DNA from: an uncultured Bacteroidales bacterium
Lineage (GTDB): Bacteria > Bacteroidota > Bacteroidia > Bacteroidales > Paludibacteraceae
NCBI GenBank assembly: GCA_946617165.1
Contig: CAMOJP010000002.1
Location: 1 to 61,742, forward strand
DNA length: 61,742 nucleotides
Direction: 5' to 3'
Positions 1 through 61,742 of the stretch are shown here, in pieces (position 1 is the stretch's first letter; the number at the start of each line of letters is the position of its first letter). The notes beneath the pieces are model-generated. The model had not been told where the DNA came from. It saw only the letters and a program-made list of their open reading frames with translations, and did not search any database. The translations under genes were made by a program, and so were the position numbers.

Positions 1-1
1 C

Positions 2-1840
2 ATTAACCGCGAGAAAGTGGATAAATGCGTGACTATAGGACCGGCAATCATGATGAAGTTCGTGGCACTGACGACCGCCAAATACAATATACCGACGGAA
101 GCCAGTCTGAATACCATTATGGTCGACGGAACGGGTATGTGTGGTGCATGTCGCGTGACCGTTGGCGGCAAGACGCGTTTCGTGTGCGTTGACGGACCCG
201 AGTTCGACGCTCACCAAGTGGACTGGGATGAGATGCTGACGCGTCTGCGTTCCTATAAACCCGAAGAAACAGCTGCTTTTGAGAAGTTTAAAGGATTAAT
301 GGCTGAGAGTAATGTTCTAAATACGCATACAAAGGAGGGGGATAGTTTGAAGGATGAAAGGTTGGAGATTACGGGTGAAGAAGAAGGGCGTGACGCCGCA
401 TGGCGTGTGGCACTTCGTCAGACACTTAAGCCCAAAGAGCGCGCAGCCATCGAGCGCTGTGTGATGCCCGAACTGGATCCCGTTTACCGCGCAACCACGA
501 TACACGAGGAAGTGAACCAAGGACTGACGCCTGAAATGGCACTACAGGAGTCCAAACGCTGTCTTGATTGTGCCAACCCGGGGTGCGTACAAGGCTGCCC
601 TGTCAATATTGACATCCCGGGCTTCATCAAACATATCGAGGCTGGTGATATTCAAGGCGCCTATCGTGTTATTAGCGCAAGCAGCTCGCTGCCCGCAGTC
701 TGCGGACGCGTATGCCCGCAAGAGAAACAATGCGAGGCGAAGTGTATTCACCACAAGATGAACTCCAAACCGGTTGCTATCGGCTATCTGGAACGCTTCG
801 TGGCTGACCATGCGGTAGTTGAAAGCGTGGAGTCGAGAGTCGATAGTCAAAAGTCGAAAGTAGGAGGTGCGGTGAAGATTGCGGTTGTGGGAAGTGGTCC
901 TGCAGGCCTCACCTTTGCGGGCGACATGGCTAAATACGGCTACCAAGTGACCGTTTTTGAGGCACTTCATGAAATAGGCGGCGTACTCAAATACGGTATT
1001 CCCGAGTTCCGTCTGCCCAATCGTATCGTAGATAAAGAGATTGACGGTCTGCGCAATCTGGGCGTCGAGTTCAAGAAAGATACAATTATCGGCAAGACCA
1101 TTACCGTCGAAGACCTTAAGGCGGAAGGCTATGCGGCAATCTTCGTAGGGTCGGGAGCCGGATTGCCACGTTTTATGAACATCCCCGGCGAGAACTTGAA
1201 CGGCGTACTGTCCTGCAACGAATACCTGACGCGTGTGAACCTGATGGATGCCTCGAACGAAGCCACCGATACACCGTTGTTGTACGGTAAGAACGTGATT
1301 GTTGTAGGTGGCGGCAACACGGCTATGGATGCCGTCCGTACCGCTAAACGCCTGGGAGCGGAACGGGCGACCATCGTCTATCGCCGTTCCGAAGAAGAGA
1401 TGCCCGCACGTGTGGAAGAAGTGAAACATGCCAAGGAAGAAGGCGTCGAGTTCATGACGCTGCATAACCCGATTGAGTATCATGCCGATGAGAACGGTCG
1501 TGTGTGCGAGGCTGTGCTTCAAGTGATGGAGTTGGGTGAACCCGACGAGAGCGGACGCCGCAGTCCGGTTCCTGTAGAAGGTAAGACGGTAACGGTATCG
1601 GCAGACCTTGTGATAGTCGCAGTCGGCGTAAGTCCTAATCCGCTTATCCCGAGCTCAGTGGAAGGACTGGATATTTCTAAAAAAGGAACCATTGTGGTGA
1701 GCGAAGATACTATGCAGTCAAACATTCCCGCCTTATTCGCAGGAGGGGACATCGTACGTGGTGGTGCAACAGTCATTCTAGCAATGTCTGACGGCCGTAA
1801 AGCAGCCGCTGCGATGCATGAATATCTGACAAAAAAGTGA
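2..1840 (+). CDS. Fused ferredoxin-NADP reductase / NADPH glutamate synthase-like flavoprotein (3' part, cut by window edge)
   Basis: The reading frame is open to the window edge, so the N-terminus (expected FAD/NAD-binding reductase domain) lies outside. What remains begins with the end of a PyrK/NfnA-like reductase carrying a 2Fe-2S motif (DGTGMCGACR, then CVDGP about 12 residues later). A GltD-like half follows, with cysteine clusters for 4Fe-4S centres (CLDCANPGCVQGCP and CGRVCPQEKQCEAKC), an FAD Rossmann motif (VGSGPAGLTFAG) and an NADPH motif (VVGGGNTAMDA). Bacteroidota commonly carry this fusion, annotated as dihydroorotate dehydrogenase B subunit/glutamate synthase. An NfnAB-like electron-bifurcating transhydrogenase is an equally good guess. 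Both inter-domain linkers look degenerate; one is encoded by a 7-bp tandem repeat at 831-865. The stop overlaps the miaB start by 4 bp. Confidence 0.85.
   Translation: MNREKVDKCVTIGPAIMMKFVALTTAKYNIPTEASLNTIMVDGTGMCGACRVTVGGKTRFVCVDGPEFDAHQVDWDEMLTRLRSYKPEETAAFEKFKGLMAESNVLNTHTKEGDSLKDERLEITGEEEGRDAAWRVALRQTLKPKERAAIERCVMPELDPVYRATTIHEEVNQGLTPEMALQESKRCLDCANPGCVQGCPVNIDIPGFIKHIEAGDIQGAYRVISASSSLPAVCGRVCPQEKQCEAKCIHHKMNSKPVAIGYLERFVADHAVVESVESRVDSQKSKVGGAVKIAVVGSGPAGLTFAGDMAKYGYQVTVFEALHEIGGVLKYGIPEFRLPNRIVDKEIDGLRNLGVEFKKDTIIGKTITVEDLKAEGYAAIFVGSGAGLPRFMNIPGENLNGVLSCNEYLTRVNLMDASNEATDTPLLYGKNVIVVGGGNTAMDAVRTAKRLGAERATIVYRRSEEEMPARVEEVKHAKEEGVEFMTLHNPIEYHADENGRVCEAVLQVMELGEPDESGRRSPVPVEGKTVTVSADLVIVAVGVSPNPLIPSSVEGLDISKKGTIVVSEDTMQSNIPALFAGGDIVRGGATVILAMSDGRKAAAAMHEYLTKK
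831..865 (+). repeat. 7-bp tandem repeat inside the flavoprotein linker
   Basis: Five consecutive heptamers: AGTCGAG, AGTCGAT, AGTCAAA, AGTCGAA and AGTAGGA. They code for the linker just before the FAD-binding motif of the glutamate synthase-like half. Seven is not a multiple of three, so the peptide itself is not periodic, which points to a DNA-level origin rather than protein selection. Confidence 0.75.
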
Positions 1841-3141
1841 AATTCTATATCGAGACATACGGATGCCAGATGAACGTGGCGGACAGCGAAGTGGTTGCTG
1901 CCATTATGCAGACTACGGACGCTGAGTTGACGGACAATATAAATGAGGCTGAGATAATCATCCTCAATACTTGCTCTATCCGCGAGAAAGCGGAAGAAAC
2001 CGTACAACACAGGCTGCAGGAAGTCAAAGCCCTTCTGACCAAACAGAAACGCAAGACCGTTATCGGTGTAATCGGCTGTATGGCAGAACGGATGGGGCAG
2101 GAACTGATAGACTCCTATGGAGTGAATTTCGTTGCCGGACCTGATTCGTATCTGGATATCCCTAATCTGTTGGAACAGTCGTTGCAGGGACACAAAGCCA
2201 TTAATGTCGAACTGAGCACGACAGAAACGTATCGGGATATCATTCCCGCGCGGATAGGCAAAACGATTTCGGGCTTTGTAAGTATCATGCGCGGTTGCAA
2301 TAACTTCTGCTCCTACTGCGTGGTACCTTATACGCGAGGGCGCGAACGAAGCAGGGATGTGGAGTCTATATTGCAGGAAGTGAGGGACTTGCAGAACCGT
2401 GGCTATAAGGAGGTAACCCTACTCGGTCAAAACGTGAACTCCTATCGCTTCAATGAGATTGATTTCCCAAAACTGCTTGATATAGTGGCTGATGCCGTTC
2501 CGGATATGCGTATCCGCTTTACAACGTCACACCCGAAAGATATGTCGGACGAGACGTTAGAAGTGATTGCCAAGCACGATAATATATGTAAATTCATCCA
2601 TTTGCCGGTGCAAAGCGGTTCGAACGCTATCTTAAAGTCCATGAATCGCAAATATACCCGCGAATGGTATTTGGACCGTATAGCTGCCATACGCCGTATC
2701 GTACCGGATGCTGCTATCGGCACGGATGTGTTCTGCGGCTTCCACGATGAGACGCTGGAAGACCATGCACAGACACTGAGCCTGATGCGTGAAGTGGGGT
2801 TTGATACCGCCTTTATGTTCAAGTACAGCGAACGGCCAGGCACCTTCGCAAGCCGGTTCCTGCCGGATAATATCTCCGAAGAGGAGAAAATACGCCGTCT
2901 TAATGAGATTATTGCTCTGCAAAACGAATTGTCGTTCGCTTCCAATCAACGCGAAATAGGCAAAACGCGTGAAGTGTTAGTGGAAGGATTCTCCAAACGC
3001 AGCAAGGATGAGATGTTCGGACGCACATCGCAATACAAGACAGTTATCTTCCCCAGAGAAGGACGGCATATCGGCGAATTTATCCAAGTCCGCATTACTT
3101 CCGCCTCTGCTGCCACGTTAAAGGGAGAAGTGGTAGAATAG
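1837..3141 (+). CDS. miaB: tRNA-2-methylthio-N6-dimethylallyladenosine synthase MiaB
   Basis: A radical-SAM methylthiotransferase that adds the 2-methylthio group to isopentenyl-adenosine 37 of tRNAs. The N-terminal MTTase domain carries three cysteines for the auxiliary 4Fe-4S cluster (YGCQMN, LNTCSIR, VIGCMAER). The radical-SAM triad is in RGCNNFCSYC around residues 154-161, and a TRAM-like RNA-binding segment closes the protein (residues about 370-434). At 434 residues it has the usual family length. It starts with GTG at 1837 inside the upstream stop codon region (GTGA overlap), suggesting translational coupling with the flavoprotein gene. Confidence 0.95.
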   Translation: MKFYIETYGCQMNVADSEVVAAIMQTTDAELTDNINEAEIIILNTCSIREKAEETVQHRLQEVKALLTKQKRKTVIGVIGCMAERMGQELIDSYGVNFVAGPDSYLDIPNLLEQSLQGHKAINVELSTTETYRDIIPARIGKTISGFVSIMRGCNNFCSYCVVPYTRGRERSRDVESILQEVRDLQNRGYKEVTLLGQNVNSYRFNEIDFPKLLDIVADAVPDMRIRFTTSHPKDMSDETLEVIAKHDNICKFIHLPVQSGSNAILKSMNRKYTREWYLDRIAAIRRIVPDAAIGTDVFCGFHDETLEDHAQTLSLMREVGFDTAFMFKYSERPGTFASRFLPDNISEEEKIRRLNEIIALQNELSFASNQREIGKTREVLVEGFSKRSKDEMFGRTSQYKTVIFPREGRHIGEFIQVRITSASAATLKGEVVE

Positions 3142-3180
3142 CCGGTTTTCCGAGAATAAATAGCGAAAAAATGTAAAATA

Positions 3181-3209
3181 ATCTTGCAAAATAAAAAAAA
3201 ATGCAAGAT
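3181..3209. promoter_or_regulatory. Inverted repeat upstream of the gyrB promoter
   Basis: ATCTTGCA at 3181-3188 and its exact complement TGCAAGAT at 3202-3209 flank a 13-nt A-rich spacer. It lies just 5' of the -33 box of gyrB and 40 bp after miaB. It could be a repressor or supercoiling-related operator, or part of the miaB terminator; the A-rich loop and absence of a T-run after the right arm make the latter less convincing. Confidence 0.45.
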
Positions 3210-3211
3210 AA

Positions 3212-3243
3212 TTTGCGTATTTGAAATAATTTATGTACCTTTG
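3212..3243 (+). promoter_or_regulatory. gyrB promoter (Bacteroidota type)
   Basis: TTTG at 3212-3215 and TACCTTTG at 3236-3243, spacer 20 bp. It matches the Bacteroidota -33/-7 consensus exactly. A leader of about 70 nt precedes gyrB. Confidence 0.8.
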
Positions 3244-3318
3244 CAGCCTAAATATCGTGTGCGTACATATACGCGCGCGTACGAGCTAAAATCCGACTAT
3301 ATTTAAAGAATAAAATAA

Positions 3319-5342
<2,024 letters not shown>

Positions 5343-5343
<1 letters not shown>

Positions 5344-5885
5344 TGAAAATAGCTGTTTACTGCTCTGCTAAAGATGCTATTCCTGCCGACTATCTTGCCT
5401 TAGGCGATGCGTTAGGCACATGGATAGGAGAACAAGGTGACACGCTTGTTTATGGCGGCGCTACAGGCGGTCTGATGACTCGCACCAGCAATGCGGCAAA
5501 AGCGGCAGGTGCGTATGTGATAGGTGTTATCCCGCCTCGTATCATTGCTGCAGGCAGGCTGGCTTCCAACTGTGACGAATTGGTCGAAGTGAAGAATATG
5601 TCAGAGCGTAAACAACTAATGCGCGACCTGTCTGATATCATCGTCTGCTTGCCGGGAAGCTACGGTACGCTGGATGAAATGATGGACGCAACATCGTCGG
5701 CTATAGTCGGAGAGCATAATAAGCCGCTGTTTGTGGTGAACTATAACGGATTTTACAATGCACTCAAGGAACAGATAGAAGTGATGCGTTCGCTGAATTT
5801 TATTCCCCAAGAGCAGTGCTTCAAGCCAATCTTCGTAGATAGCCTTGCTGAACTATACACTTGTATAAATAATATTAAAAAATAA
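5343..5885 (+). CDS. LOG-family protein (TIGR00730 type)
   Basis: A Rossmann-fold protein of the LOG/lysine decarboxylase-like family, whose characterised members release free cytokinin bases from nucleoside 5'-monophosphates or hydrolyse nucleotides. Visible features are GGATGGLMTRTSNAA near the N-terminus and the region RKQLMRDLSDIIVCLPGSYG ending in TLDE. The canonical PGGxGTxxE signature is changed to PGSYGTLDE, so one glycine of the phosphate-binding loop is a serine. Its length of 180 residues is normal. It is translationally coupled to gyrB (TAATG); no functional link to gyrase is implied beyond co-transcription. Confidence 0.8.
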
Positions 5886-5890
5886 AAGAT

Positions 5891-7198
5891 ATGAACCTGT
5901 TTACTGCCAGATTAACCGGAAAAATGCTCTCGACAGAGCAATTCGAGAAATCTATTCATGACATGATAGAACGTGTCAATCGCTGGCGACAAATTGAGAA
6001 ATCTCCAGAATTGGCAGAGTATCTCAAGTTGGAGAAAATTGTGGAAGATCCTAAATTCCAAGAGAAAAAACGCGAACTCCTTGAACGTAAGTACAAAGAG
6101 ACGGAAGAAGGCCGTAAGATGGCGGACTATGAGCGTCTGTCTTCGTCCATGCGCATGAAAGGCTACAAGTATGCGCTTGGCAATCCGACTTTCCAGTCTT
6201 TTCTGAAATTCCGTGATTCGGACGAATTCCAGAAACTGCAAGATTCCAAGGAACGCCGCAAGTCCAGCGAGTTGCGTATGTATAATGTGATTTATCGCTC
6301 TGCGTTCTATAAGAACTATCAGAAAGTGCTCAATTCGGACGAGTTGAAACAACTCACTACGTTGGAGAAAGAAATCCAAACGGAAGACTTCCAAAAACGT
6401 AATTCGTTGTGGGCGGATGCCAAGCGTTGGCAGCATTCCGAGGAATACCAAACCGAGCAACGCTATCTGGCTCTTGCCAACTCTGATGATATCAAGTTCT
6501 ATTTCAAACAACGTGGCGAGAAGATTGACTGGGCAGAACTGTTCCGCCCGGCTTTCACGGATGATATGTCTTCCTCCAAGAATTGGCAGCCCGGGTATGG
6601 TTATGCAAAAGCGAAAGACGGTCACTCACGCACATCCCAAAGACAGGCATATAATAACGGTAAAAACACGTTCTTTGCCGAGGGCCGTATGAGCCTTGAA
6701 ACACGTGAAGAGAGCAAAGAAGCACTTGCGTGGGACGAAAAGAAAGGATTTATCAATCAGGTATTTGAATATACCTCCGACGTGATGAATACGAAAGAAG
6801 CGTTTGCACAGGAAAACGGCATGTTCATGGCTAAAGTGCGCAGTCAGGGCGTGCCTCATCACTTCTTTGGCTTGTCAACCGGAAAGAATGGCAGTCCGTT
6901 GGTCGCTTTATATCACTACAACGGTAAAGTGCATCAGTTAGGACTTGTCAATGGTAACGATGCGAGAATGGCAGACTTGACAGGTATGCTGCGTTCTATG
7001 TACTACGTTTATACATTCCGTTGGACTAAAGAGGAGCTGATTTGGTATGTGAACAATATGGAGATACTCCGTATGCCGAATAAATTACCGAAGGAAGCTA
7101 TGTTCTTCTTCGGGCAATCCTGGTTGCCTAATAATGAAAAAGGCGGTGCCGGAAAACTGAAAGTTCAGTGGGTACGCGCTTACCGTAGCGTAGATTGA
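5891..7198 (+). CDS. Unrecognised protein: helical repeat N-terminus plus lectin/GH16-like C-terminal domain
   Basis: Residues about 35-215 are charged and helical with a recurring pattern of roughly 25-35 residues (SPELAEYLKLEK, SDEFQKLQDSKE, SDELKQLTTLEKE, SEEYQTEQRYLALANS). The C-terminal part (about 220-435) is rich in aromatic residues and resembles a concanavalin A-like/GH16 sandwich (FEYTSDVMNT, HHFFGLSTGKNGSP, YTFRWTKEELIWYVNN, MFFFGQSWLPN). I cannot find the GH16 catalytic ExDxxE signature, so enzymatic activity is doubtful. There is no signal peptide, suggesting a cytoplasmic location. It lies 5 bp after the LOG gene and 22 bp before kdsA, so it belongs to the gyrB operon. Function unknown. 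Confidence 0.7.
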   Translation: MNLFTARLTGKMLSTEQFEKSIHDMIERVNRWRQIEKSPELAEYLKLEKIVEDPKFQEKKRELLERKYKETEEGRKMADYERLSSSMRMKGYKYALGNPTFQSFLKFRDSDEFQKLQDSKERRKSSELRMYNVIYRSAFYKNYQKVLNSDELKQLTTLEKEIQTEDFQKRNSLWADAKRWQHSEEYQTEQRYLALANSDDIKFYFKQRGEKIDWAELFRPAFTDDMSSSKNWQPGYGYAKAKDGHSRTSQRQAYNNGKNTFFAEGRMSLETREESKEALAWDEKKGFINQVFEYTSDVMNTKEAFAQENGMFMAKVRSQGVPHHFFGLSTGKNGSPLVALYHYNGKVHQLGLVNGNDARMADLTGMLRSMYYVYTFRWTKEELIWYVNNMEILRMPNKLPKEAMFFFGQSWLPNNEKGGAGKLKVQWVRAYRSVD

Positions 7199-7220
7199 GA
7201 TACAATAAATTTTATTAGTA

Positions 7221-7994
7221 ATGTTTTTAATAGCCGGTCCGTGTGCGATAGAAAGTCGTGATGTAGTGTTTCAAACAGCAGAAACGCTGAAGCGTGTTTG
7301 CGAAGAATTGGAAATAAATCTGTTTTTCAAATCTTCGTACGACAAAGCCAACCGCACATCAAATAGTCAGCGTGGAGTAGGAATGGAAGAAGGGTTGCGT
7401 ATCCTGGAAGAAGTGAAGACGCAGTTGGAACTTCCTATTCTGACGGATGTCCACGAATCGTGGCAGTGTAAGCCTGTGGCGCAAGTGGCGGACGTGTTGC
7501 AGATTCCCGCTTTCTTAAGTCGTCAAACGGACTTGTTACAGGCAGCGGCTGAGACAGGACGCGTGGTGAATGTAAAGAAAGGACAGTTCATGGCGCCTTG
7601 GGACATGAAAGGTTGCATTGATAAAATATCTGCTGTGCGTGGAAATAGTAACGGAATATGGTTGACCGAACGCGGGTCTTCATTCGGCTACGGGCGATTA
7701 GTCGTCGATATGACCTCGTTAGTAGAGATGCGCAAGTTCGGTTGCCCGATTATCTTCGACGCTACTCACAGCGTCCAGTTGCCAAGTACTCAAGCGGGTG
7801 TAACGGGAGGATGTCGGGAGATGGTCCCGTATTTATTACGTGCAGCACTGGCAGTTGGCGTGGATGGCATCTTCGTTGAGGTGCATCCTCATCCCGAAAA
7901 GGCCATCTCCGATGCGGCTAATCAATTAAGACTAAGCGAAATAAAACAGATTATAGAACAAGCAAAAGAATATGACTTATTCGCAAAGAGCTAA
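7221..7994 (+). CDS. kdsA: 3-deoxy-8-phosphooctulonate synthase KdsA
   Basis: Condenses arabinose 5-phosphate with phosphoenolpyruvate to Kdo-8-phosphate, the committed step to the LPS inner-core sugar Kdo. Diagnostic segments are LIAGPCAIES at the start, FKSSYDKANRTS, LTDVHE, DLLQAAAETGR, VKKGQFMAPWDM and IFDATHSVQLP. At 257 residues it has a typical (slightly short) TIM-barrel length. It overlaps the next gene by 23 bp. The following gene makes its substrate, so the pair forms a Kdo module. Confidence 0.95.
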   Translation: MFLIAGPCAIESRDVVFQTAETLKRVCEELEINLFFKSSYDKANRTSNSQRGVGMEEGLRILEEVKTQLELPILTDVHESWQCKPVAQVADVLQIPAFLSRQTDLLQAAAETGRVVNVKKGQFMAPWDMKGCIDKISAVRGNSNGIWLTERGSSFGYGRLVVDMTSLVEMRKFGCPIIFDATHSVQLPSTQAGVTGGCREMVPYLLRAALAVGVDGIFVEVHPHPEKAISDAANQLRLSEIKQIIEQAKEYDLFAKS

Positions 7995-8922
7995 ACAGAT
8001 ATTTGAGGAAGAAATAGAGGAATTGCACAAGTTAGGGGCAACTATTGATTCTAATTTTGATAAGGCGATAGATCTTATACAAAACTGCCGAGGGAAACTG
8101 GTAGTCATGGGAATCGGCAAAACCGGAATCATCGGTCATAAGATTGCTTCGTCCTTGGCATCCACCGGGACGCCTGCCGTTTTTGTTAATGCGGCAGAGG
8201 CGGTGCACGGAGATTTAGGTATCGTCAATGGTAAGGATATTGTATTACTGGTTAGTAATAGCGGGTCTTCCAGTGAGATATTGAATGTCATTGAACCTGT
8301 TCGTAAGTTAGGATGTTCAATTATTGCTATGACCGGTGATATCTCTTCTCGTTTGGCAAAGGAGTCAGATGTAGTAGTATCTATTCATGTAGATAAAGAA
8401 GCGTGTCCGTTAGGATTAGCTCCTACAACGTCCACCACCGCTACTGTATTGATGGGGGATGCCTTGATGATTTGCTTAATGGAAAAAAACCATTTTAAGG
8501 CTGAGAATTTCGCCGTTTACCATCCAGGTGGCGCTTTGGGACGCCAGTTGTTAGGCAAAGTGAAAAATCTGATGACCACCAATATCCCGCGTGTGATGGT
8601 CGATGCCTCATTCAAAGAATTGGTGCATGAGATGTCCGATAAACACCTCGGAATGACTATGGTATATGATGAGAAAAAATGTATTGGAATCATCACAGAC
8701 GGAGACTTGCGTCGTGCTATTCAGAAATATGACGATTTACATATTGTGGCACGTGATATCATGACTCCGTCTTACAAACATATCCATAAGGATGCATTGT
8801 TGTCAGACGCGTTGGCAATCATGGACAGGTACAATATCACCACTTTGGCCGTTACGGAAAAACCGGATACAGAAGAGATTATAGGTATCATATCAATTCA
8901 CCATATTATTGACTTTAATTAA
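7972..8922 (+). CDS. kdsD: Arabinose-5-phosphate isomerase (KpsF/GutQ family)
   Basis: Interconverts ribulose 5-phosphate and arabinose 5-phosphate, supplying KdsA. An N-terminal SIS domain (residues about 35-175; GIGKTGIIGHKIASSLASTG, VSNSGSSSEI, GLAPTTSTTA) is followed by two CBS domains (about 200-316; LGMTMVYD, GIITDGDLRRAI, NITTLAVTE). Its length matches the family. It starts inside the 3' end of kdsA, in a different frame, which implies coupled translation. Confidence 0.93.
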   Translation: MTYSQRAKQIFEEEIEELHKLGATIDSNFDKAIDLIQNCRGKLVVMGIGKTGIIGHKIASSLASTGTPAVFVNAAEAVHGDLGIVNGKDIVLLVSNSGSSSEILNVIEPVRKLGCSIIAMTGDISSRLAKESDVVVSIHVDKEACPLGLAPTTSTTATVLMGDALMICLMEKNHFKAENFAVYHPGGALGRQLLGKVKNLMTTNIPRVMVDASFKELVHEMSDKHLGMTMVYDEKKCIGIITDGDLRRAIQKYDDLHIVARDIMTPSYKHIHKDALLSDALAIMDRYNITTLAVTEKPDTEEIIGIISIHHIIDFN

Positions 8923-8928
8923 TGTATT

Positions 8929-10602
8929 ATGACCCAGACTATCGCTTTGTATTGTAAAAACAACAAACAGTTTTACCAAGTTGAACGGGGAACGTCTATA
9001 ATGGATTTCTACAAGAGTGTCGGTATTCAATTGAAGTATCCTGTAATAGCCGCTCGCGTCAACTACAAAGTGCATGATTTACGTTATATTGTCTATAAGC
9101 CTAAGGATGTAGAATTTATTGATGCCAGTTGTGCAGACGGAATGCGTGTATATGTTCGTACATTATGCATGGTGATGGGATGTGCTGTCAATGAATTATA
9201 TCCGGAATGGTCATTACGTATTGAGCACCCCATTTCCAAAGGATATTTCTGCACATTGCGGGATAATAAAGGTGCCAAGATTAAACTGCACCCCGAGATT
9301 ATAGCTGCTATTAAGGAGCGCATGCAAAAAATAATTGCAGAAGATCGTCCGGTAGAAGTGGAGGAGAAACAAACAAAAGTGGTTATGCAGTTGTTTCACG
9401 AACGTCCGGACTATGAGTCTTCGCTGTTGGAAACGTTAGGTAACCCTTATTGTCGTTTCTTCCGTATAGGTGATTATATTGATTACTACAATGGGGTATT
9501 GATGCCGTCAACGGGTTATCTCAACATCTTCGATTTAGAGCCGTTGTATGAAGATATGCTTTTACGCATACCTTGCCGCCATGATCCAAGCCGGTTAGAG
9601 GATTTCGTACAGCAAGATAAGATGTTTGAAATCTTTAAAGAGTTCGTCGGTTGGAACAAACTGTTGCGGATTGGTAATGTTGGTGAATTCAATAAGGCTT
9701 GCAAAAATAATCGTTCATTCGAGATGATTAAATTGAGCGAAGCATTACACGAGAAGAAAGTGGCGCAAATAGCCGATATGATTGTTGGACGAGATAATCC
9801 TCCGCGCTTTGTGCTGATTTCAGGTCCGTCGTCATCCGGAAAAACAACATTCTCGAAACGTTTAACCATACAATTAATGGTAAATGGAATTCGTCCTGTT
9901 GTACTATCACTGGACAACTACTTTGTTAATCGTGATGATACTCCGAGAGATGAGAACGGTGACTGGGATTTTGAGCATATAAATGCGGTTGATTTGCCCT
10001 TACTTCAAGAGCAAGTAAAACAACTCTTAGAAGGTCAGGAAGTTAAGATACCCACTTATAATTTTGAAACCGGTAAACGTGAATATAAAGGTAACACTCT
10101 GAAATTGGAGCAGGATACAATAGTTATTCTGGAGGGTCTGCATGCGTTAAATCCACTGTTGTTGCCTAATATACCCAAGGAAGCAACCTTCCGAATCTTT
10201 GTTAGTCCTATGACTACAGTCAATTTGGATAATCATAACTGGATTCCAACTACTGATATCCGTTTGATTCGTCGTATTGTGCGCGACTATAGATATCGTA
10301 ATTATTCGGCAAGAGAAACGATTGCCCGTTGTCCGAGTGTGCGTCGTGGCGAGGAAAAATGGATATATCCATTCCAGGAGAATGCAGATGTCATGTTTAA
10401 TTCGGCATTGTTATTTGAGTTGGCGGTTTTGAAACGTCATGCAGAACCGATTTTAGCAGAAGTGCCGAAATACTGTGATGAATATGGTGAGGCTCACCGT
10501 ATGCTTAATTTCTTGAGTTATTTCGAGTCGATACCGGAAAGAGAGATTCCGCCTACATCCTTCCTGCGTGAGTTCGTTGGTGGTAGTTCATTTAGATATT
10601 AG
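8929..10602 (+). CDS. Nucleoside (uridine-type) kinase with N-terminal TGS-like region
   Basis: A 557-residue protein of a Bacteroidota family annotated as nucleoside kinase. The N-terminus (about 1-75) resembles a TGS/ubiquitin-like fold, then comes a middle region related to threonyl-tRNA synthetase second domains. The C-terminal kinase domain has a P-loop GPSSSGKTTFSKRL around residue 300 and the uridine kinase features SLDNYFV, DFEHINAVDLP, ILEGLHALNP and RLIRRIVRDYRYR. It probably phosphorylates uridine or cytidine; substrate choice cannot be read from sequence. It lies 6 bp after kdsD, in the same operon. Confidence 0.85.
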   Translation: MTQTIALYCKNNKQFYQVERGTSIMDFYKSVGIQLKYPVIAARVNYKVHDLRYIVYKPKDVEFIDASCADGMRVYVRTLCMVMGCAVNELYPEWSLRIEHPISKGYFCTLRDNKGAKIKLHPEIIAAIKERMQKIIAEDRPVEVEEKQTKVVMQLFHERPDYESSLLETLGNPYCRFFRIGDYIDYYNGVLMPSTGYLNIFDLEPLYEDMLLRIPCRHDPSRLEDFVQQDKMFEIFKEFVGWNKLLRIGNVGEFNKACKNNRSFEMIKLSEALHEKKVAQIADMIVGRDNPPRFVLISGPSSSGKTTFSKRLTIQLMVNGIRPVVLSLDNYFVNRDDTPRDENGDWDFEHINAVDLPLLQEQVKQLLEGQEVKIPTYNFETGKREYKGNTLKLEQDTIVILEGLHALNPLLLPNIPKEATFRIFVSPMTTVNLDNHNWIPTTDIRLIRRIVRDYRYRNYSARETIARCPSVRRGEEKWIYPFQENADVMFNSALLFELAVLKRHAEPILAEVPKYCDEYGEAHRMLNFLSYFESIPEREIPPTSFLREFVGGSSFRY

Positions 10603-10606
10603 AATA

Positions 10607-11080
10607 ATGAGAAAGGTATTATTTATATTAGGTTGTGCGTTAGGTTTGTACGCCTATGCTGAAGATAGCATAAGCATTGTGGTATCTGACACGGTTTCTC
10701 AGCGAGTTGATACGCTGATAACAGATGTGATGCCTAATGTACATGTTTATCAAAGTGAATCTGTGGCGAAGTTGTTTTATGAGAAATCTACGGGTGCTAC
10801 TTCGCAGACGGTAGAAGTTCAGGGCTATCGATTGCAAATCTATTCGTCTAACCACCAACAGTTAGCTAAACAAGAAGCCATTAGGTTAGAGAAGGAAATG
10901 CAGTCCAAATTAGATTATCCTATTTATGTGTCCTATGTTCCTCCTTTCTGGAAAGTTCGCGTAGGAGATTTTGCGACCTATGTTGAGGCGCAAGAGTTTA
11001 AAAATAATTTTGTTCACCAATTCCCGGAATTGATGGGGGATACTTATGTAGTACGTGATAAAGTAACGATAAAACAATGA
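10607..11080 (+). CDS. Exported SPOR-domain protein
   Basis: I place the start at the ATG at 10607 because it yields a clear signal peptide ([18 protein letters not shown]). The open frame extends 13 codons upstream into the kinase gene without adding anything useful. The C-terminal half ([20 protein letters not shown], then [15 protein letters not shown]) is a SPOR fold, which binds denuded peptidoglycan glycan strands at division sites. About 157 residues. It is probably periplasmic or lipid-free envelope-bound. It overlaps folE by 4 bp (ATGA). Confidence 0.8.
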
Positions 11081-11661
11081 ATTTACAAGTTTTTAAAGAG
11101 GATAGAGAAGTAACAAAAAATATAGCAGAGCATGTTTCTGCCATTATTACTGCGTTAGGTGAGAATGTAAATCGTCAAGGATTGCAACGTACTCCGGAAC
11201 GCGTAGGTGAGGCATTCCAGTATCTGACAAAAGGTTATAAGGAAGATCCTGATGCTATCTTGCGTTCGGCATTGTTTGAGGATAGCTACAAACAGATGGT
11301 GGTTGTTAAAGATATTGATTTTTACTCGCTTTGCGAACATCATCTGTTACCTTTTTTTGGTAAAGTACATATTGCTTATATCCCTAACGGGAAGCGCGTT
11401 ACAGGTTTAAGTAAAATTGCACGAGTAGTTGATGTATATGCTCGTCGTTTACAAATTCAGGAACGTATGACTACCCAGATTAAAGATTGTATTCAACGTA
11501 CTCTTGACCCCTTGGGTGTGATGGTTGTTGTGGAAGCTGAGCATTTGTGCATGAAAATGCGTGGTACAGAAAAGCAAAATAGTATCACAACGACCTCAGA
11601 TTTTACAGGTGCCTTTACCCGTCCGGAGACTCGAAATGAGTTCCTGAGGTTAATTCATTAA
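11077..11661 (+). CDS. folE: GTP cyclohydrolase I
   Basis: Converts GTP to 7,8-dihydroneopterin triphosphate, the first step to tetrahydrofolate and related pterins. Zinc ligands and catalytic residues lie in [12 protein letters not shown] (about residues 85-96) and [13 protein letters not shown] (C near 157). [20 protein letters not shown] is also diagnostic. The 194-residue length fits the type IA enzyme. It is the last gene of the gyrB-side operon, followed 22 bp later by a strong terminator hairpin. Confidence 0.95.
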
Positions 11662-11683
11662 TACGAAGAATTATATAATGTGC

Positions 11684-11712
11684 AAATCCTTATCTGTGCA
11701 AGATAAGGATTT
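11684..11712. terminator. Bidirectional hairpin between folE and porZ
   Basis: A perfect 12-bp stem (AAATCCTTATCT / AGATAAGGATTT) with a 5-nt loop, followed by TTG on the plus strand (TTTTTG in total). It terminates folE. The right arm and loop also encode the last residues (KILILHR) of the convergent minus-strand gene, whose stop codon sits at 11690-11692 within the stem. Confidence 0.8.
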
Positions 11713-14008
11713 TTGTAACAGTGTGTGCACCATTTTCTCCATTGCAAAGTACGGAATAGATTCCTGAAGCAACACGTTTGCCATGTAAATCTTTTCCATC
11801 CCAAACAGCGATACCTCCGTTAGAACGGGTTTTGCATACTAAATTTCCTCCGGCATCGGTAATATTGACGACGGAGTTATCCATAAGTCGAGCAATGGTA
11901 ATAGAGCCGGTATAATCCGCTTTGACCGGATTAGGATAAGCATAGACGTTATCGTAGGTATCTTCGGGTTCAGATGCATCACTTCGGTATGAAGCTAATC
12001 CGTTAGCAGTCCCAATGAAGACATCCCCTGTATGTGGATGGATAGCAAGTGAGAGTACTTCATTTGAAGGAATAGGCGAATTGTCAATGGTAAAATGGTG
12101 AATTGTTTCTTGGCCGTCGGAGGACATTAAGAAGAGACCGGAAGTTGCGGTTCCTATCCATTTTCTGTTTCCACCATCAACGGCGATACAATTAATTTGT
12201 TCATCTGCAAGGAGATAATCCGCTAATTGCGTCTCCTCATCTTCTCTACTGATAATCACTCTCTTACATGCATTAGACTCGAGGAATGACGCTGCAGACT
12301 CAATGAGGAACAGTCCGGTTTGAGTACCTACCCAAATAATGCCGTCCTTATCTTGAACGATGGAATAGAAAACTGTAGGTGAAAATGAAGTTCCGTTTTG
12401 ATCCACAAAAGTGCTGCGTTTCATAACGTGGTCATCTGCCGACAAAAAAGGAGTTCCATTATCATCCACTAATATGACCCCTGGATTATTTCTACATTCC
12501 AATAGCCATTTGCTATTAGGATATTTTATATCGGCAATTAAAGGTGACGGGGTAGTAAGTGTGAGTGTTTGTCCATTGCTGCGCAATGATAACCCGTGCC
12601 ATACGCCATCGGGAGACAAAATATTAATAGGTGTACCTCTATCTCCTGTGTTGATCACCCATAAATTTCCATACGTGTCGTAGAGGGCTCCATCGGTACG
12701 TAAATAAGATGGGGTTTTATCATCATCTACTGCTGAACGAAGGGTACTATTTGTTTCATTGTAAATTTTGATGGCCTTTCCGTCCCTGAATTCTATAAGA
12801 CCTTTACCGTACGTGGTTGCGAAGAAATGGTCACTGTTTTTAGGATCTACAGCATAATTCATTATATCGTTAATCCAATAATGAATCTGGGAGGCTATAA
12901 TGTCTTGCGTAATAGATTGCCATTTATTAACATGATCATACCACATAACGTGTCCTGCACGTGCGAATGAACTTGCCCATCGTCCGCCTTGCGTCATCAT
13001 AAGTCTTTCGTCAAAGAACTGTAATCGGTATGGTAGGTTGCTAACAGGTCCGTTTGGTAAGAATTGTTGATAGCTTCCAGATTTATAGCGCATCAGTCCG
13101 AAACCTCCTGCAGCTAACCAATATTGGCCATTGTCCAGAATAGCATCTTTAACAGGATACTTATCAGACAATTTGGTAATTAAGCCCTCTTTTTGTATGG
13201 AAACAAGTATGTTCGATGTGGTTTGTGCCAGAATCTGTGTCCCGTCAGAGCGGGCCCACTGATAGGAATCGTCGGTGGCCTTAGTCCAACTGCCGGCATT
13301 ATATCGGAATAAATTATTTTGTTGTACAAGATACAGGTTGTCGAGAGACACTAAAGCTTGTATAGACCCGTCAAGTGGCAATCGTGTTTTTTGCCAATGC
13401 CGATAGTCAATCAGATTGTCTTTAAGTGCTCCTTTATAGAGAATAGTGTCGGATGTCGCAAAAATACTATCCTGATGAAAGGCTATGGCATATACATTTA
13501 CATCTGCAGCGTCTTCTCCGATATAATATGTGTCCTTAATCTGTCCTTTTTGCAAATCTACAATAATTATTCCGGTTGTTGCTGCAATATAGCAATATTG
13601 CTCATAAAGGGAAATGTTATTTAAAGCAATTTCAGATGTCTCTCGTTTGAGGTATAGGTCGGATAAGGTTGTAATTTCGCCATCTTTTATGAGGTCAATC
13701 ATGCCATTGCGGTAAATGATGACGAGATTATTGGTTGTTTTATTAAACGCAATTATTTGAATATCCGCACTGGAAAGTCCGTCTAATTTGCTGTAATACT
13801 CAATTGTTTCATCCGTTTTATTGACGGAGAAAAGTGCACCTTCGGAGAGGGCGTAGATATTATCTTGGGATGCGGTTATTGAGTTTACATTTGTATAAGC
13901 AGGATGGAGTTTCCAACCGTTCATAGTATCGTCAGTCCGTCCTTTTGCGGGAAGGAGTTGTACCACAGCCATGAGGCTTACCGCTATTATCAGCCGTTTC
14001 ATATACAT
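11690..14008 (-). CDS. porZ: Type IX secretion PorZ-like two-propeller protein
   Basis: A 772-residue exported protein (signal peptide MKRLIIAVSLMAVVQLLPAKG, start at the first or second Met). The N-terminal half has PorZ-type blades (GWKLHPAYTNVNSITAS, YALSEGALFSV, YYSKLDGLSSADIQIIAFN). The second half has regulator-propeller blades (IWVGTQTGLFLI, KWIGTATSGLFLM, VFIGTANGLASY). A C-terminal sorting-like beta-sandwich follows (VYAYPNPVKADYTGSITI, VWDGKDLHGKRVASGIYSV). PorZ of Porphyromonas gingivalis has the same layout and nearly the same length, and acts in the cell-surface attachment complex that transfers anionic LPS to secreted cargo. It implies that this organism has a T9SS. Confidence 0.85.
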   Translation of the reverse strand: MYMKRLIIAVSLMAVVQLLPAKGRTDDTMNGWKLHPAYTNVNSITASQDNIYALSEGALFSVNKTDETIEYYSKLDGLSSADIQIIAFNKTTNNLVIIYRNGMIDLIKDGEITTLSDLYLKRETSEIALNNISLYEQYCYIAATTGIIIVDLQKGQIKDTYYIGEDAADVNVYAIAFHQDSIFATSDTILYKGALKDNLIDYRHWQKTRLPLDGSIQALVSLDNLYLVQQNNLFRYNAGSWTKATDDSYQWARSDGTQILAQTTSNILVSIQKEGLITKLSDKYPVKDAILDNGQYWLAAGGFGLMRYKSGSYQQFLPNGPVSNLPYRLQFFDERLMMTQGGRWASSFARAGHVMWYDHVNKWQSITQDIIASQIHYWINDIMNYAVDPKNSDHFFATTYGKGLIEFRDGKAIKIYNETNSTLRSAVDDDKTPSYLRTDGALYDTYGNLWVINTGDRGTPINILSPDGVWHGLSLRSNGQTLTLTTPSPLIADIKYPNSKWLLECRNNPGVILVDDNGTPFLSADDHVMKRSTFVDQNGTSFSPTVFYSIVQDKDGIIWVGTQTGLFLIESAASFLESNACKRVIISREDEETQLADYLLADEQINCIAVDGGNRKWIGTATSGLFLMSSDGQETIHHFTIDNSPIPSNEVLSLAIHPHTGDVFIGTANGLASYRSDASEPEDTYDNVYAYPNPVKADYTGSITIARLMDNSVVNITDAGGNLVCKTRSNGGIAVWDGKDLHGKRVASGIYSVLCNGENGAHTVTKILILHR

Positions 14009-14009
14009 T

Positions 14010-14609
14010 TTATTTTAGAATTTTGGTTAATTGGGCTAAAGCACGTGCCCTATGACTAATGCAGTTTTTTACTTCTGCAGGCAGTTCTGCAAAGGTGCTA
14101 TTATATCCTTCTGGAATGAAGAGGGAATCGTAACCGAATCCATGCTCTCCGGATTCCTTCTGAGCAATGAAACCGTTCACCTCTCCGACTACTTGTTGTT
14201 CTTGTCCGTTTTGTATGAGAGTGATAATGGTTCGGAACTTTGCATTACGTTCTGATATACCCTCCAGTTCTTTAAGAGCCTTTTTTCTATTATTTGCATC
14301 ACATGCCGGTTCTCCTGCCCAGCGTGCGGTATAAACACCCGGTTGCCCGTTAAGCGCCTCGATTTCCAAGCCGGTATCATCTGCAAAAATGTCATAGATA
14401 TTATCCAATTGCTGCTGTTTAAGCCACTCGAAAACAGCCCATGCTTTAATGCGTGAATTTTCTTCCAAAGTGTTACCCGTCTCTTCTATATCGGCATGAA
14501 AATGTATGTCATTTAAACTCAGCACTTGTCGTGGTGCTAATATACGGCGCACCTCTTCTAATTTGTGCGCATTGTTGGTCGCAAATACTAAAGATCTTGA
14601 TGTATTCAT
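14010..14609 (-). CDS. rdgB: Non-canonical purine NTP pyrophosphatase (RdgB/HAM1)
   Basis: Hydrolyses dITP, XTP and ITP to monophosphates, cleaning the nucleotide pool. Motifs are LVFATNNAHKLEEVRRIL at the N-terminus, FADDTGLEIEALNGQPGVYT, ARWAGE and SHRARAL at the end. The 199-residue length is standard. It lies 1 bp from porZ and shares its promoter (14634-14665), so it leads the rdgB-porZ operon. Confidence 0.93.
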   Translation of the reverse strand: MNTSRSLVFATNNAHKLEEVRRILAPRQVLSLNDIHFHADIEETGNTLEENSRIKAWAVFEWLKQQQLDNIYDIFADDTGLEIEALNGQPGVYTARWAGEPACDANNRKKALKELEGISERNAKFRTIITLIQNGQEQQVVGEVNGFIAQKESGEHGFGYDSLFIPEGYNSTFAELPAEVKNCISHRARALAQLTKILK

Positions 14610-14633
14610 GTAGCTTCGGTATAATACTGCCTA

Positions 14634-14665
14634 CAAAAGTACAATATTATTTGCACATTTGCAAA
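14634..14665 (-). promoter_or_regulatory. rdgB-porZ promoter
   Basis: On the minus strand TTTG (plus 14662-14665) and TACTTTTG (plus 14634-14641), spacer 20 bp. It interlocks with the divergent promoter at 14650-14681, and the two -33 boxes lie within each other's spacers. Confidence 0.8.
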
Positions 14666-14681
14666 TAAAATGCTATTTTTG
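14650..14681 (+). promoter_or_regulatory. Promoter of the DUF2147 gene
   Basis: TTTG at 14650-14653 and TATTTTTG at 14674-14681, spacer 20 bp. The TSS should fall about 10-15 nt before the ATG at 14701. It contains a 10-bp palindrome ATTTGCAAAT at 14657-14666 that overlaps the -33 box of the divergent promoter. Confidence 0.8.
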
Positions 14682-14700
14682 CAGCAAAATTAGAAACAAT

Positions 14701-15132
14701 ATGAAGCAATTTTTAATATTAGCAGCATTCTTATGCTTGCCATTGAGTATTTTTAGTCAAGTAGATCAAATTGTAGGACAATGGAAAACGGTAGATGATA
14801 AGACCGGCGACAACTTCTCCATTGTGGAGATATACTGTGGAACTAATGGATTGTACTATGGTAAAATTGCTAAGATGTTGGTAGGTTCCCAAGGATTAGT
14901 GTGTGACAAATGTGTAGACGATGACCATAATAAGCCTTTAGAGGGATTAGTGATTATCCGCGATATGAAGGCTATCGATGGAGAGTTACGTGAGGGGCGT
15001 GTTTTAGACCCCGAATCGGGTAAGTTCTATTATGGCAAGATATACATAAAAGAAGGCCGCCTCGTATTAAGAGGCAGCCTTGATAAAAAGGGTTTCTTTG
15101 GTCGTAACCAAACTTGGGTGAGGGCCAATTAA
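14701..15132 (+). CDS. Exported DUF2147-family protein
   Basis: I choose the ATG at 14701 because it starts a clean signal peptide (MKQFLILAAFLCLPLSIFSQ) and falls just after the promoter; the upstream in-frame ATG at 14659 lies inside the promoter. The mature part starts with VGQWKTVDDKTGDNFSIVEI and contains GLYYGKIAKML, CDKCVDDDHNKPLEGL, GKFYYGKIYI and GFFGRNQTW, all typical of DUF2147. These are beta-barrel-like small periplasmic proteins of unknown function. 143 residues. Its stop codon overlaps that of the convergent HIT gene. Confidence 0.85.
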   Translation: MKQFLILAAFLCLPLSIFSQVDQIVGQWKTVDDKTGDNFSIVEIYCGTNGLYYGKIAKMLVGSQGLVCDKCVDDDHNKPLEGLVIIRDMKAIDGELREGRVLDPESGKFYYGKIYIKEGRLVLRGSLDKKGFFGRNQTWVRAN

Positions 15133-15536
15133 ACCGGATCTATTGCTTGTGCGATAGAGTTAGCAATCTCAACCATTTCCTCTGTTGAGAGTTGCAATTT
15201 GGGATTGGTGAAGAGCATGTCTTTCTCCGAGTCTAATGGGATAAGGTGGATGTGAACATGATTGACTTCCATACCTAGCACTGCAACTCCGACACGCTTA
15301 CAATCTGTTGAAGCTTTTATTCCGGCTGCAACTCTTTTTGCGAATACCATCATCCCTGCTAACAAATCATCATCCAAATCAAAGATATAATCCGCCTCCG
15401 GTTCAGGTAATTTAGGAACTACTAAAGTATGCCCTTTTTTCAATGGATTGATATCTAAAAAGGCGTAGTAGTGCTCATCTTCTGCTATTTTATAACTTGG
15501 AATTTCTCCTTTGATGATTTTACTGAAAATGGTCAT
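15129..15536 (-). CDS. HIT-family nucleotide hydrolase
   Basis: A histidine-triad protein of the Hint type, hydrolysing adenosine or purine nucleoside phosphoramidates and similar substrates. The triad is HVHIHL at residues 93-98, and the N-terminus IFSKIIKGEIPSYKI is characteristic. 135 residues. It overlaps greA by 4 bp (ATGA) and is the last gene of the greA operon. Confidence 0.92.
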   Translation of the reverse strand: MTIFSKIIKGEIPSYKIAEDEHYYAFLDINPLKKGHTLVVPKLPEPEADYIFDLDDDLLAGMMVFAKRVAAGIKASTDCKRVGVAVLGMEVNHVHIHLIPLDSEKDMLFTNPKLQLSTEEMVEIANSIAQAIDPV

Positions 15537-16003
15537 AGACTTATTTCTAAAATTTTAAATTCAATTGTTCCAGCCGGCACATGTACTTGTGCTATATCAC
15601 CGACTTTCTTGCCCATTAAACCTTTAGCGATAGGTGTGGTAACAGCTATTCTTCCTTCCAATATATTGGCTTCGTCTTCTGTTACTAGCTGATACGATTT
15701 CTGTTGACCTGTTTTTAGGTTCTCTACCTTCACTCTGGTTAAGATTTGCACCTCGTCCGTTTTAATAGAAGTTTCATCTATGATTCGGGCATCCATAATT
15801 TTAGTTTTGAGCATAGCGATTTTGGTTTCAAGATGCCCTTGTTCCTCTTTCGCAGCATCGTACTCTGCGTTTTCGCTCAAATCTCCCTTATCGCGTGCTT
15901 CTGCGATAGCAGCTATAACGCGTGGGCGTTCTGTACCCTCCAAGAATTGGAGTTCGTCTTTTAGTTTCTGCAATCCCTCTGCAGTCATGTAGGTTGTTGC
16001 CAT
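15533..16003 (-). CDS. greA: Transcription elongation factor GreA
   Basis: Rescues backtracked RNA polymerase by stimulating transcript cleavage. The N-terminal coiled coil contains the acidic tip in DKGDLSENAEYDAAKEEQ. The C-terminal FKBP-like domain ends LMGKKVGDIAQVHVPAGTIE. 156 residues, normal length. A 35-residue gene starts 119 bp upstream, and a promoter plus a terminator-like leader precede that gene, so greA may be attenuated. Confidence 0.95.
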   Translation of the reverse strand: MATTYMTAEGLQKLKDELQFLEGTERPRVIAAIAEARDKGDLSENAEYDAAKEEQGHLETKIAMLKTKIMDARIIDETSIKTDEVQILTRVKVENLKTGQQKSYQLVTEDEANILEGRIAVTTPIAKGLMGKKVGDIAQVHVPAGTIEFKILEISL

Positions 16004-16014
16004 ATTCTATTTGT

Positions 16015-16122
16015 TCAATATTTACGGTTAATTATTTCACTTGCAATAAAGGCCTTACGAGCTTCTTCTGCATCCGTGAGGTCTGGCAAGACGGTTGTAT
16101 TTTTTTCTTCGTTATTAGTCAT
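16015..16122 (-). CDS. Small conserved-looking protein, 35 residues, upstream of greA
   Basis: The frame ATG at 16122 to TGA at 16015-16017 encodes a 35-residue acidic peptide starting MTNNEEKNTTVLPDLTDAEE and ending KAFIASEIINRKY. A good Shine-Dalgarno sequence, AAGGAG (plus 16131-16136), lies 8 nt before the ATG. That is unusual enough in this phylum to support real translation. The frame is co-directional with greA and ends 11 bp before the greA start. The C-terminal pattern ARKAFIxSEIINRKY looks like a conserved motif to me, but I cannot name a family. It could act as a leader peptide for the attenuator-like element just upstream. Confidence 0.65.
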   Translation of the reverse strand: MTNNEEKNTTVLPDLTDAEEARKAFIASEIINRKY

Positions 16123-16140
16123 ATGTTCTTCTCCTTATTC

Positions 16141-16171
16141 GTAAAAAAATAAGCACCGCTTTCGCAAGCGG
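16141..16171 (-). terminator. Terminator-like hairpin in the greA leader (possible attenuator)
   Basis: Read on the minus strand, CCGCTT-GCGA-AAGCGG forms a 6-bp stem capped by a GNRA tetraloop (plus 16156-16171), followed by TGCTTA and seven T (plus 16141-16155). It lies between the greA-operon promoter and the first gene of that operon, so it must be read through for greA expression. Confidence 0.65.
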
Positions 16172-16185
16172 ACTTTCTTTTAAAA

Positions 16186-16215
16186 GCATCAGGAAACTTC
16201 ACAGCCTCCTGATGC
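16186..16215 (-). other. Stem-loop in the greA leader
   Basis: A perfect 9-bp stem, GCATCAGGA (16186-16194) with TCCTGATGC (16207-16215), and a 12-nt loop. It lies between the promoter and the terminator-like hairpin, about 15 nt upstream of the latter. It has no U-run of its own, so it is more likely a regulatory or stabilising structure. Confidence 0.6.
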
Positions 16216-16260
16216 CATAAAACCTAAACCTTAACTATGAAAATTGTTTGTTTTCGAGTG

Positions 16261-16291
16261 CAAAGGTATATCTTTTTTGTGACATGACAAA
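16261..16291 (-). promoter_or_regulatory. greA operon promoter
   Basis: Minus-strand TTTG (plus 16288-16291) and TACCTTTG (plus 16261-16268), spacer 19 bp. The transcript would start near 16255, giving a leader of about 130 nt before the small gene. Confidence 0.75.
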
Positions 16292-16344
16292 ATTTTTTTA
16301 TTAAAAAATGGTTATTTTCTGTATTTTTTTTGTTTTTTACCAAA

Positions 16345-17250
16345 TTAATGCAGAAAATCTTTTGGGAATGGAGTTTCAAAATGCATAACTCTTTCTGTAA
16401 CAGGATGGATAAATTCCAAAACCTTAGCATGCAAACACAACCGGTCGAATGGGCTGTAGGTGTTTCCATGACCGTATTTTCTGTCTCCGACCACCGGATG
16501 TCCAATAGAAGCGAGATGCACTCGAATTTGGTTTGTTCGACCTGTTTCCAAGTGAAGCTCAACAACGGAGATAGTACCTCCGTCCGGTAAATTCCGTTCC
16601 TTAATCACCTTGTAATGTGTGACAGCAATTGCGCCTCCGTCATCAGTAGAAGATGAGTAAACTACAGCATTGCGTTTATCCTCGGTCAGCCAAGTTGTGA
16701 TTGTGTCCTCTTTGGCTGGTATTAAGCCCTCGGCTAAAGCAATGTAAGTACGTTCTTTTACTAACTCTTTCCAATAGGTCCGCATATATTCCTGTAATTC
16801 CGGTGATTTAGCGAAGACGAGCAATCCGCTTGTTTCTCTATCCAGACGATGAACGACGTAGATACCGTTTCTCAGGTTTTGTTTTTTGACATATGCTTTA
16901 AGAATGGAGAAGGCAGTTGTTTCTTTACTTCCTACGCTGACTGGTACGGTTAGCAGTCCTTGTTTTTTCTCAACCACAATGAGATATTCATCTTCGTAGA
17001 CAAGTTTCAACTTGGGATGTTTAAGTTCTATATTTCCTTTACCGGCAAGAATGGTAACCGTATCTCCTTCGTGAAGAGTAAAGTCATGTCTTGTTTGTAT
17101 AGCACCATTTACCATTACCTGTCGGTGGGCAAGTAGTGATTTGGTACTATTACGGCTCTTTCCATTCATTTGCATCATAAGAAAGGGCAGTAGTAAAGAG
17201 TCATCTTTAACAGGAAAGACTGTATTGTTTTTTAATGGTTTCATTTGCAT
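16345..17250 (-). CDS. RluA-family 23S rRNA/tRNA pseudouridine synthase
   Basis: Isomerises specific uridines in rRNA or tRNA. An N-terminal S4 RNA-binding segment (about 35-75; AHRQVMVNGAIQTRHDFTL) is followed by the catalytic domain with HRLDRETSGLLVFAKS, where D137 is the expected nucleophile. ERTYIALAEG, LETGRTNQIRVHLASIGHPV and GDRKYG are also typical. 301 residues. The target site cannot be assigned. It overlaps the exporter gene by 10 bp. Confidence 0.9.
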   Translation of the reverse strand: MQMKPLKNNTVFPVKDDSLLLPFLMMQMNGKSRNSTKSLLAHRQVMVNGAIQTRHDFTLHEGDTVTILAGKGNIELKHPKLKLVYEDEYLIVVEKKQGLLTVPVSVGSKETTAFSILKAYVKKQNLRNGIYVVHRLDRETSGLLVFAKSPELQEYMRTYWKELVKERTYIALAEGLIPAKEDTITTWLTEDKRNAVVYSSSTDDGGAIAVTHYKVIKERNLPDGGTISVVELHLETGRTNQIRVHLASIGHPVVGDRKYGHGNTYSPFDRLCLHAKVLEFIHPVTERVMHFETPFPKDFLH

Positions 17251-20200
17251 TTCTTTTTATTGACAACCCATTTGTCGAAAGCTACAAGTATTCCTGGCAG
17301 TACAAAGAGAATAAGAAGTACCGATACCGCAGATCCGACAGCTAAGCAGCCAACAATAGATGATATGGCTACATCGTCTACGGAGACAGCCATTACACCA
17401 GGACCAATGACCATAATGATGCCTGAGGTCATGATTGTACGTATAGAACCGCGATATGCTTGCGTACTGGATTCATATTCATCAAGGGTGCGACGATTCT
17501 CTTTATAATAGTTGGCAAAGAGAATGCCATAGTCAATGGTGGCTCCCATCAATATACTCTGCACAATGAGATAAGCTAAATATAGCATGCCGCCAGAGAC
17601 CCATCCACTCACGGTGACATTCACAAATACAGCCGTCATGACTGTCATTACAAGGATAGTAGGTACGAGTACCGATTTGAAGGTTAGAGCTACAATAAGG
17701 AAAATGGCAAGAATCGTAAATAAGGTAATACGGGTCATTTCGGCGCTGAATCCTTGTTTCATTTCATCGAACATTATTGATTCGCCAACTAAATAATAGG
17801 GCTCGGTTAATAAGTCTGATGATAACGTGTCTAAATGTTCTACGAAAGAATATGTTTCCTCTGATTCATCCGGAAGATTGGTAATAAGAACCATCAATGC
17901 ATAGTCATCGTGACTAAGCATGCCGATTCCTTCTTTGAGTTGTTCGGGAATACTTTCTATCATTTGGCGAGTCTGCTCATCTAAGAAATTTGTAACCTGT
18001 TGGTCTTTGATAAGAGTATCGGCCGCATAGTATAGAAGTCCCTCCAAACTCATGCGGAGACTGTCATTGTAATAGTTCTGGCTGCCATAGTAACTATACA
18101 ATAGGTTAACGGTAGAAAGAGGAATGTCTTCGCCTAAGGACTTAAATATCTTCACCATTTCAATACTTGTGTATTCTTTCTCCGATTCCATTAATTCCAC
18201 CATCAACTCTGCTTTGCGCTCATTTTCACTCTTGGTTATAGGAGCAACCGGAACTATAATGGGCTCTTCCTCTTGGACTTCGCAGGAATCTGCGTCAAAT
18301 GAGGAAGTCGGTTCTTCGTTGGTGCTTGTCAGATGCTGTGTTTCTTTTTCCTGTTCCGGTGTCAAGTCTTGGCCTCTTGCAATAGATAGAACTCGTGCCT
18401 CATTCATGGTTTTGAAACCATATTCTATCAACATTTGGGACAATTCGTCGGCAGATAGATAGGCATCTGAATTGGCGTAATCCATGAAGCGCTTACGAAT
18501 GGTCAGTTCCTGCTTTTGTTCATCGCTCACCATAGAGCGAAGGGCTTTGCGTTGGAACAAGTCGTCGGTTAGGAAGTGAACGTATTGAAGAGGAGTCATG
18601 CGTTTACCGTAATCGCTCATGGAGAAGATGAGTTTTGTTTGACTGTTGGTAGAACCTATATACTCTGCCATCTGGCGGATGTTCATGTCTTTACGTAGAA
18701 GGGTTGTATCGGTTATAGCGTGTAGATATGCTGATTCCTCATTGAAATAAATAGCGTCTAACATAGATGAGAACTGAATGACGGAAATCTTACCGTCCGA
18801 TATCATTCTTCCTCGACCATAGCGAGCATTGTTTTTGACATCTGTTGTCACTTCCTGTGTGTTTGGAGTGATGGGGGTTATATGTGCATCTACATCTTGG
18901 CGGAGAGCAATGATTGGTTCTTCATTTGTGGCCTCTTCGTCACTTTCTTCCTCATCCTCGGTGTTATTCGATATAGCGAGCAGACCGTCTAATAGTTGTA
19001 TTTGGCTGCGCATGTGGTCATCAATCACTCCCGAAAAGAGAGGATTTTCTAAACAGTCTTCTTTTATGAAGCGCATGATTTCCGGAAAGCGAATGGTTAG
19101 TGTATCGCTGCTGCCTGAATGAAGATAATACACTACCTGCATCAGTTCCGGAGTCAGCAGACTCATATTATCTATTGCGGGGACGTAGTCTGCCATATCA
19201 ACGGTAAGTCGTTTGATATGGGCAGTTAGTTCTTCTGCTGTGTATTGCTCCTTGAGCAGGGTTGGGTAAGAAACAATACTTAGCACATTGTCCGAGGGGC
19301 GTAGGCTATCGGCTAACTGCATGACACCTTCTTCATCTTTCGTGTCATAAACGACGAGCATCGGGTTGAGACGAGGAAAAACTTCACTAATCTGCGATTT
19401 ACCATTCGTTGAGAAGGTGATGTCCGTTTGGCGAGAGAAGTAATAAGAAGAGCCGAAGAGCAATACTATGAATATAACCAGTGATACCTTATGGTGGGTA
19501 ACAAAACGGCTGATTCGGTCTGTGGGAAGGACGAAGACTCGCTTGGTCGTTTTTTGCAGAGCCTTATGGAAGAGCAGTAAAAGGGATGGTAGTACTGTAA
19601 AGGTACAAACCAAACTGCATAAGACACCTTTAGCCAATACAATACCCATATCCATTCCTATCTTCAATCGCATCAATAACAGCATCAATAATCCGACTAC
19701 TGTGGTCATGGCGCTACTGATAATGGATGGTATTGCCTTTTGTATAGCGGTATTGATGGATTGGCTTAGTGTGCGCTCAATGCCCGAATTCAGCTCTTGA
19801 CGATAGCGGTTAAGCAGTACAATGGAATAGTCCAGACTCAGTACCAACTGCAGGATAGGAGCAATATAATTGGTCGTAATAGAAACGCTTGGCATAAAAT
19901 AGTTCGTACCCACATTGATAGCAACAGCTATTCCGGTAGTAATCAGTATCAATAACGGGTCCAACCACGATTGTGCCATGAGGAATAGTACGGTAAAAAT
20001 GAGAATGGCAGCAATTACGATGACGGAGAATGGAGGAGTGGCACCGTCTTGGCTCGTTTCTACAATCACATCATCTCCATAACGTTCACGAATCGATTTT
20101 CCGAGTGCTTTCTGGTCAATACTCTTAGGTACAACCATGTTAAAAAGCGTGTAGCTACTATCAGTTGAAACATTGTATGTGATACCATTAACATCCGGTA

Positions 20201-20456
20201 GAGCATTCAGCTGATTGAGTAAAATATCCCGTTCGTCTTCACGTACATCGGGGAACATTGCTTTTACATCTGCATTCTGTAACTGTGCTGCCGAAAAATC
20301 AGATGAGATAATCTCTAATCCTTGACGCATGCGTGAGTTTGTCGGCAAGTACTTGGTCATATCACTATTAACGTTGACGCGTGGAATCAGCACCAAACAA
20401 ACAACACATAATGCGAGTGATAATACGAGTAATATGTAATGATATTTATTCCTCAC
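17241..20456 (-). CDS. RND/MMPL-family transporter
   Basis: A 1071-residue inner-membrane exporter with two SSD-like halves. An N-terminal TM segment is followed by a periplasmic loop, a TM bundle (about 145-300) with the IAPILQLVLSLDYSIVLLNR motif, a very long acidic periplasmic/linker section (about 350-860), and a second TM bundle near the C-terminus (IQSILMGATIDYGILFANYY). MMPL proteins export lipids, hopanoids or siderophores; the substrate here is unknown. The middle contains glutamate-rich low complexity (EDEEESDEEATNEEP), probably a flexible insertion. It has its own promoter at 20483 and drives the pseudouridine synthase gene. Confidence 0.88.
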   Translation of the reverse strand: MRNKYHYILLVLSLALCVVCLVLIPRVNVNSDMTKYLPTNSRMRQGLEIISSDFSAAQLQNADVKAMFPDVREDERDILLNQLNALPDVNGITYNVSTDSSYTLFNMVVPKSIDQKALGKSIRERYGDDVIVETSQDGATPPFSVIVIAAILIFTVLFLMAQSWLDPLLILITTGIAVAINVGTNYFMPSVSITTNYIAPILQLVLSLDYSIVLLNRYRQELNSGIERTLSQSINTAIQKAIPSIISSAMTTVVGLLMLLLMRLKIGMDMGIVLAKGVLCSLVCTFTVLPSLLLLFHKALQKTTKRVFVLPTDRISRFVTHHKVSLVIFIVLLFGSSYYFSRQTDITFSTNGKSQISEVFPRLNPMLVVYDTKDEEGVMQLADSLRPSDNVLSIVSYPTLLKEQYTAEELTAHIKRLTVDMADYVPAIDNMSLLTPELMQVVYYLHSGSSDTLTIRFPEIMRFIKEDCLENPLFSGVIDDHMRSQIQLLDGLLAISNNTEDEEESDEEATNEEPIIALRQDVDAHITPITPNTQEVTTDVKNNARYGRGRMISDGKISVIQFSSMLDAIYFNEESAYLHAITDTTLLRKDMNIRQMAEYIGSTNSQTKLIFSMSDYGKRMTPLQYVHFLTDDLFQRKALRSMVSDEQKQELTIRKRFMDYANSDAYLSADELSQMLIEYGFKTMNEARVLSIARGQDLTPEQEKETQHLTSTNEEPTSSFDADSCEVQEEEPIIVPVAPITKSENERKAELMVELMESEKEYTSIEMVKIFKSLGEDIPLSTVNLLYSYYGSQNYYNDSLRMSLEGLLYYAADTLIKDQQVTNFLDEQTRQMIESIPEQLKEGIGMLSHDDYALMVLITNLPDESEETYSFVEHLDTLSSDLLTEPYYLVGESIMFDEMKQGFSAEMTRITLFTILAIFLIVALTFKSVLVPTILVMTVMTAVFVNVTVSGWVSGGMLYLAYLIVQSILMGATIDYGILFANYYKENRRTLDEYESSTQAYRGSIRTIMTSGIIMVIGPGVMAVSVDDVAISSIVGCLAVGSAVSVLLILFVLPGILVAFDKWVVNKKKCK

Positions 20457-20482
20457 TTTGAATACAATTCAAAAAAACGCGG

Positions 20483-20514
20483 CAAAGGTATAGTTTTTTT
20501 TTCATATATACAAA
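20483..20514 (-). promoter_or_regulatory. Promoter of the MMPL exporter operon
   Basis: Minus-strand TTTG (plus 20511-20514) and TACCTTTG (plus 20483-20490), spacer 20 bp. It lies between priA and the exporter gene. Confidence 0.8.
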
Positions 20515-20542
20515 TAAAAATGCACTTTCCTCATAAACTTTA

Positions 20543-22528
20543 TTACATTGGGTCTATATCGCACAATATTTGTATATATTTGCATGTTGGAATTTGTTGT
20601 ATTGTTTTTACTTGTTCTTGCAGCATGGATTTAGCGCGGGCATAATTGGCGTTCGCTTCGATTCGTAATTGTATAGTGCGCATATGGAGATTTTGAATTT
20701 TAGCTATACCGGGTTCAATTACAACAGAACAGCGCTTGGCAAATACTTGACGTAATCTCTGTTGTAATTCGTCGGCTGCATAGAGAACTTTAGACAGGTC
20801 TTTATGGCGTATCATTACCGTAATAATTCGGCAGAATGGAGGATAGTTGAATGTCTTTCTTTCTGCTATTTGCGATTCATAGAAATGTTCATAGTCATGA
20901 TGTAGAATATAGTCATAAAGAGGATTTTTTATATCATGGGTTTGAATGATTACTTCTCCCTGCTTTCCTTTCCGACCAGCGCGTCCACTGACTTGTTCTA
21001 ACATTTGATAGGCACGTTCGTAGCAACGAAAATTAGGCTGATTAAATAGATTATCGGCATTCAATACGGCGACCAAACTCACGTCATCAAAGTGTAGTCC
21101 TTTGGATACCATTTGAGTGCCTACTAATACGTCCACTTCGTGATTGCCGAAGGAGTTGATAATTTCTTGATGGGCGGATTTCTTGTTAGTTGAATCGAGG
21201 TCCATCCGGCTTACGCGGGCTTCCGGAACAAATTCATGCATTTCATCTTCTACTCGCTCTGTTCCAAAACCATGTATCTTCATACTTCCCCCGCAGTGAG
21301 GACAGGATGTTGGCATAGGGATACTGTATCCGCAGTAGTGGCAAGTTAGACGATGGTCGCGCAGATGCAATGTCATCGGTACATCGCAGTTAATGCAACG
21401 TGGAGATTGGCTACACGCCTCGCATGCCATCATTGGAGCATACCCGCGGCGATTCTGAAAAAGAATAATCTGCTTGTCCTTCGCTAATTCTTCTTTTATC
21501 CTATTTACCAGAGGATCCGAAAAATGGCCATACATCTCTTTGCGATGATATTGGCGTGTAAGATCTATCATCGTTATCTTTGGTAGCAGAAGACCGGAGT
21601 ACCGTTTTTTCATTGTTACCAAGCCATATTTCCCTGTTCGGGCATTATAATAGGACTCTATGGAAGGCGTGGCGGTACCAAGTAATACTTTTGCGCCATA
21701 CATTTTTGCCAGCATGATAGCTACGGAGCGGGCATGGTAGCGCGGAGCCGGATCTTGTTGTTTGTAACTTGGTTCATGCTCTTCATCCACAATCACTAAT
21801 CCCAAGTTTGTGAAAGGTAAGAAAACAGCAGACCTTGCGCCGACGATAAGCCGTGATTTTGGAAAGAGCTGTTGACGATAAATCTCCGCACGCAAGCCAT
21901 CTGTAATTCGGGAGTGATATACCACAACCTGATCGCCAAATACACGCAGCAGACGGTCTGTCAATTGGGTGGTCAATGCTATTTCTGGTACAAGATAAAG
22001 CACTTGTTTGCCGGCGTCTAATTGAGATTGAATTAGATGCATATACACCTCCGTCTTACCAGATGATGTAACGCCGAATAACAGAGTTGTATCGTGTGTT
22101 TGCCAACACGTGAGTATCTGTTTTAAAGCAGTAGCTTGTTGTGCATCTAAAGAATGAAAAGGTTCGATTTCACCGATATATTCCGGTAGGTGTACACGCC
22201 TTTTCTTGACGGGGGAGAACGAATAAGTCTTATCGCCTATCTTTGCCGGAAGTGCAGCTGCCATCACATCGCCAATCGGGCACATATAATACTCGGCTAT
22301 CCATTGCCATAGGGACAGTTGCTCTTTGGTTACAATAGGCATTTCATCTAAAACAGCTATCACATCGCGCAAACGCACACTAACGTCTAAAGGAGTTGTG
22401 TGCTCGCTTTGAACGACACCAACGACATTTTTATTTGCCAAAGGCACAAGAACGCGCATTCCCAGCTGAGGAAAAGGCAAATCAGCGGGAATGCTATACG
22501 TGTAAACACCTTCGACGGCTATCGGCAA
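20543..22528 (-). CDS. priA: Primosomal protein N' (PriA helicase)
   Basis: A 3'-5' helicase that restarts collapsed replication forks. Walker A is in FGVTSSGKTEVY, the DEEH box in VIVDEEHEPSYKQQDPAPRY, and the zinc-binding cysteines in CEACSQSPRCINCDVP and CHYCGYSIPMPTSCPHCGG. The end given here is a TTG start. The PriA N-terminal beta-hairpin (VDVILPLPLxxxYTY in relatives) continues seven codons upstream to a CTG at 22549 (reading [13 protein letters not shown]), so the true start is probably that CTG, overlapping the tdk stop. No in-frame ATG is available. It is the last gene of the nfeD-floA operon. Confidence 0.9.
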   Translation of the reverse strand: MPIAVEGVYTYSIPADLPFPQLGMRVLVPLANKNVVGVVQSEHTTPLDVSVRLRDVIAVLDEMPIVTKEQLSLWQWIAEYYMCPIGDVMAAALPAKIGDKTYSFSPVKKRRVHLPEYIGEIEPFHSLDAQQATALKQILTCWQTHDTTLLFGVTSSGKTEVYMHLIQSQLDAGKQVLYLVPEIALTTQLTDRLLRVFGDQVVVYHSRITDGLRAEIYRQQLFPKSRLIVGARSAVFLPFTNLGLVIVDEEHEPSYKQQDPAPRYHARSVAIMLAKMYGAKVLLGTATPSIESYYNARTGKYGLVTMKKRYSGLLLPKITMIDLTRQYHRKEMYGHFSDPLVNRIKEELAKDKQIILFQNRRGYAPMMACEACSQSPRCINCDVPMTLHLRDHRLTCHYCGYSIPMPTSCPHCGGSMKIHGFGTERVEDEMHEFVPEARVSRMDLDSTNKKSAHQEIINSFGNHEVDVLVGTQMVSKGLHFDDVSLVAVLNADNLFNQPNFRCYERAYQMLEQVSGRAGRKGKQGEVIIQTHDIKNPLYDYILHHDYEHFYESQIAERKTFNYPPFCRIITVMIRHKDLSKVLYAADELQQRLRQVFAKRCSVVIEPGIAKIQNLHMRTIQLRIEANANYARAKSMLQEQVKTIQQIPTCKYIQILCDIDPM

Positions 22529-22535
22529 TATAACA

Positions 22536-23144
22536 TCAATTGTTTTCAGAACACATCGCTTTTTCTGCCGCTATGGCTTTGGTATAGCATGCGCGGCAAA
22601 GAGGCTCATAACTATCTGTTTCGCCAAGCAAAACGCGTTTCTCGGAAGCTACCAAACGGTGACTGACATAGGCCAAATCGCCGCAGTTGACACAGATGGC
22701 GTGCGTCTTGTATACGTCTTCGGCAATAGCCATCAAAGCTGGCATAGGACCAAAAGGAACACCCTTGAAGTCCATATCCAAACCCGCCACAATCACACGA
22801 ACTCCTCGCTCTGCAAGTTGCTTGCATACGTCTACAATGCCCATGTCGAAAAACTGGGCTTCATCAATACCTACAACGTCAATATCGCTGGCTAAAAGCA
22901 AAATATTTTGACTACTGTCTACAGGAGTTGACTGAATTACACGCTTGTCGTGACTTACTACGTCTTCCACGCTGTAGCGCACATCAATAGCGGGCTTGAA
23001 AATCTCCACTCGTTGTTTGGCAAATTGTGCTCTTTTCATACGGCGAATCAACTCTTCGGTCTTACCCGAGAACATAGATCCGCAAACGACTTCAATTCCG
23101 CCTCTACGACGGCTGGGGCCTTGGGTGTCTCTTTCTGAAAACAT
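22536..23144 (-). CDS. tdk: Thymidine kinase (type II)
   Basis: Phosphorylates thymidine to dTMP in the salvage pathway. The P-loop is [14 protein letters not shown] (about residues 22-35), the Walker B is [10 protein letters not shown], and the zinc lasso ligands are CVNCG and CRAC near the C-terminus. 202 residues. It lies 1 bp from recJ. Confidence 0.95.
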
Positions 23145-23145
23145 A

Positions 23146-24858
23146 TTATTTCGTTTTTATATCTTCTACAATCATTTGTATGCTGCGAACCCCGTTGAAG
23201 GTATTTTCATCCAGTTCATAGCATATGTTTACCGCATTCCCGTTTTGTAGGTACAACGCCCAATCGCCTTTGCCGAAGGCGATACCTGTGATAGCGGCTG
23301 TGCGGTCGGTTACATCCAACTTTAGGTGTTCACCTGTCTTGCCTACACGTTTGGTGTAACGGTTGTTGATAACATTTTTCGTGACAAAAACAGGGCGGGG
23401 ATTACCCGGTCCAAAAGGTTCTAAACAGCGTAATACTTTAAAGAATTGGTCTGTTATTTGTGCGTAGTTAATTTCAGCTTCCACTTGTATCGTAGGATGC
23501 TGTTGTTCCTCCGTGATATGGGTGGATACGTACTCCTCAAAGCGGCGTTTGAACTCCGGCAAGGAGGTCTCTAACATGCTTAATCCTGCTGCAAACTGGT
23601 GTCCGCCGAAATTTGTCAGTAAGTCACGGCATGAGTCAATAGCAGAGTAGATGTCAAAACCGGCTACCGACCGGGCTGAACCGGATATAACACCATTATC
23701 TCCGGCAGTCAGTACTATCGTCGGGCGATAGTATGTCTCAATCAAGCGGCTGGCTGCGATACCTACTACTCCTTTGTGCCAATCAGGAGAATAGACGACT
23801 GTCGTATGGCGCTTGTCGTTGTCAGGATCTTGTCGCAGCATCTCTAAGGCATCTTCCGCTGTTTTCTTGTCATAACTCTGCCGTTCGGCGTTATAGGAGT
23901 TGATATCCTGTGCGCGTTGTTTGGCAAATTCCGCATCTTTTGTTATCAGCAGTTCTACGGCATCACGACCGGAGTATAAGCGTCCGCAGGCATTGATACG
24001 GGGACCTAATTTAAAGCCCAAGTCGGTGATCGTTACATGTTTGGGGTCTATTCCGGCAACCTCTATCAAAGCGGAAATACCCGGAGCAGGATTATTATTG
24101 ATTTCTTTCAGACCGAAAAATGCCAATATCCGGTTTTCTTCCGTTACTGAAACAACATCCGAGGCGATAGCCATCGCCACTAAGGGTAGTAACTCGTGCC
24201 ATCTCAGAGGTAAGTGGTGAGTCTGCGAGTAAGCCTGTACTAACTTAAATCCTACACCACAACCGCTTAGGTCTTTATACGGATACGGACAATCAGCACG
24301 TTTCATGTTCAGTACGGCTATAGCTTGTGGCAGTTCATTTCCCGGGGTATGATGGTCGCAAATGATAAAATCTATATTTTGCTTCGTGGCATACTCCACT
24401 TTATCTACCGCTTTGATGCCGCAGTCTAATGCCACTATGAGTGTACAGCCTGTGGATGAGGCATAGTCGATGCCCTTGAATGAAATACCATACCCTTCAG
24501 TGTAACGGTCGGGAATATAGAAATCAACATTATCCGTTAAACTCTTGATGAAGGTGTACATCAGAGCTACCGCTGTGGTGCCGTCTACGTCGTAGTCGCC
24601 GTACACTAAGATCCGTTCTCCTTTGGCCAGCGCTTCTTCCAACCGGGCGACTGCCTTATCCATGTCTTTCATTAGAAACGGGTCGTTAATCTCGTCTAAA
24701 GAAGGACGGATATACGCCCGAGCTTCCTGAGCGGTACGGATGCCGCGAACCACTAACATGCGTGCCGAAAGTTCACTTATGTTGAGTTCTTGAGCCAATT
24801 GCTTGGTTAGTGTTTGCTCCTCGTCACTTAGTTCCCGTATTTTCCATATTGTATCCAT
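23146..24858 (-). CDS. recJ: Single-stranded-DNA exonuclease RecJ
   Basis: A 5'-3' ssDNA exonuclease acting in recombination and mismatch repair. The DHH phosphoesterase motifs are [26 protein letters not shown] and [13 protein letters not shown]. The DHHA1 motif is [12 protein letters not shown] start at the ATG at 24858 ([15 protein letters not shown]), which matches RecJ N-termini; the longer frame up to 24909 adds 17 residues that belong to the upstream gene in another frame. The start overlaps the nitrilase gene by 35 bp. About 570 residues. Confidence 0.93.
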
Positions 24859-25612
24859 CTGCGTCTTTCCATAGAGGTAGCACTTGTCTGAAATGCCATA
24901 AACGGTCAATGTCCAAGTCTGCTATTTTTGTACCTTCCTCGTCATCGTTGAAATGTACTACAGGATTAAGGTAGCTGTCGTAGGCGATGGAGTGTCCGTT
25001 ATAATGCATACCTAAATTATCATCGCCTACTATATTGGCAGCGCATATATAACATTGATTTTCGGTTGCACGTGCAGCTATGAGAGCATCCCAGTAATTA
25101 ATCCGTACTTGCGGCCAGTTGGCGCTGACTAACAGTATATCATACATGTTATCATTATCCTGCCGTGCCCAAACAGGGAATCGTAGGTCGTAGCATATAA
25201 GCAGGCGGAATCGTACTCCCATGTATTCTACTACGGTGCGTTTGTGTCCGGCAGTAAAAAAACGGTCTTCACCGCCATGCGCATACAGATGAGCTTTGTC
25301 GATGAAATCGGGCTTTTCGTAGGGCTTGATGAAAAATCCTCGGTTATATAACCGCTCGTCTTCACGGCATATGAAAGAACCGGCAATAGCCATCTCGCAT
25401 TCATCGGCTATCCCTTGCAGCATCTGCATCGTTAGCCCCTCTGTCGATTCGGCTAACTCCGGTTGGTCCGTACAAAAACCTGTAGTGAACATCTCCGGCA
25501 GCAAAGCCACGTCGGTTTTGCCGCGTAGAGCGCGCAAACGCTCACACGCAAGTCGGAGATTCTTCTCTTTATCCGCCCATATAACAGGATACTGAAGTAT
25601 CGCTATCCGCAT
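24824..25612 (-). CDS. Nitrilase-family amidohydrolase (omega-amidase/YafV-like)
   Basis: A carbon-nitrogen hydrolase with the catalytic triad E40 (LLPEMFTTGF), K106 (FIDKAHLY) and C140 (LLICYDLRFP). The closest functional group is the omega-amidase that deamidates alpha-ketoglutaramate or alpha-ketosuccinamate produced by transaminases. The GGEDRFFTAG segment and the ENQCYICAANIVG ending fit that subgroup. 262 residues. Co-transcribed between floA and recJ. Confidence 0.88.
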   Translation of the reverse strand: MRIAILQYPVIWADKEKNLRLACERLRALRGKTDVALLPEMFTTGFCTDQPELAESTEGLTMQMLQGIADECEMAIAGSFICREDERLYNRGFFIKPYEKPDFIDKAHLYAHGGEDRFFTAGHKRTVVEYMGVRFRLLICYDLRFPVWARQDNDNMYDILLVSANWPQVRINYWDALIAARATENQCYICAANIVGDDNLGMHYNGHSIAYDSYLNPVVHFNDDEEGTKIADLDIDRLWHFRQVLPLWKDADGYNMENTGTK

Positions 25613-25617
25613 ACCTG

Positions 25618-26595
25618 CTATTTCTTAGTGTGACTGGTTGTCGGTTTAGCAATAGACTCGCGCATGGAGGTGTCTGCCTGAATATTTTGCATGCGGTAAT
25701 AGTCCATAATACCTAAGTTGCCATTGCGGAACGCATCCGCCATAGCTTGTGGAACGAGTGCCTCCGCTTCAATAACCTTGGCACGGGCTTCCTGAGCCTT
25801 CGCCTTCATCTCTTGTTCGTTGGCGATAGCCATAGCACGACGTTCTTCGGCTTTTGCTTGTGCAATATTCTTGTCAGCTTCTGCTTGATCCATTTGTAAC
25901 TGGGCACCGATATTCTTACCTACATCAATATCTGCAATATCAATACTCAAAATCTCGAAAGCGGTACCGTCGTCCAAACCTTTGGACAGAACTAATTTAC
26001 TGATGGAATCGGGGTTTTCGAGCACTTGTTTATGGCTCTCTGCACTACCGATAGAGCTCACAATACCTTCGCCTACACGGGCAAGAACGGTGTCCTCGCC
26101 TGCACCGCCGACCAATTGGCGGATGTTAGCGCGAACAGTCACACGCGCTTTTGCAATCAGCTGAATACCATCCTTTGCTACGGCTGTGACAGGAGGAGTG
26201 TCTATGACCTTTGGATTGACCGACATCTGTACTGCTTCAAATACATCACGTCCGGCAAGGTCAATCGCTGTCGCCATCTGGAAGGACAGTTGGATTCCGG
26301 CTTTCGAAGCGGAAACAAGGGCATGGGTAACACGCTCTATATGTCCACCCGCTAAGTAGTGGGCTTCCAAACCGTCACGTTTGACGTCTTCCAAACCTGC
26401 TTTATGTGCCTCAATCATGCAGTTTACAATCTTTGTAGGTGGCACTTTGCGGATGCGCATCAGGAATAACTGAATAAGCGACACATGTACACCACTTACG
26501 CCCGCGTTAATCCACAACATGAACGGAACATAATAGAAGAAAATGATTGTCACTATGGCAATCAATACAACTAAAACAATTTCAAAAATTCCCAT
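25618..26595 (-). CDS. floA: Flotillin-like protein FloA
   Basis: A membrane scaffold protein of lipid microdomains. An N-terminal hydrophobic hairpin (residues about 5-28) precedes an SPFH-like domain ([40 protein letters not shown]), then the Ala/Glu/Lys helical flotillin region ([20 protein letters not shown]). 325 residues, as in other FloA (UPF0365) proteins. It lies immediately downstream of an NfeD-like gene, the usual partner. Operon with nitrilase, recJ, tdk and priA. Confidence 0.93.
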
Positions 26596-26619
26596 AATAG
26601 TATAATTTTAAGGTGTTAT

Positions 26620-26970
26620 TTATTTTGCATCTTCAGTGTTAGCCTCTTTTTTGAGGTTGTTGATTTTCTTGCCCGGGTCGGCAAGTTCCACTTTGGAGTC
26701 TATCTGCGTCTCCAATGCCATTTTCTCTATGGCACGCCCGCGCACGAACGCGTATATAGAAAGTGCAGTAAGCAATAAGGCGGCGGCTAATGTGACATGA
26801 CCGGCCCACGCATAAACGGGAGCTAACTTCAGATAAGCTACCACTACACTGCCGGCAAGGCAGCCAAAACCACTTATTCCTGCAATACCAAAACCCGGAA
26901 GTAGGAACATTTCGGCGAGTAAAAGACCTACACCGAACACTAATAACAGAACAACAATGGCGATATACAT
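26620..26970 (-). CDS. NfeD-like membrane protein
   Basis: A short NfeD-type protein, a partner of flotillins, with three hydrophobic segments (IAIVVLLLVFGVGLLLAEMF, the glycine-rich FGIAGISGFGCLAGSVVVAY, and LAAALLLTALSIYAFV) and a charged C-terminal tail. The start at 26970 (MYIAIVV) is preferred. The longer frame begins with TTG at 26997, which is part of the -7 box of the promoter and so cannot be translated from that transcript. 116 residues. It lacks the OB-fold C-terminal domain of full-length NfeD. Confidence 0.8.
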   Translation of the reverse strand: MYIAIVVLLLVFGVGLLLAEMFLLPGFGIAGISGFGCLAGSVVVAYLKLAPVYAWAGHVTLAAALLLTALSIYAFVRGRAIEKMALETQIDSKVELADPGKKINNLKKEANTEDAK

Positions 26971-26994
26971 AAGCGTAATTTTTTTTTCAGGCTG

Positions 26995-27026
26995 CAAAGA
27001 TAGTAATTATCTTTGATATACGCAAG
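26995..27026 (-). promoter_or_regulatory. Promoter of the nfeD-floA-recJ-tdk-priA operon
   Basis: Minus-strand CTTG (one mismatch to TTTG; plus 27023-27026) and TATCTTTG (plus 26995-27002), spacer 20 bp. The leader before the nfeD ATG is only about 20 nt. Confidence 0.7.
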
Positions 27027-27038
27027 CAAAAAAATAAA

Positions 27039-27070
27039 TTTGCACGGATAAAAAAAAAGCAGTACTTTTG
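27039..27070 (+). promoter_or_regulatory. topA promoter
   Basis: TTTG at 27039-27042 and TACTTTTG at 27063-27070, spacer 20 bp. The spacer ends in an A-run followed by GCAG, the same module that precedes both tRNA genes in this window. Confidence 0.8.
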
Positions 27071-27144
27071 CCGCCGATTTGCCAATCCCCTTTATATAAA
27101 GGAGTTGACATGCGAAATGTATATATGTAATATATAAAAATAAA

Positions 27145-29472
27145 ATGAGCAAAAATTTAGTTATTGTTGAGTCTCCGGCAAAAGCAAAGACGATTGAGAA
27201 GTTCTTGGGACCCGATTTTCATGTATTATCGTCGCAGGGTCATATTCGGGACATTGAAGGTATGGGCAAGAACAGTCTGGGTATTGATTTCGATAATCAT
27301 TATGCGCCTAACTATGTCATTGACGCTTCTAAAACCGGATTGATTGAACAATTAAAGCAGGAGGCAAAAAAAGCTGATAAGGTTTGGCTTGCGTCCGATG
27401 AGGACCGCGAGGGGGAAGCTATTGCATGGCATTTGAAGGAGGTTTTGCAACTGCCTCCTGAAAAGACCCACCGTATTGTCTTCCACGAGATAACTAAAAC
27501 GGCTATCCAAGAGGCTATCCAGCATCCGAGAGATATTGACTATAACTTAGTGGATGCCCAGCAGGCGAGACGTGTTTTGGACCGCATCGTGGGATTTGAA
27601 CTGTCGCCTATTCTTTGGAAAAAAGTGACCACGGGGCTCTCTGCCGGACGTGTACAGTCTGTAGCGGTACGACTTATCGTTGAGCGGGAGCGTGAGATAC
27701 AGAACTTTACAACGACCTCGCAATATCGGGTTTTGGCCGATTTCATCGGCACTAATCCGGCTGATGCCTCTGTCTTGCACACCGAACTCAATCATCGCTT
27801 CGAGACGAAAAAAGAGGCTCTGGCGTTCTTGGAAGCATGTCAAACAGCCTCTTTCCGCGTGCAGTCAGTGACTAAAAAGCCTGGTGCTCATATGCCGGCT
27901 CCTCCTTTTACGACCTCCTCCTTGCAGCAAGAAGCAGCGCGTAAACTGAAGTTCCCTGTCTCCAAAACTATGCGCTTGGCGCAGTCCTTGTACGAGGCAG
28001 GACGAATTACATATATGCGTACGGATTCTGTTAATCTTAGCTCCTTGGCTATTGCTACGGCTAAGGCGGAAATAGTCGGTGAATACGGAGAAAAATATCA
28101 TCACGCCCGTCAATATCGCACCTCTTCCAAAGGGGCACAGGAGGCACACGAGGCCATACGCCCAACCTATATGAATGTCCACTCGGCAGGGGCTAACGCG
28201 GATGAGAGACGTCTCTATGAACTGATTTGGAAGCGTACGATTGCTTGTCAGATGGCAGATGCAGAGGTGGAGACGACCCGCGTAGAAGTGTCTGTTACCG
28301 ATAGCCCTTATGCTTTCGTGGCTTCCGGTGAAATCGTCACTTTTGACGGTTTTATGCGTGCTTACGTGCAGTCTACTGACGATGAACAGGAAGGCGATGC
28401 GCAAATTATTCCGGCTATGGTCGAGCAGGAGTCTTTGCGTCCTGTTGAGATTAACGCCCAACAGCAGTATTCTCGTCCCCCTTTCCGTTATACCGAGGCA
28501 TCGCTTGTAAAGAAACTGGAGGAACTCGGCATTGGTCGCCCTTCTACCTATGCTACAATCATTGATACAATTCAGCAACGCAAGTATGTCGAGCACTGCA
28601 GTATTGCCGGTAAGAAACGCGAGTATAATCTCCTGACGCTGCGCAATCATAAGATTACTGACAAACAAAAGAACGAACTATATGGAGCAGATTCCCAGAA
28701 ACTTCGTCCAACGGATTTGGGCTGTGCCACCAATGACTTCCTTGTAGCACAGTTCCCGGATATACTTAGTTACGATTTTACCGCTACGGAAGAGGCTAAT
28801 TTCGATAAGGTCGCAGAAGGAAAATCCGATTGGGTCCAGACGGTTGACCATTTCTATAAAGCGTTCCATCCGCTGATTGAGAAAGTGCCGTCCGGTAAGG
28901 TGGCGTCGCGTCAATTAGGTTTTGACCCGGTGTCAGGACTGCCTGTTATTGCTAAAATCACTCGCCTCGGACCTTGTGTGCAATTAGGCGACTCCGACGA
29001 CGAGAAACCTAAGTTTGCATCGCTTAAACGTGGGCAGTCCATATACACCATATCGCTTGCGGAAGCGTTAGAACTCTTCCAAAACGCACTTCCATATACC
29101 TTGGGACAACTCGATGGGGAGGATGTCGTGATTGGCGAAGGTAAGTTCGGACCTTACTGCCGATATAAGGGTAGTTTTGTTAGTATTCCGAAGTCGATAG
29201 ACCCTCGTACCATTACTATGGAGCAGGTTCAACAGTTTCTCGCGGAAAAAGAGCAGAAGCAGGAACCGCTTTTGTCCTTCGGAGATATTCAAGTCTTGCA
29301 AGGTCGATACGGGGGGGCCTATATCAAAACGCCGCAGGGAAACTATCGTCTGCCTAAGAACCTGAAGGTGGAGACTTTGACGGAAGAAATGGTGCAAAAA
29401 TACATTTCCGAGGAAAAAAGTACAGGTGCAACGGCACAAAAAAGCACTTTTCGCCGAAAAAAATCAAAATAA
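27145..29472 (+). CDS. topA: DNA topoisomerase I
   Basis: A type IA topoisomerase relaxing negative supercoils. The TOPRIM domain shows IVESPAKAKTIEKFLG and ASDEDREGEAIAWHL. The catalytic tyrosine is in RITYMRTDSV (Y290). GRPSTYATIIDTIQQRKYV is also diagnostic. Instead of zinc fingers the C-terminus carries basic repeat segments (GQSIYTISLAEALELF, GKFGPYCRYKGSFVSIP, GRYGGAYIKTPQGNYRLP), as in other Bacteroidota and Chlamydiae, and ends in a lysine/arginine tail. 775 residues. Its stop abuts the promoter of tRNA-Pro. Confidence 0.95.
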   Translation: MSKNLVIVESPAKAKTIEKFLGPDFHVLSSQGHIRDIEGMGKNSLGIDFDNHYAPNYVIDASKTGLIEQLKQEAKKADKVWLASDEDREGEAIAWHLKEVLQLPPEKTHRIVFHEITKTAIQEAIQHPRDIDYNLVDAQQARRVLDRIVGFELSPILWKKVTTGLSAGRVQSVAVRLIVEREREIQNFTTTSQYRVLADFIGTNPADASVLHTELNHRFETKKEALAFLEACQTASFRVQSVTKKPGAHMPAPPFTTSSLQQEAARKLKFPVSKTMRLAQSLYEAGRITYMRTDSVNLSSLAIATAKAEIVGEYGEKYHHARQYRTSSKGAQEAHEAIRPTYMNVHSAGANADERRLYELIWKRTIACQMADAEVETTRVEVSVTDSPYAFVASGEIVTFDGFMRAYVQSTDDEQEGDAQIIPAMVEQESLRPVEINAQQQYSRPPFRYTEASLVKKLEELGIGRPSTYATIIDTIQQRKYVEHCSIAGKKREYNLLTLRNHKITDKQKNELYGADSQKLRPTDLGCATNDFLVAQFPDILSYDFTATEEANFDKVAEGKSDWVQTVDHFYKAFHPLIEKVPSGKVASRQLGFDPVSGLPVIAKITRLGPCVQLGDSDDEKPKFASLKRGQSIYTISLAEALELFQNALPYTLGQLDGEDVVIGEGKFGPYCRYKGSFVSIPKSIDPRTITMEQVQQFLAEKEQKQEPLLSFGDIQVLQGRYGGAYIKTPQGNYRLPKNLKVETLTEEMVQKYISEEKSTGATAQKSTFRRKKSK

Positions 29473-29504
29473 TTTGGTGGAATAAAAAAAAAGCAGTACT
29501 TTTG
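29473..29504 (+). promoter_or_regulatory. tRNA-Pro promoter
   Basis: TTTG at 29473-29476, immediately after the topA stop, and TACTTTTG at 29497-29504, spacer 20 bp. It carries the A-run plus GCAG module shared with the topA and tRNA-Arg promoters. Confidence 0.8.
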
Positions 29505-29531
29505 CGCTCGCTTTTGTGAGAAAAGATAGGA

Positions 29532-29607
29532 CGAGAAGTAGCGCAGTTGGTAGCGCACCACGTTCGGGACGTGGGGGTCGGGCGTTCGAGTCGCCTCTTC
29601 TCGACCA
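29532..29607 (+). tRNA. tRNA-Pro (anticodon CGG)
   Basis: A full cloverleaf: acceptor CGAGAAG/CTTCTCG with the C1-G72 pair typical of bacterial tRNA-Pro, D-arm GCGC...GCGC, anticodon stem CCACG/CGTGG with loop TTCGGGA (anticodon CGG, G37), and T-arm GGGCG-TTCGAGT-CGCCT. The discriminator is A and the CCA end is encoded. 76 nt. Confidence 0.95.
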
Positions 29608-29613
29608 AAAGAA

Positions 29614-29643
29614 AGCATCCGGTTTATGCCGGATGCTTTTTTT
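29614..29643 (+). terminator. Terminator of tRNA-Pro
   Basis: A 9-bp stem AGCATCCGG/CCGGATGCT with a 6-nt loop, followed by a run of seven T. It lies 6 bp after the tRNA. Confidence 0.85.
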
Positions 29644-29671
29644 ATGACTCTTCGTTATAAGAGTGCCTGCT

Positions 29672-30034
29672 TTATTTCTTTACAGTAAACGCAGGTTTAT
29701 ATGGATTGGCTATTGTGCCAAGTTGGGCATCGTTTTTAAACTCAAAGGCATCCTTCGCCTCAAAGATATTTGAGTAGAACGCAGAGTAATTGCGAATCGT
29801 AACAGCTCCTTCCGTACCGGTTACGTAGAGGAAGAACAGTTTGTTCTCCTGTGAGGCGATGCCCAGACATTTGTCGTCGCTAAAAGCAGCTACTATATCT
29901 TGGTCTTTAAGAATAAAATCGGATGCCAGAGCGGGGTATTGAGCCGATAAGTCCACTTTTATAATGGCAGTCATAGAGGTGGTATAATTGTACTCTGAAG
30001 GTGCAGTCCATGTGGGACGGGACACATTCCCCAC
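29672..30034 (-). CDS. Small surface-type protein with apparently lost lipoprotein signal
   Basis: The 120-residue frame (GTG start at 30034) ends with the beta-strand pattern DIVAAFSDDKCLGIASQE, LFFLYVTGTEGAVTIRNYS and LGTIANPYKPAFTV. I recognise this as a module common in exported Bacteroidales proteins, but it has no signal peptide. Reading the same frame upstream gives a lipoprotein-like mature start, CGCKGKEKETTPETFVGN, but the expected signal peptide is cut short by a TAG codon. The promoter -7 box also overlaps the cysteine codon. Either translation begins at the GTG and the product stays in the cytoplasm, or this is a decayed lipoprotein gene. Function unknown. Confidence 0.55.
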   Translation of the reverse strand: MGNVSRPTWTAPSEYNYTTSMTAIIKVDLSAQYPALASDFILKDQDIVAAFSDDKCLGIASQENKLFFLYVTGTEGAVTIRNYSAFYSNIFEAKDAFEFKNDAQLGTIANPYKPAFTVKK

Positions 30035-30077
30035 AAAGGTCTCAGGTGTTGTTTCTTTTTCTTTTCCCTTACAGCCG

Positions 30078-30109
30078 CAAAAGTACTACAAAAACTTCAT
30101 ATACGCAAA
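30078..30109 (-). promoter_or_regulatory. Promoter of the 29672-30034 gene
   Basis: Minus-strand TTTG (plus 30106-30109) and TACTTTTG (plus 30078-30085), spacer 20 bp. Its -7 surroundings (GTAGTACTTTTGCGG) are shared with the rpsP promoter. The -33 box sits in one arm of a perfect 12-bp inverted repeat. Confidence 0.8.
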
Positions 30110-30132
30110 TTTTTGTGCTCATTTGCGTATAT
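30099..30132. promoter_or_regulatory. Perfect 12-bp inverted repeat over the -33 box
   Basis: ATATACGCAAAT at 30099-30110 and ATTTGCGTATAT at 30121-30132, with a 10-nt centre. The left arm contains the -33 element. Size and position suit an operator for a dimeric repressor or activator, and it could also form a cruciform. Confidence 0.6.
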
Positions 30133-30167
30133 CCCGCAGGGCGCGAACGTATATTCGGGCTGGTGAA

Positions 30168-30229
30168 GGAGTGCCTCGGATGGCACTCCGAGTGTTGAAC
30201 CCGACGAGTCCCCACTCGGAGGAACAGTG
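30168..30229. repeat. Cluster of overlapping strong stem-loops
   Basis: GGAGTGCC/GGCACTCC (30168-30175 with 30182-30189, loop 6) overlaps CCGAGTG/CACTCGG (30188-30194 with 30213-30219), and CACT/AGTG (30213-30229) offers a further alternative. The motif GAGTG and its complement recur, so several mutually exclusive folds exist. No gene is assigned here. It may be a dispersed palindromic element or part of an unassigned RNA. Confidence 0.5.
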
Positions 30230-30320
30230 CGACACATAGAACAAATAAGGCAGGCGGCGTCTGAAAGTACTGCAAATAAAAGACGTGACGAGAGACGCAC
30301 TCATCCCACCAACTCACTAC

Positions 30321-30364
30321 CGAGAGAAGACCGAGAGATAATCGAGAGATAATCGAGAGATAAT
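30321..30364. repeat. 11-bp tandem repeat, three exact units plus a degenerate one
   Basis: CGAGAGATAAT occurs three times in a row at 30332-30364, preceded by the degenerate unit CGAGAGAAGAC. It lies 20 bp before the possible small gene at 30385. Confidence 0.85.
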
Positions 30365-30384
30365 CAACACAAACCTTAACTATT

Positions 30385-30555
30385 ATGTCCAAAGTGCAAT
30401 TAACCGGAGCATTCGCGCGTTTTCGCGGGAAGCTCAACAAATCGGAAGTGCTCATACTGAAAGGCTGCCCTTGCGGCAAAGCAAAGGCGTTATGGGTGAA
30501 AAAATTGTATACCGAAGCCAATGTCAACGGGAGGGGGATGAGAATGATGAATTGA
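30385..30555 (+). CDS. Possible 56-residue protein
   Basis: ATG at 30385 to TGA at 30553-30555 encodes a basic peptide starting MSKVQLTGAFARFRGKLNKS and containing CPCGKAKALWVKKLYTEANV. The N-terminus is reminiscent of a group of small Bacteroidales proteins that begin M(A/S)KVxLTG, but I cannot name a family. No consensus promoter is visible upstream; the 11-bp repeat is. It ends 8 bp before the convergent gene. It could also be a fragment. Confidence 0.4.
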   Translation: MSKVQLTGAFARFRGKLNKSEVLILKGCPCGKAKALWVKKLYTEANVNGRGMRMMN

Positions 30556-30563
30556 GCAGGGGG

Positions 30564-31469
30564 TTATTCGTCGCAGTTGCAGCCGTGTTTGGTGCGTTTT
30601 TGTCGCGGTGCGGAAGTAAGATGATAGGCTACCTTAATACCGACATCGAACGGGCGCATAGATGCGACCAAGGGATTATTTTCCCTCCACGCCTGCAGGA
30701 CGGGTTGGTTATGTCGCGTAAGTGGGAAGCCGTCGCGCGTGTCGGAGAGTCGCAAGATACCATACTGCTCATTATTAGGATAAGTAGGCGCAGTCATGAG
30801 TGACGCATCAAAATAAAGCCCGACCGAGATGAAGGATTCGGACTTGCCATACGAAGATGCGATAAGGAAGTCATAGGTAATTTCTCCGGCGAAGGCACAA
30901 TGCCAAGCGGGGAGAACGAGAGAACCTTTGTCCTTGACAGCGAAGTTACGCGTTGCCGCCAGCGGATACGACTCCTCAACGAGGTTGTCGTACTTTGGAT
31001 AATAGACAGCTAAAGCGGCATCGGCGATAGACTGATTCCAAGAGCCTCCAATAGGCAGTGTGAATCGTGGTCCGACGAGGACGGTGAAATGCTGCAGGTG
31101 GAAGCCTATTTGCACGGGGAACGATGCAGACCACGTGTAATGTCGCTCCCGCAGTAGCCCGATATTATAGCTGACCACCATGCTTTCGTTCTCCACATCG
31201 GTGACGGTATATGCGTCTTCGTATCCCGCTTTACGGTACGAAGAGGAAGCAGATTCGATAGTAGCACCGAGGCGGAAAGCGATCCAATATGGGGACTTAT
31301 AGAGATAGCCTACGTCGAAAGCGGCATGATATCCGGGCATAGTAGTTCCATAGTTGCAATCATATTTCAGTCCTCCTAATCCAACGCGTGCACCGATATC
31401 GAGGTAGGAGCGTGCGTGCAGGAGCATACAGGGAAGAATGCAGAGTAATATGGCAGCTAAGCGTCTCAC
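30564..31469 (-). CDS. Outer-membrane beta-barrel protein coupled to the giant surface protein
   Basis: A 301-residue exported protein with signal peptide [19 protein letters not shown]. The rest alternates aromatic/glycine-rich strands (YLDIGARVGLGG, WIAFRLGATIESASSSY, FPVQIGFHLQHFTVLVGPRF, FDVGIKVAYHLTS), typical of an 8- to 14-strand barrel. It ends in an odd basic, cysteine-containing tail (KRTKHGCNCDE). The start overlaps the stop of the 1560-residue gene by 4 bp, so the two are made together. PorP/SprF proteins play such a partner role for T9SS adhesins, but the PorP signature INPAYAG is absent. Confidence 0.75.
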   Translation of the reverse strand: MRRLAAILLCILPCMLLHARSYLDIGARVGLGGLKYDCNYGTTMPGYHAAFDVGYLYKSPYWIAFRLGATIESASSSYRKAGYEDAYTVTDVENESMVVSYNIGLLRERHYTWSASFPVQIGFHLQHFTVLVGPRFTLPIGGSWNQSIADAALAVYYPKYDNLVEESYPLAATRNFAVKDKGSLVLPAWHCAFAGEITYDFLIASSYGKSESFISVGLYFDASLMTAPTYPNNEQYGILRLSDTRDGFPLTRHNQPVLQAWRENNPLVASMRPFDVGIKVAYHLTSAPRQKRTKHGCNCDE

Positions 31470-34400
31470 GGGATAAGGATTTGTTCTGTACGCGTTTGGT
31501 TACCGGACTGATAGACAAAGATATAGATACCCGCTGGAAGGTTGTCCCAGGAGGTATGTATATCTATCTGCACGCCCATAAAATTATATATAGCGATGAG
31601 TTGTTCTTGCGGTTCGTCGGCATTGATATAGAGGATATTGGATCGTACGAGCCGATTATTATCGAGAGTGACATGGAGCTGGAAAGTGCCGTTAAGCTGT
31701 TGCGTTTCGGAATATTCATCTTCGGTAGCGTCGGGCATGAGGTTGCCGTTTTTGTACCATTGGAAGGTCTTCGGTTGGTTGTCGGGGAAATAGGCATTGA
31801 GCCGTGTGTTATCACACACGATGAGCCAGTTATACTTATTGACGATGAGTTCGAAGAGTCTGTCCTCCGGCCAAACGGGGTCCGGTGTCGGGTCGGGGTC
31901 CGGATAAGCTCCGGGTTCGGGGTCACGTGTATCTTCGGGATCTGGGTCATCAGGCGTGACAGGTTCGTCCGGCTTACAGTCCTTAACAGTGAGCATGACG
32001 GGTTGTGAAGTGAAGGTTGTAGGATTTGTGCTGCCGGCATAGGAGACGACGACCCGATACCACCGTGCGTCCGTATAATTAATGCTGGAGAAGCAGAGCT
32101 GTGTTCCCCTGCCGCAGTTATACCACGATGTTTGGTTGGGCGAAGACTGCCAGCGGTAGCTAAATCTGGTATCGAGCAAGTCGATACCATTAGTGGCGGC
32201 GACAGTCATGCAGAAATCGGAGTCTTGGCAGGCTTCAAGTTCTCCTGTTATCTCGACTTGCGGCAGCGTCGGTGCGCAATCATTGACGGATAATTGGAAA
32301 GGATAGGTGGTATATGATTCTTGCCAGCGTTCGTCAAGGAAGCCGACAATGACTCTATACCAGCAGGCGTTGTCTGGCTTTATCGCATCGAAGCAGAATT
32401 CTTTTTCAGTAGAGAGTTCTCCCCAGACACCTCCGTTGTGTGAGAACTGCCAACGATAGGTCAAGACGATAGTATCCGCGATGGCGTCGGCATTGTTAAT
32501 CGTGACGTCGAAGCAATAAGCAGAGTCTAGACACGCCATTTCGGGCGAAGTAATCTCAGCGTCGGGCATTGGCGGCGGATTGCAGTCCTGTACCTTCAGA
32601 TAGAACGGGTCGTAGTCACGCCGTATATCGTTCCATTTATTCTGATAAGTGATGACATGGCGATAATAGCCCTGTTTAGTTTTCGTAGCGGTGAAGCAGT
32701 AGTCTTTGGTCGTAGCGACTTCGGTCCAAACGGTTCCATCGGCAGAGAACTCCCAAGATTGGTGTAAGGTGTATGGTGTATGGTTGAAAGGCGTAAGAGT
32801 AGATTTATTGAGTGTATCCAATGCAAAGCAATAGGTCGAGTCGAGACAAACGACCGACGGCGATACGACTGTTAACTCTGGCAGCGTAGGTGGTGCGCAG
32901 TCGATTACATTGAGATGGAAAGGATTGCTTCTCGCGCGGCAGTATGTGTTATCAAGATTACCTTCTCCGGCAACGGTGAGCCGATACCATCCATCGTGGT
33001 CAGCAGTGACATTAGAGATAGTGAGGTCTTGTTCCGTACCGCTTTGTATGGTTTGCCAGTCCGGGCTATCCCAAGCGAGTGAATCTTTAGCGAACTGCCA
33101 TCGGTACTCGTATGGCGGAGTGAAAGGGTTATCACCGGAGAGGCTTGTAACAAATGTATATTCGCGTCCAAGACAAGCTTCGTTGTCAGAAAGGATATCG
33201 ACCTGCGGGTTACAGAGTCTGATTTCGATATCGTCCAAGGCGAAGTCGTTACCATCCGATCCCACCGCGGCATTGAAGATAGACAGTCGTACATTCTCGA
33301 CATCTTTAGGCACCCGGAACGACGTTCCGATCAAGTGCCAGTTAGAGGAGGTGTACATAGTGGAATAAGGAACGTCCAAATACTCCCATGAATAATCAAT
33401 AGGGTCTGTGATTGTCTCATGGATGACCGTATCTTCGTTAGCGTCTTCGATAATAAACCTGACTTTAGGGAGGACGATACCAGACCTGCCTTTGGTATTC
33501 TCGGCTCCCATGACGTTCGCCACATAAGCAGAGAAGGAGAGGTCCATCTCATGGCAGACATTGATATCCGTGGTATAGAAAGGTACATTACTGCCGTTAC
33601 CATCGATTTCGAGAAAATATCCTCGTGTATAGTCATTGGGATATGTATGGTCATCCTGTATATGCCACTGTGAGCCTAATCCGGCGGTGTTAGAGGTGTT
33701 GCGGCTGTTTTGTGCGCCGTATTTAACGACTCGATAGCTGCCTGTAGAACCCATAATGTCATTTGTGATGAACCTATATCCGCTTGCCGCCATCTGCGGT
33801 ACGGGGGTTTGACTCTGGGCGGGAGCTGTTTGTTCGTTACCTCCGAAGTCCTCTCGGAAGAGTAGTGTTCCGTCATCGCATACGAAAGGAGACTCTTCGT
33901 CTTGTGGTGTTTGCGGGAAAGGCGGGCATTCATCCTCCCATTGCATATAGACAGGTTCGCTTGAAGCTCTGCAGTTAGGTTTATTGATAAGACTTCTTTC
34001 TGTGACACTCGCTCTATACCATCCTTCGGGCAGGTTTCTCTGGGTAGGAAGATTATATTTCATAGGTCGCTGTACAAAGACCACCGAGTGGTGGTTTGTG
34101 ACATCGCTCCAAGTGATGCCATCGGCGGAGTATTCGTAGGCATAATAAAGATAATTATTAAATGTTCCGTCATCCGTATAATGCGGAATGAATGCAATAT
34201 AGGGATTATTTGCGCATAGTGCGTCGGCACTGGTAGTAAGTGTAATTTTAGGAGCGCAGAGCCGTATGGCAACACTATCGATAAGGATGTCTGCTGTTCC
34301 GTTTTTCGATACATCAATATCTACATTGAATGTCCAATCGGGTACGACAAAGGAACCCGTAATCTCATGCCAGTCATCATCTGTAATAGGGTTGGTGTTT

Positions 34401-36148
34401 AACTGTGCGACGAGTCTGTGTGCCTGTGATTCAGAGACGGTTATACGTGCAGTTGTTTCCGCATTTGTTTTTCTCTTGACCCGCGCGTAGATATTATATG
34501 GGAGTCCGGACCAGATATCATTGAGCTGTATGTTAGCATGCGCGGTTTGGTTGAAGTGCAGTGCTTGTTTGATTGTTCCGTCGGGGCAGAAGTCTTCGTT
34601 CATATTCTGCGGCGGGCAGTCCGTGACGGTGAGAAGGAACGGTTCGCTAATGGCACAGCAGTTGGGGTTATCAATAGTTGTAGCGTCTCCGATAATGAGG
34701 CGATAGTATCCTTCGTCCGTGTGTTGGATTTGGTCAATCGTCCAATAGGATCCCGTGCTACGATCAGTCCATTGGTGTTCTCCCGTGAGTTTTTGCCATC
34801 GGTATTGCAAAGGAGAAGTGAATTTAGTTGTTCCGTCAAAGGAGTATTTAAACTGATATGTATCGTATGCGCAGACACCTTCGGTCCCAGTGATGGCAGG
34901 AGCAGGAATATCGCATCGTCTTATTTCGATATCGTCTAATGCGTAGTCCATTCCATCGACACCTGAATTGACATCATTATAGATTGCGAACTCCACGGAA
35001 GAGACGCCATCCGGCACTTCAAACGGGAATCCCATCAGGTACCAAGGCGTGCTGTTTTTATATGCGTTGGATCCGTAGTCTCCAAGTTGCTCAGGCACAC
35101 ATGGTGAAACGCTCATGATAACTGTGTCCGCGACGGCATCTCGTACTTCCATCCGGAAAGCAGGATCGGCATGCGTCCAGCGAGCGACTTGATATTTTGT
35201 AACCAAATTGGCGAAGTAAGCGGTGAAGGTGAGTTTAGACTTACTGCATAGATTGTCGAGTCGGGTGGAATAGATTTTCTCTTTTCCAGCAGCACCGTTA
35301 ACCTCGAGGAAATATCCTCTTGTTTCATCATCGGGGAAGGTATGGTCCGTCTGTAGATGCCAAGCAGAAGTTCTGATACTTCCGAAGTATCTATATTCAA
35401 ATCCTTTTTTGAGTATGATATAGTGATCAGGCTGCAACATACCTGATGTAGTGCTATATTCGCCGTTGAGGACTTGTTTGTACTTATCTGTTCCTCCATA
35501 GTAAGCAGGTTCGAAGAGTCCCGGAACAGTTGTTTGTCGCACGGGGTTGTCCGTAGTTTCATTGCCTCCGAAATCCTCTCGGAAGAGCAACGTACCATTT
35601 CGACAAATATCATTATCGGTATAGAGTGTAACCCGCTTAGCGGGACTGACGACACACTTAGAAAGGTCGTTTAAGTCGGCGGCTGTTTCCGCTACGATTA
35701 CGCGCCAGTATTTGGTGCCTGTAAGATTTGTAGAAAGTGATAAATAGATTGAATTATTCCGATTTCCGTAAGAAGCGACGCGTTCTGTCAAGGCAGCATC
35801 TTTGAATATTTGGAAGGAATAGTGGAGATTGTCGGTTGTAATCCCCTTTGTTCTGAGATCAATATATGGATAAGAGGTAGTAATGTTTTCTGAATATAGG
35901 AACCTCAGGGTATCCATGACGAGTTCTATTTTGGCATCGGGTGCGAAATCTTTTCTGAGTTGTTTACTATAGTCTGTTGCAGATAGGGGGGAAGATGTGT
36001 AAGGTTCAGATGTATGCTCTATTATATAATCAGCAGGGATAGAGTCTTGTCTATCCGTTGGAATAGTATCTCCTTGCGCGAAGGAGTTCGCAGCAAGGAG
36101 ATAGAGAGTAAGTAATATGGTACTAATTTTACTTTTTAGAGTGACCAT
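31466..36148 (-). CDS. Giant T9SS-exported surface protein with repeated Ig-like and jelly-roll modules
   Basis: 1560 residues. Signal peptide [24 protein letters not shown]. Two related jelly-roll units start with [14 protein letters not shown] (about residues 186 and 760) and end [10 protein letters not shown] or [10 protein letters not shown]. Ig-like modules follow each, with four more in a row (each with a starting cysteine, a YRWQ or WEFS core and a closing WYR or YYR). A Pro/Asp linker ([13 protein letters not shown]) precedes a last Ig-like domain and a type A sorting domain ending [14 protein letters not shown]. It should be exported by T9SS and anchored on the cell surface. The role is probably adhesion or glycan binding; there is no catalytic motif that I can see. 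It overlaps cysS by 13 bp. Confidence 0.8.
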
Positions 36149-37623
36149 TCGTAACCATCTTTGGTGTCTTTTATCTGAAATCCGAGCGCTGTGAGGTTAT
36201 TACGGATTTTGTCGCTGGTAGCCCAGTCTTTATTGCGTTTGGCGTCTAAGCGTATATCGAGTAAGAGGTCCACGGCTCCATTGTATGCTTGTTGTTTGGC
36301 AGCGGATTGTGCGTTATCGGTTGACATGTCGTCGTTATCCAATCGAAGTCCGAGGATATCGATGGCGAAGTCTTTCCAAGTCTTTTTAAGTTCTTCCAAG
36401 TCTTCCGATGAAATGGATGCTTTTTTATCGTGAATGGTGTTAATAACTCGCGCAGAGTCGAAGAGAGCCTGCAGTACGATAGGGCTATTGAGGTCATCGT
36501 CCATGGCTTCTTGGCATTTAGAGCGTAAGGATTTTATATCTTCGATTTCATTGGATGTTTTGTTGTCCGGTTGTAGTTTTTGCAGTCTGGCAAAAGTTTC
36601 TTGTAGTCTGTTGAATCCTTTTTCTGCTGCTTCGAGTGCTTCGGACGAGAAGTCCACGGTAGAGCGGTAATGTGCCATAAGTATAAAGAACCTAATGGTC
36701 ATCGGGCTGAACGGTTTTGTGAGCAGCGGGTGTTCGCCTTTGAAGAATTGTTCGAGAGTGATGAAGTTATTATATGATTTTCCCATCTTTTTGCCGGCGA
36801 TGGTAATCATGTTGTTATGCATCCAGTAGTGAACAGAGTCGTGTCCGAGTGCGGCGCATGACTGAGCTATTTCGGCTTCGTGGTGCGGGAACATGAGGTC
36901 CATGCCTCCGCCGTGTATGTCGAACTCTTCGCCGAGGTATTTGGTTCCCATGGTAGAGCATTCCATGTGCCAGCCTGGAAATCCTTCAGACCAAGGACTT
37001 GGCCAGTGCATGATATGTTCGGGTGCTGCTTTTTTCCAGAGAGCGAAGTCGTAGGAATGTTTTTTCTCTTCCTGTCCGTCGAGTTCCCGTGTTTCGGTAA
37101 CTATATCCTGGAGGTTCCGTCCTGATAGTTTTCCGTAAGGGAAGTCTTTAGCAAATTTCTCGACATCCATGTACACACTTCCGTTGGCGACGTATGCGTA
37201 GCCGTGGTCAAGAATACGTTGTACGAAAGCTATTTGTTCAATGATATGTCCAGAAGCATGTGGTTCGATGCTTGGTGGCAGCACATTAAGTGCTTCCATA
37301 TCATGGTGATAGCGGTTGGTGTAGAATTGCACGACCTCCATCGGCTCGAGTTGTTCGAGTCTTGCTTTTTTAGCTATTTTGTCTTCTCCTTGGTCTGCAT
37401 CGTGTTCGAGGTGTCCGACGTCGGTGATATTTCGTACGTACCTTACTTTATATCCGAGGAATTGCAGATAACGGAAGAGCAAGTCGAATGTGATAGCGGG
37501 TCTTGCGTGTCCGAGGTGTGCGTCGCCGTACACGGTGGGACCGCAGACATACATGCCTACGTGTCCCTCGTGTATGGGTTTGAAGTATTCTTTTTGTCTT
37601 GTAAGTGTGTTGTAAATGAGCAT
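36136..37623 (-). CDS. cysS: Cysteinyl-tRNA synthetase
   Basis: A class I synthetase charging tRNA-Cys. The HIGH-type motif is AHLGHARP. Zinc ligands are in [17 protein letters not shown] and HHEAE. The KMSKS-type motif is KKMGKSYNN. 495 residues, with the usual helical C-terminal domain (anticodon recognition). It is unexpectedly upstream of the giant surface protein gene, with a 13-bp overlap. Confidence 0.96.
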
Positions 37624-37624
37624 G

Positions 37625-38434
37625 TTAGAGGAGTGTGTCAGGGTTAAGATGGTCTTTTTCGATGTCTTTGAAGTAGTTGAAGGTTCCGACTTTTAGTTCA
37701 TCGCAAGCGGTTTCGTCGCAGACGATAATTCCGTGTTGGTGCATTTGTAGTGCGGAGATGGTCCACATATGGCTAATGGGTTCTTCGATAGCGTGTTGCA
37801 GTGCACGTGCTTTATTGTGCCCGTTAACGACGATGAGAACCTCTTTTGCATCCATGACTGTTCCTACACCGACGGTGAGTGCGGTTTTCGGCACTTGGTT
37901 GATATCGTTGTTGAAGAAGCGTGAGTTGGCGATAATGGTGTCGGTTGTCAATTCTTTCTTGCGCGTCCGGCTGGTGAGCGAAGAGCCCGGTTCGTTGAAA
38001 GCGATATGTCCATCGGGTCCTATACCACCGAGGAAGAGGTGGATACCTCCGTAGTTTTTAATTTTTTCTTCGTATCGAGCGCATTCTGCTTCGAGGTCAG
38101 GCGCATTCCCATTGAGGATATTGACATTTTCTTTTCTGATGTCGATATGTGAGAAGAAGTTGTTCCACATGAAGCTATGGTAGCTTTCGGGATGGTTTTC
38201 GGGTATAGCGACATACTCGTCCATGTTGAATGTTACGACATTACGGAAGCTAACTTTACCAGTTTCATAGAGTTTGATAAGTTCTTTGTACATTCCGAGC
38301 GGACTGCTACCAGTAGGGAGTCCGAGGATGAAGGGGCGACTTTCTTTAGGCCCAAATTCGTTGATACGTTTTGCTACGAAGTTAGCAGCCCATTTAGAGA
38401 GCAGTTCGTAGTCTTTTTGAATAATTACACGCAT
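37625..38434 (-). CDS. nagB: Glucosamine-6-phosphate deaminase
   Basis: Converts glucosamine 6-phosphate to fructose 6-phosphate and ammonia. Motifs are [47 protein letters not shown] and [15 protein letters not shown]. 269 residues, close to the E. coli enzyme. It is 1 bp from cysS. A link to amino-sugar use is likely; no other nag gene is present. Confidence 0.95.
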
Positions 38435-38533
38435 TGTTTTAAAATGTTTGATAGTTAGTTAAAATATAAATTATAACACTTTTGCTTGCCGGTAACTACT
38501 GCCTAACGGACAAGCGCAGTTTGTATGTTTTAT

Positions 38534-40567
38534 TCAGTTTACTTGTTCGAGCACCACAGCGGAGCGTGCAGGTAAATAGAGTTTAAGCCATCCTTTATGG
38601 TCTTTTGCGTACAGAGGGTCGGGTTGTGTAAAATGTTCGATGGAATCGTCAGAAAGTCCGAATCCGGCGAACTCTTTAGCATCGGTATTGAGTACGACTT
38701 TGTATTTTCCTTCGGCAGTAAGGATACCGTAGTCGGAGAAGGATTTTTGTCCGTTCCAGTTGAAGACGAAGACGAGGTTGTCCCGTCTGTATGCTACAAC
38801 TTGGTCTCCTTCGTTATCCCAGAGCGTATAGACCCAAGGCAGGTGTGTTCCATTTTCGTCCTTGACCATATGGAGTTTTTTCCGCAGGAGTTCGACCATA
38901 GCGGCGTCGAATCGGTTGAGGTCAGCGAAGTAGAAGTTAGGGTTATCGACGAGTGACCATTGTCTTCTTGCGTATTTGTATGACCATCCGTTTCCTTCTC
39001 TTGGGAAGTCGATCCATTCGGGATGTCCGAATTCGTTCCCCATGAAGGTGAGGTAACCGCCATTAACGGTAGAAGCAGTGATGAGACGAATCATCTTATG
39101 GAGTGCTATACCGCGGTCCACCATATAGGTTGAGTGTCCGTGTTCGAAGTGCCAATACATGTCCGAGTCAATGAGTCGGAAAATGATTGTTTTGTCTCCG
39201 ACGAGTGCCTGGTCGTGCGATTCGGCGTAGGAGATGGTTTTTTCGTCCTGTCGGCGATTGGTCATTTCGTAGAGAATATGGCCTGCTTTCCAGTCTTCGT
39301 CTTTTACTTCCTTAATATATTTAATCCAGAAGTCAGGGATACCCATTGCGAGTCTGTAGTCGAATCCAACGCCTCCGTCTTTGAACGGGCAAGCGAGTCC
39401 CGGCATACCGGACATATCTTCGGCGATAGTGATGGCGTTTTTCTTGACTTGGTGTATGAGTTTGTTGGCAAGTGTGAGGTACATGATGGCATCACCGTCT
39501 TCGTTGCCGTTGAAGTAGGATCCGTATCCGTTAAAGTCTTCTCCGAGTCCGTGTGAGAGGTACATCATTGATGTAACTCCGTCAAATCGGAAGCCGTCGA
39601 AGCCATATTCGTCGATCCAGAACTTGCAGTTAGAGAGCAAGAAATGCAGCACTTCGGGTTTGCCGTAGTTGAAGCAGAGCGAGTCCCAAGCGGGATGTTC
39701 TCTTCTTGGTCCGTCGTGGAAGTATTGGTATGGTGTACCGTCGAAGTTACCGAGTCCTTCGAGTTCGTTTTTGACGGCATGCGAGTGCACGATATCCATG
39801 ATGACGGCGATACCTTTTGCGTGTGCGTCGTCGATGAGTGCTTTGAGTTCTTCGGGTGTTCCGAATCGTGACGAAGCGGCGAAGAAGTTAGAGACATGGT
39901 ATCCGAAGGAGCCGTAATAAGGGTGTTCTTGGATAGCCATTATCTGAATACAGTTATAGCCGAGTTTTTCGATGCGCGGCAGGACATTAGTCCGGAATTC
40001 CTCGTAAGTAGAAACTTTCTCTGCTTCTCCCGCCATACCGATGTGGCATTCGTAGATGAAGAGAGGTCCTTGATTTTGTTTACCGGCTTTGATGTTTTTG
40101 TTTTTCCATTTGTATTCGCCCGGTGTCCATACTTGTGCGGAGAATATTTTGGTATTGTCGTCTTGTACGACTCTTCGTGCGTATGAGGGGATGCGTTCTC
40201 CGTATCCTCCGTTCCATTCGACGAGGAGTTTGAAGAGTTGTCCGTGCTTCATGGCATTTTCGGGCATTTTAGCCTCCCACACTCCGTTACCGACGGGTTT
40301 CAGGCGGTATTTTTCGTCCTTCTGCCAGTTGTTCATGTCACCTTTGATATAGATGGCAGTGGCATTTGGTGCCCATTCGCGTAGGACCCATCCCGGATTC
40401 AGGTGGTGCAGACCGAAATAGAGGTAACCGGTAGCCCAGTCGTCAAGCGTTTTTCCTGCTGTTATTTCTTTTTCCTTGCGGATAGCGTAGTCATAACGCC
40501 CTTGAATAGCAGCCTCGTATGGTTGCAGATAGGGGTCAGATTTGACGAGTTTAAGTTGTTTTGCCAT
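38534..40567 (-). CDS. glgB: 1,4-alpha-glucan branching enzyme (eukaryote-like GH13_8 type)
   Basis: Introduces alpha-1,6 branches in glycogen. An N-terminal CBM48-like region (YLYFGLHHLNPGWVLREWAP) precedes the GH13 barrel with DIVHSHAVKN, FRFDGVTSMMYLSHG (nucleophile D), EDMSGMPG (acid/base E) and ESHDQALVGDKT. At 677 residues with this motif spelling it resembles the eukaryotic-type branching enzymes common in Bacteroidota. It works with the debranching, GT4 and GH57 genes transcribed the other way 1 kb further on. Confidence 0.92.
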   Translation of the reverse strand: MAKQLKLVKSDPYLQPYEAAIQGRYDYAIRKEKEITAGKTLDDWATGYLYFGLHHLNPGWVLREWAPNATAIYIKGDMNNWQKDEKYRLKPVGNGVWEAKMPENAMKHGQLFKLLVEWNGGYGERIPSYARRVVQDDNTKIFSAQVWTPGEYKWKNKNIKAGKQNQGPLFIYECHIGMAGEAEKVSTYEEFRTNVLPRIEKLGYNCIQIMAIQEHPYYGSFGYHVSNFFAASSRFGTPEELKALIDDAHAKGIAVIMDIVHSHAVKNELEGLGNFDGTPYQYFHDGPRREHPAWDSLCFNYGKPEVLHFLLSNCKFWIDEYGFDGFRFDGVTSMMYLSHGLGEDFNGYGSYFNGNEDGDAIMYLTLANKLIHQVKKNAITIAEDMSGMPGLACPFKDGGVGFDYRLAMGIPDFWIKYIKEVKDEDWKAGHILYEMTNRRQDEKTISYAESHDQALVGDKTIIFRLIDSDMYWHFEHGHSTYMVDRGIALHKMIRLITASTVNGGYLTFMGNEFGHPEWIDFPREGNGWSYKYARRQWSLVDNPNFYFADLNRFDAAMVELLRKKLHMVKDENGTHLPWVYTLWDNEGDQVVAYRRDNLVFVFNWNGQKSFSDYGILTAEGKYKVVLNTDAKEFAGFGLSDDSIEHFTQPDPLYAKDHKGWLKLYLPARSAVVLEQVN

Positions 40568-40630
40568 AGTATTTTTGGTTATTGGGTTGTTATTATGTCG
40601 GTTTTATGTCAGCCTTATCTTAGGTTTATG

Positions 40631-40680
40631 TATCGTTTATCTATCGTGTATCTATCGTGTATGTATCGTGTATCTATCGT
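40631..40680. repeat. 11-bp tandem repeat between glgB and the YhcH-type gene
   Basis: TATCGTTTATC, TATCGTGTATC, TATCGTGTATG, TATCGTGTATC and a partial TATCGT: four and a half units of 11 bp. It occupies the 130-bp gap in which no promoter consensus is visible. Confidence 0.9.
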
Positions 40681-40697
40681 AAGGAGCGGTAGGGTAA

Positions 40698-41156
40698 TTA
40701 GTTTTCGACGCGTGTTTTGACGATGAGTTTGCGGAATTCCTGTCCTTTAGGAGCGATACCGGGTTGGTGTGCGTCGGAAGGGAAGAAGACGACGAAGTGT
40801 CCGACCGGTACATTGAGCATAGCGGTAGCTTTTTCTTTGTAGAGTTCGACATCTTTTCCTTCGTCGTATTCAGCGGTGACGTTTTGGCAGTCTTCCTGTG
40901 CTTTCCACCCCATTTGTTCGTCCGCGGTGAGGGGTATTTGGATATCGATATAGTCTTTATGCGCCTCAAATGGGATGGATTTTTCGTCTTTACCTTTGAG
41001 GTCGATGATGTTAACGAAGAGGTCATCTCCGTCGAGTTTGATTTTACCAGCGGCAAATTCTTCGAGTTCGTTGTTGTTAAAGAAGTGCATGAATTGTTCG
41101 AGTCTCGGTACGCTGTCAAAATAGAGGTCCGCGTTTTCGATTTTGTCCAGTATCAT
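40698..41156 (-). CDS. YhcH/YjgK/YiaL-family (DUF386) protein
   Basis: A cupin-like fold. Relatives include the beta subunit of evolved beta-galactosidase and putative sugar-acid isomerase helpers in sialic acid gene sets. Visible motifs are EAHKDYIDIQIPLTADEQMG, VPVGHFVVFFPSDAHQPG and RKLIVKT, including the histidines thought to bind metal. 152 residues. It is first in a minus-strand unit with glgB downstream. Together with nagB it hints at amino-sugar handling, but this is an inference. Confidence 0.85.
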   Translation of the reverse strand: MILDKIENADLYFDSVPRLEQFMHFFNNNELEEFAAGKIKLDGDDLFVNIIDLKGKDEKSIPFEAHKDYIDIQIPLTADEQMGWKAQEDCQNVTAEYDEGKDVELYKEKATAMLNVPVGHFVVFFPSDAHQPGIAPKGQEFRKLIVKTRVEN

Positions 41157-41217
41157 AATATTGTTTTTTATTGCGGCACAGCCGCGAATTAGTAATTAAA
41201 TGCGTTTATTAAGCGTG

Positions 41218-41249
41218 CAAAGGTACAACATTTGCATTTAATATGCAAG
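41218..41249 (-). promoter_or_regulatory. Promoter of the YhcH-type gene (and probably glgB)
   Basis: Minus-strand CTTG (plus 41246-41249, one mismatch) and TACCTTTG (plus 41218-41225), spacer 20 bp. Confidence 0.7.
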
Positions 41250-41284
41250 AAAAGTGTAAAAAAAGCGAAATATTTTGTAAAATA

Positions 41285-41316
41285 TTTGCATATATAGTTT
41301 TTTTGTTGTATTTTTG
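41285..41316 (+). promoter_or_regulatory. Promoter of the alpha-glucan operon
   Basis: TTTG at 41285-41288 and TATTTTTG at 41309-41316, spacer 20 bp. It is back-to-back with the promoter at 41218-41249, so the two glucan-related units can be co-regulated. A leader of about 125 nt with GA-rich repeats follows. Confidence 0.8.
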
Positions 41317-41351
41317 CAGCCGTTTGTAATATTGCGCGTAATGTGCGAGTG

Positions 41352-41416
41352 TGTAAGGTGAAAGGGGTAAAGGTTAAAGGGTGATGGTTTGAAGGGTGAG
41401 AGGATGAAAAGTTAAA
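41352..41416. repeat. Degenerate 7-8-bp purine-rich tandem repeat in the leader
   Basis: Successive units of the type AGGTGAA, AGGGGTAA, AGGTTAA, AGGGTGAT, GGTTTGA, AGGGTGAG and AGGATGAA. It fills most of the 5' leader of the debranching-enzyme gene. Confidence 0.7.
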
Positions 41417-41445
41417 TGGTGCAAGTAATATTTTTGCTATAAGAT

Positions 41446-43386
41446 ATGAGTTACTTAAATTTTGACAAGGCGTTGTTAGTGAATTTGGAGCGTTCTTTGC
41501 AGAAAGAGATGCTTCGCACGAACCGTGCCGGAGTTTACAATTCGACTACTTTAGTTGATTGTAACACTCGTAAATACCATGGACAATTAGTGTTGCCTTT
41601 GCCTCAGTTGGGTGAGGACAACTATGTACTGCTGAGTTCGTTAGACGAGACAGTGATTCAGCATGGGGCCGAGTTCAATCTCGGTTTGCACAAGTATGGA
41701 GAGAATCATTTTTCTCCGAACGGTCACAAGTACATTCGCGAGTTTGACTGCGAGGTGATAGCGAAGACGACGTATCGTGTCGGCGGTGTTGTATTGACCA
41801 AAGAGCGTTTGTTAGTCAGTTTTGAGCCGCGGGTGCTGATTCGTTACACATTAGTGGAGTGCGGAGCTCCCGTTACGATGCGTTTCCGTCCATTTTTGGC
41901 GTTCCGCAGTGTGAATGCGTTGACTCATGAGAACAACCGTGCGAATGCTGATATGAACGAGTGCGAGAACGGTCGTGTGAACTGTATGTATCCTGAGTTT
42001 CCTCAGTTGTTTATGCAGTTCTCGAAGAGTGTGACTTATTCTCATAATCCGATGTGGTACAAGAATATAGAGTACCAGAAGGAGCAAGAGCGCGGTTATG
42101 AGTATAAGGAAGATTTGTTGGTGCCGGGTTATTTTGAAGTGCCGATGAAGAAAGGCGAGAGTCTGATATTTGCGGCAGGCATCAGCGAAGTAAAGACCAG
42201 CAGTCTGAAGACATTGTGGAAGAAGGAGTTGGAGCGTCGTAATGCGCGTACTGACATGTTCGAGTGCTTGCGTAATGCGGCGTCTCAGTTCTACAAGCGT
42301 GAAGGAGACAAGTGTTATCTGCTTGCGGGTTATCCGTGGTTCCACGCTTCAGCACGCGAAGAGTTCATTTCCACTCCGAGTTGCACGTTGGATATTGACC
42401 GTCCGGAGTATTGGGATGCTATTATCGACCAGACGGCAGTAGGTGAAGTGCGTGCGTTTATGGAAGACAGCAGCTACAAGTCCCGTATTACCGGAATGGA
42501 CGAGCCTGATGCGTTGTTGTGGTTTGTCCGTGCGTTGCAGAAGTATGCCCATAAATATACGGTAAAGCAAGCGTCAGACAAGTACGCGGGTTTGTGCGAA
42601 GATATCATATCCTACTACCGCAAGCAACATCATCCGCGTGCATGGGTTCACCAGAACGGTTTGATATGGGTAGACGGTACACGTACTCCCGCGACCTGGA
42701 TGAATGCGACGGAGAACGGTTGGCCTATTACTCCGCGTACGGGTTATGTAGTAGAGATTAACGCACTTTGGTACAACGCGATGCGTTTTACGGCGGAGTT
42801 GATGCGTGAAGCCGGTAAGGAGATTGGAGCGGACTTGATGGAATATCAAGCAGAGATTAGCCGCGACGCGTTTGTGAAGACTTTCTGGAACGGGTTCTAT
42901 CTGGATGACTATGTAGTAGATAACTACCACAACAAAGAAGTGCGTCCGAATCAGATTTGGGCGGTAGGTCTTCCTTATACGCCGTTGGACAAGAAGCAAA
43001 TGAAAGCGGTAGTGGATATATGCACACGCGAGTTATTGACTCCTCGCGGTTTGCGTACCTTGTCGCCGAAGAGCGGCGATTATCGTCCTGTATATATCGG
43101 AGGTCAGTTAGAGCGTGACCGGAATTTCCACAACGGTCCTGTATGGCCGAATACGATAGCAGCTTACTCCCGTGCCTATATGACAGTTTACAAGCACAGC
43201 GGTTTGAGTTTTATGCAGCGTATGCTGGTCGGTTTTGAAGTAGAGATGAGTGAGTTATGTATAGGCACACTCAACGAATTATACGATGGCAACCCTCCAT
43301 ATAAAGGGCACGGCGGCATGTCTTATGCTCCGAGTGTAGCGGCAGTCATCTCAGTTATGGATACCATGAAAAAATACCAAGAATAG
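41446..43386 (+). CDS. Glycogen debranching enzyme (amylo-alpha-1,6-glucosidase, GH133-like)
   Basis: Hydrolyses alpha-1,6 branch points of glycogen or maltodextrins. The N-terminal domain (NRAGVYNSTTLVDCNTRKYH, RLLVSFEPRVLIRYTL) precedes an (alpha/alpha)6 domain with WFHASAREEFIS, RVNGLIWVDG-like segment GLIWVDGTRTPATWMN, YVVEINALWYNA and HNGPVWPNTIAAYSRA. 646 residues. It is first in the operon and is followed 1 bp later by the GT4 gene. Confidence 0.92.
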   Translation: MSYLNFDKALLVNLERSLQKEMLRTNRAGVYNSTTLVDCNTRKYHGQLVLPLPQLGEDNYVLLSSLDETVIQHGAEFNLGLHKYGENHFSPNGHKYIREFDCEVIAKTTYRVGGVVLTKERLLVSFEPRVLIRYTLVECGAPVTMRFRPFLAFRSVNALTHENNRANADMNECENGRVNCMYPEFPQLFMQFSKSVTYSHNPMWYKNIEYQKEQERGYEYKEDLLVPGYFEVPMKKGESLIFAAGISEVKTSSLKTLWKKELERRNARTDMFECLRNAASQFYKREGDKCYLLAGYPWFHASAREEFISTPSCTLDIDRPEYWDAIIDQTAVGEVRAFMEDSSYKSRITGMDEPDALLWFVRALQKYAHKYTVKQASDKYAGLCEDIISYYRKQHHPRAWVHQNGLIWVDGTRTPATWMNATENGWPITPRTGYVVEINALWYNAMRFTAELMREAGKEIGADLMEYQAEISRDAFVKTFWNGFYLDDYVVDNYHNKEVRPNQIWAVGLPYTPLDKKQMKAVVDICTRELLTPRGLRTLSPKSGDYRPVYIGGQLERDRNFHNGPVWPNTIAAYSRAYMTVYKHSGLSFMQRMLVGFEVEMSELCIGTLNELYDGNPPYKGHGGMSYAPSVAAVISVMDTMKKYQE

Positions 43387-43387
43387 T

Positions 43388-44647
43388 ATGAAAGCACTTA
43401 TGTTTGGTTGGGAGTTTCCTCCCCATATCCTCGGCGGTTTGGGAACAGCGAGTTACGGTCTGACTCGTGGTATGTCCCAGCAAGAGGATTTGCAGATTAC
43501 TTTTGTTATTCCGAAGCCTTGGGGCGACGAAGACCAGTCGTTTCTGAAGATTATCGGAGCCAATTCCATTCCTGTTGTATGGAAGGACAATGACTATGAG
43601 TATGTACGTCGCCGCCTGGAAGGTCGGATGTCTCCTGAGGAGTATTATCACTACCGTGATGGTATTCGTTACGACTATCGCCGCATCGGTACTGATGATT
43701 TAGGCTGTATCAATTTCTCAGGTCGTTATCCTGACAACTTGGTGGAAGAGATAGGTAACTATGAGGCAGTAGCGAGTGTATTGGCGAATAGTTTGGATTT
43801 TGATATTATTCACTCGCACGACTGGTTGACGTATCCAGCCGGTGTTTTTGCCAAGCAGATATCGGGCAAGCCATTGGTTATTCACGTTCACGCGACCGAT
43901 TTTGACCGCAGTCGCGGTAATGTCAACCCGACGGTATATGCTATTGAGCGTCGTGGTATGGATATGGCAGACCATATCATGTGTGTTAGTAATCTGACTC
44001 GTCAGACGGTCATTGAGAAATACGGTCAGGATCCGTCGAAAGTATCGACAGTTCATAACGCGGTAGAGCCATTGGCAAATCCTAATGAGTTTGTCAAGCA
44101 TAAGCGCAAAGACAAGTTGGTTACTTTCCTCGGTCGTATCACGATGCAGAAGGGGCCGGAGTACTTTGTAGAAGCGGCAGCCCGTGTATTGGACAAGACG
44201 GATGGTGTACGTTTTGTGATGGCCGGCAGTGGCGATATGATGAATAAGATGATAGATTTGGTTGCCAAACGCGGTATAGCCGACCGTTTCCATTTCCCGG
44301 GTTTCATGCGCGGCAAACAAGTTCAAGAGCTACTAGCGGATTCGGATGTCTATATCATGCCGTCCGTAAGTGAGCCGTTTGGTATATCTCCGTTGGAGGC
44401 TATGCAGGTAGGCTGCCCGTCTATCATATCGCACCAATCCGGTTGCGCAGAGATACTGCAACACGCAATCAAGACGGACTACTGGGATATTGACGCGATG
44501 GCTGATGCCATTTATGCTATTGTGAAGTATCCGGCTATGTATAAGTCACTCCATGAATTAGGTATGGAGGAAGTAAATAATATCAGGTGGTACGACGCCG
44601 GTTTGAAGGTGCGCGCCATCTATGACAAAGTTATTAACCATCGCTAA
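43388..44647 (+). CDS. GT4/GT5-type glycosyltransferase of the alpha-glucan operon
   Basis: A GT-B fold transferase starting MKALMFGWEFPPHILGGLGT, where the glycine-rich nucleotide-sugar loop is seen, with IIHSHDWLTYPAGVFA, LVTFLGRITMQKGPEYFVEA and SVSEPFGISPLEAMQVGCPS. 419 residues. In Bacteroidota a gene of this type sits between the debranching enzyme and a GH57 enzyme and is thought to stand in for glycogen synthase or maltosyl transfer. Donor and acceptor are not proven. Confidence 0.85.
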   Translation: MKALMFGWEFPPHILGGLGTASYGLTRGMSQQEDLQITFVIPKPWGDEDQSFLKIIGANSIPVVWKDNDYEYVRRRLEGRMSPEEYYHYRDGIRYDYRRIGTDDLGCINFSGRYPDNLVEEIGNYEAVASVLANSLDFDIIHSHDWLTYPAGVFAKQISGKPLVIHVHATDFDRSRGNVNPTVYAIERRGMDMADHIMCVSNLTRQTVIEKYGQDPSKVSTVHNAVEPLANPNEFVKHKRKDKLVTFLGRITMQKGPEYFVEAAARVLDKTDGVRFVMAGSGDMMNKMIDLVAKRGIADRFHFPGFMRGKQVQELLADSDVYIMPSVSEPFGISPLEAMQVGCPSIISHQSGCAEILQHAIKTDYWDIDAMADAIYAIVKYPAMYKSLHELGMEEVNNIRWYDAGLKVRAIYDKVINHR

Positions 44648-44658
44648 AATTTATTGTT

Positions 44659-45957
44659 ATGAAAAATATTTGTTTTGTAATCCAAATGCACGCCCCTTAT
44701 CGTTTGAAACGCTATCGTTTCTTCGATATCGGTCAAGACCACTATTACTACGATGACTCTGAGACGGAGGAGCGCATCGGTTGGTTAGTAGAGAACTCGT
44801 ATATGCCTCTTTGCCAGACGCTGAAAGAGATGGTACGTTTGTCAAAGGGTAAATTCCATTGCGCCTTAGCGATCACCGGTTCCATGCTCGAAGTATTTGA
44901 GCAGTTTGCACCTGAGATGATTGATGTACTGCGCGAGTTGGCACAGACGAAATGCGTAGAGTTTCTTGCTGTTCCGTATTCCTATACCCTTGCTGCTGAG
45001 TATAACGAGAATGAGTTCCGTGACCAACTGGAGAAACAAGAGCAAGTGATTACGAGCTTGTTTGATGTGAAACCGACCACCGTATGCAACGCAGAACTGC
45101 TGTATTCGGATGAGATTGCTTACAATTTACAGAAATGGGGTTATAAAGTAGCCATGGCAGAGGGAGCCAAACATGTACTGAGTTGGAAATCTCCGAACTT
45201 CATGTATCAGTCCGCAGCATCGAATAAGCTGAAAGTGCTGCTTCGTAACGTAGCTTTGAGCGATGAGTTAGCATTCCATTTCTCTGACCCGAACTGGGTA
45301 AACTTCCCTATGGACGCTGAGAAATATGCTAAGAGTTTGGCTGCACTACCGGAAGATGAAGAGTTAGTGAACATCTGGCTTGGTGCTGAGACTTTTGGTT
45401 GCAGACAACATGCAGACACTGGAATCTTCGACTTTCTGAAAGCATTGCCGTACTATGCATTAGAGAACGGTTTAGGTTTTGTTACTCCTGCAGAGGCAGC
45501 AAAGAAGATTGCCGCCAAAGATGTTGTTTCCGTCCCATTCCCAATGACATGGGCAGGCGAAGCAAAAGACTTGAGCATCTATGCAGGTAATGATTTGCAA
45601 CAAGAGGCAATCAATAAACTCTATGCAGTAGCAGAACGTGTACACTTGTGTTCCGACAAACGCCTGAAACGCGACTGGCTCATGCTTCAGGATTTGAACT
45701 ATCTGCATTTTATGAACCATATAGACCAAGGTGCTACGAACTATGAATCTGCCTATGATGCATTCATCAACTATATGAATGTGCTGGCAGACTTCCTGCA
45801 ATTGGTAGAGGAACAATATCCAACCACGATAGAGAACGAAGAACTTAACTCCTTGCTCAAGACAATCAATAACCAGGAGAAAGAGATCTCCCGTTTGGAG
45901 AAAGAAATCTCCCGTTTGGAGAAAGAGCTCAAGGAGAGTAAGAAAGCGAAGAAATAA
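44659..45957 (+). CDS. GH57 alpha-glucan-active glycoside hydrolase with C-terminal coiled coil
   Basis: Family 57 enzymes hydrolyse or transfer alpha-1,4-glucans. The N-terminus MKNICFVIQMHAPYRLKRYR and the nucleophile region TTVCNAELLYSDE (E146) fit, as does IWLGAETFG. The last 30 residues are an acidic/basic coiled coil made of the heptad LEKEISR repeated, encoded by an exact-length 21-bp DNA repeat at 45877-45930. The catalytic domain is complete (about 400 residues). It is third in the operon. Confidence 0.88.
   Translation: MKNICFVIQMHAPYRLKRYRFFDIGQDHYYYDDSETEERIGWLVENSYMPLCQTLKEMVRLSKGKFHCALAITGSMLEVFEQFAPEMIDVLRELAQTKCVEFLAVPYSYTLAAEYNENEFRDQLEKQEQVITSLFDVKPTTVCNAELLYSDEIAYNLQKWGYKVAMAEGAKHVLSWKSPNFMYQSAASNKLKVLLRNVALSDELAFHFSDPNWVNFPMDAEKYAKSLAALPEDEELVNIWLGAETFGCRQHADTGIFDFLKALPYYALENGLGFVTPAEAAKKIAAKDVVSVPFPMTWAGEAKDLSIYAGNDLQQEAINKLYAVAERVHLCSDKRLKRDWLMLQDLNYLHFMNHIDQGATNYESAYDAFINYMNVLADFLQLVEEQYPTTIENEELNSLLKTINNQEKEISRLEKEISRLEKELKESKKAKK
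45877..45930 (+). repeat. 21-bp in-frame tandem repeat encoding coiled-coil heptads
   Basis: Two units of 21 bp (45877-45897 and 45898-45918) differ at one base, and a partial third (45919-45930) follows. Each unit encodes one LEKEISR heptad, so unit number directly sets coiled-coil length. Confidence 0.9.
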
Positions 45958-45960
45958 GGC

Positions 45961-47967
45961 GTGATAAAAAAGATTGGGTTAATAGTCTGTTCGCTGATGC
46001 TACTCATCAGCCCGCTTTTTGCGAAGAAAGAAACTGTCAAGACGGTCATCCGCTCTTGGCAGTTGCCTTCCCCTTCCTATCATGCAGACACGGTGCCAAT
46101 AGACACCAATTTCCTCAATCTTCCGATGCGCGAACCGGTGAACGAATACAGTATATCCAATGTATGGAATGGTTCGCTGATCTCACCAGTCCAGTCAAGA
46201 CTCTATTTCGTCCGTCCGAACTTAGTGGAAGATATTTTCGGCAAGCAATATACGCCGTATCTGATTACACCGGAGAATGTAAAGTTTTACAACACCACTA
46301 TTCCATTCTCCAACGTAGCGTACAAGAAAGGGTTCACAACTTACCACGAAGAGAACGAGGTTAATTTTTTGTTTACTGGTAATATCAACAAGCGAATTAA
46401 CCTGGGTCTCAAACTCAATTACCTTAATGCCGCCGGCCACTATCTCAATCAAGAGAATAAGCTTTTCAATGGTGCTGTATTTGGTTCGTATAACGGCGAC
46501 CATTACTCTCTCCAGGCTGCATTTATGTTTGCCCGGATAAGTAATTTCGAGAACGGTGGAATCAATGACCCTGAGGACTTAAAAGGAACATTGGAGCCTG
46601 AAGATATACCGGTACGCATGAAAGGTATGTCTGCTTATCGGTACTTGAGCGGATTTGTCAATCACTACTACTCTATCACAAAAGAACGTGAGTTCCACGA
46701 CACAATAGAAGTGGTGAATAACTTCGGTGAAAAAGAGAAACGCGATAGTCTGCGCATTGAACATATACCGGTTATCACTTTTGCCCACACGATAGATATC
46801 AACAACTCCAACCGTCGATATATAGAGCAAGATGTTCCGTCCGGCTACTACTCCAATTCGTATCGTAATTGGTCGGAGACGCGCGATTCATCGGATGTAT
46901 TAACAATCAAGAATACACTGGCCGTGACCTTTGAGGAAGAGTTTAATACGCTTCTTAAGTTTGGTGCCGTTGTGTATGCGTCTAACGAGTGTCAGCGGTT
47001 CTATTATCCGATTGGTGTGAATGCGGTGGATTTACCGACTTTCAATAATCCGACCGATACCATCATGTCCTTTGACATGCATTACCAACGCTTGGATACG
47101 GGGCGCTATCAGTGGACGAATAACACATTCGTAGGCGGTTCGATATTTAAGAAACGCGGTAAATACCTGCGTTATAGTGCCGGTGGTGACGTGTGTGTGT
47201 TGGGTTATAAATTAGGGCAATTCCAGGTTAACGGAAACGTAACGGGCAATATCCCCGTAGGCAAAGATATGATGTCGTTCTCTGCACAAGTATCTTTTAA
47301 GAACGAGACCCCCACCTATTACTTGCAGCACTACACTTCCAACCATTTTATGTGGAATAATGATTTCAGCAAGCCCATGCGTTTCCATGTAGGTGGAGAA
47401 GTTGCCTATCCGACGACTTGGATTAAGCCTCGCGTGAATATTGATTTTGAGAATGTGACTAATCCTATTTGGTTCGCAGCATCAGACGGGTTGCCTCATC
47501 AATATGATGGAAACGTACAATTACTGGCAGCCAATGTACGGTGTGATTTAACAACTCCCTGGGTGAACTTGGAAAATAATGTTGTTTACCAACACTCTTC
47601 CTCCTCCATTATTGCCGTACCAACTATCACACTCTACCATAATTTGTACTACCATGGTACTTGGTTTAAAGCATTAGATGCCCAAATAGGTGTGGACCTG
47701 CGCTATTTCACCAAATATCACTCACCTATCCTTAACCCCGCTACCGGACAGTTCTGCTCGCAAGATGCAGTTGAAATAGGGAACTACCCGATATTGAACG
47801 TGTATGCCAATTTTTTTGTGCGTTACCTGCACCTGAATTTCTTTGCGCATTACACACACTTCAACCACTTGTTTATGCGAGAGAACACCAACTGCCAAAT
47901 TATGCCTAACTACCCATATAATCCGGATGTTTTCCGTGCAGGATTATGTTGGTACTTTTATAGATAA
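45961..47967 (+). CDS. Putative outer-membrane porin (Porin_10-like)
   Basis: A 668-residue beta-barrel protein with signal peptide MIKKIGLIVCSLMLLISPLFA (GTG start at 45961, 3 bp after the GH57 stop). The barrel strands are aromatic-rich (RINLGLKLNYLNAAGHYLNQ, FNGAVFGSYNGDHYSLQAAF) and the chain ends in the aromatic GLCWYFYR, as outer-membrane proteins do. The sequence agrees with the Bacteroidota family of putative porins. Its place after the glucan genes could mean oligosaccharide transport, but clpC follows just as closely, so this is weak. Confidence 0.8.
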   Translation: MIKKIGLIVCSLMLLISPLFAKKETVKTVIRSWQLPSPSYHADTVPIDTNFLNLPMREPVNEYSISNVWNGSLISPVQSRLYFVRPNLVEDIFGKQYTPYLITPENVKFYNTTIPFSNVAYKKGFTTYHEENEVNFLFTGNINKRINLGLKLNYLNAAGHYLNQENKLFNGAVFGSYNGDHYSLQAAFMFARISNFENGGINDPEDLKGTLEPEDIPVRMKGMSAYRYLSGFVNHYYSITKEREFHDTIEVVNNFGEKEKRDSLRIEHIPVITFAHTIDINNSNRRYIEQDVPSGYYSNSYRNWSETRDSSDVLTIKNTLAVTFEEEFNTLLKFGAVVYASNECQRFYYPIGVNAVDLPTFNNPTDTIMSFDMHYQRLDTGRYQWTNNTFVGGSIFKKRGKYLRYSAGGDVCVLGYKLGQFQVNGNVTGNIPVGKDMMSFSAQVSFKNETPTYYLQHYTSNHFMWNNDFSKPMRFHVGGEVAYPTTWIKPRVNIDFENVTNPIWFAASDGLPHQYDGNVQLLAANVRCDLTTPWVNLENNVVYQHSSSSIIAVPTITLYHNLYYHGTWFKALDAQIGVDLRYFTKYHSPILNPATGQFCSQDAVEIGNYPILNVYANFFVRYLHLNFFAHYTHFNHLFMRENTNCQIMPNYPYNPDVFRAGLCWYFYR

Positions 47968-47973
47968 TGAGAT

Positions 47974-50238
47974 ATGCCACAAACAGTTCGTTTAAATAAA
48001 ATACTTATCTACGCCCGAGAAGAGGCCGGTCGTTTACGTAACAAAGAAGTGTTGCCGGAACACCTTCTTCTGGGTATTATCCGACTACAAGAAGGAACTG
48101 CGTACGATATACTGATGCGTACAGAATGGTCACCTGAAGATGCAAAACTCAATTTAGATGAAGCATTGAAAGAAGAGTCTACGGATCTGATGCAGCCTGT
48201 TACCCGTTCAGTTCAAGTAGAGCGCATACTGCGTATAGCAGACAGTGAAGCTAAATTATACAATGAGGAAGCAACAGGTTCCATCCATCTGTTATTAGCT
48301 ATTTTACATGAACGCATCAACCGAGCAGCTATCTATCTTGAGTCCGTATGGAACATCACCTACGAGAGTATAGCAGCTCTATATCCTAAGAAGCATAGTG
48401 CTCCGCAAGCGGGTATGGACCAGTCTTCTGATGTAGAAGATGAACCGAGGGAATCGAAGTCTTCACGTCCTACGAAAGAGCGTAAATCGCCGCACGGCAC
48501 GCCATCACTTGATAAATATGGACGTGACCTAACCGCACAAGCGGCAAATGGTAAACTTGATCCGGTAGTAGGACGTGAGCCCGAAATCGAACGCGTTGTC
48601 CAGATACTATCCCGCCGGAAAAAGAATAATCCTATTCTTATCGGCGAACCCGGTGTTGGCAAGTCTGCCATTGTAGAAGGTCTTGCACTACGCATTGTTC
48701 ATGACCAAGTAGAAGCGCTCAAAGGTCGTCGTATCATCACATTAGACATTGCTTCGATGGTGGCGGGAACAACCTACCGCGGACAGTTCGAGGAACGCAT
48801 GAAATCCGTCATTCAGGAACTACAATCCCATCCCGAGATAATTCTCTTTATTGATGAGATTCACACCATTATTGGTGCTGGAAATGCCCAAGGCTCACTT
48901 GATGCAGCCAATATCCTTAAGCCTGCTTTAGCACGAGGTGAAGTACAATGCATAGGCGCTACTACCACCAACGAATATCGCACTTCTATAGAGAAAGACG
49001 GTGCCTTGGAGCGCCGGTTCCAGAAGATCATCGTTCGTCCTACAAATGCAGAGGAAACAATTGAAATTCTACATCGTTTAGCCAAACATTACGAAGAGTT
49101 TCATCACGTTACATACTTGGATGAAGCCATAGAAGCGTGCGTAATGTTAGCCGATCGTTATATCACAGACCGCGCATTTCCGGATAAGGCTATAGATGTG
49201 TTGGACGAAGCAGGTGCTAAGAAACAAGCCGCAGCAACGAGTGAAGGTAAAAAACGCCCCGTTGTCAACAAAGATGACGTAGCTAACGTTGTATCGATGA
49301 TGTCAGGCGTACCAGTTCAGCGCGTGCAGAAGGCTGAGTCTGAAAGACTGCGCACTATGGCTGACGTGCTCAAGAAACATGTTATTGGACAAGATAATGC
49401 AGTTCAGACTGTCGTACGCGCCATACAACGTTCTCGTTTGGGTTTGAGAGACCCCAAACGTCCTATCGGCACATTCTTTTTCCTCGGCCCTACCGGTGTA
49501 GGTAAAACCTATCTGGCACAATGTCTGGCAGAAGAGATGTTCGGCTCGAAAGATGCTATCGTGCGATTTGATATGTCGGAATATATGGAGAAGCACACCG
49601 TTTCGCTTCTGGTCGGAGCCCCTCCGGGATATATCGCTCACGAAGATGGTGGTAAACTGACAGAGGCCGTTAGGCGCAAACCTTACTCTATTGTTCTTTT
49701 TGACGAAATCGAGAAAGCGCATCCCGATATATTCAACGTGCTGTTACAAGTGCTTGATGAAGGTCGGCTAACTGATAGACAAGGACATATCGTAGACTTC
49801 AAAAATACGATTATTATCCTCACTTCAAATGTAGGAACCAGACAGCTGAAAGACTTCGGTAGCGGAGTAGGGTTCGCTTCTATGGAGAAAGATGATAAAG
49901 ATCAGAAACAAACATTGCTTAAGGCGCTGAATAAGACTTTTCCACCGGAATTTGTCAACCGTATTGATAATATCATTACCTTTGACTCCCTCTCCCGCCA
50001 AACAATGGAAGTGATTTTGGACAAAGAACTGGACTTGCTGCGTAAACGCCTTAAAGCACAAGGGTATACCCTGCAAGTATCCGGCGATGTCAAATCTGCA
50101 TTGCTGGATAAATCGGACACCAAACAATATGGTGCAAGACCTATCAAACGCGCTATACAAACTTACATCGAAGATAAAATTACGGAATCGATGCTCAATC
50201 AACCTGATAAAAAAACAATTAAAATTACATCAATATGA
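47974..50238 (+). CDS. clpC: ClpC/ClpA-type AAA+ unfoldase
   Basis: ATP-dependent unfoldase feeding ClpP. The Clp N domain has two repeats (about 1-140). The first AAA+ module has [15 protein letters not shown] near residue 224, and the second [12 protein letters not shown] near 505, with Walker B ILFIDEIH and [11 protein letters not shown]. The middle region between modules is short, so whether it is a ClpC or ClpA orthologue is open. 754 residues. Overlaps trxA by 4 bp. Confidence 0.9.
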
Positions 50239-50549
50239 CTTATGAAGTAACGGATTCCAACATCCAAGAACTGTTGGCCTCGGCTAATCCCGTTGTAATC
50301 GATTTTTGGGCGCCTTGGTGCGGTCCCTGTAAAATGATGTTGCCTATTGTGGACGAACTCGCCAAACAATACGAAGGACGAGTTACGATTGGAAAACTCA
50401 ATGTGGACGAAAATCCGGACACATGCGAGCAATACGGCATCATGAATATCCCGACAATGCTTTTCTTCAAAAACGGAGAGTTGGTTAATCGCCATGTAGG
50501 CGCTTGCCGCAAACCTGACCTGGAGAAAATAGTGGATACTCTGTTGTAA
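50235..50549 (+). CDS. trxA: Thioredoxin
   Basis: A cytoplasmic disulfide reductant. Active site WCGPC at residues 28-32, with the cis-proline in NIPTMLFF. 104 residues, no signal peptide. It is translationally coupled to clpC (ATGA overlap). Confidence 0.95.
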   Translation: MTYEVTDSNIQELLASANPVVIDFWAPWCGPCKMMLPIVDELAKQYEGRVTIGKLNVDENPDTCEQYGIMNIPTMLFFKNGELVNRHVGACRKPDLEKIVDTLL

Positions 50550-50593
50550 TTTTGGAAGAAAAATCACAAAAAAGTGCATTTTAGAATAAAAAA

Positions 50594-50625
50594 TTTGGTT
50601 ATTCCAAAAAAAAGCAGTACCTTTG
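50594..50625 (+). promoter_or_regulatory. Promoter of tRNA-Arg and rpoD
   Basis: TTTG at 50594-50597 and TACCTTTG at 50618-50625, spacer 20 bp. It has the A-run plus GCAG module also found at topA and tRNA-Pro. It is the only consensus promoter ahead of rpoD. Confidence 0.8.
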
Positions 50626-50655
50626 CGCGCTTTTTTGTGCACAACTTACAACGAT

Positions 50656-50729
50656 GGTTCGGTAGCTCAGTTGGATAGAGCAACAGCCTTCTAAGCTGTG
50701 GGTCGCGGGTTCGACTCCCGCCCGAATCA
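50656..50729 (+). tRNA. tRNA-Arg (anticodon TCT)
   Basis: Cloverleaf with acceptor GGTTCGG/CCGAATC, D-arm AGCTCAGTTGGATAGAGCA, anticodon stem ACAGC/GCTGT with loop CTTCTAA (anticodon TCT, reads AGA), and T-arm GCGGG-TTCGACT-CCCGC. The discriminator is A. The CCA end is not encoded (ACCC follows). 74 nt, ending 23 bp before rpoD. Confidence 0.95.
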
Positions 50730-50752
50730 CCCTTTAAAGCATAATATATACA

Positions 50753-51613
50753 ATGCGTCAACTTAAAATTACAAAGTCGATTACTAACCGCGAATCGGCT
50801 TCTTTAGACAAGTATTTGCAAGAGATAGGACGAGAAAGTCTCGTTACTGTGGAGGAAGAAGTTGAGTTGGCGGCACGTATCCGTCAAGGTGATCGTGCGG
50901 CTCTTGAGAAACTCACTAAATCCAACTTGCGATTTGTCGTTTCTGTAGCTAAGCAATATCAAAACCAAGGACTTAGCTTGCCTGACCTTATCAACGAGGG
51001 AAACCTCGGACTCATTAAAGCTGCGGAGAAATTTGATGAGACTCGTGGCTTTAAATTCATCTCTTATGCCGTTTGGTGGATTCGCCAATCTATCCTGCAA
51101 GCTCTTGCCGAACAATCACGTATTGTTCGTCTGCCGCTGAACCAGGTCGGTTCAATGAACAAAATCAATAAAGCCTTCCAACGTTTTGAACAAGAGCATG
51201 AACGCAAACCTTCTGCTGAGGAATTAGCGGAACTGCTTGATATTCCTGTAGATAAAATCGCTGATACACTTAAGATGTCCGGACGTCATGTCTCTGTGGA
51301 CGCTCCGTTTGTTGAGGGAGAAGACAATAGCCTCATCGACGTCATGGTTAATGAAGATTCGCCTAATGCAGACCGCGGTCTTATCAACGAATCGCTGAAG
51401 ACGGAAATCGATAGGGCACTATCTACACTCGTACCGCGTGAGGCCGAGATTTTACGTAAATTCTTTGGAATAGGCGTACCGGAAAAAACGCTTGAGGAGA
51501 TTGGCGAAGAACTTGGACTGACCAGAGAGCGTGTGCGTCAGATTAAAGAGAAAGCCCTTAAGAAACTGGCGGAAAATAAACGCTCCAAGATTCTTAAAAC
51601 TTACCTTGGATAA
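50753..51613 (+). CDS. rpoD: Primary sigma factor (RpoD/SigA)
   Basis: The housekeeping sigma factor of this phylum. It has a short 286-residue form without the large N-terminal region 1.1. Region 1.2 starts [13 protein letters not shown], region 2 has [20 protein letters not shown] and [20 protein letters not shown], and region 4 has [20 protein letters not shown]. It presumably recognises the TTTG/TAnnTTTG promoters seen across the window. It sits 23 bp after tRNA-Arg with no promoter between, so its mRNA arises by processing of a tRNA-containing transcript. Confidence 0.96.
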
Positions 51614-51622
51614 GTGTGCTCC

Positions 51623-52441
51623 TTACCCCCTTGGGGTATCGAGTGACTCTAAGGTCCGACGATTGATTTCATCGCGTTCAGAATCCCTGAACCAGCCCCA
51701 CTTATTAAAGTAACGGCACATATTCACAATATGTATCCACAAGTAACGCAAAGAATGATATGATTTCTTTGCGTGATTGTGTATTATTGTTACACCTGGC
51801 CAAAAAAGCGTCAACCAATCACGATGTATTGTGCGCGTTAAATCAATATCTTCCGGATACATAAAATAGCGCTCGTCAAACAGTCGGGCCTGCAACACGG
51901 CCTCCGTTCTCAGTAGCATAAAACATCCGCTTAGGTAGGGAACATTCATAGGATGCGAATAACCACTGCTGCGTAATTCATATCGTTCGTTGCGTTTTGA
52001 CATCCAACGCTTAGGCAAAAAACGTCTTCCGAACACATCCAGGGGAGTCGGTAATAATTTAGCCACATACTGCACTTCGCCGGTGGGATAAATAACCCGT
52101 GGCATCAATTGCCCTACCTTTTTATGTTTGTCCATAAAAGCAATCATACTGGTGATATCTGCGGACTGCACGATAATATCAGAATTGATTACCAGATGGT
52201 AAGTAATCTCGTCATAGACAGATTCGCGTAGCGCGATATTATGGGCGCGACCATAACCTAAATTGGCGTTATTGTATATATATACGACGGGCAAAGGCAA
52301 AGCGGCCAATTCAGCTGTTGGTGTAGGAGAATTATCTACCAAATAGATACGATTCAAGCCCGCTACCTGATATAATGTATCCAATAATCGTAGCAGTTCT
52401 GCCAAATTAGTCTTATATAATACAATGGATATATTGAGCAT
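51623..52441 (-). CDS. GT2-family glycosyltransferase (rhamnosyltransferase-like)
   Basis: A GT-A fold transferase, no membrane segments. The N-terminus MLNISIVLYKTNLAELLRLL, NNANLGYGRAHNIAL, the acidic motif VINSDIIV and PYLSGCFMLLRTEA match WbbL-like enzymes. The start at 52441 overlaps the upstream stop by one base (TGATG). It is the last gene of the polysaccharide cluster and convergent with rpoD (10 bp gap). Sugar specificity unknown. Confidence 0.85.
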   Translation of the reverse strand: MLNISIVLYKTNLAELLRLLDTLYQVAGLNRIYLVDNSPTPTAELAALPLPVVYIYNNANLGYGRAHNIALRESVYDEITYHLVINSDIIVQSADITSMIAFMDKHKKVGQLMPRVIYPTGEVQYVAKLLPTPLDVFGRRFLPKRWMSKRNERYELRSSGYSHPMNVPYLSGCFMLLRTEAVLQARLFDERYFMYPEDIDLTRTIHRDWLTLFWPGVTIIHNHAKKSYHSLRYLWIHIVNMCRYFNKWGWFRDSERDEINRRTLESLDTPRG

Positions 52442-53562
52442 CACTGATATATGGTCGTTAACTTCTTAATCTGGTTCTTCAAGAAATGGGTTCGCACCCA
52501 CTCTTTGGCATTTGCACTATAAATAATACGTAATTCCTCATCATTTAGCAGCGTGTTGATAGCCTGAGCATACTGAGTAGCATTTTTCTCGCGAACAACA
52601 AAGCCTGTCTTCTTGTCCTGATTGACCCACGTCGAGCCCGAACCTTCGATATCGAAAGATACTGCCGGTGTACCGCAATACAATGCCTCTGCAAGAGCTA
52701 CACCAAAAGCTTCGCGGCGGTCTATTGACGGAAAAGCAAATACAGAAGCAGCACACAGGTAATATTTCATCTCATTATTGGGCAAACGGCCTAAAAATTG
52801 TACTTTATCGCCTAACGGGGCTGCCTGATGTTGAAGGGCTGTCGTTTGTTCACCGGTTCCACCTATCAGTACCACACAATCATCCGGCAATAAGGAGGCC
52901 GCTCTAATCAAATAATCAATACCTTTGTAATGGACGTGACGACCTATAAAAAGGACTATCTTCTTTCCCGCATACAAAGTTCGGATGTCTTTTATCTTTT
53001 TCTCCTCACCCTTGAAAAACTGTAGTTTGCTCTCATTAATCGTATTAGGTATAATATCAATCTTGTCTAAAAACGGCTGCAAGGGTGCCGACTTAGATAC
53101 ATATTGTGCACTGGTGGCTATAATTCGGTAGGCACGTTTCAACACCAGACGTTCTATTGGTTTGACGAGATAATACATCATCTTCTTACCTATAATATCG
53201 GCATGCCAGTGGACAACAATCTTAGCGCCATGAGTATTAACTAATAGTAGATAAGCGGCCACTAAAGGATTAGGAAAGTGAATATGAACAATATCAGGAC
53301 AGAAGGTATTCAACTCATGCTGCAGTTTCCATAAAAAAGACAACGAGCAGGCTTGTGATGCTATCGTTATTGGAGCGTTGACGCGCACAATCTCTATGCC
53401 ATTGTCCATCGAACGGACAAAACCGCGCTCGTGATTAAAACATATCACACGTTGGTCATAATCGCTCTTCAGCTCATTGACTATCGTATATACAACATCC
53501 TCAATCCCGCCGTAGTAGGGAGGATAAAACTTGGAAATATGTAAGATTCGCTTTTTAGACAT
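52441..53562 (-). CDS. GT4-family glycosyltransferase
   Basis: A GT-B retaining transferase with HISKFYPPYYGGIEDVVYTI at the start (nucleotide-sugar loop GG), IVLFIGRHVHYKGIDYLIRA and SIDRREAFGVALAEALYCG (EX7E-type motif). 373 residues. It probably adds a sugar to the lipid-linked repeat unit at the cytoplasmic face. Confidence 0.88.
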   Translation of the reverse strand: MSKKRILHISKFYPPYYGGIEDVVYTIVNELKSDYDQRVICFNHERGFVRSMDNGIEIVRVNAPITIASQACSLSFLWKLQHELNTFCPDIVHIHFPNPLVAAYLLLVNTHGAKIVVHWHADIIGKKMMYYLVKPIERLVLKRAYRIIATSAQYVSKSAPLQPFLDKIDIIPNTINESKLQFFKGEEKKIKDIRTLYAGKKIVLFIGRHVHYKGIDYLIRAASLLPDDCVVLIGGTGEQTTALQHQAAPLGDKVQFLGRLPNNEMKYYLCAASVFAFPSIDRREAFGVALAEALYCGTPAVSFDIEGSGSTWVNQDKKTGFVVREKNATQYAQAINTLLNDEELRIIYSANAKEWVRTHFLKNQIKKLTTIYQ

Positions 53563-53566
53563 AGAA

Positions 53567-54286
53567 TCAATGGGTCAAACGATACCTTATTATATAATAT
53601 AACATTTGTATGCGGGCGTATATCTTCACGTACAACGGACGCGGGCTGCGGGTGAATAAGGACTTGCTATTCACTTGTGTTACTGTGCCGGCATGGCGTC
53701 TATACAATAACAGTGGTTCTTCTACAAAACAGACTTTACCCACCATCTGGGCTACTATGCCTATCCACCAATCATGGGCAATCGTCGATGCCGATGGGTA
53801 TGGACGCGAAGCCTCTAAGACGCTACGCTTGAATGCCATTGCCGAGCCGTAGAATGTGCATGCAAACCAGTTCTTCCACAGCCCCGCACCGCTATGCATT
53901 ATACCAAACAAGGAGTCGGCAACAACATGTAATGCCTCATCCGTCACGCGCGCATCAGTCACAACCAAGTCGCACGACGCCAAATGCAAAAGCGAGCGGC
54001 TTACTTTACCCGGCAACCACACATCATCCTGGTCACTGAGAAAAATATAATCACCTTTCGCTTGGTCCAAAGCCGCATAAAAATTACGAGTCGTACCTAC
54101 ATGAGGATGGCTCAAAATCACTATACGGGGGTCGGCTATTCCGCGGATAACTGCTATCGTATCATCCGTCGAACCGTCATCAGACACTATCACTTCGTCC
54201 GTAGCAGATAACTGGGATAATATACTCCGTAACTGCGCTTCTACATAGGCGGAGCCGTTATATGTGGCCATACATACTGATATCAT
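53567..54286 (-). CDS. GT2-family glycosyltransferase
   Basis: I start at the ATG at 54286 (MISVCMATYNGSAYVEAQL), which overlaps the upstream stop as ATGA; the longer frame to 54385 only adds residues from the neighbouring gene. Motifs are EVIVSDDGSTDDTIAVI, FLSDQDDVWLPGKV and the DWWIG acceptor-side motif. 239 residues. It is closely related in layout to the next gene, probably an old duplication. Confidence 0.87.
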   Translation of the reverse strand: MISVCMATYNGSAYVEAQLRSILSQLSATDEVIVSDDGSTDDTIAVIRGIADPRIVILSHPHVGTTRNFYAALDQAKGDYIFLSDQDDVWLPGKVSRSLLHLASCDLVVTDARVTDEALHVVADSLFGIMHSGAGLWKNWFACTFYGSAMAFKRSVLEASRPYPSASTIAHDWWIGIVAQMVGKVCFVEEPLLLYRRHAGTVTQVNSKSLFTRSPRPLYVKIYARIQMLYYIIRYRLTH

Positions 54287-55110
54287 CGGAGTACCAAGTA
54301 TTTTATTCGGTTGTATATAAACGACCACGCACTGCAATTGAGGATATCTTTTGCCTGTAAATAGTTGCGACGGTTGCACTTCCACACACTTCCGACAGTC
54401 AGTAATTTAGACCACAAATAGGGCAAGCCTTTGCTTACACGAACAGCACCGATCACGTTCCCTGTGTGCTGACGGTATAGGATATCCTTCTCCGGAGATA
54501 TAAGGATGGGACCTCCTTTGTATAAGCATGTCAACGCTACAACTGCATCGTGCATATAAGCGTGTTCCATAAAAGGCAGAGACAACTCTTTGGCACGGCG
54601 ATTGAACAGCATCGCACAACCCGTCACATAATTGCAGGTGCCCAACTGTTGGGGAGACTGTAACAGATCCGGACGCAAACGAACCATATGCCAGAAGGAC
54701 TCATCTATCACAGCCAATTCAGAATCTACAACACGTAAATCCGAGCATACTACTATCGGCGTCTCAGCCGACTCTTGCTTCTCACGTTCCATCAATCGCT
54801 TAAGCATATGCTCTAACTTCTTGGGAAGCCAAATATCATCCTGATCCGCAAAACCGATATATTCGGCTGTGGACGCATATAACAAAAACTCATACGAACG
54901 AACACAGCCGATATTCCTGCTCTCCTCCAAACGAACAATCTTATTCGGATAAAGCGACACATATTCATCGATAATAGCTATCGTATCATCCGTCGAACCG
55001 TCATCACGAATAAGCAAACGCCAACCACCGTAACTCTGACCTAAAATAGAGTCTATCTGCTCGCGCAACCATCTCGAACCGTTATATGTCGATAGCAAAA
55101 TATCAATCAT
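54283..55110 (-). CDS. GT2-family glycosyltransferase
   Basis: MIDILLSTYNGSRWLREQID, LIRDDGSTDDTIAIIDEY and GFADQDDIWLPKKLEHML are shared with the neighbouring GT2, as is a late YRQHTGNVIGA versus YRRHAGTVTQV motif. 275 residues. It overlaps the next GT4 gene by 8 bp. Sugar unknown. Confidence 0.87.
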   Translation of the reverse strand: MIDILLSTYNGSRWLREQIDSILGQSYGGWRLLIRDDGSTDDTIAIIDEYVSLYPNKIVRLEESRNIGCVRSYEFLLYASTAEYIGFADQDDIWLPKKLEHMLKRLMEREKQESAETPIVVCSDLRVVDSELAVIDESFWHMVRLRPDLLQSPQQLGTCNYVTGCAMLFNRRAKELSLPFMEHAYMHDAVVALTCLYKGGPILISPEKDILYRQHTGNVIGAVRVSKGLPYLWSKLLTVGSVWKCNRRNYLQAKDILNCSAWSFIYNRIKYLVLR

Positions 55111-56206
55111 TACTTAGCACACTTCCAATAGATTCATTATACTTTTGGTGAGATAGCAATTCGCGGACACGTCGCTCTCCGCACGAAGCCAAAGACTCCC
55201 GATAATCCTCGTCCATACATTTACGTAACTGTTCTTCCAATATGTCAGGACGGGTCGGAGGAAAGAAAAGACAATCTTTTTTATGACGCAATAGCTCGGA
55301 CATCCCGCTCTGAGTCGTTTGAAGCACACACACGTGCGCTTGCAATGCCTCTAAAACCACTAACGGCATCGTCTCTGCATAGGATGGAAGTACGAATATA
55401 TCTATCTGAGAATAAAACGATACCACATCATCCGTCGATTCAGTCACACGCAACACCTCTGCCGGAAGAGCACTTAACGAACGTACACGCTCGATTTCAT
55501 CGGCACTTCTTGCACCGCACAACCACAACTCTGTTTCGGGATACGTAGCGTGAAGCCGCTCGAACGTCTTCACTAACATCTCAATATTCTTGCGAGCTGC
55601 AAAAGCACCTAAATAGCCGATTCGTACACCCTCATGCGCAACACGATTAGCTGATACAGGACGAATGGGATTATATACCACCTTAGCGCGGATTCGACAA
55701 CCCAATACTTCTTCCCAAGCCGATTGCTGATGATGAGAAATACATACAATCCGGTTGCCCTTGTACTTAACCAAACTGCGGTATAGCCCCTTTAATGAAC
55801 TACGCCAACCAAATAACTTATGAGGTAATTCATGCCAGTGCCACACATGCACAATACGACAGGCATGAGCCGCACAGACACCTATCGTCGTCACTATCGT
55901 GTTCGAATACACCACATCTACACCCTCACGCTTGATATAGCGTACCAGACGGTGAAGCGCATAACTGTTATACAACCTAACAAACCGGGTACGTAGCCAA
56001 CTTTCGCCGGACGGACGATAAGGCAGATACAAAACTTCGTCCGCGATGGAACGAACCGACGCATCCAATCCTCCGTCAGTCACATGACTCGGCAATAACA
56101 CCGACACACGATGACCCGCATCATGAGCGGAGACTAAACTGCTAAGTAGCACCTGCTCGGAGCCGTGCAACTCGCGGGTATGATTGATGAACAGAATATG
56201 GCTCAT
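55103..56206 (-). CDS. GT4-family glycosyltransferase
   Basis: MSHILFINHTRELHGSEQVL at the start, then GVRIGYLGAFAARKNIEMLV and FVLPSYAETMPLVVLEALQA (EX7E region). 367 residues. It abuts the polymerase gene (1-bp overlap). Confidence 0.87.
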   Translation of the reverse strand: MSHILFINHTRELHGSEQVLLSSLVSAHDAGHRVSVLLPSHVTDGGLDASVRSIADEVLYLPYRPSGESWLRTRFVRLYNSYALHRLVRYIKREGVDVVYSNTIVTTIGVCAAHACRIVHVWHWHELPHKLFGWRSSLKGLYRSLVKYKGNRIVCISHHQQSAWEEVLGCRIRAKVVYNPIRPVSANRVAHEGVRIGYLGAFAARKNIEMLVKTFERLHATYPETELWLCGARSADEIERVRSLSALPAEVLRVTESTDDVVSFYSQIDIFVLPSYAETMPLVVLEALQAHVCVLQTTQSGMSELLRHKKDCLFFPPTRPDILEEQLRKCMDEDYRESLASCGERRVRELLSHQKYNESIGSVLSND

Positions 56207-57390
56207 TAGTTCTTACGACTGCCGCGGAAAAACTCATGCGACTGCTGCGCACGCTGTTTGCCCGTACTCGGACGTGGATGGATCTTGTATTCTATGTAAT
56301 TCTGATACGGATTATACGCTGCCGCCCAGGGCTGCTCCAAAAATACGGCACGGGAAAAACTGAAACAATAAAGAGCTATCACTACCAACGCCGCAAAACG
56401 CTGCATAAACAGAGGAAATAACTCCAATATCATCGGCAACAATATAATCACTCCGATAAAGAAAAAGTAACGCGTACGGTTACTTACCTCCACCAATTCA
56501 TAGCAGTAATAATACAGCACTAAACTCAAAAAGTACATATTCAGCATCACCGTACCGTAACGCTTGCTGTCAATCTGATCGTGGAATATCATCACTACTA
56601 TCAGAATCAATATATTCAGTATAAATCCGATACTTAGTTTGCGACTCACCGCAAACAACGACTCTTCTACATATAAGTCCGCCTTGTCGGCATAATTCTC
56701 ACCTAATAGACCCGCTACCGTCAGAAATATGGACTTTATCCACGGAATTCCTAACAACATCAACGCCGCTCCGATTCCTATAACCGCCAGATACATCCAC
56801 GTCGGGAATTTACGACCTAATACAAAATACAACGGAATCATCAGAACGGATACTCGGTGAAACAAGCACGCTAAAAAGATGAACGTCATATATTTCCATA
56901 TGGACTTGCGGTCTATATACTGAAGCGCAAAGAAACACAACGCTACGGCAGTCGCCTGACGGATATATATCATCTCTAATTGCATGTATAATATGCCAAA
57001 ATAGCACATCAATGCAACCAACGGATACTTCGTGTAACGATACGAGGCTATACTTATCAACGTAATGTTTATCGTCGTCACAACAAAAAACAAGTGCTGG
57101 ATATTGCCGCCTAATGCCTTGATACCCGTGCATAACAGCACAAAGCCCTCCTCCACATTCTCCGCAAATAGCAAACCCGGATGAACCATTATCTGATCCC
57201 AACGGGGAAAATCATTAAATAAATCCGTGTACGAATCCCAGTCTCCACCGGTCTCATAACGCAAACCCGCAACGGCTATTAGTATCAACGAGGCAAAGGG
57301 AACCAGTACTTGGTTCGTCAACTTGTCTGAAAACTGAATATTCAGAACCGACAATAATGTCAATATCAGAAATATAACTAAATAGAACAT
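56206..57390 (-). CDS. EpsG-family O-antigen/exopolysaccharide polymerase
   Basis: An integral membrane protein of 394 residues with about ten hydrophobic segments. The N-terminal GLRYETGGDWDSYTDLF is the hallmark of EpsG/Wzy-like polymerases, and the conserved IRQATAVALCFFAL and LFHRVSVLMIPLY segments follow. It joins repeat units on the periplasmic face. It overlaps the flippase gene by 13 bp. Confidence 0.85.
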   Translation of the reverse strand: MFYLVIFLILTLLSVLNIQFSDKLTNQVLVPFASLILIAVAGLRYETGGDWDSYTDLFNDFPRWDQIMVHPGLLFAENVEEGFVLLCTGIKALGGNIQHLFFVVTTINITLISIASYRYTKYPLVALMCYFGILYMQLEMIYIRQATAVALCFFALQYIDRKSIWKYMTFIFLACLFHRVSVLMIPLYFVLGRKFPTWMYLAVIGIGAALMLLGIPWIKSIFLTVAGLLGENYADKADLYVEESLFAVSRKLSIGFILNILILIVVMIFHDQIDSKRYGTVMLNMYFLSLVLYYYCYELVEVSNRTRYFFFIGVIILLPMILELFPLFMQRFAALVVIALYCFSFSRAVFLEQPWAAAYNPYQNYIEYKIHPRPSTGKQRAQQSHEFFRGSRKN

Positions 57391-58670
57391 CTTCCTCTAT
57401 GACAAATCAATATGGCACCTACTATTATGCACTCTGCCACTTCGGCTATCACCCAACTCCAAGCTGCACCACTTACACCTACGCGCGGAATAAGAAACAG
57501 GTTGGACAGCACACATATAACCGACAATACCAAACCCACAAACGGAGCAAAACGTTGAAGCCCCTGACCGTACAAACCCTGAACAGTCAATATCGTCGCG
57601 GTCATCACTAAAAACGGTAAAGGAGATAGTACGCGCAATAACGGGACTGACAACGCAAACGAACTGCCCAACATCACGCGGATAATGAAGGGCGCAAACA
57701 CATAGGATACTAACGATACAAACGCACCTAACGCTCCGCCTGTCACTAACGTACGAATGAAAAAACTACGCCATGAACTATACGACTCCGCATAGCGACG
57801 GCTCATCTCAGGAAATATCGCCGTACTTATCGGCATCACTACACACATGTTCGCCGCTAATATCAAACGCTGGGCACCCGAAAAATAACCTATCTCCACA
57901 TCATCCGCAAAAACGCCTAAAAGCGTTAAATTCAACGTCGTGTATAAACTCACAAACACATTGTTTAGAAATATAGGAAAACCCGCACTCGCCACTTCCT
58001 TTATTACTTTGAGCGACAGCGCGCTTGCACCATCTAACCTTTCAACCCTGCATCCTTTAAACAGTAACCCATAACGCTTCACCACATAACCAAATGCCGC
58101 CAAACCCACTAACATGCTCGATAACGACAAAAAAAACGGATATAAATAATACTGGGAAGCACTGCGGATAACGGACAATATCAATATCGCACCTAATAAC
58201 TTGATTGCCAGATTAAACACAGCCATCTTGGTCATGTCTTGAACACCTTGAAGAAACCAGGTCGGGAAAAACACAACTCCTATATTCACCAACGCCGTGC
58301 ACCAGTACAACAACGGGTCGGAAGATACACGATCTACTGTCATACTCAGTATCCATAACACTACAAACGATACCGCTAACAGCACACACTTCATCACTAT
58401 CACCGACCAAAACACATCGCGCATACGATTAGCATCATCCTTCGATAACGCAATCTGACGCGTCGCTGAATACTCAAAACCGTAATTCACTATCAACGTC
58501 AGATATACAACGATGTTCTGCGCATAACTCACACGACCGAACACTTCCGTACCGAATATGCGTGTGATAAACGGAATGATTATCAAAGGAATAAGGTAAT
58601 TCGCTACCTGCAACACTCCCAAAGAAGTGATGTTTTTCACTAGCGTCCTATTTACCTTTTCGCACAACAT
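57378..58670 (-). CDS. Wzx-type polysaccharide flippase
   Basis: MATE/MOP-superfamily protein with 12-14 hydrophobic segments, 430 residues. The N-terminus (NITSLGVLQVANYLIPLIII, TRIFGTEVFGRVSYAQ) is typical of Wzx proteins. It moves lipid-linked repeat units across the inner membrane. It is the first gene of the cluster, 85 bp after rpsP with a terminator in between. No initiating sugar-phosphate transferase, nucleotide-sugar gene or export (Wza/Wzc) gene is present, so those must lie elsewhere. Confidence 0.9.
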   Translation of the reverse strand: MLCEKVNRTLVKNITSLGVLQVANYLIPLIIIPFITRIFGTEVFGRVSYAQNIVVYLTLIVNYGFEYSATRQIALSKDDANRMRDVFWSVIVMKCVLLAVSFVVLWILSMTVDRVSSDPLLYWCTALVNIGVVFFPTWFLQGVQDMTKMAVFNLAIKLLGAILILSVIRSASQYYLYPFFLSLSSMLVGLAAFGYVVKRYGLLFKGCRVERLDGASALSLKVIKEVASAGFPIFLNNVFVSLYTTLNLTLLGVFADDVEIGYFSGAQRLILAANMCVVMPISTAIFPEMSRRYAESYSSWRSFFIRTLVTGGALGAFVSLVSYVFAPFIIRVMLGSSFALSVPLLRVLSPLPFLVMTATILTVQGLYGQGLQRFAPFVGLVLSVICVLSNLFLIPRVGVSGAAWSWVIAEVAECIIVGAILICHRGRCSI

Positions 58671-58696
58671 GCCTGTTTAGCGTCCGAGAGTACTAC

Positions 58697-58731
58697 AAAA
58701 AGTGCAGAAAGTTGTTGCTTCTGCACTTTTT
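58697..58731. terminator. Hairpin terminator after rpsP
   Basis: A perfect 13-bp stem, AAAAAGTGCAGAA (58697-58709) with TTCTGCACTTTTT (58719-58731), and a 9-nt loop. The A/T tracts on both sides make it work in either direction. It separates rpsP from the polysaccharide cluster. Confidence 0.85.
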
Positions 58732-58755
58732 GTTAATTCGACTCATTCACGCACA

Positions 58756-59331
58756 CTATGCCAAAGCCTCTTCTGAGTTCTCTTCCCCTGAGGCTTCCTC
58801 TGCTGCAGGGGCTTCTGCCTCTGCTGCCTCTTTGGCTGCTTCTTGAGCTGCGGCTGCAAGTGCCTCACTCGCTGCCTGACGTTTCTTCAATACCTCGGCG
58901 GCTTTTACCTTGTTAGCCTCTACCTCTTGAGCAAATGCTGCTTTCTGAGCGGCTGCCTTCTTGTCGGCTTCTGCCTTCACAATCTTACCGGCTTTAGCTG
59001 CCTTCTCTGCCTTCCAGGCTGCAAAACGCTTCTCAGCCTCTTCTTGACTGAATGCACCCTTTGCTACACCGCCTTGCAAGTGCTTGCAAAGCAATACGCC
59101 TTCTTCAGACAAAAGGTGACGAGCCGTGTCGGTCGGTTGAGCTCCTACACCTACCCAATAAAGAGCACGCTCAAAATTGAGATTAATCGTTGCAGGATTG
59201 GTGTTGGGGTTGTAAGAGCCGATACGCTCAATAATCTTGCCGTCACGCGGCGAACGGCTGTCTGCTACTACAATGTGATAGTAAGCGTAGTCCTTGTGAC
59301 CATGACGAGCCAAACGAATTTTTGTTGCCAT
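58756..59331 (-). CDS. rpsP: 30S ribosomal protein S16 with long C-terminal extension
   Basis: Residues 1 to about 80 are the S16 core ([50 protein letters not shown]). The remaining 110 residues are an Ala/Glu/Lys-rich, probably helical tail ([18 protein letters not shown] and onward). Such tails are usual in S16 of this phylum. Its own strong promoter lies 130 bp upstream. Confidence 0.95.
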
Positions 59332-59464
59332 TCTGTTTTGTTGGTTTATGGGCCATGAATTACTCGAATTCTGCCCGGGTTAATAATAAGTACTTAGAAC
59401 TTCGTACAGCGTACTTCCGTCCTTCGCACATCTACTTGGCTTGCTTCTTACTCGAAAAAGCCCG

Positions 59465-59540
59465 CAAAAGTACTACAATTATTCCATATACACAAATTTT
59501 TCAACAAAAAAATGTGGCAAATTGTTTTTTTCTATGTAAA
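59465..59540 (-). promoter_or_regulatory. rpsP promoter with extended upstream element
   Basis: Minus-strand TTTG (plus 59493-59496) and TACTTTTG (plus 59465-59472), spacer 20 bp. The whole 76-bp stretch, including an A/T-rich upstream part, is nearly identical to 61521-61597. The transcript carries a leader of about 130 nt. Confidence 0.85.
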
Positions 59541-59570
59541 ATGGTAACGCTATCAGCGGGCTGGTGCTAT

Positions 59571-60449
59571 TTATCGAAGCAAAAGAGCTGCAGAAACTAC
59601 CTGACCCGAATATTGATATATGATAGAGTCATGACGAATCATGTATGTCGTCGGCAGTGTGTGAGTAAGGCGATACATCGCAAATTGTGATACCTCGCGA
59701 ATCTCAAAAGTAGAATCAAAGAGCCTGTTAAATCGCTCTCTGGCAATAGTATCTTCTACAGCCAAACCGATAACCCTGTCTGCTACGCCCATCGGCTCAT
59801 ATTGATTGACATTGCCAATTGAGTTCTGGCAATGCGGACAACTATACGAAAATGCAAATACCAAATATGTGGAGTCCGGATGACTTGTGATATATTCGGA
59901 CAATGGGCTTCCCGCTAATGCTATAGGCTGAAAGGTGTTTTGTTTTTGCAGACATTTGGCACCGTGCAGCGAGAATCCGCACATAAACATAACGACAACC
60001 GATATAACCGCCATAAATACTATAGAATGAACAGTTATTGCCGTGCCTTTTTCTTGCGGACGGACAAGAGTCGGTACTAACATGCCAAGTAGAATGCCAT
60101 TTCGCGTAAAAGTCAACCAAGGTTTGGAGTTGAGCCATGTAAGCGGACCAAAACAACCGCAGTTGGTTATGCCGCGAGCAGTCACTCCGTATAAATAAAT
60201 TGACGAAACGACCAAAAGGAATATAGCCGTTGCCCATGAAATATGCTTGGGATAGAAATCAAAAACAAGCATTACACCCAAGAATATTTCAACGAAGATA
60301 ATAAGCGGTGCGGCGAATCCGAACCATGTGGCGCCGTATTCAGAGATAAGATCCGCAAAAGCGGCGGTGTCTATAGATTTAAGTAACCCCGATAGAAGAA
60401 AAACAAGCCCTACTAAGAAGCGGAATATTTTGGATAATTGTTGCGGCAT
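59571..60449 (-). CDS. DoxX/MauE-like membrane protein with C-terminal thioredoxin-like domain
   Basis: The N-terminal half has four hydrophobic segments (LVGLVFLLSGLLKSID, FAAPLIIFVEIFLGVMLVFD, and others) and the motif TNCGCFGPLTWLNSKPWLTF, as in MauE/DoxD proteins. The C-terminal periplasmic part has a thioredoxin-like FAFSYSCPHCQNS with a CPHC redox site. I use the ATG at 60449 because the frame's extra 18 residues lie within the upstream terminator. 292 residues. A role in periplasmic disulfide exchange is likely; the two cysteine-rich lipoproteins upstream are candidate substrates, but that is inference. Confidence 0.78.
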   Translation of the reverse strand: MPQQLSKIFRFLVGLVFLLSGLLKSIDTAAFADLISEYGATWFGFAAPLIIFVEIFLGVMLVFDFYPKHISWATAIFLLVVSSIYLYGVTARGITNCGCFGPLTWLNSKPWLTFTRNGILLGMLVPTLVRPQEKGTAITVHSIVFMAVISVVVMFMCGFSLHGAKCLQKQNTFQPIALAGSPLSEYITSHPDSTYLVFAFSYSCPHCQNSIGNVNQYEPMGVADRVIGLAVEDTIARERFNRLFDSTFEIREVSQFAMYRLTHTLPTTYMIRHDSIIYQYSGQVVSAALLLR

Positions 60450-60463
60450 AGGATTATAGAAAA

Positions 60464-60498
60464 GAAGGTGCACCTTCCAAAATAGTTGGCACACCTTC
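60464..60498 (-). terminator. Terminator after the small lipoprotein genes
   Basis: On the minus strand GAAGGTGTGCC (plus 60488-60498) pairs with GGTGCACCTTC (plus 60464-60474). That gives 11 bp, two of them G-U, with a 13-nt loop, followed by TTTTCT. On the plus strand the G-U pairs would be mismatches, so it serves minus-strand transcripts. Confidence 0.7.
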
Positions 60499-60511
60499 AA
60501 CAAGAGAAAAA

Positions 60512-60778
60512 TTATTTACAATTCGCACCTCGGATATCAGATCCTGCAAGATTTTTCATGGCCTGAGTTAGTTCTGAGCATGTATTCGCTCCATAATAAC
60601 TTTTCATGTGACTGTAATCGATGTACTGTGTGTACACATCGCCATCTTGGTCGTAGATGGTGCAATCACAACCCGTGATGGTTGTTGTGGCGGGCTCGTT
60701 TTTCTGACTACAAGCAACAAACATGGCGCTCACAGACATAGCTACAAGTGCACCAACTAAAAAGAATTTCTTTTTCAT
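60512..60778 (-). CDS. Small cysteine-rich lipoprotein, second of a tandem pair
   Basis: Start at 60778 gives a lipoprotein signal, MKKKFFLVGALVAMSVSAMF followed by VAC with C23 as the lipid anchor. The mature part has C37 and C39 in the motif CDC, then C67 and C87. 88 residues. C23, C37 and C39 have exactly the spacing of the upstream paralogue, and the signal peptides are nearly identical. A frame extending to 60877 is the antisense continuation of the upstream gene and is not used. I recognise no named family; with four free cysteines it could form two disulfides. Confidence 0.75.
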   Translation of the reverse strand: MKKKFFLVGALVAMSVSAMFVACSQKNEPATTTITGCDCTIYDQDGDVYTQYIDYSHMKSYYGANTCSELTQAMKNLAGSDIRGANCK

Positions 60779-60828
60779 TTTTTGTAATAATTTAGGTGTT
60801 CTCCTATTTATTTTATGGCTTCGCATAA

Positions 60829-61047
60829 TTACCAACAACGAACACCGTCTACTGCTATTGCATTCAATGCAGCACAACTGCTTACTCCTTCACTTGCGGG
60901 ATTGACATAGTGAGTCTCCTGTCCGTTTGTGCAAGTGCAAAGATTACTGTTGTTACTTTGATTGTTGTCGTCATTTTTACAACTAACGAACATCGCGCTC
61001 ATTGCAATCACAACAAACGCACTTACTAATAAGAATTTCTTTTTCAT
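60829..61047 (-). CDS. Small cysteine-rich lipoprotein, first of a tandem pair
   Basis: 72 residues. Lipoprotein signal MKKKFLLVSAFVVIAMSAMF followed by VSC with C23, then a short Asn/Asp-rich spacer, C37 and C39 (motif CTC), C58 (GVSSCAALN) and C71 next to the C-terminus. It is the paralogue of the following gene. Its last codons (GVRCW) form the 5' arm of a 7-bp stem (GGTGTTC/GAACACC, plus 60795-60801 with 60840-60846) reaching into the leader of the second gene. No promoter of its own is visible; transcription must come from 61521 through the structured region. Confidence 0.78.
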   Translation of the reverse strand: MKKKFLLVSAFVVIAMSAMFVSCKNDDNNQSNNSNLCTCTNGQETHYVNPASEGVSSCAALNAIAVDGVRCW

Positions 61048-61145
61048 TTTGTTAAAAGATTTAAATGTTTCCCTGCTCTGACGGCTTCGCAGGCCTTGCC
61101 CCGTTTGGAGAGTTCCGGTTCTCTATAACAAGGGACATAACAAAA

Positions 61146-61175
61146 AAGCGGTAACCTGTGTTAGTGTTCCCGCTT
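61146..61175 (-). terminator. Terminator-like hairpin, alternative to the one at 61168-61194
   Basis: On the minus strand AAGCGG-G-AAC pairs with GTT-A-CCGCTT (9 bp with one G-A mismatch, 10-nt loop), followed by TTTT so that six U end the transcript. The 5' arm is the same sequence used by the competing hairpin. Confidence 0.65.
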
Positions 61176-61194
61176 GTATAAAATAAAAGCGGGA
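61168..61194 (-). promoter_or_regulatory. Competing (antiterminator-like) hairpin
   Basis: On the minus strand TCCCGCTT (plus 61187-61194) pairs perfectly with AAGCGGGA (plus 61168-61175), 11-nt loop, no U-run after it. It uses the same AAGCGG as the terminator at 61146-61175, so only one of the two can form at a time. Confidence 0.65.
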
Positions 61195-61196
61195 CT

Positions 61197-61514
61197 GCAA
61201 TCTTGCTGTTCCGCGATTCGAGGCTCTGGTATTGCCTTTAATTCCAAACAACAACACTGAAGCCCACGCCGTATGTATAACTGAATATGGTGGTACGCGA
61301 GCGCGTACACCAAATATACACACCATGGACATCTTAGTGTCGCATTGCTTTGGAATTAAAATGAATTTACCAGATTCCGAATCGCCAAAACAAAGCGCTT
61401 AAGACGCCTTTTCAATATGTCCTATATCCCTCCCACCTCCAAGAACATACACCCTCGGCGTGGGCAAGATACTGCAAAACTTTCTTAGCCACAGGGGCAC
61501 GATTAATTCGTTTT
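61197..61514 (-). ncRNA. Highly structured RNA (unidentified; 6S-like rod or riboswitch-like leader)
   Basis: A transcript from the promoter at 61521 would contain: (1) a long-range closing stem, GCA-gt-ATCTTGC (plus 61464-61475) with GCAAGAT-TGC (plus 61197-61206); (2) a hairpin CCCACG..CCGAG/CTTGG..GTGGG around 61431-61464; and (3) a 173-nt rod, 61213-61385. The rod comprises an outer stem of 8 bp (61213-61220 with 61378-61385), CTGGTA/TACCAG, 12 perfect bp (61237-61248 with 61349-61360), CACT-g-AAG, a 7 + 8 bp stretch, and an apical GTACGC-GAGC-GCGTAC hairpin. At least three rod pairs are G-U on the minus strand and mismatches on the plus strand. It is not recognisable as tmRNA, RNase P or SRP RNA. 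Confidence 0.6.
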
Positions 61515-61520
61515 GCGCTG

Positions 61521-61597
61521 CAAAAATACTACTATTATTCCGTTTACACAAATTTTTCGACAAAAAAATGTGGCAAATTGATTTTTTTCTATGTAAA
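61521..61597 (-). promoter_or_regulatory. Strong promoter of the structured RNA / lipoprotein unit
   Basis: Minus-strand TTTG (plus 61549-61552) and TATTTTTG (plus 61521-61528), spacer 20 bp. The surrounding 77 bp differ from the rpsP promoter at about five positions plus one indel. Confidence 0.85.
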
Positions 61598-61666
61598 CTC
61601 CGAAAATGGGCAGAATTTGCATTATTTTCACTTTTTATTTGTGCATGGCTAAAAAAGTAGAAAGTT

Positions 61667-61742
61667 TTATACAAGTTTATAGGTATGTTTTCGTACGACG
61701 GCGGAGATTTCGGCACAGTTGGTGTACCACGGGAACATCAAG
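61667..61742 (-). CDS. 3' end of an unidentified gene (cut by window edge)
   Basis: On the minus strand an open frame enters from the window edge and ends at TAA (plus 61667-61669), giving a C-terminus FPWYTNCAEISAVVRKHTYK followed by LV. The codons look protein-like, and the stop precedes the promoter at 61521-61597 by 69 bp. Too short to identify; another frame is also open over much of this stretch. Confidence 0.35.
   Translation of the reverse strand, partial: LMFPWYTNCAEISAVVRKHTYKLV

Follow-up and report, generated by a model that had tools for sequence, protein, structure and literature searches.

We consider it likely, on the basis of sequence comparison, that species across the order Bacteroidales have a leader RNA, absent from Rfam 15, which acts as a predicted transcription attenuator before scattered, mostly unrelated and often exported proteins. 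One copy of this structured RNA family of about 240 nt was found on the minus strand (61181-61423) of the window, that is, the whole stretch of 61,742 nucleotides that was analysed (contig CAMOJP010000002.1, from an uncultured Bacteroidales bacterium of family Paludibacteraceae). The copy belongs to a leader of about 470 nt at the window end, located 5' of two lipoprotein-like genes on the minus strand. The leader stretch had a predicted folding energy of -141.4 kcal/mol (z = -8.2), and none of 100 shuffles was equally stable. The features of the locus are as follows.

61549-61552, minus strand: predicted -33 promoter motif TTTG, 20 nt 5' of the -7 box (consensus from the accessible part of PMC7366714)
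61521-61528, minus strand: -7 promoter box TATTTTTG (TAnnTTTG), with a predicted transcription start at about 61514
61181-61423, minus strand: conserved core of the structured RNA (match to model R1, 238.7 bits; alignment A2)
61401-61408, minus strand: 5' strand of helix D, GGCGTCTT, partner 61328-61335 (order-wide own versus swapped, p = 3e-10)
61385-61392, minus strand: 5' strand of helix C, TGTTTTGG, pseudoknot partner 61346-61353
61378-61385, minus strand: 5' strand of helix A, GCGATTCG, partner 61213-61220
61363-61377, minus strand: hairpin H1, with loop UCUGGUA (61368-61374) contributing one side of the kissing loop
61352-61359, minus strand: 5' strand of helix B, partner 61238-61245
61337-61343, minus strand: segment 1, the 5' strand of helix F, GCGACAC
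61271-61323, minus strand: long and variable hairpin E, 61315-61323 paired with 61271-61279
61244-61257, minus strand: segment 2, GTGTTGTTGTTTGG, partner of segment 1 (helix F) or of segment 3 (helix G, the antiterminator)
61221-61237, minus strand: hairpin H2, whose loop UACCAGA (61225-61231) kisses H1
61213-61220, minus strand: 3' strand of helix A, CGAATCGC, the final 2 nt being common to the base of T1
61201-61214, minus strand: segment 3, GCGGAACAGCAAGA, common to antiterminator G and terminator T1
61189-61200, minus strand: segment 4, which pairs with segment 3 in T
61178-61214, minus strand: main terminator T1, stem 61189-61214, with an interrupted U-run, CTTTTATTTTAT, at 61178-61189
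61168-61194, minus strand: accessory hairpin 4:5, which blocks both T1 and T2
61141-61175, minus strand: second terminator T2 with its U-run
61066-61131, minus strand: divergent DUF805/DUF805b-like cis element, sub-threshold (21.2 bits against a cut-off of 51.1), between T2 and the first lipoprotein-like gene
60829-61047, minus strand: first downstream gene, a 72-aa lipoprotein-like protein (only lipoprotein N-terminus matches, below cut-off)
60512-60778, minus strand: second downstream gene, an 88-aa lipoprotein-like protein (only lipoprotein N-terminus matches, below cut-off)

A Pfam scan of the 72-aa and 88-aa proteins gave no match, and the two tRNAs found by a tRNA/tmRNA scan were both unrelated to the leader.

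When 61130-61515 was used as a BLAST query, 62 of 200 genomes of family Paludibacteraceae, to which the window belongs, proved to contain related stretches. The most conserved 24-nt pattern matched at least 119 stretches of named genomes; the 80 matches listed were from Bacteroidales or Paludibacteraceae assemblies, including one 'Candidatus Colicola' (a genus of Paludibacteraceae), and the source names among them were in many cases ruminants or horse. The original prediction, made from the window sequence, had proposed a covariance-model search of Bacteroidales genomes. Model R1, which contains no pseudoknots, gave five clear copies in the genome that contains the window, as well as matches in 26 of 41 genomes of the family, with up to 16 matches per genome, counts which may include opposite-strand matches of one place, as in the window's own genome; 15 different places were listed for the genome with the maximum of 16 (G015). 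In the window, the opposite strand has a weak R1 match (plus strand, 61175-61415, 24.1 bits), presumably due to the palindromic helices. Across the order Bacteroidales, R1 matched 92 of 393 sampled genomes, representing 54 of 206 genera. In searches of more than 40 genomes few candidates were scored per genome (five in the search of 393), so that the copy numbers obtained are lower bounds. Across the class, matches were found in 9 of 295 genomes, five of them outside the order and with a shorter form (174-189 nt), and across the phylum in 3 of 198, all within the same class. When three copies from outside the order were read by eye, helices F, G and T could be drawn in one (L259) and F and G in another (L258), and G was not clear in the third (L257).

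For the comparative analysis, 149 pattern occurrences in the family were reduced to 127 unique copies, of which 121 were aligned (L048, L049, L060, L087, L097 and L098 were excluded because the 5' anchor was missing); the columns of this alignment covary strongly. Alignment A2 consists of 74 representatives with pairwise identity of at most 87%. We also compiled an order-wide set of 91 matches from 90 loci, chosen from the high-scoring places listed. This set includes four copies from the window's genome, some copies from the same genus and one locus with two copies before one gene, and excludes L215 (short), L157, L165 and L166.

With a structure of 65 pairs on A2, 96.9% of the cells were paired, compared with 88.1% in shuffles and at most 43.3% in slid versions, and 425 cells showed double changes, compared with 131 and at most 114, respectively. 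The number of further pair types was a weaker sign (87 versus 82; 32 of 500 shuffles reached that count). Double changes occurred at all eight pairs of helix A and at all six counted pairs of helix B, in which 82% of the cells pair. The kissing loop between H1 and H2 (7 bp, UCUGGUA/UACCAGA) had standard pairs throughout (100% in 74 of 74 representatives), and other copies have, among others, UCUCGCA/UGCGAGA or UCUAGCA/UGCUAGA in its place. Helix C is pseudoknotted with helices A and B. In the order-wide set, the duplex energy of own versus swapped segments was -9.0 versus -1.5 kcal/mol for helix A and -11.1 versus -5.7 kcal/mol for the kissing loop (p <= 7e-9 for each). Covariation of the sequences thus supports the long-range helices, the kissing loop and the pseudoknot of the predicted fold. 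A 5' hairpin competing with helix D gave a suggestive but weak result in the same order-wide comparison (p = 0.014) and is not claimed here. The domain is closed by helix A, and not by the 10-bp stem that the original prediction had placed between 61197-61206 (gcaatcttgc) and 61464-61475 (gcaagatactgc). The latter can be drawn, with a 2-nt bulge, but is not conserved in relatives: the upstream 100 nt gave -11.37 kcal/mol with the own 3' segment and -11.28 kcal/mol with swapped ones (p = 0.9) in 72 of the 74 representatives, the remaining two having too little upstream sequence. A duplex as good as that of the window was present in 22 of these 72 copies, the window being counted.

At the 3' side of the core lies a chain of three covarying helices: F pairs segments 1 and 2, antiterminator G segments 2 and 3, and terminator T segments 3 and 4. 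They are located at 61189-61257 and 61337-61343 in the window, where their predicted energies were -10.5, -12.4 and -9.9 kcal/mol, respectively. Covariation of F and G was not measurable within the family alone (p = 0.33 and 0.97), in which there is too little variation, and we therefore used the order-wide set. For G we relied on the comparison of own and swapped segments, since the model misaligns segment 3 and the columns of alignment A4 were unusable. Own versus swapped energies were -9.5 versus -8.4 kcal/mol for F, -15.5 versus -12.0 for G and -10.0 versus -7.7 for T (p from 7e-9 to 5e-15), and six control segment pairs gave p > 0.08 in the same test, in which relatedness among copies was not fully removed. 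With one copy per genome (52 genomes), the own duplex was better than the mean of its swaps in 46 genomes for F, in 46 for G and in 44 for T. Helix G is usually 10-12 bp, and both sides change in step (GUUGCUCGUUC/GGACGAGUAAC, GUUGUUCAUUC/GGAUGAACAAC, AUUGCUUAUCC/GGAUGAGCGAU). It reached at least 8 bp in 89 of the 91 order-wide copies; of the two exceptions, the second copy of locus L202 and the copy of L236, one has no G and the other a short G only. The L202 copies are a tandem pair of the RNA before one gene (201-436 and 640-829, plus strand), the second without a recognisable helix G. The best predicted duplexes of G and T overlapped by at least 3 nt in all 91 copies, and those of F and G in 90. 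A U-run lies 3' of T in 91 of 91 order-wide copies and in 73 of 74 family representatives, the U-run itself being part of the model by which copies were picked. The three helices are mutually exclusive, yet all are kept by compensatory change, suggesting that both states are used. An antiterminator and a terminator that exclude each other and are both evolutionarily kept, followed by a U-run and a co-directional gene, are what is expected of an attenuator.

The switch had originally been placed in two hairpins further 3', at 61146-61194. Both are real. The first is the perfect 8-bp hairpin at 61168-61194 (TCCCGCTT/AAGCGGGA), identical to accessory hairpin 4:5. The second, at 61146-61175, is T2, in which AAGCGG/CCGCTT and AAC/GTT pair around one mismatch and are followed by the proposed U-run (61141-61147, six U, two of them inside the stem); the same AAGCGG is indeed used by both. 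The two hairpins are, however, an addition that a pattern match on 126 of the 127 family copies detected in 20, and not the core switch. This tandem module prolongs the chain by 4:5 and 5:6, and 14 of its 20 carriers have only 3-4 U after T1, whereas at most 4 U were found in 13 of the 106 others. The main terminator hairpin (61189-61214), the competing helix (61244-61257/61201-61212) and the upstream conserved core had been missed. The type of mechanism originally proposed, a large fold with an exclusive terminator and antiterminator, gains comparative support, although the parts named for it were wrong or secondary.

The accessible part of PMC7366714 gives TAnnTTTG as the -7 consensus of Bacteroidetes promoters, together with a -33 motif. 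A TAnnTTTG box was found within 130 nt upstream of 77 of the 91 copies in the order-wide set and of 62 of 72 in the family (15.4 and 10.1 in shuffles, respectively), and a -7 box with a -33 TTG in 39 of 91 and 55 of 72. In the 130 nt downstream, the box was present in only 12 of 91 and 10 of 72 copies, in agreement with the original statement that the two lipoprotein genes of the window have no promoter of their own. The next gene is on the same strand as the RNA in 89 of 91 order-wide copies, and 72 of these 89 genes begin 24-90 nt after the RNA. Of 114 family loci (13 of the 127 copies, with too little downstream DNA, were excluded), 98 have the next called gene on the strand of the RNA and 16 on the opposite strand; the gene upstream of the RNA is + in 63 loci and - in 47. 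This orientation, together with frequent boxes upstream and few downstream, suggests transcription through the RNA as the simplest route to the gene.

The downstream proteins are diverse. Riboswitches usually, though not obligatorily, precede genes of one metabolic pathway. Here, the 192 downstream proteins fell into 118 single-linkage clusters, which gives no support to a single downstream pathway and is more diversity than fits a classical riboswitch serving one pathway. In a simple home-made test that kept related copies, N-termini of the exported type were found in 63 of 92 family proteins, compared with 143 of 505 (12 of the 104 downstream proteins, shorter than 100 aa, were excluded), and in 44 of 87 order-wide proteins, a figure that has no background set. 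Recurring cargo includes proteins with BspA-like repeats and CsgG-like proteins; the Pfam scan of family cargo covered 74 of the 104 downstream proteins. Another recurrent cargo, seen downstream at L095, L142 and L245, consists of small Cys-rich proteins sharing a leader of the RREFFKxAAKAALPV type, which are possibly peptide natural products.

From these features we propose the following mechanism. Transcription would start near 61514, and the nascent RNA would fold into a compact core of helices A-E with the 7-bp kissing loop and pseudoknot C, after which F, G and T would compete in series. If F and T were formed, the RNA polymerase would halt and release about 335 nt of leader; if G were formed, full closure of T would be prevented and transcription would continue into the gene. 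G probably nucleates on the part of segment 2 left free by F, which it displaces, and would in turn give way to T. Given such a stepwise displacement from F through G to T, the choice should be kinetically controlled and tunable. In the window copy, the overlapping second terminator module (61141-61194) would add another decision step. We infer the stop at T, the read-through by G and the direction of the switch from the arrangement of the helices; the core would bias the choice, and a signal, for which a metabolite, an ion, a protein or a small RNA are candidates, would act on it. A further and more tentative proposal, which we regard as quite possible, is that the family is a new class of large regulatory RNA, in which a sensor fold some 240 nt long responds to one signal and, from as many as about 16 copies in a genome, controls a scattered regulon of surface, exported and accessory proteins through a strand-displacement transcription switch.

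That the RNA has a promoter motif and a terminator of its own and a large conserved fold, and that the downstream genes are diverse, would also be expected of a stand-alone, terminated noncoding RNA which acts in trans from many copies, the neighbouring gene being incidental. We consider this unlikely, since a close same-strand gene follows in 89 of 91 cases with few promoter boxes between, and since the covarying antiterminator G makes sense only if read-through matters. A 5' leader for mRNA protection or translation, with a constitutive terminator T that leaks in part and with G as a static tertiary contact, would fit the 6 of 20 family loci in which a DUF805b element separates the RNA from the gene, and also the fact that no signal is known for the leader; the order-wide preservation by compensatory change of F, G and T, which exclude one another, makes it very unlikely.

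It is highly improbable that the family is a mobile or repeat element whose palindromes only resemble a switch. There are many copies per genome with unrelated genes behind them, and some family copies sit at contig ends, as such an element would have it; but plasmid, phage and viral collections gave no match to the leader RNA, the covariation is seen helix by helix, and the position between a -7 box and a same-strand gene is fixed. Trp-type attenuators have the layout 1:2, 2:3, 3:4, which is also that of F, G and T, and a ribosome on a short ORF could in principle set the choice among them. The most regular ATG, the sole one examined, was absent from 40 of the 91 order-wide copies and from 11 of the 74 in the family, and its frame ran for 2-426 or 5-98 codons; a leader peptide is not supported on these grounds, and we give an attenuator of this kind hardly any probability. 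The attenuator that we favour shares with the trp type a chain of exclusive helices ending in an intrinsic terminator, but differs from it in the large folded core before the chain, in the dispersed cargo, and in that no conserved leader ORF was found at the ATG examined.

Read-through of leader terminators before surface genes is known for NusG paralogues such as UpxY or LoaP, and is the trait, here predicted, that the present leaders share with those systems. Dependence on a NusG paralogue is not supported: among 27 of the 41 family genomes, 10 of the 12 with the RNA and 11 of the 15 without it had a single NusG-domain match. No Rfam 15 family matched the core at its gathering cut-off, either in the window or in sets of 20, 20 and 7 related loci (47 in all). 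The mir-5014 model overlaps the core of the window at 61237-61360, with 21.2 bits against a cut-off of 101 (E = 0.087), and this match and the further sub-cut-off matches of a scan with relaxed E-value are chance-like. DUF805b RNA (RF02914) is likewise a 5' element of Bacteroidetes and occurs in the same leaders, above cut-off between the RNA and the gene, in the 6 of 20 loci mentioned above. Its model has 35 positions and its matches are all downstream of the core; identity of the leader RNA with DUF805b RNA was therefore rejected, and the latter is a separate element. Transcriptional riboswitches with kissing loops, such as the corrinoid class (PMC10653944), also have a large leader fold with a kissing loop 5' of the terminator/antiterminator; in contrast to them, the present core has no match to an Rfam riboswitch model and the cargo does not belong to a single pathway. 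A scan of human microbiomes (PMC8040213, accessible part) includes Bacteroidetes candidate RNAs outside Rfam 14.3. No 240-nt kissing-loop leader is described in that part, and the present family is set apart from those candidates by description, an overlap with the supplementary motifs being possible. Our literature search found no description of the leader RNA; it may have been listed earlier without a name.

Few regulatory RNA classes have to our knowledge been described for Bacteroidales, which are abundant in human and animal guts. The coupling of one fold to many unrelated, often exported proteins by a conserved leader with many copies per genome would bring a hidden regulon to light and open its signal to testing. 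Since segments 2 and 3 can be swapped from copy to copy, the covariation already provides mutants for such tests. If there is a ligand, the family would be a new riboswitch class, and if the more tentative proposal above is true, it would be an RNA-level global regulator that is absent from Rfam.

Several further observations concern the surroundings of the window copy. At the 5' end of the leader, a stretch of about 28 nt around TCGTGCCCCTGTGGCTAAGAA (61481-61508, minus strand) recurs alone in genomes of the same genus, and in the window's own genome copies of it lie near two contig ends. Immediately 3' of the lipoprotein-like pair is a gene for a MauE/DoxX-like protein (59571-60503, minus strand; a match to BT_3928 was below cut-off), which perhaps forms one operon with the two small lipoprotein-like genes. 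It is followed by a gene for ribosomal protein S16 with a long Ala/Lys/Glu-rich C-terminal extension (58756-59331, minus strand). The promoter block of the leader (61523-61603, minus strand) is by eye nearly identical to that upstream of the S16 gene (59466-59545, minus strand), suggesting a copied promoter region.
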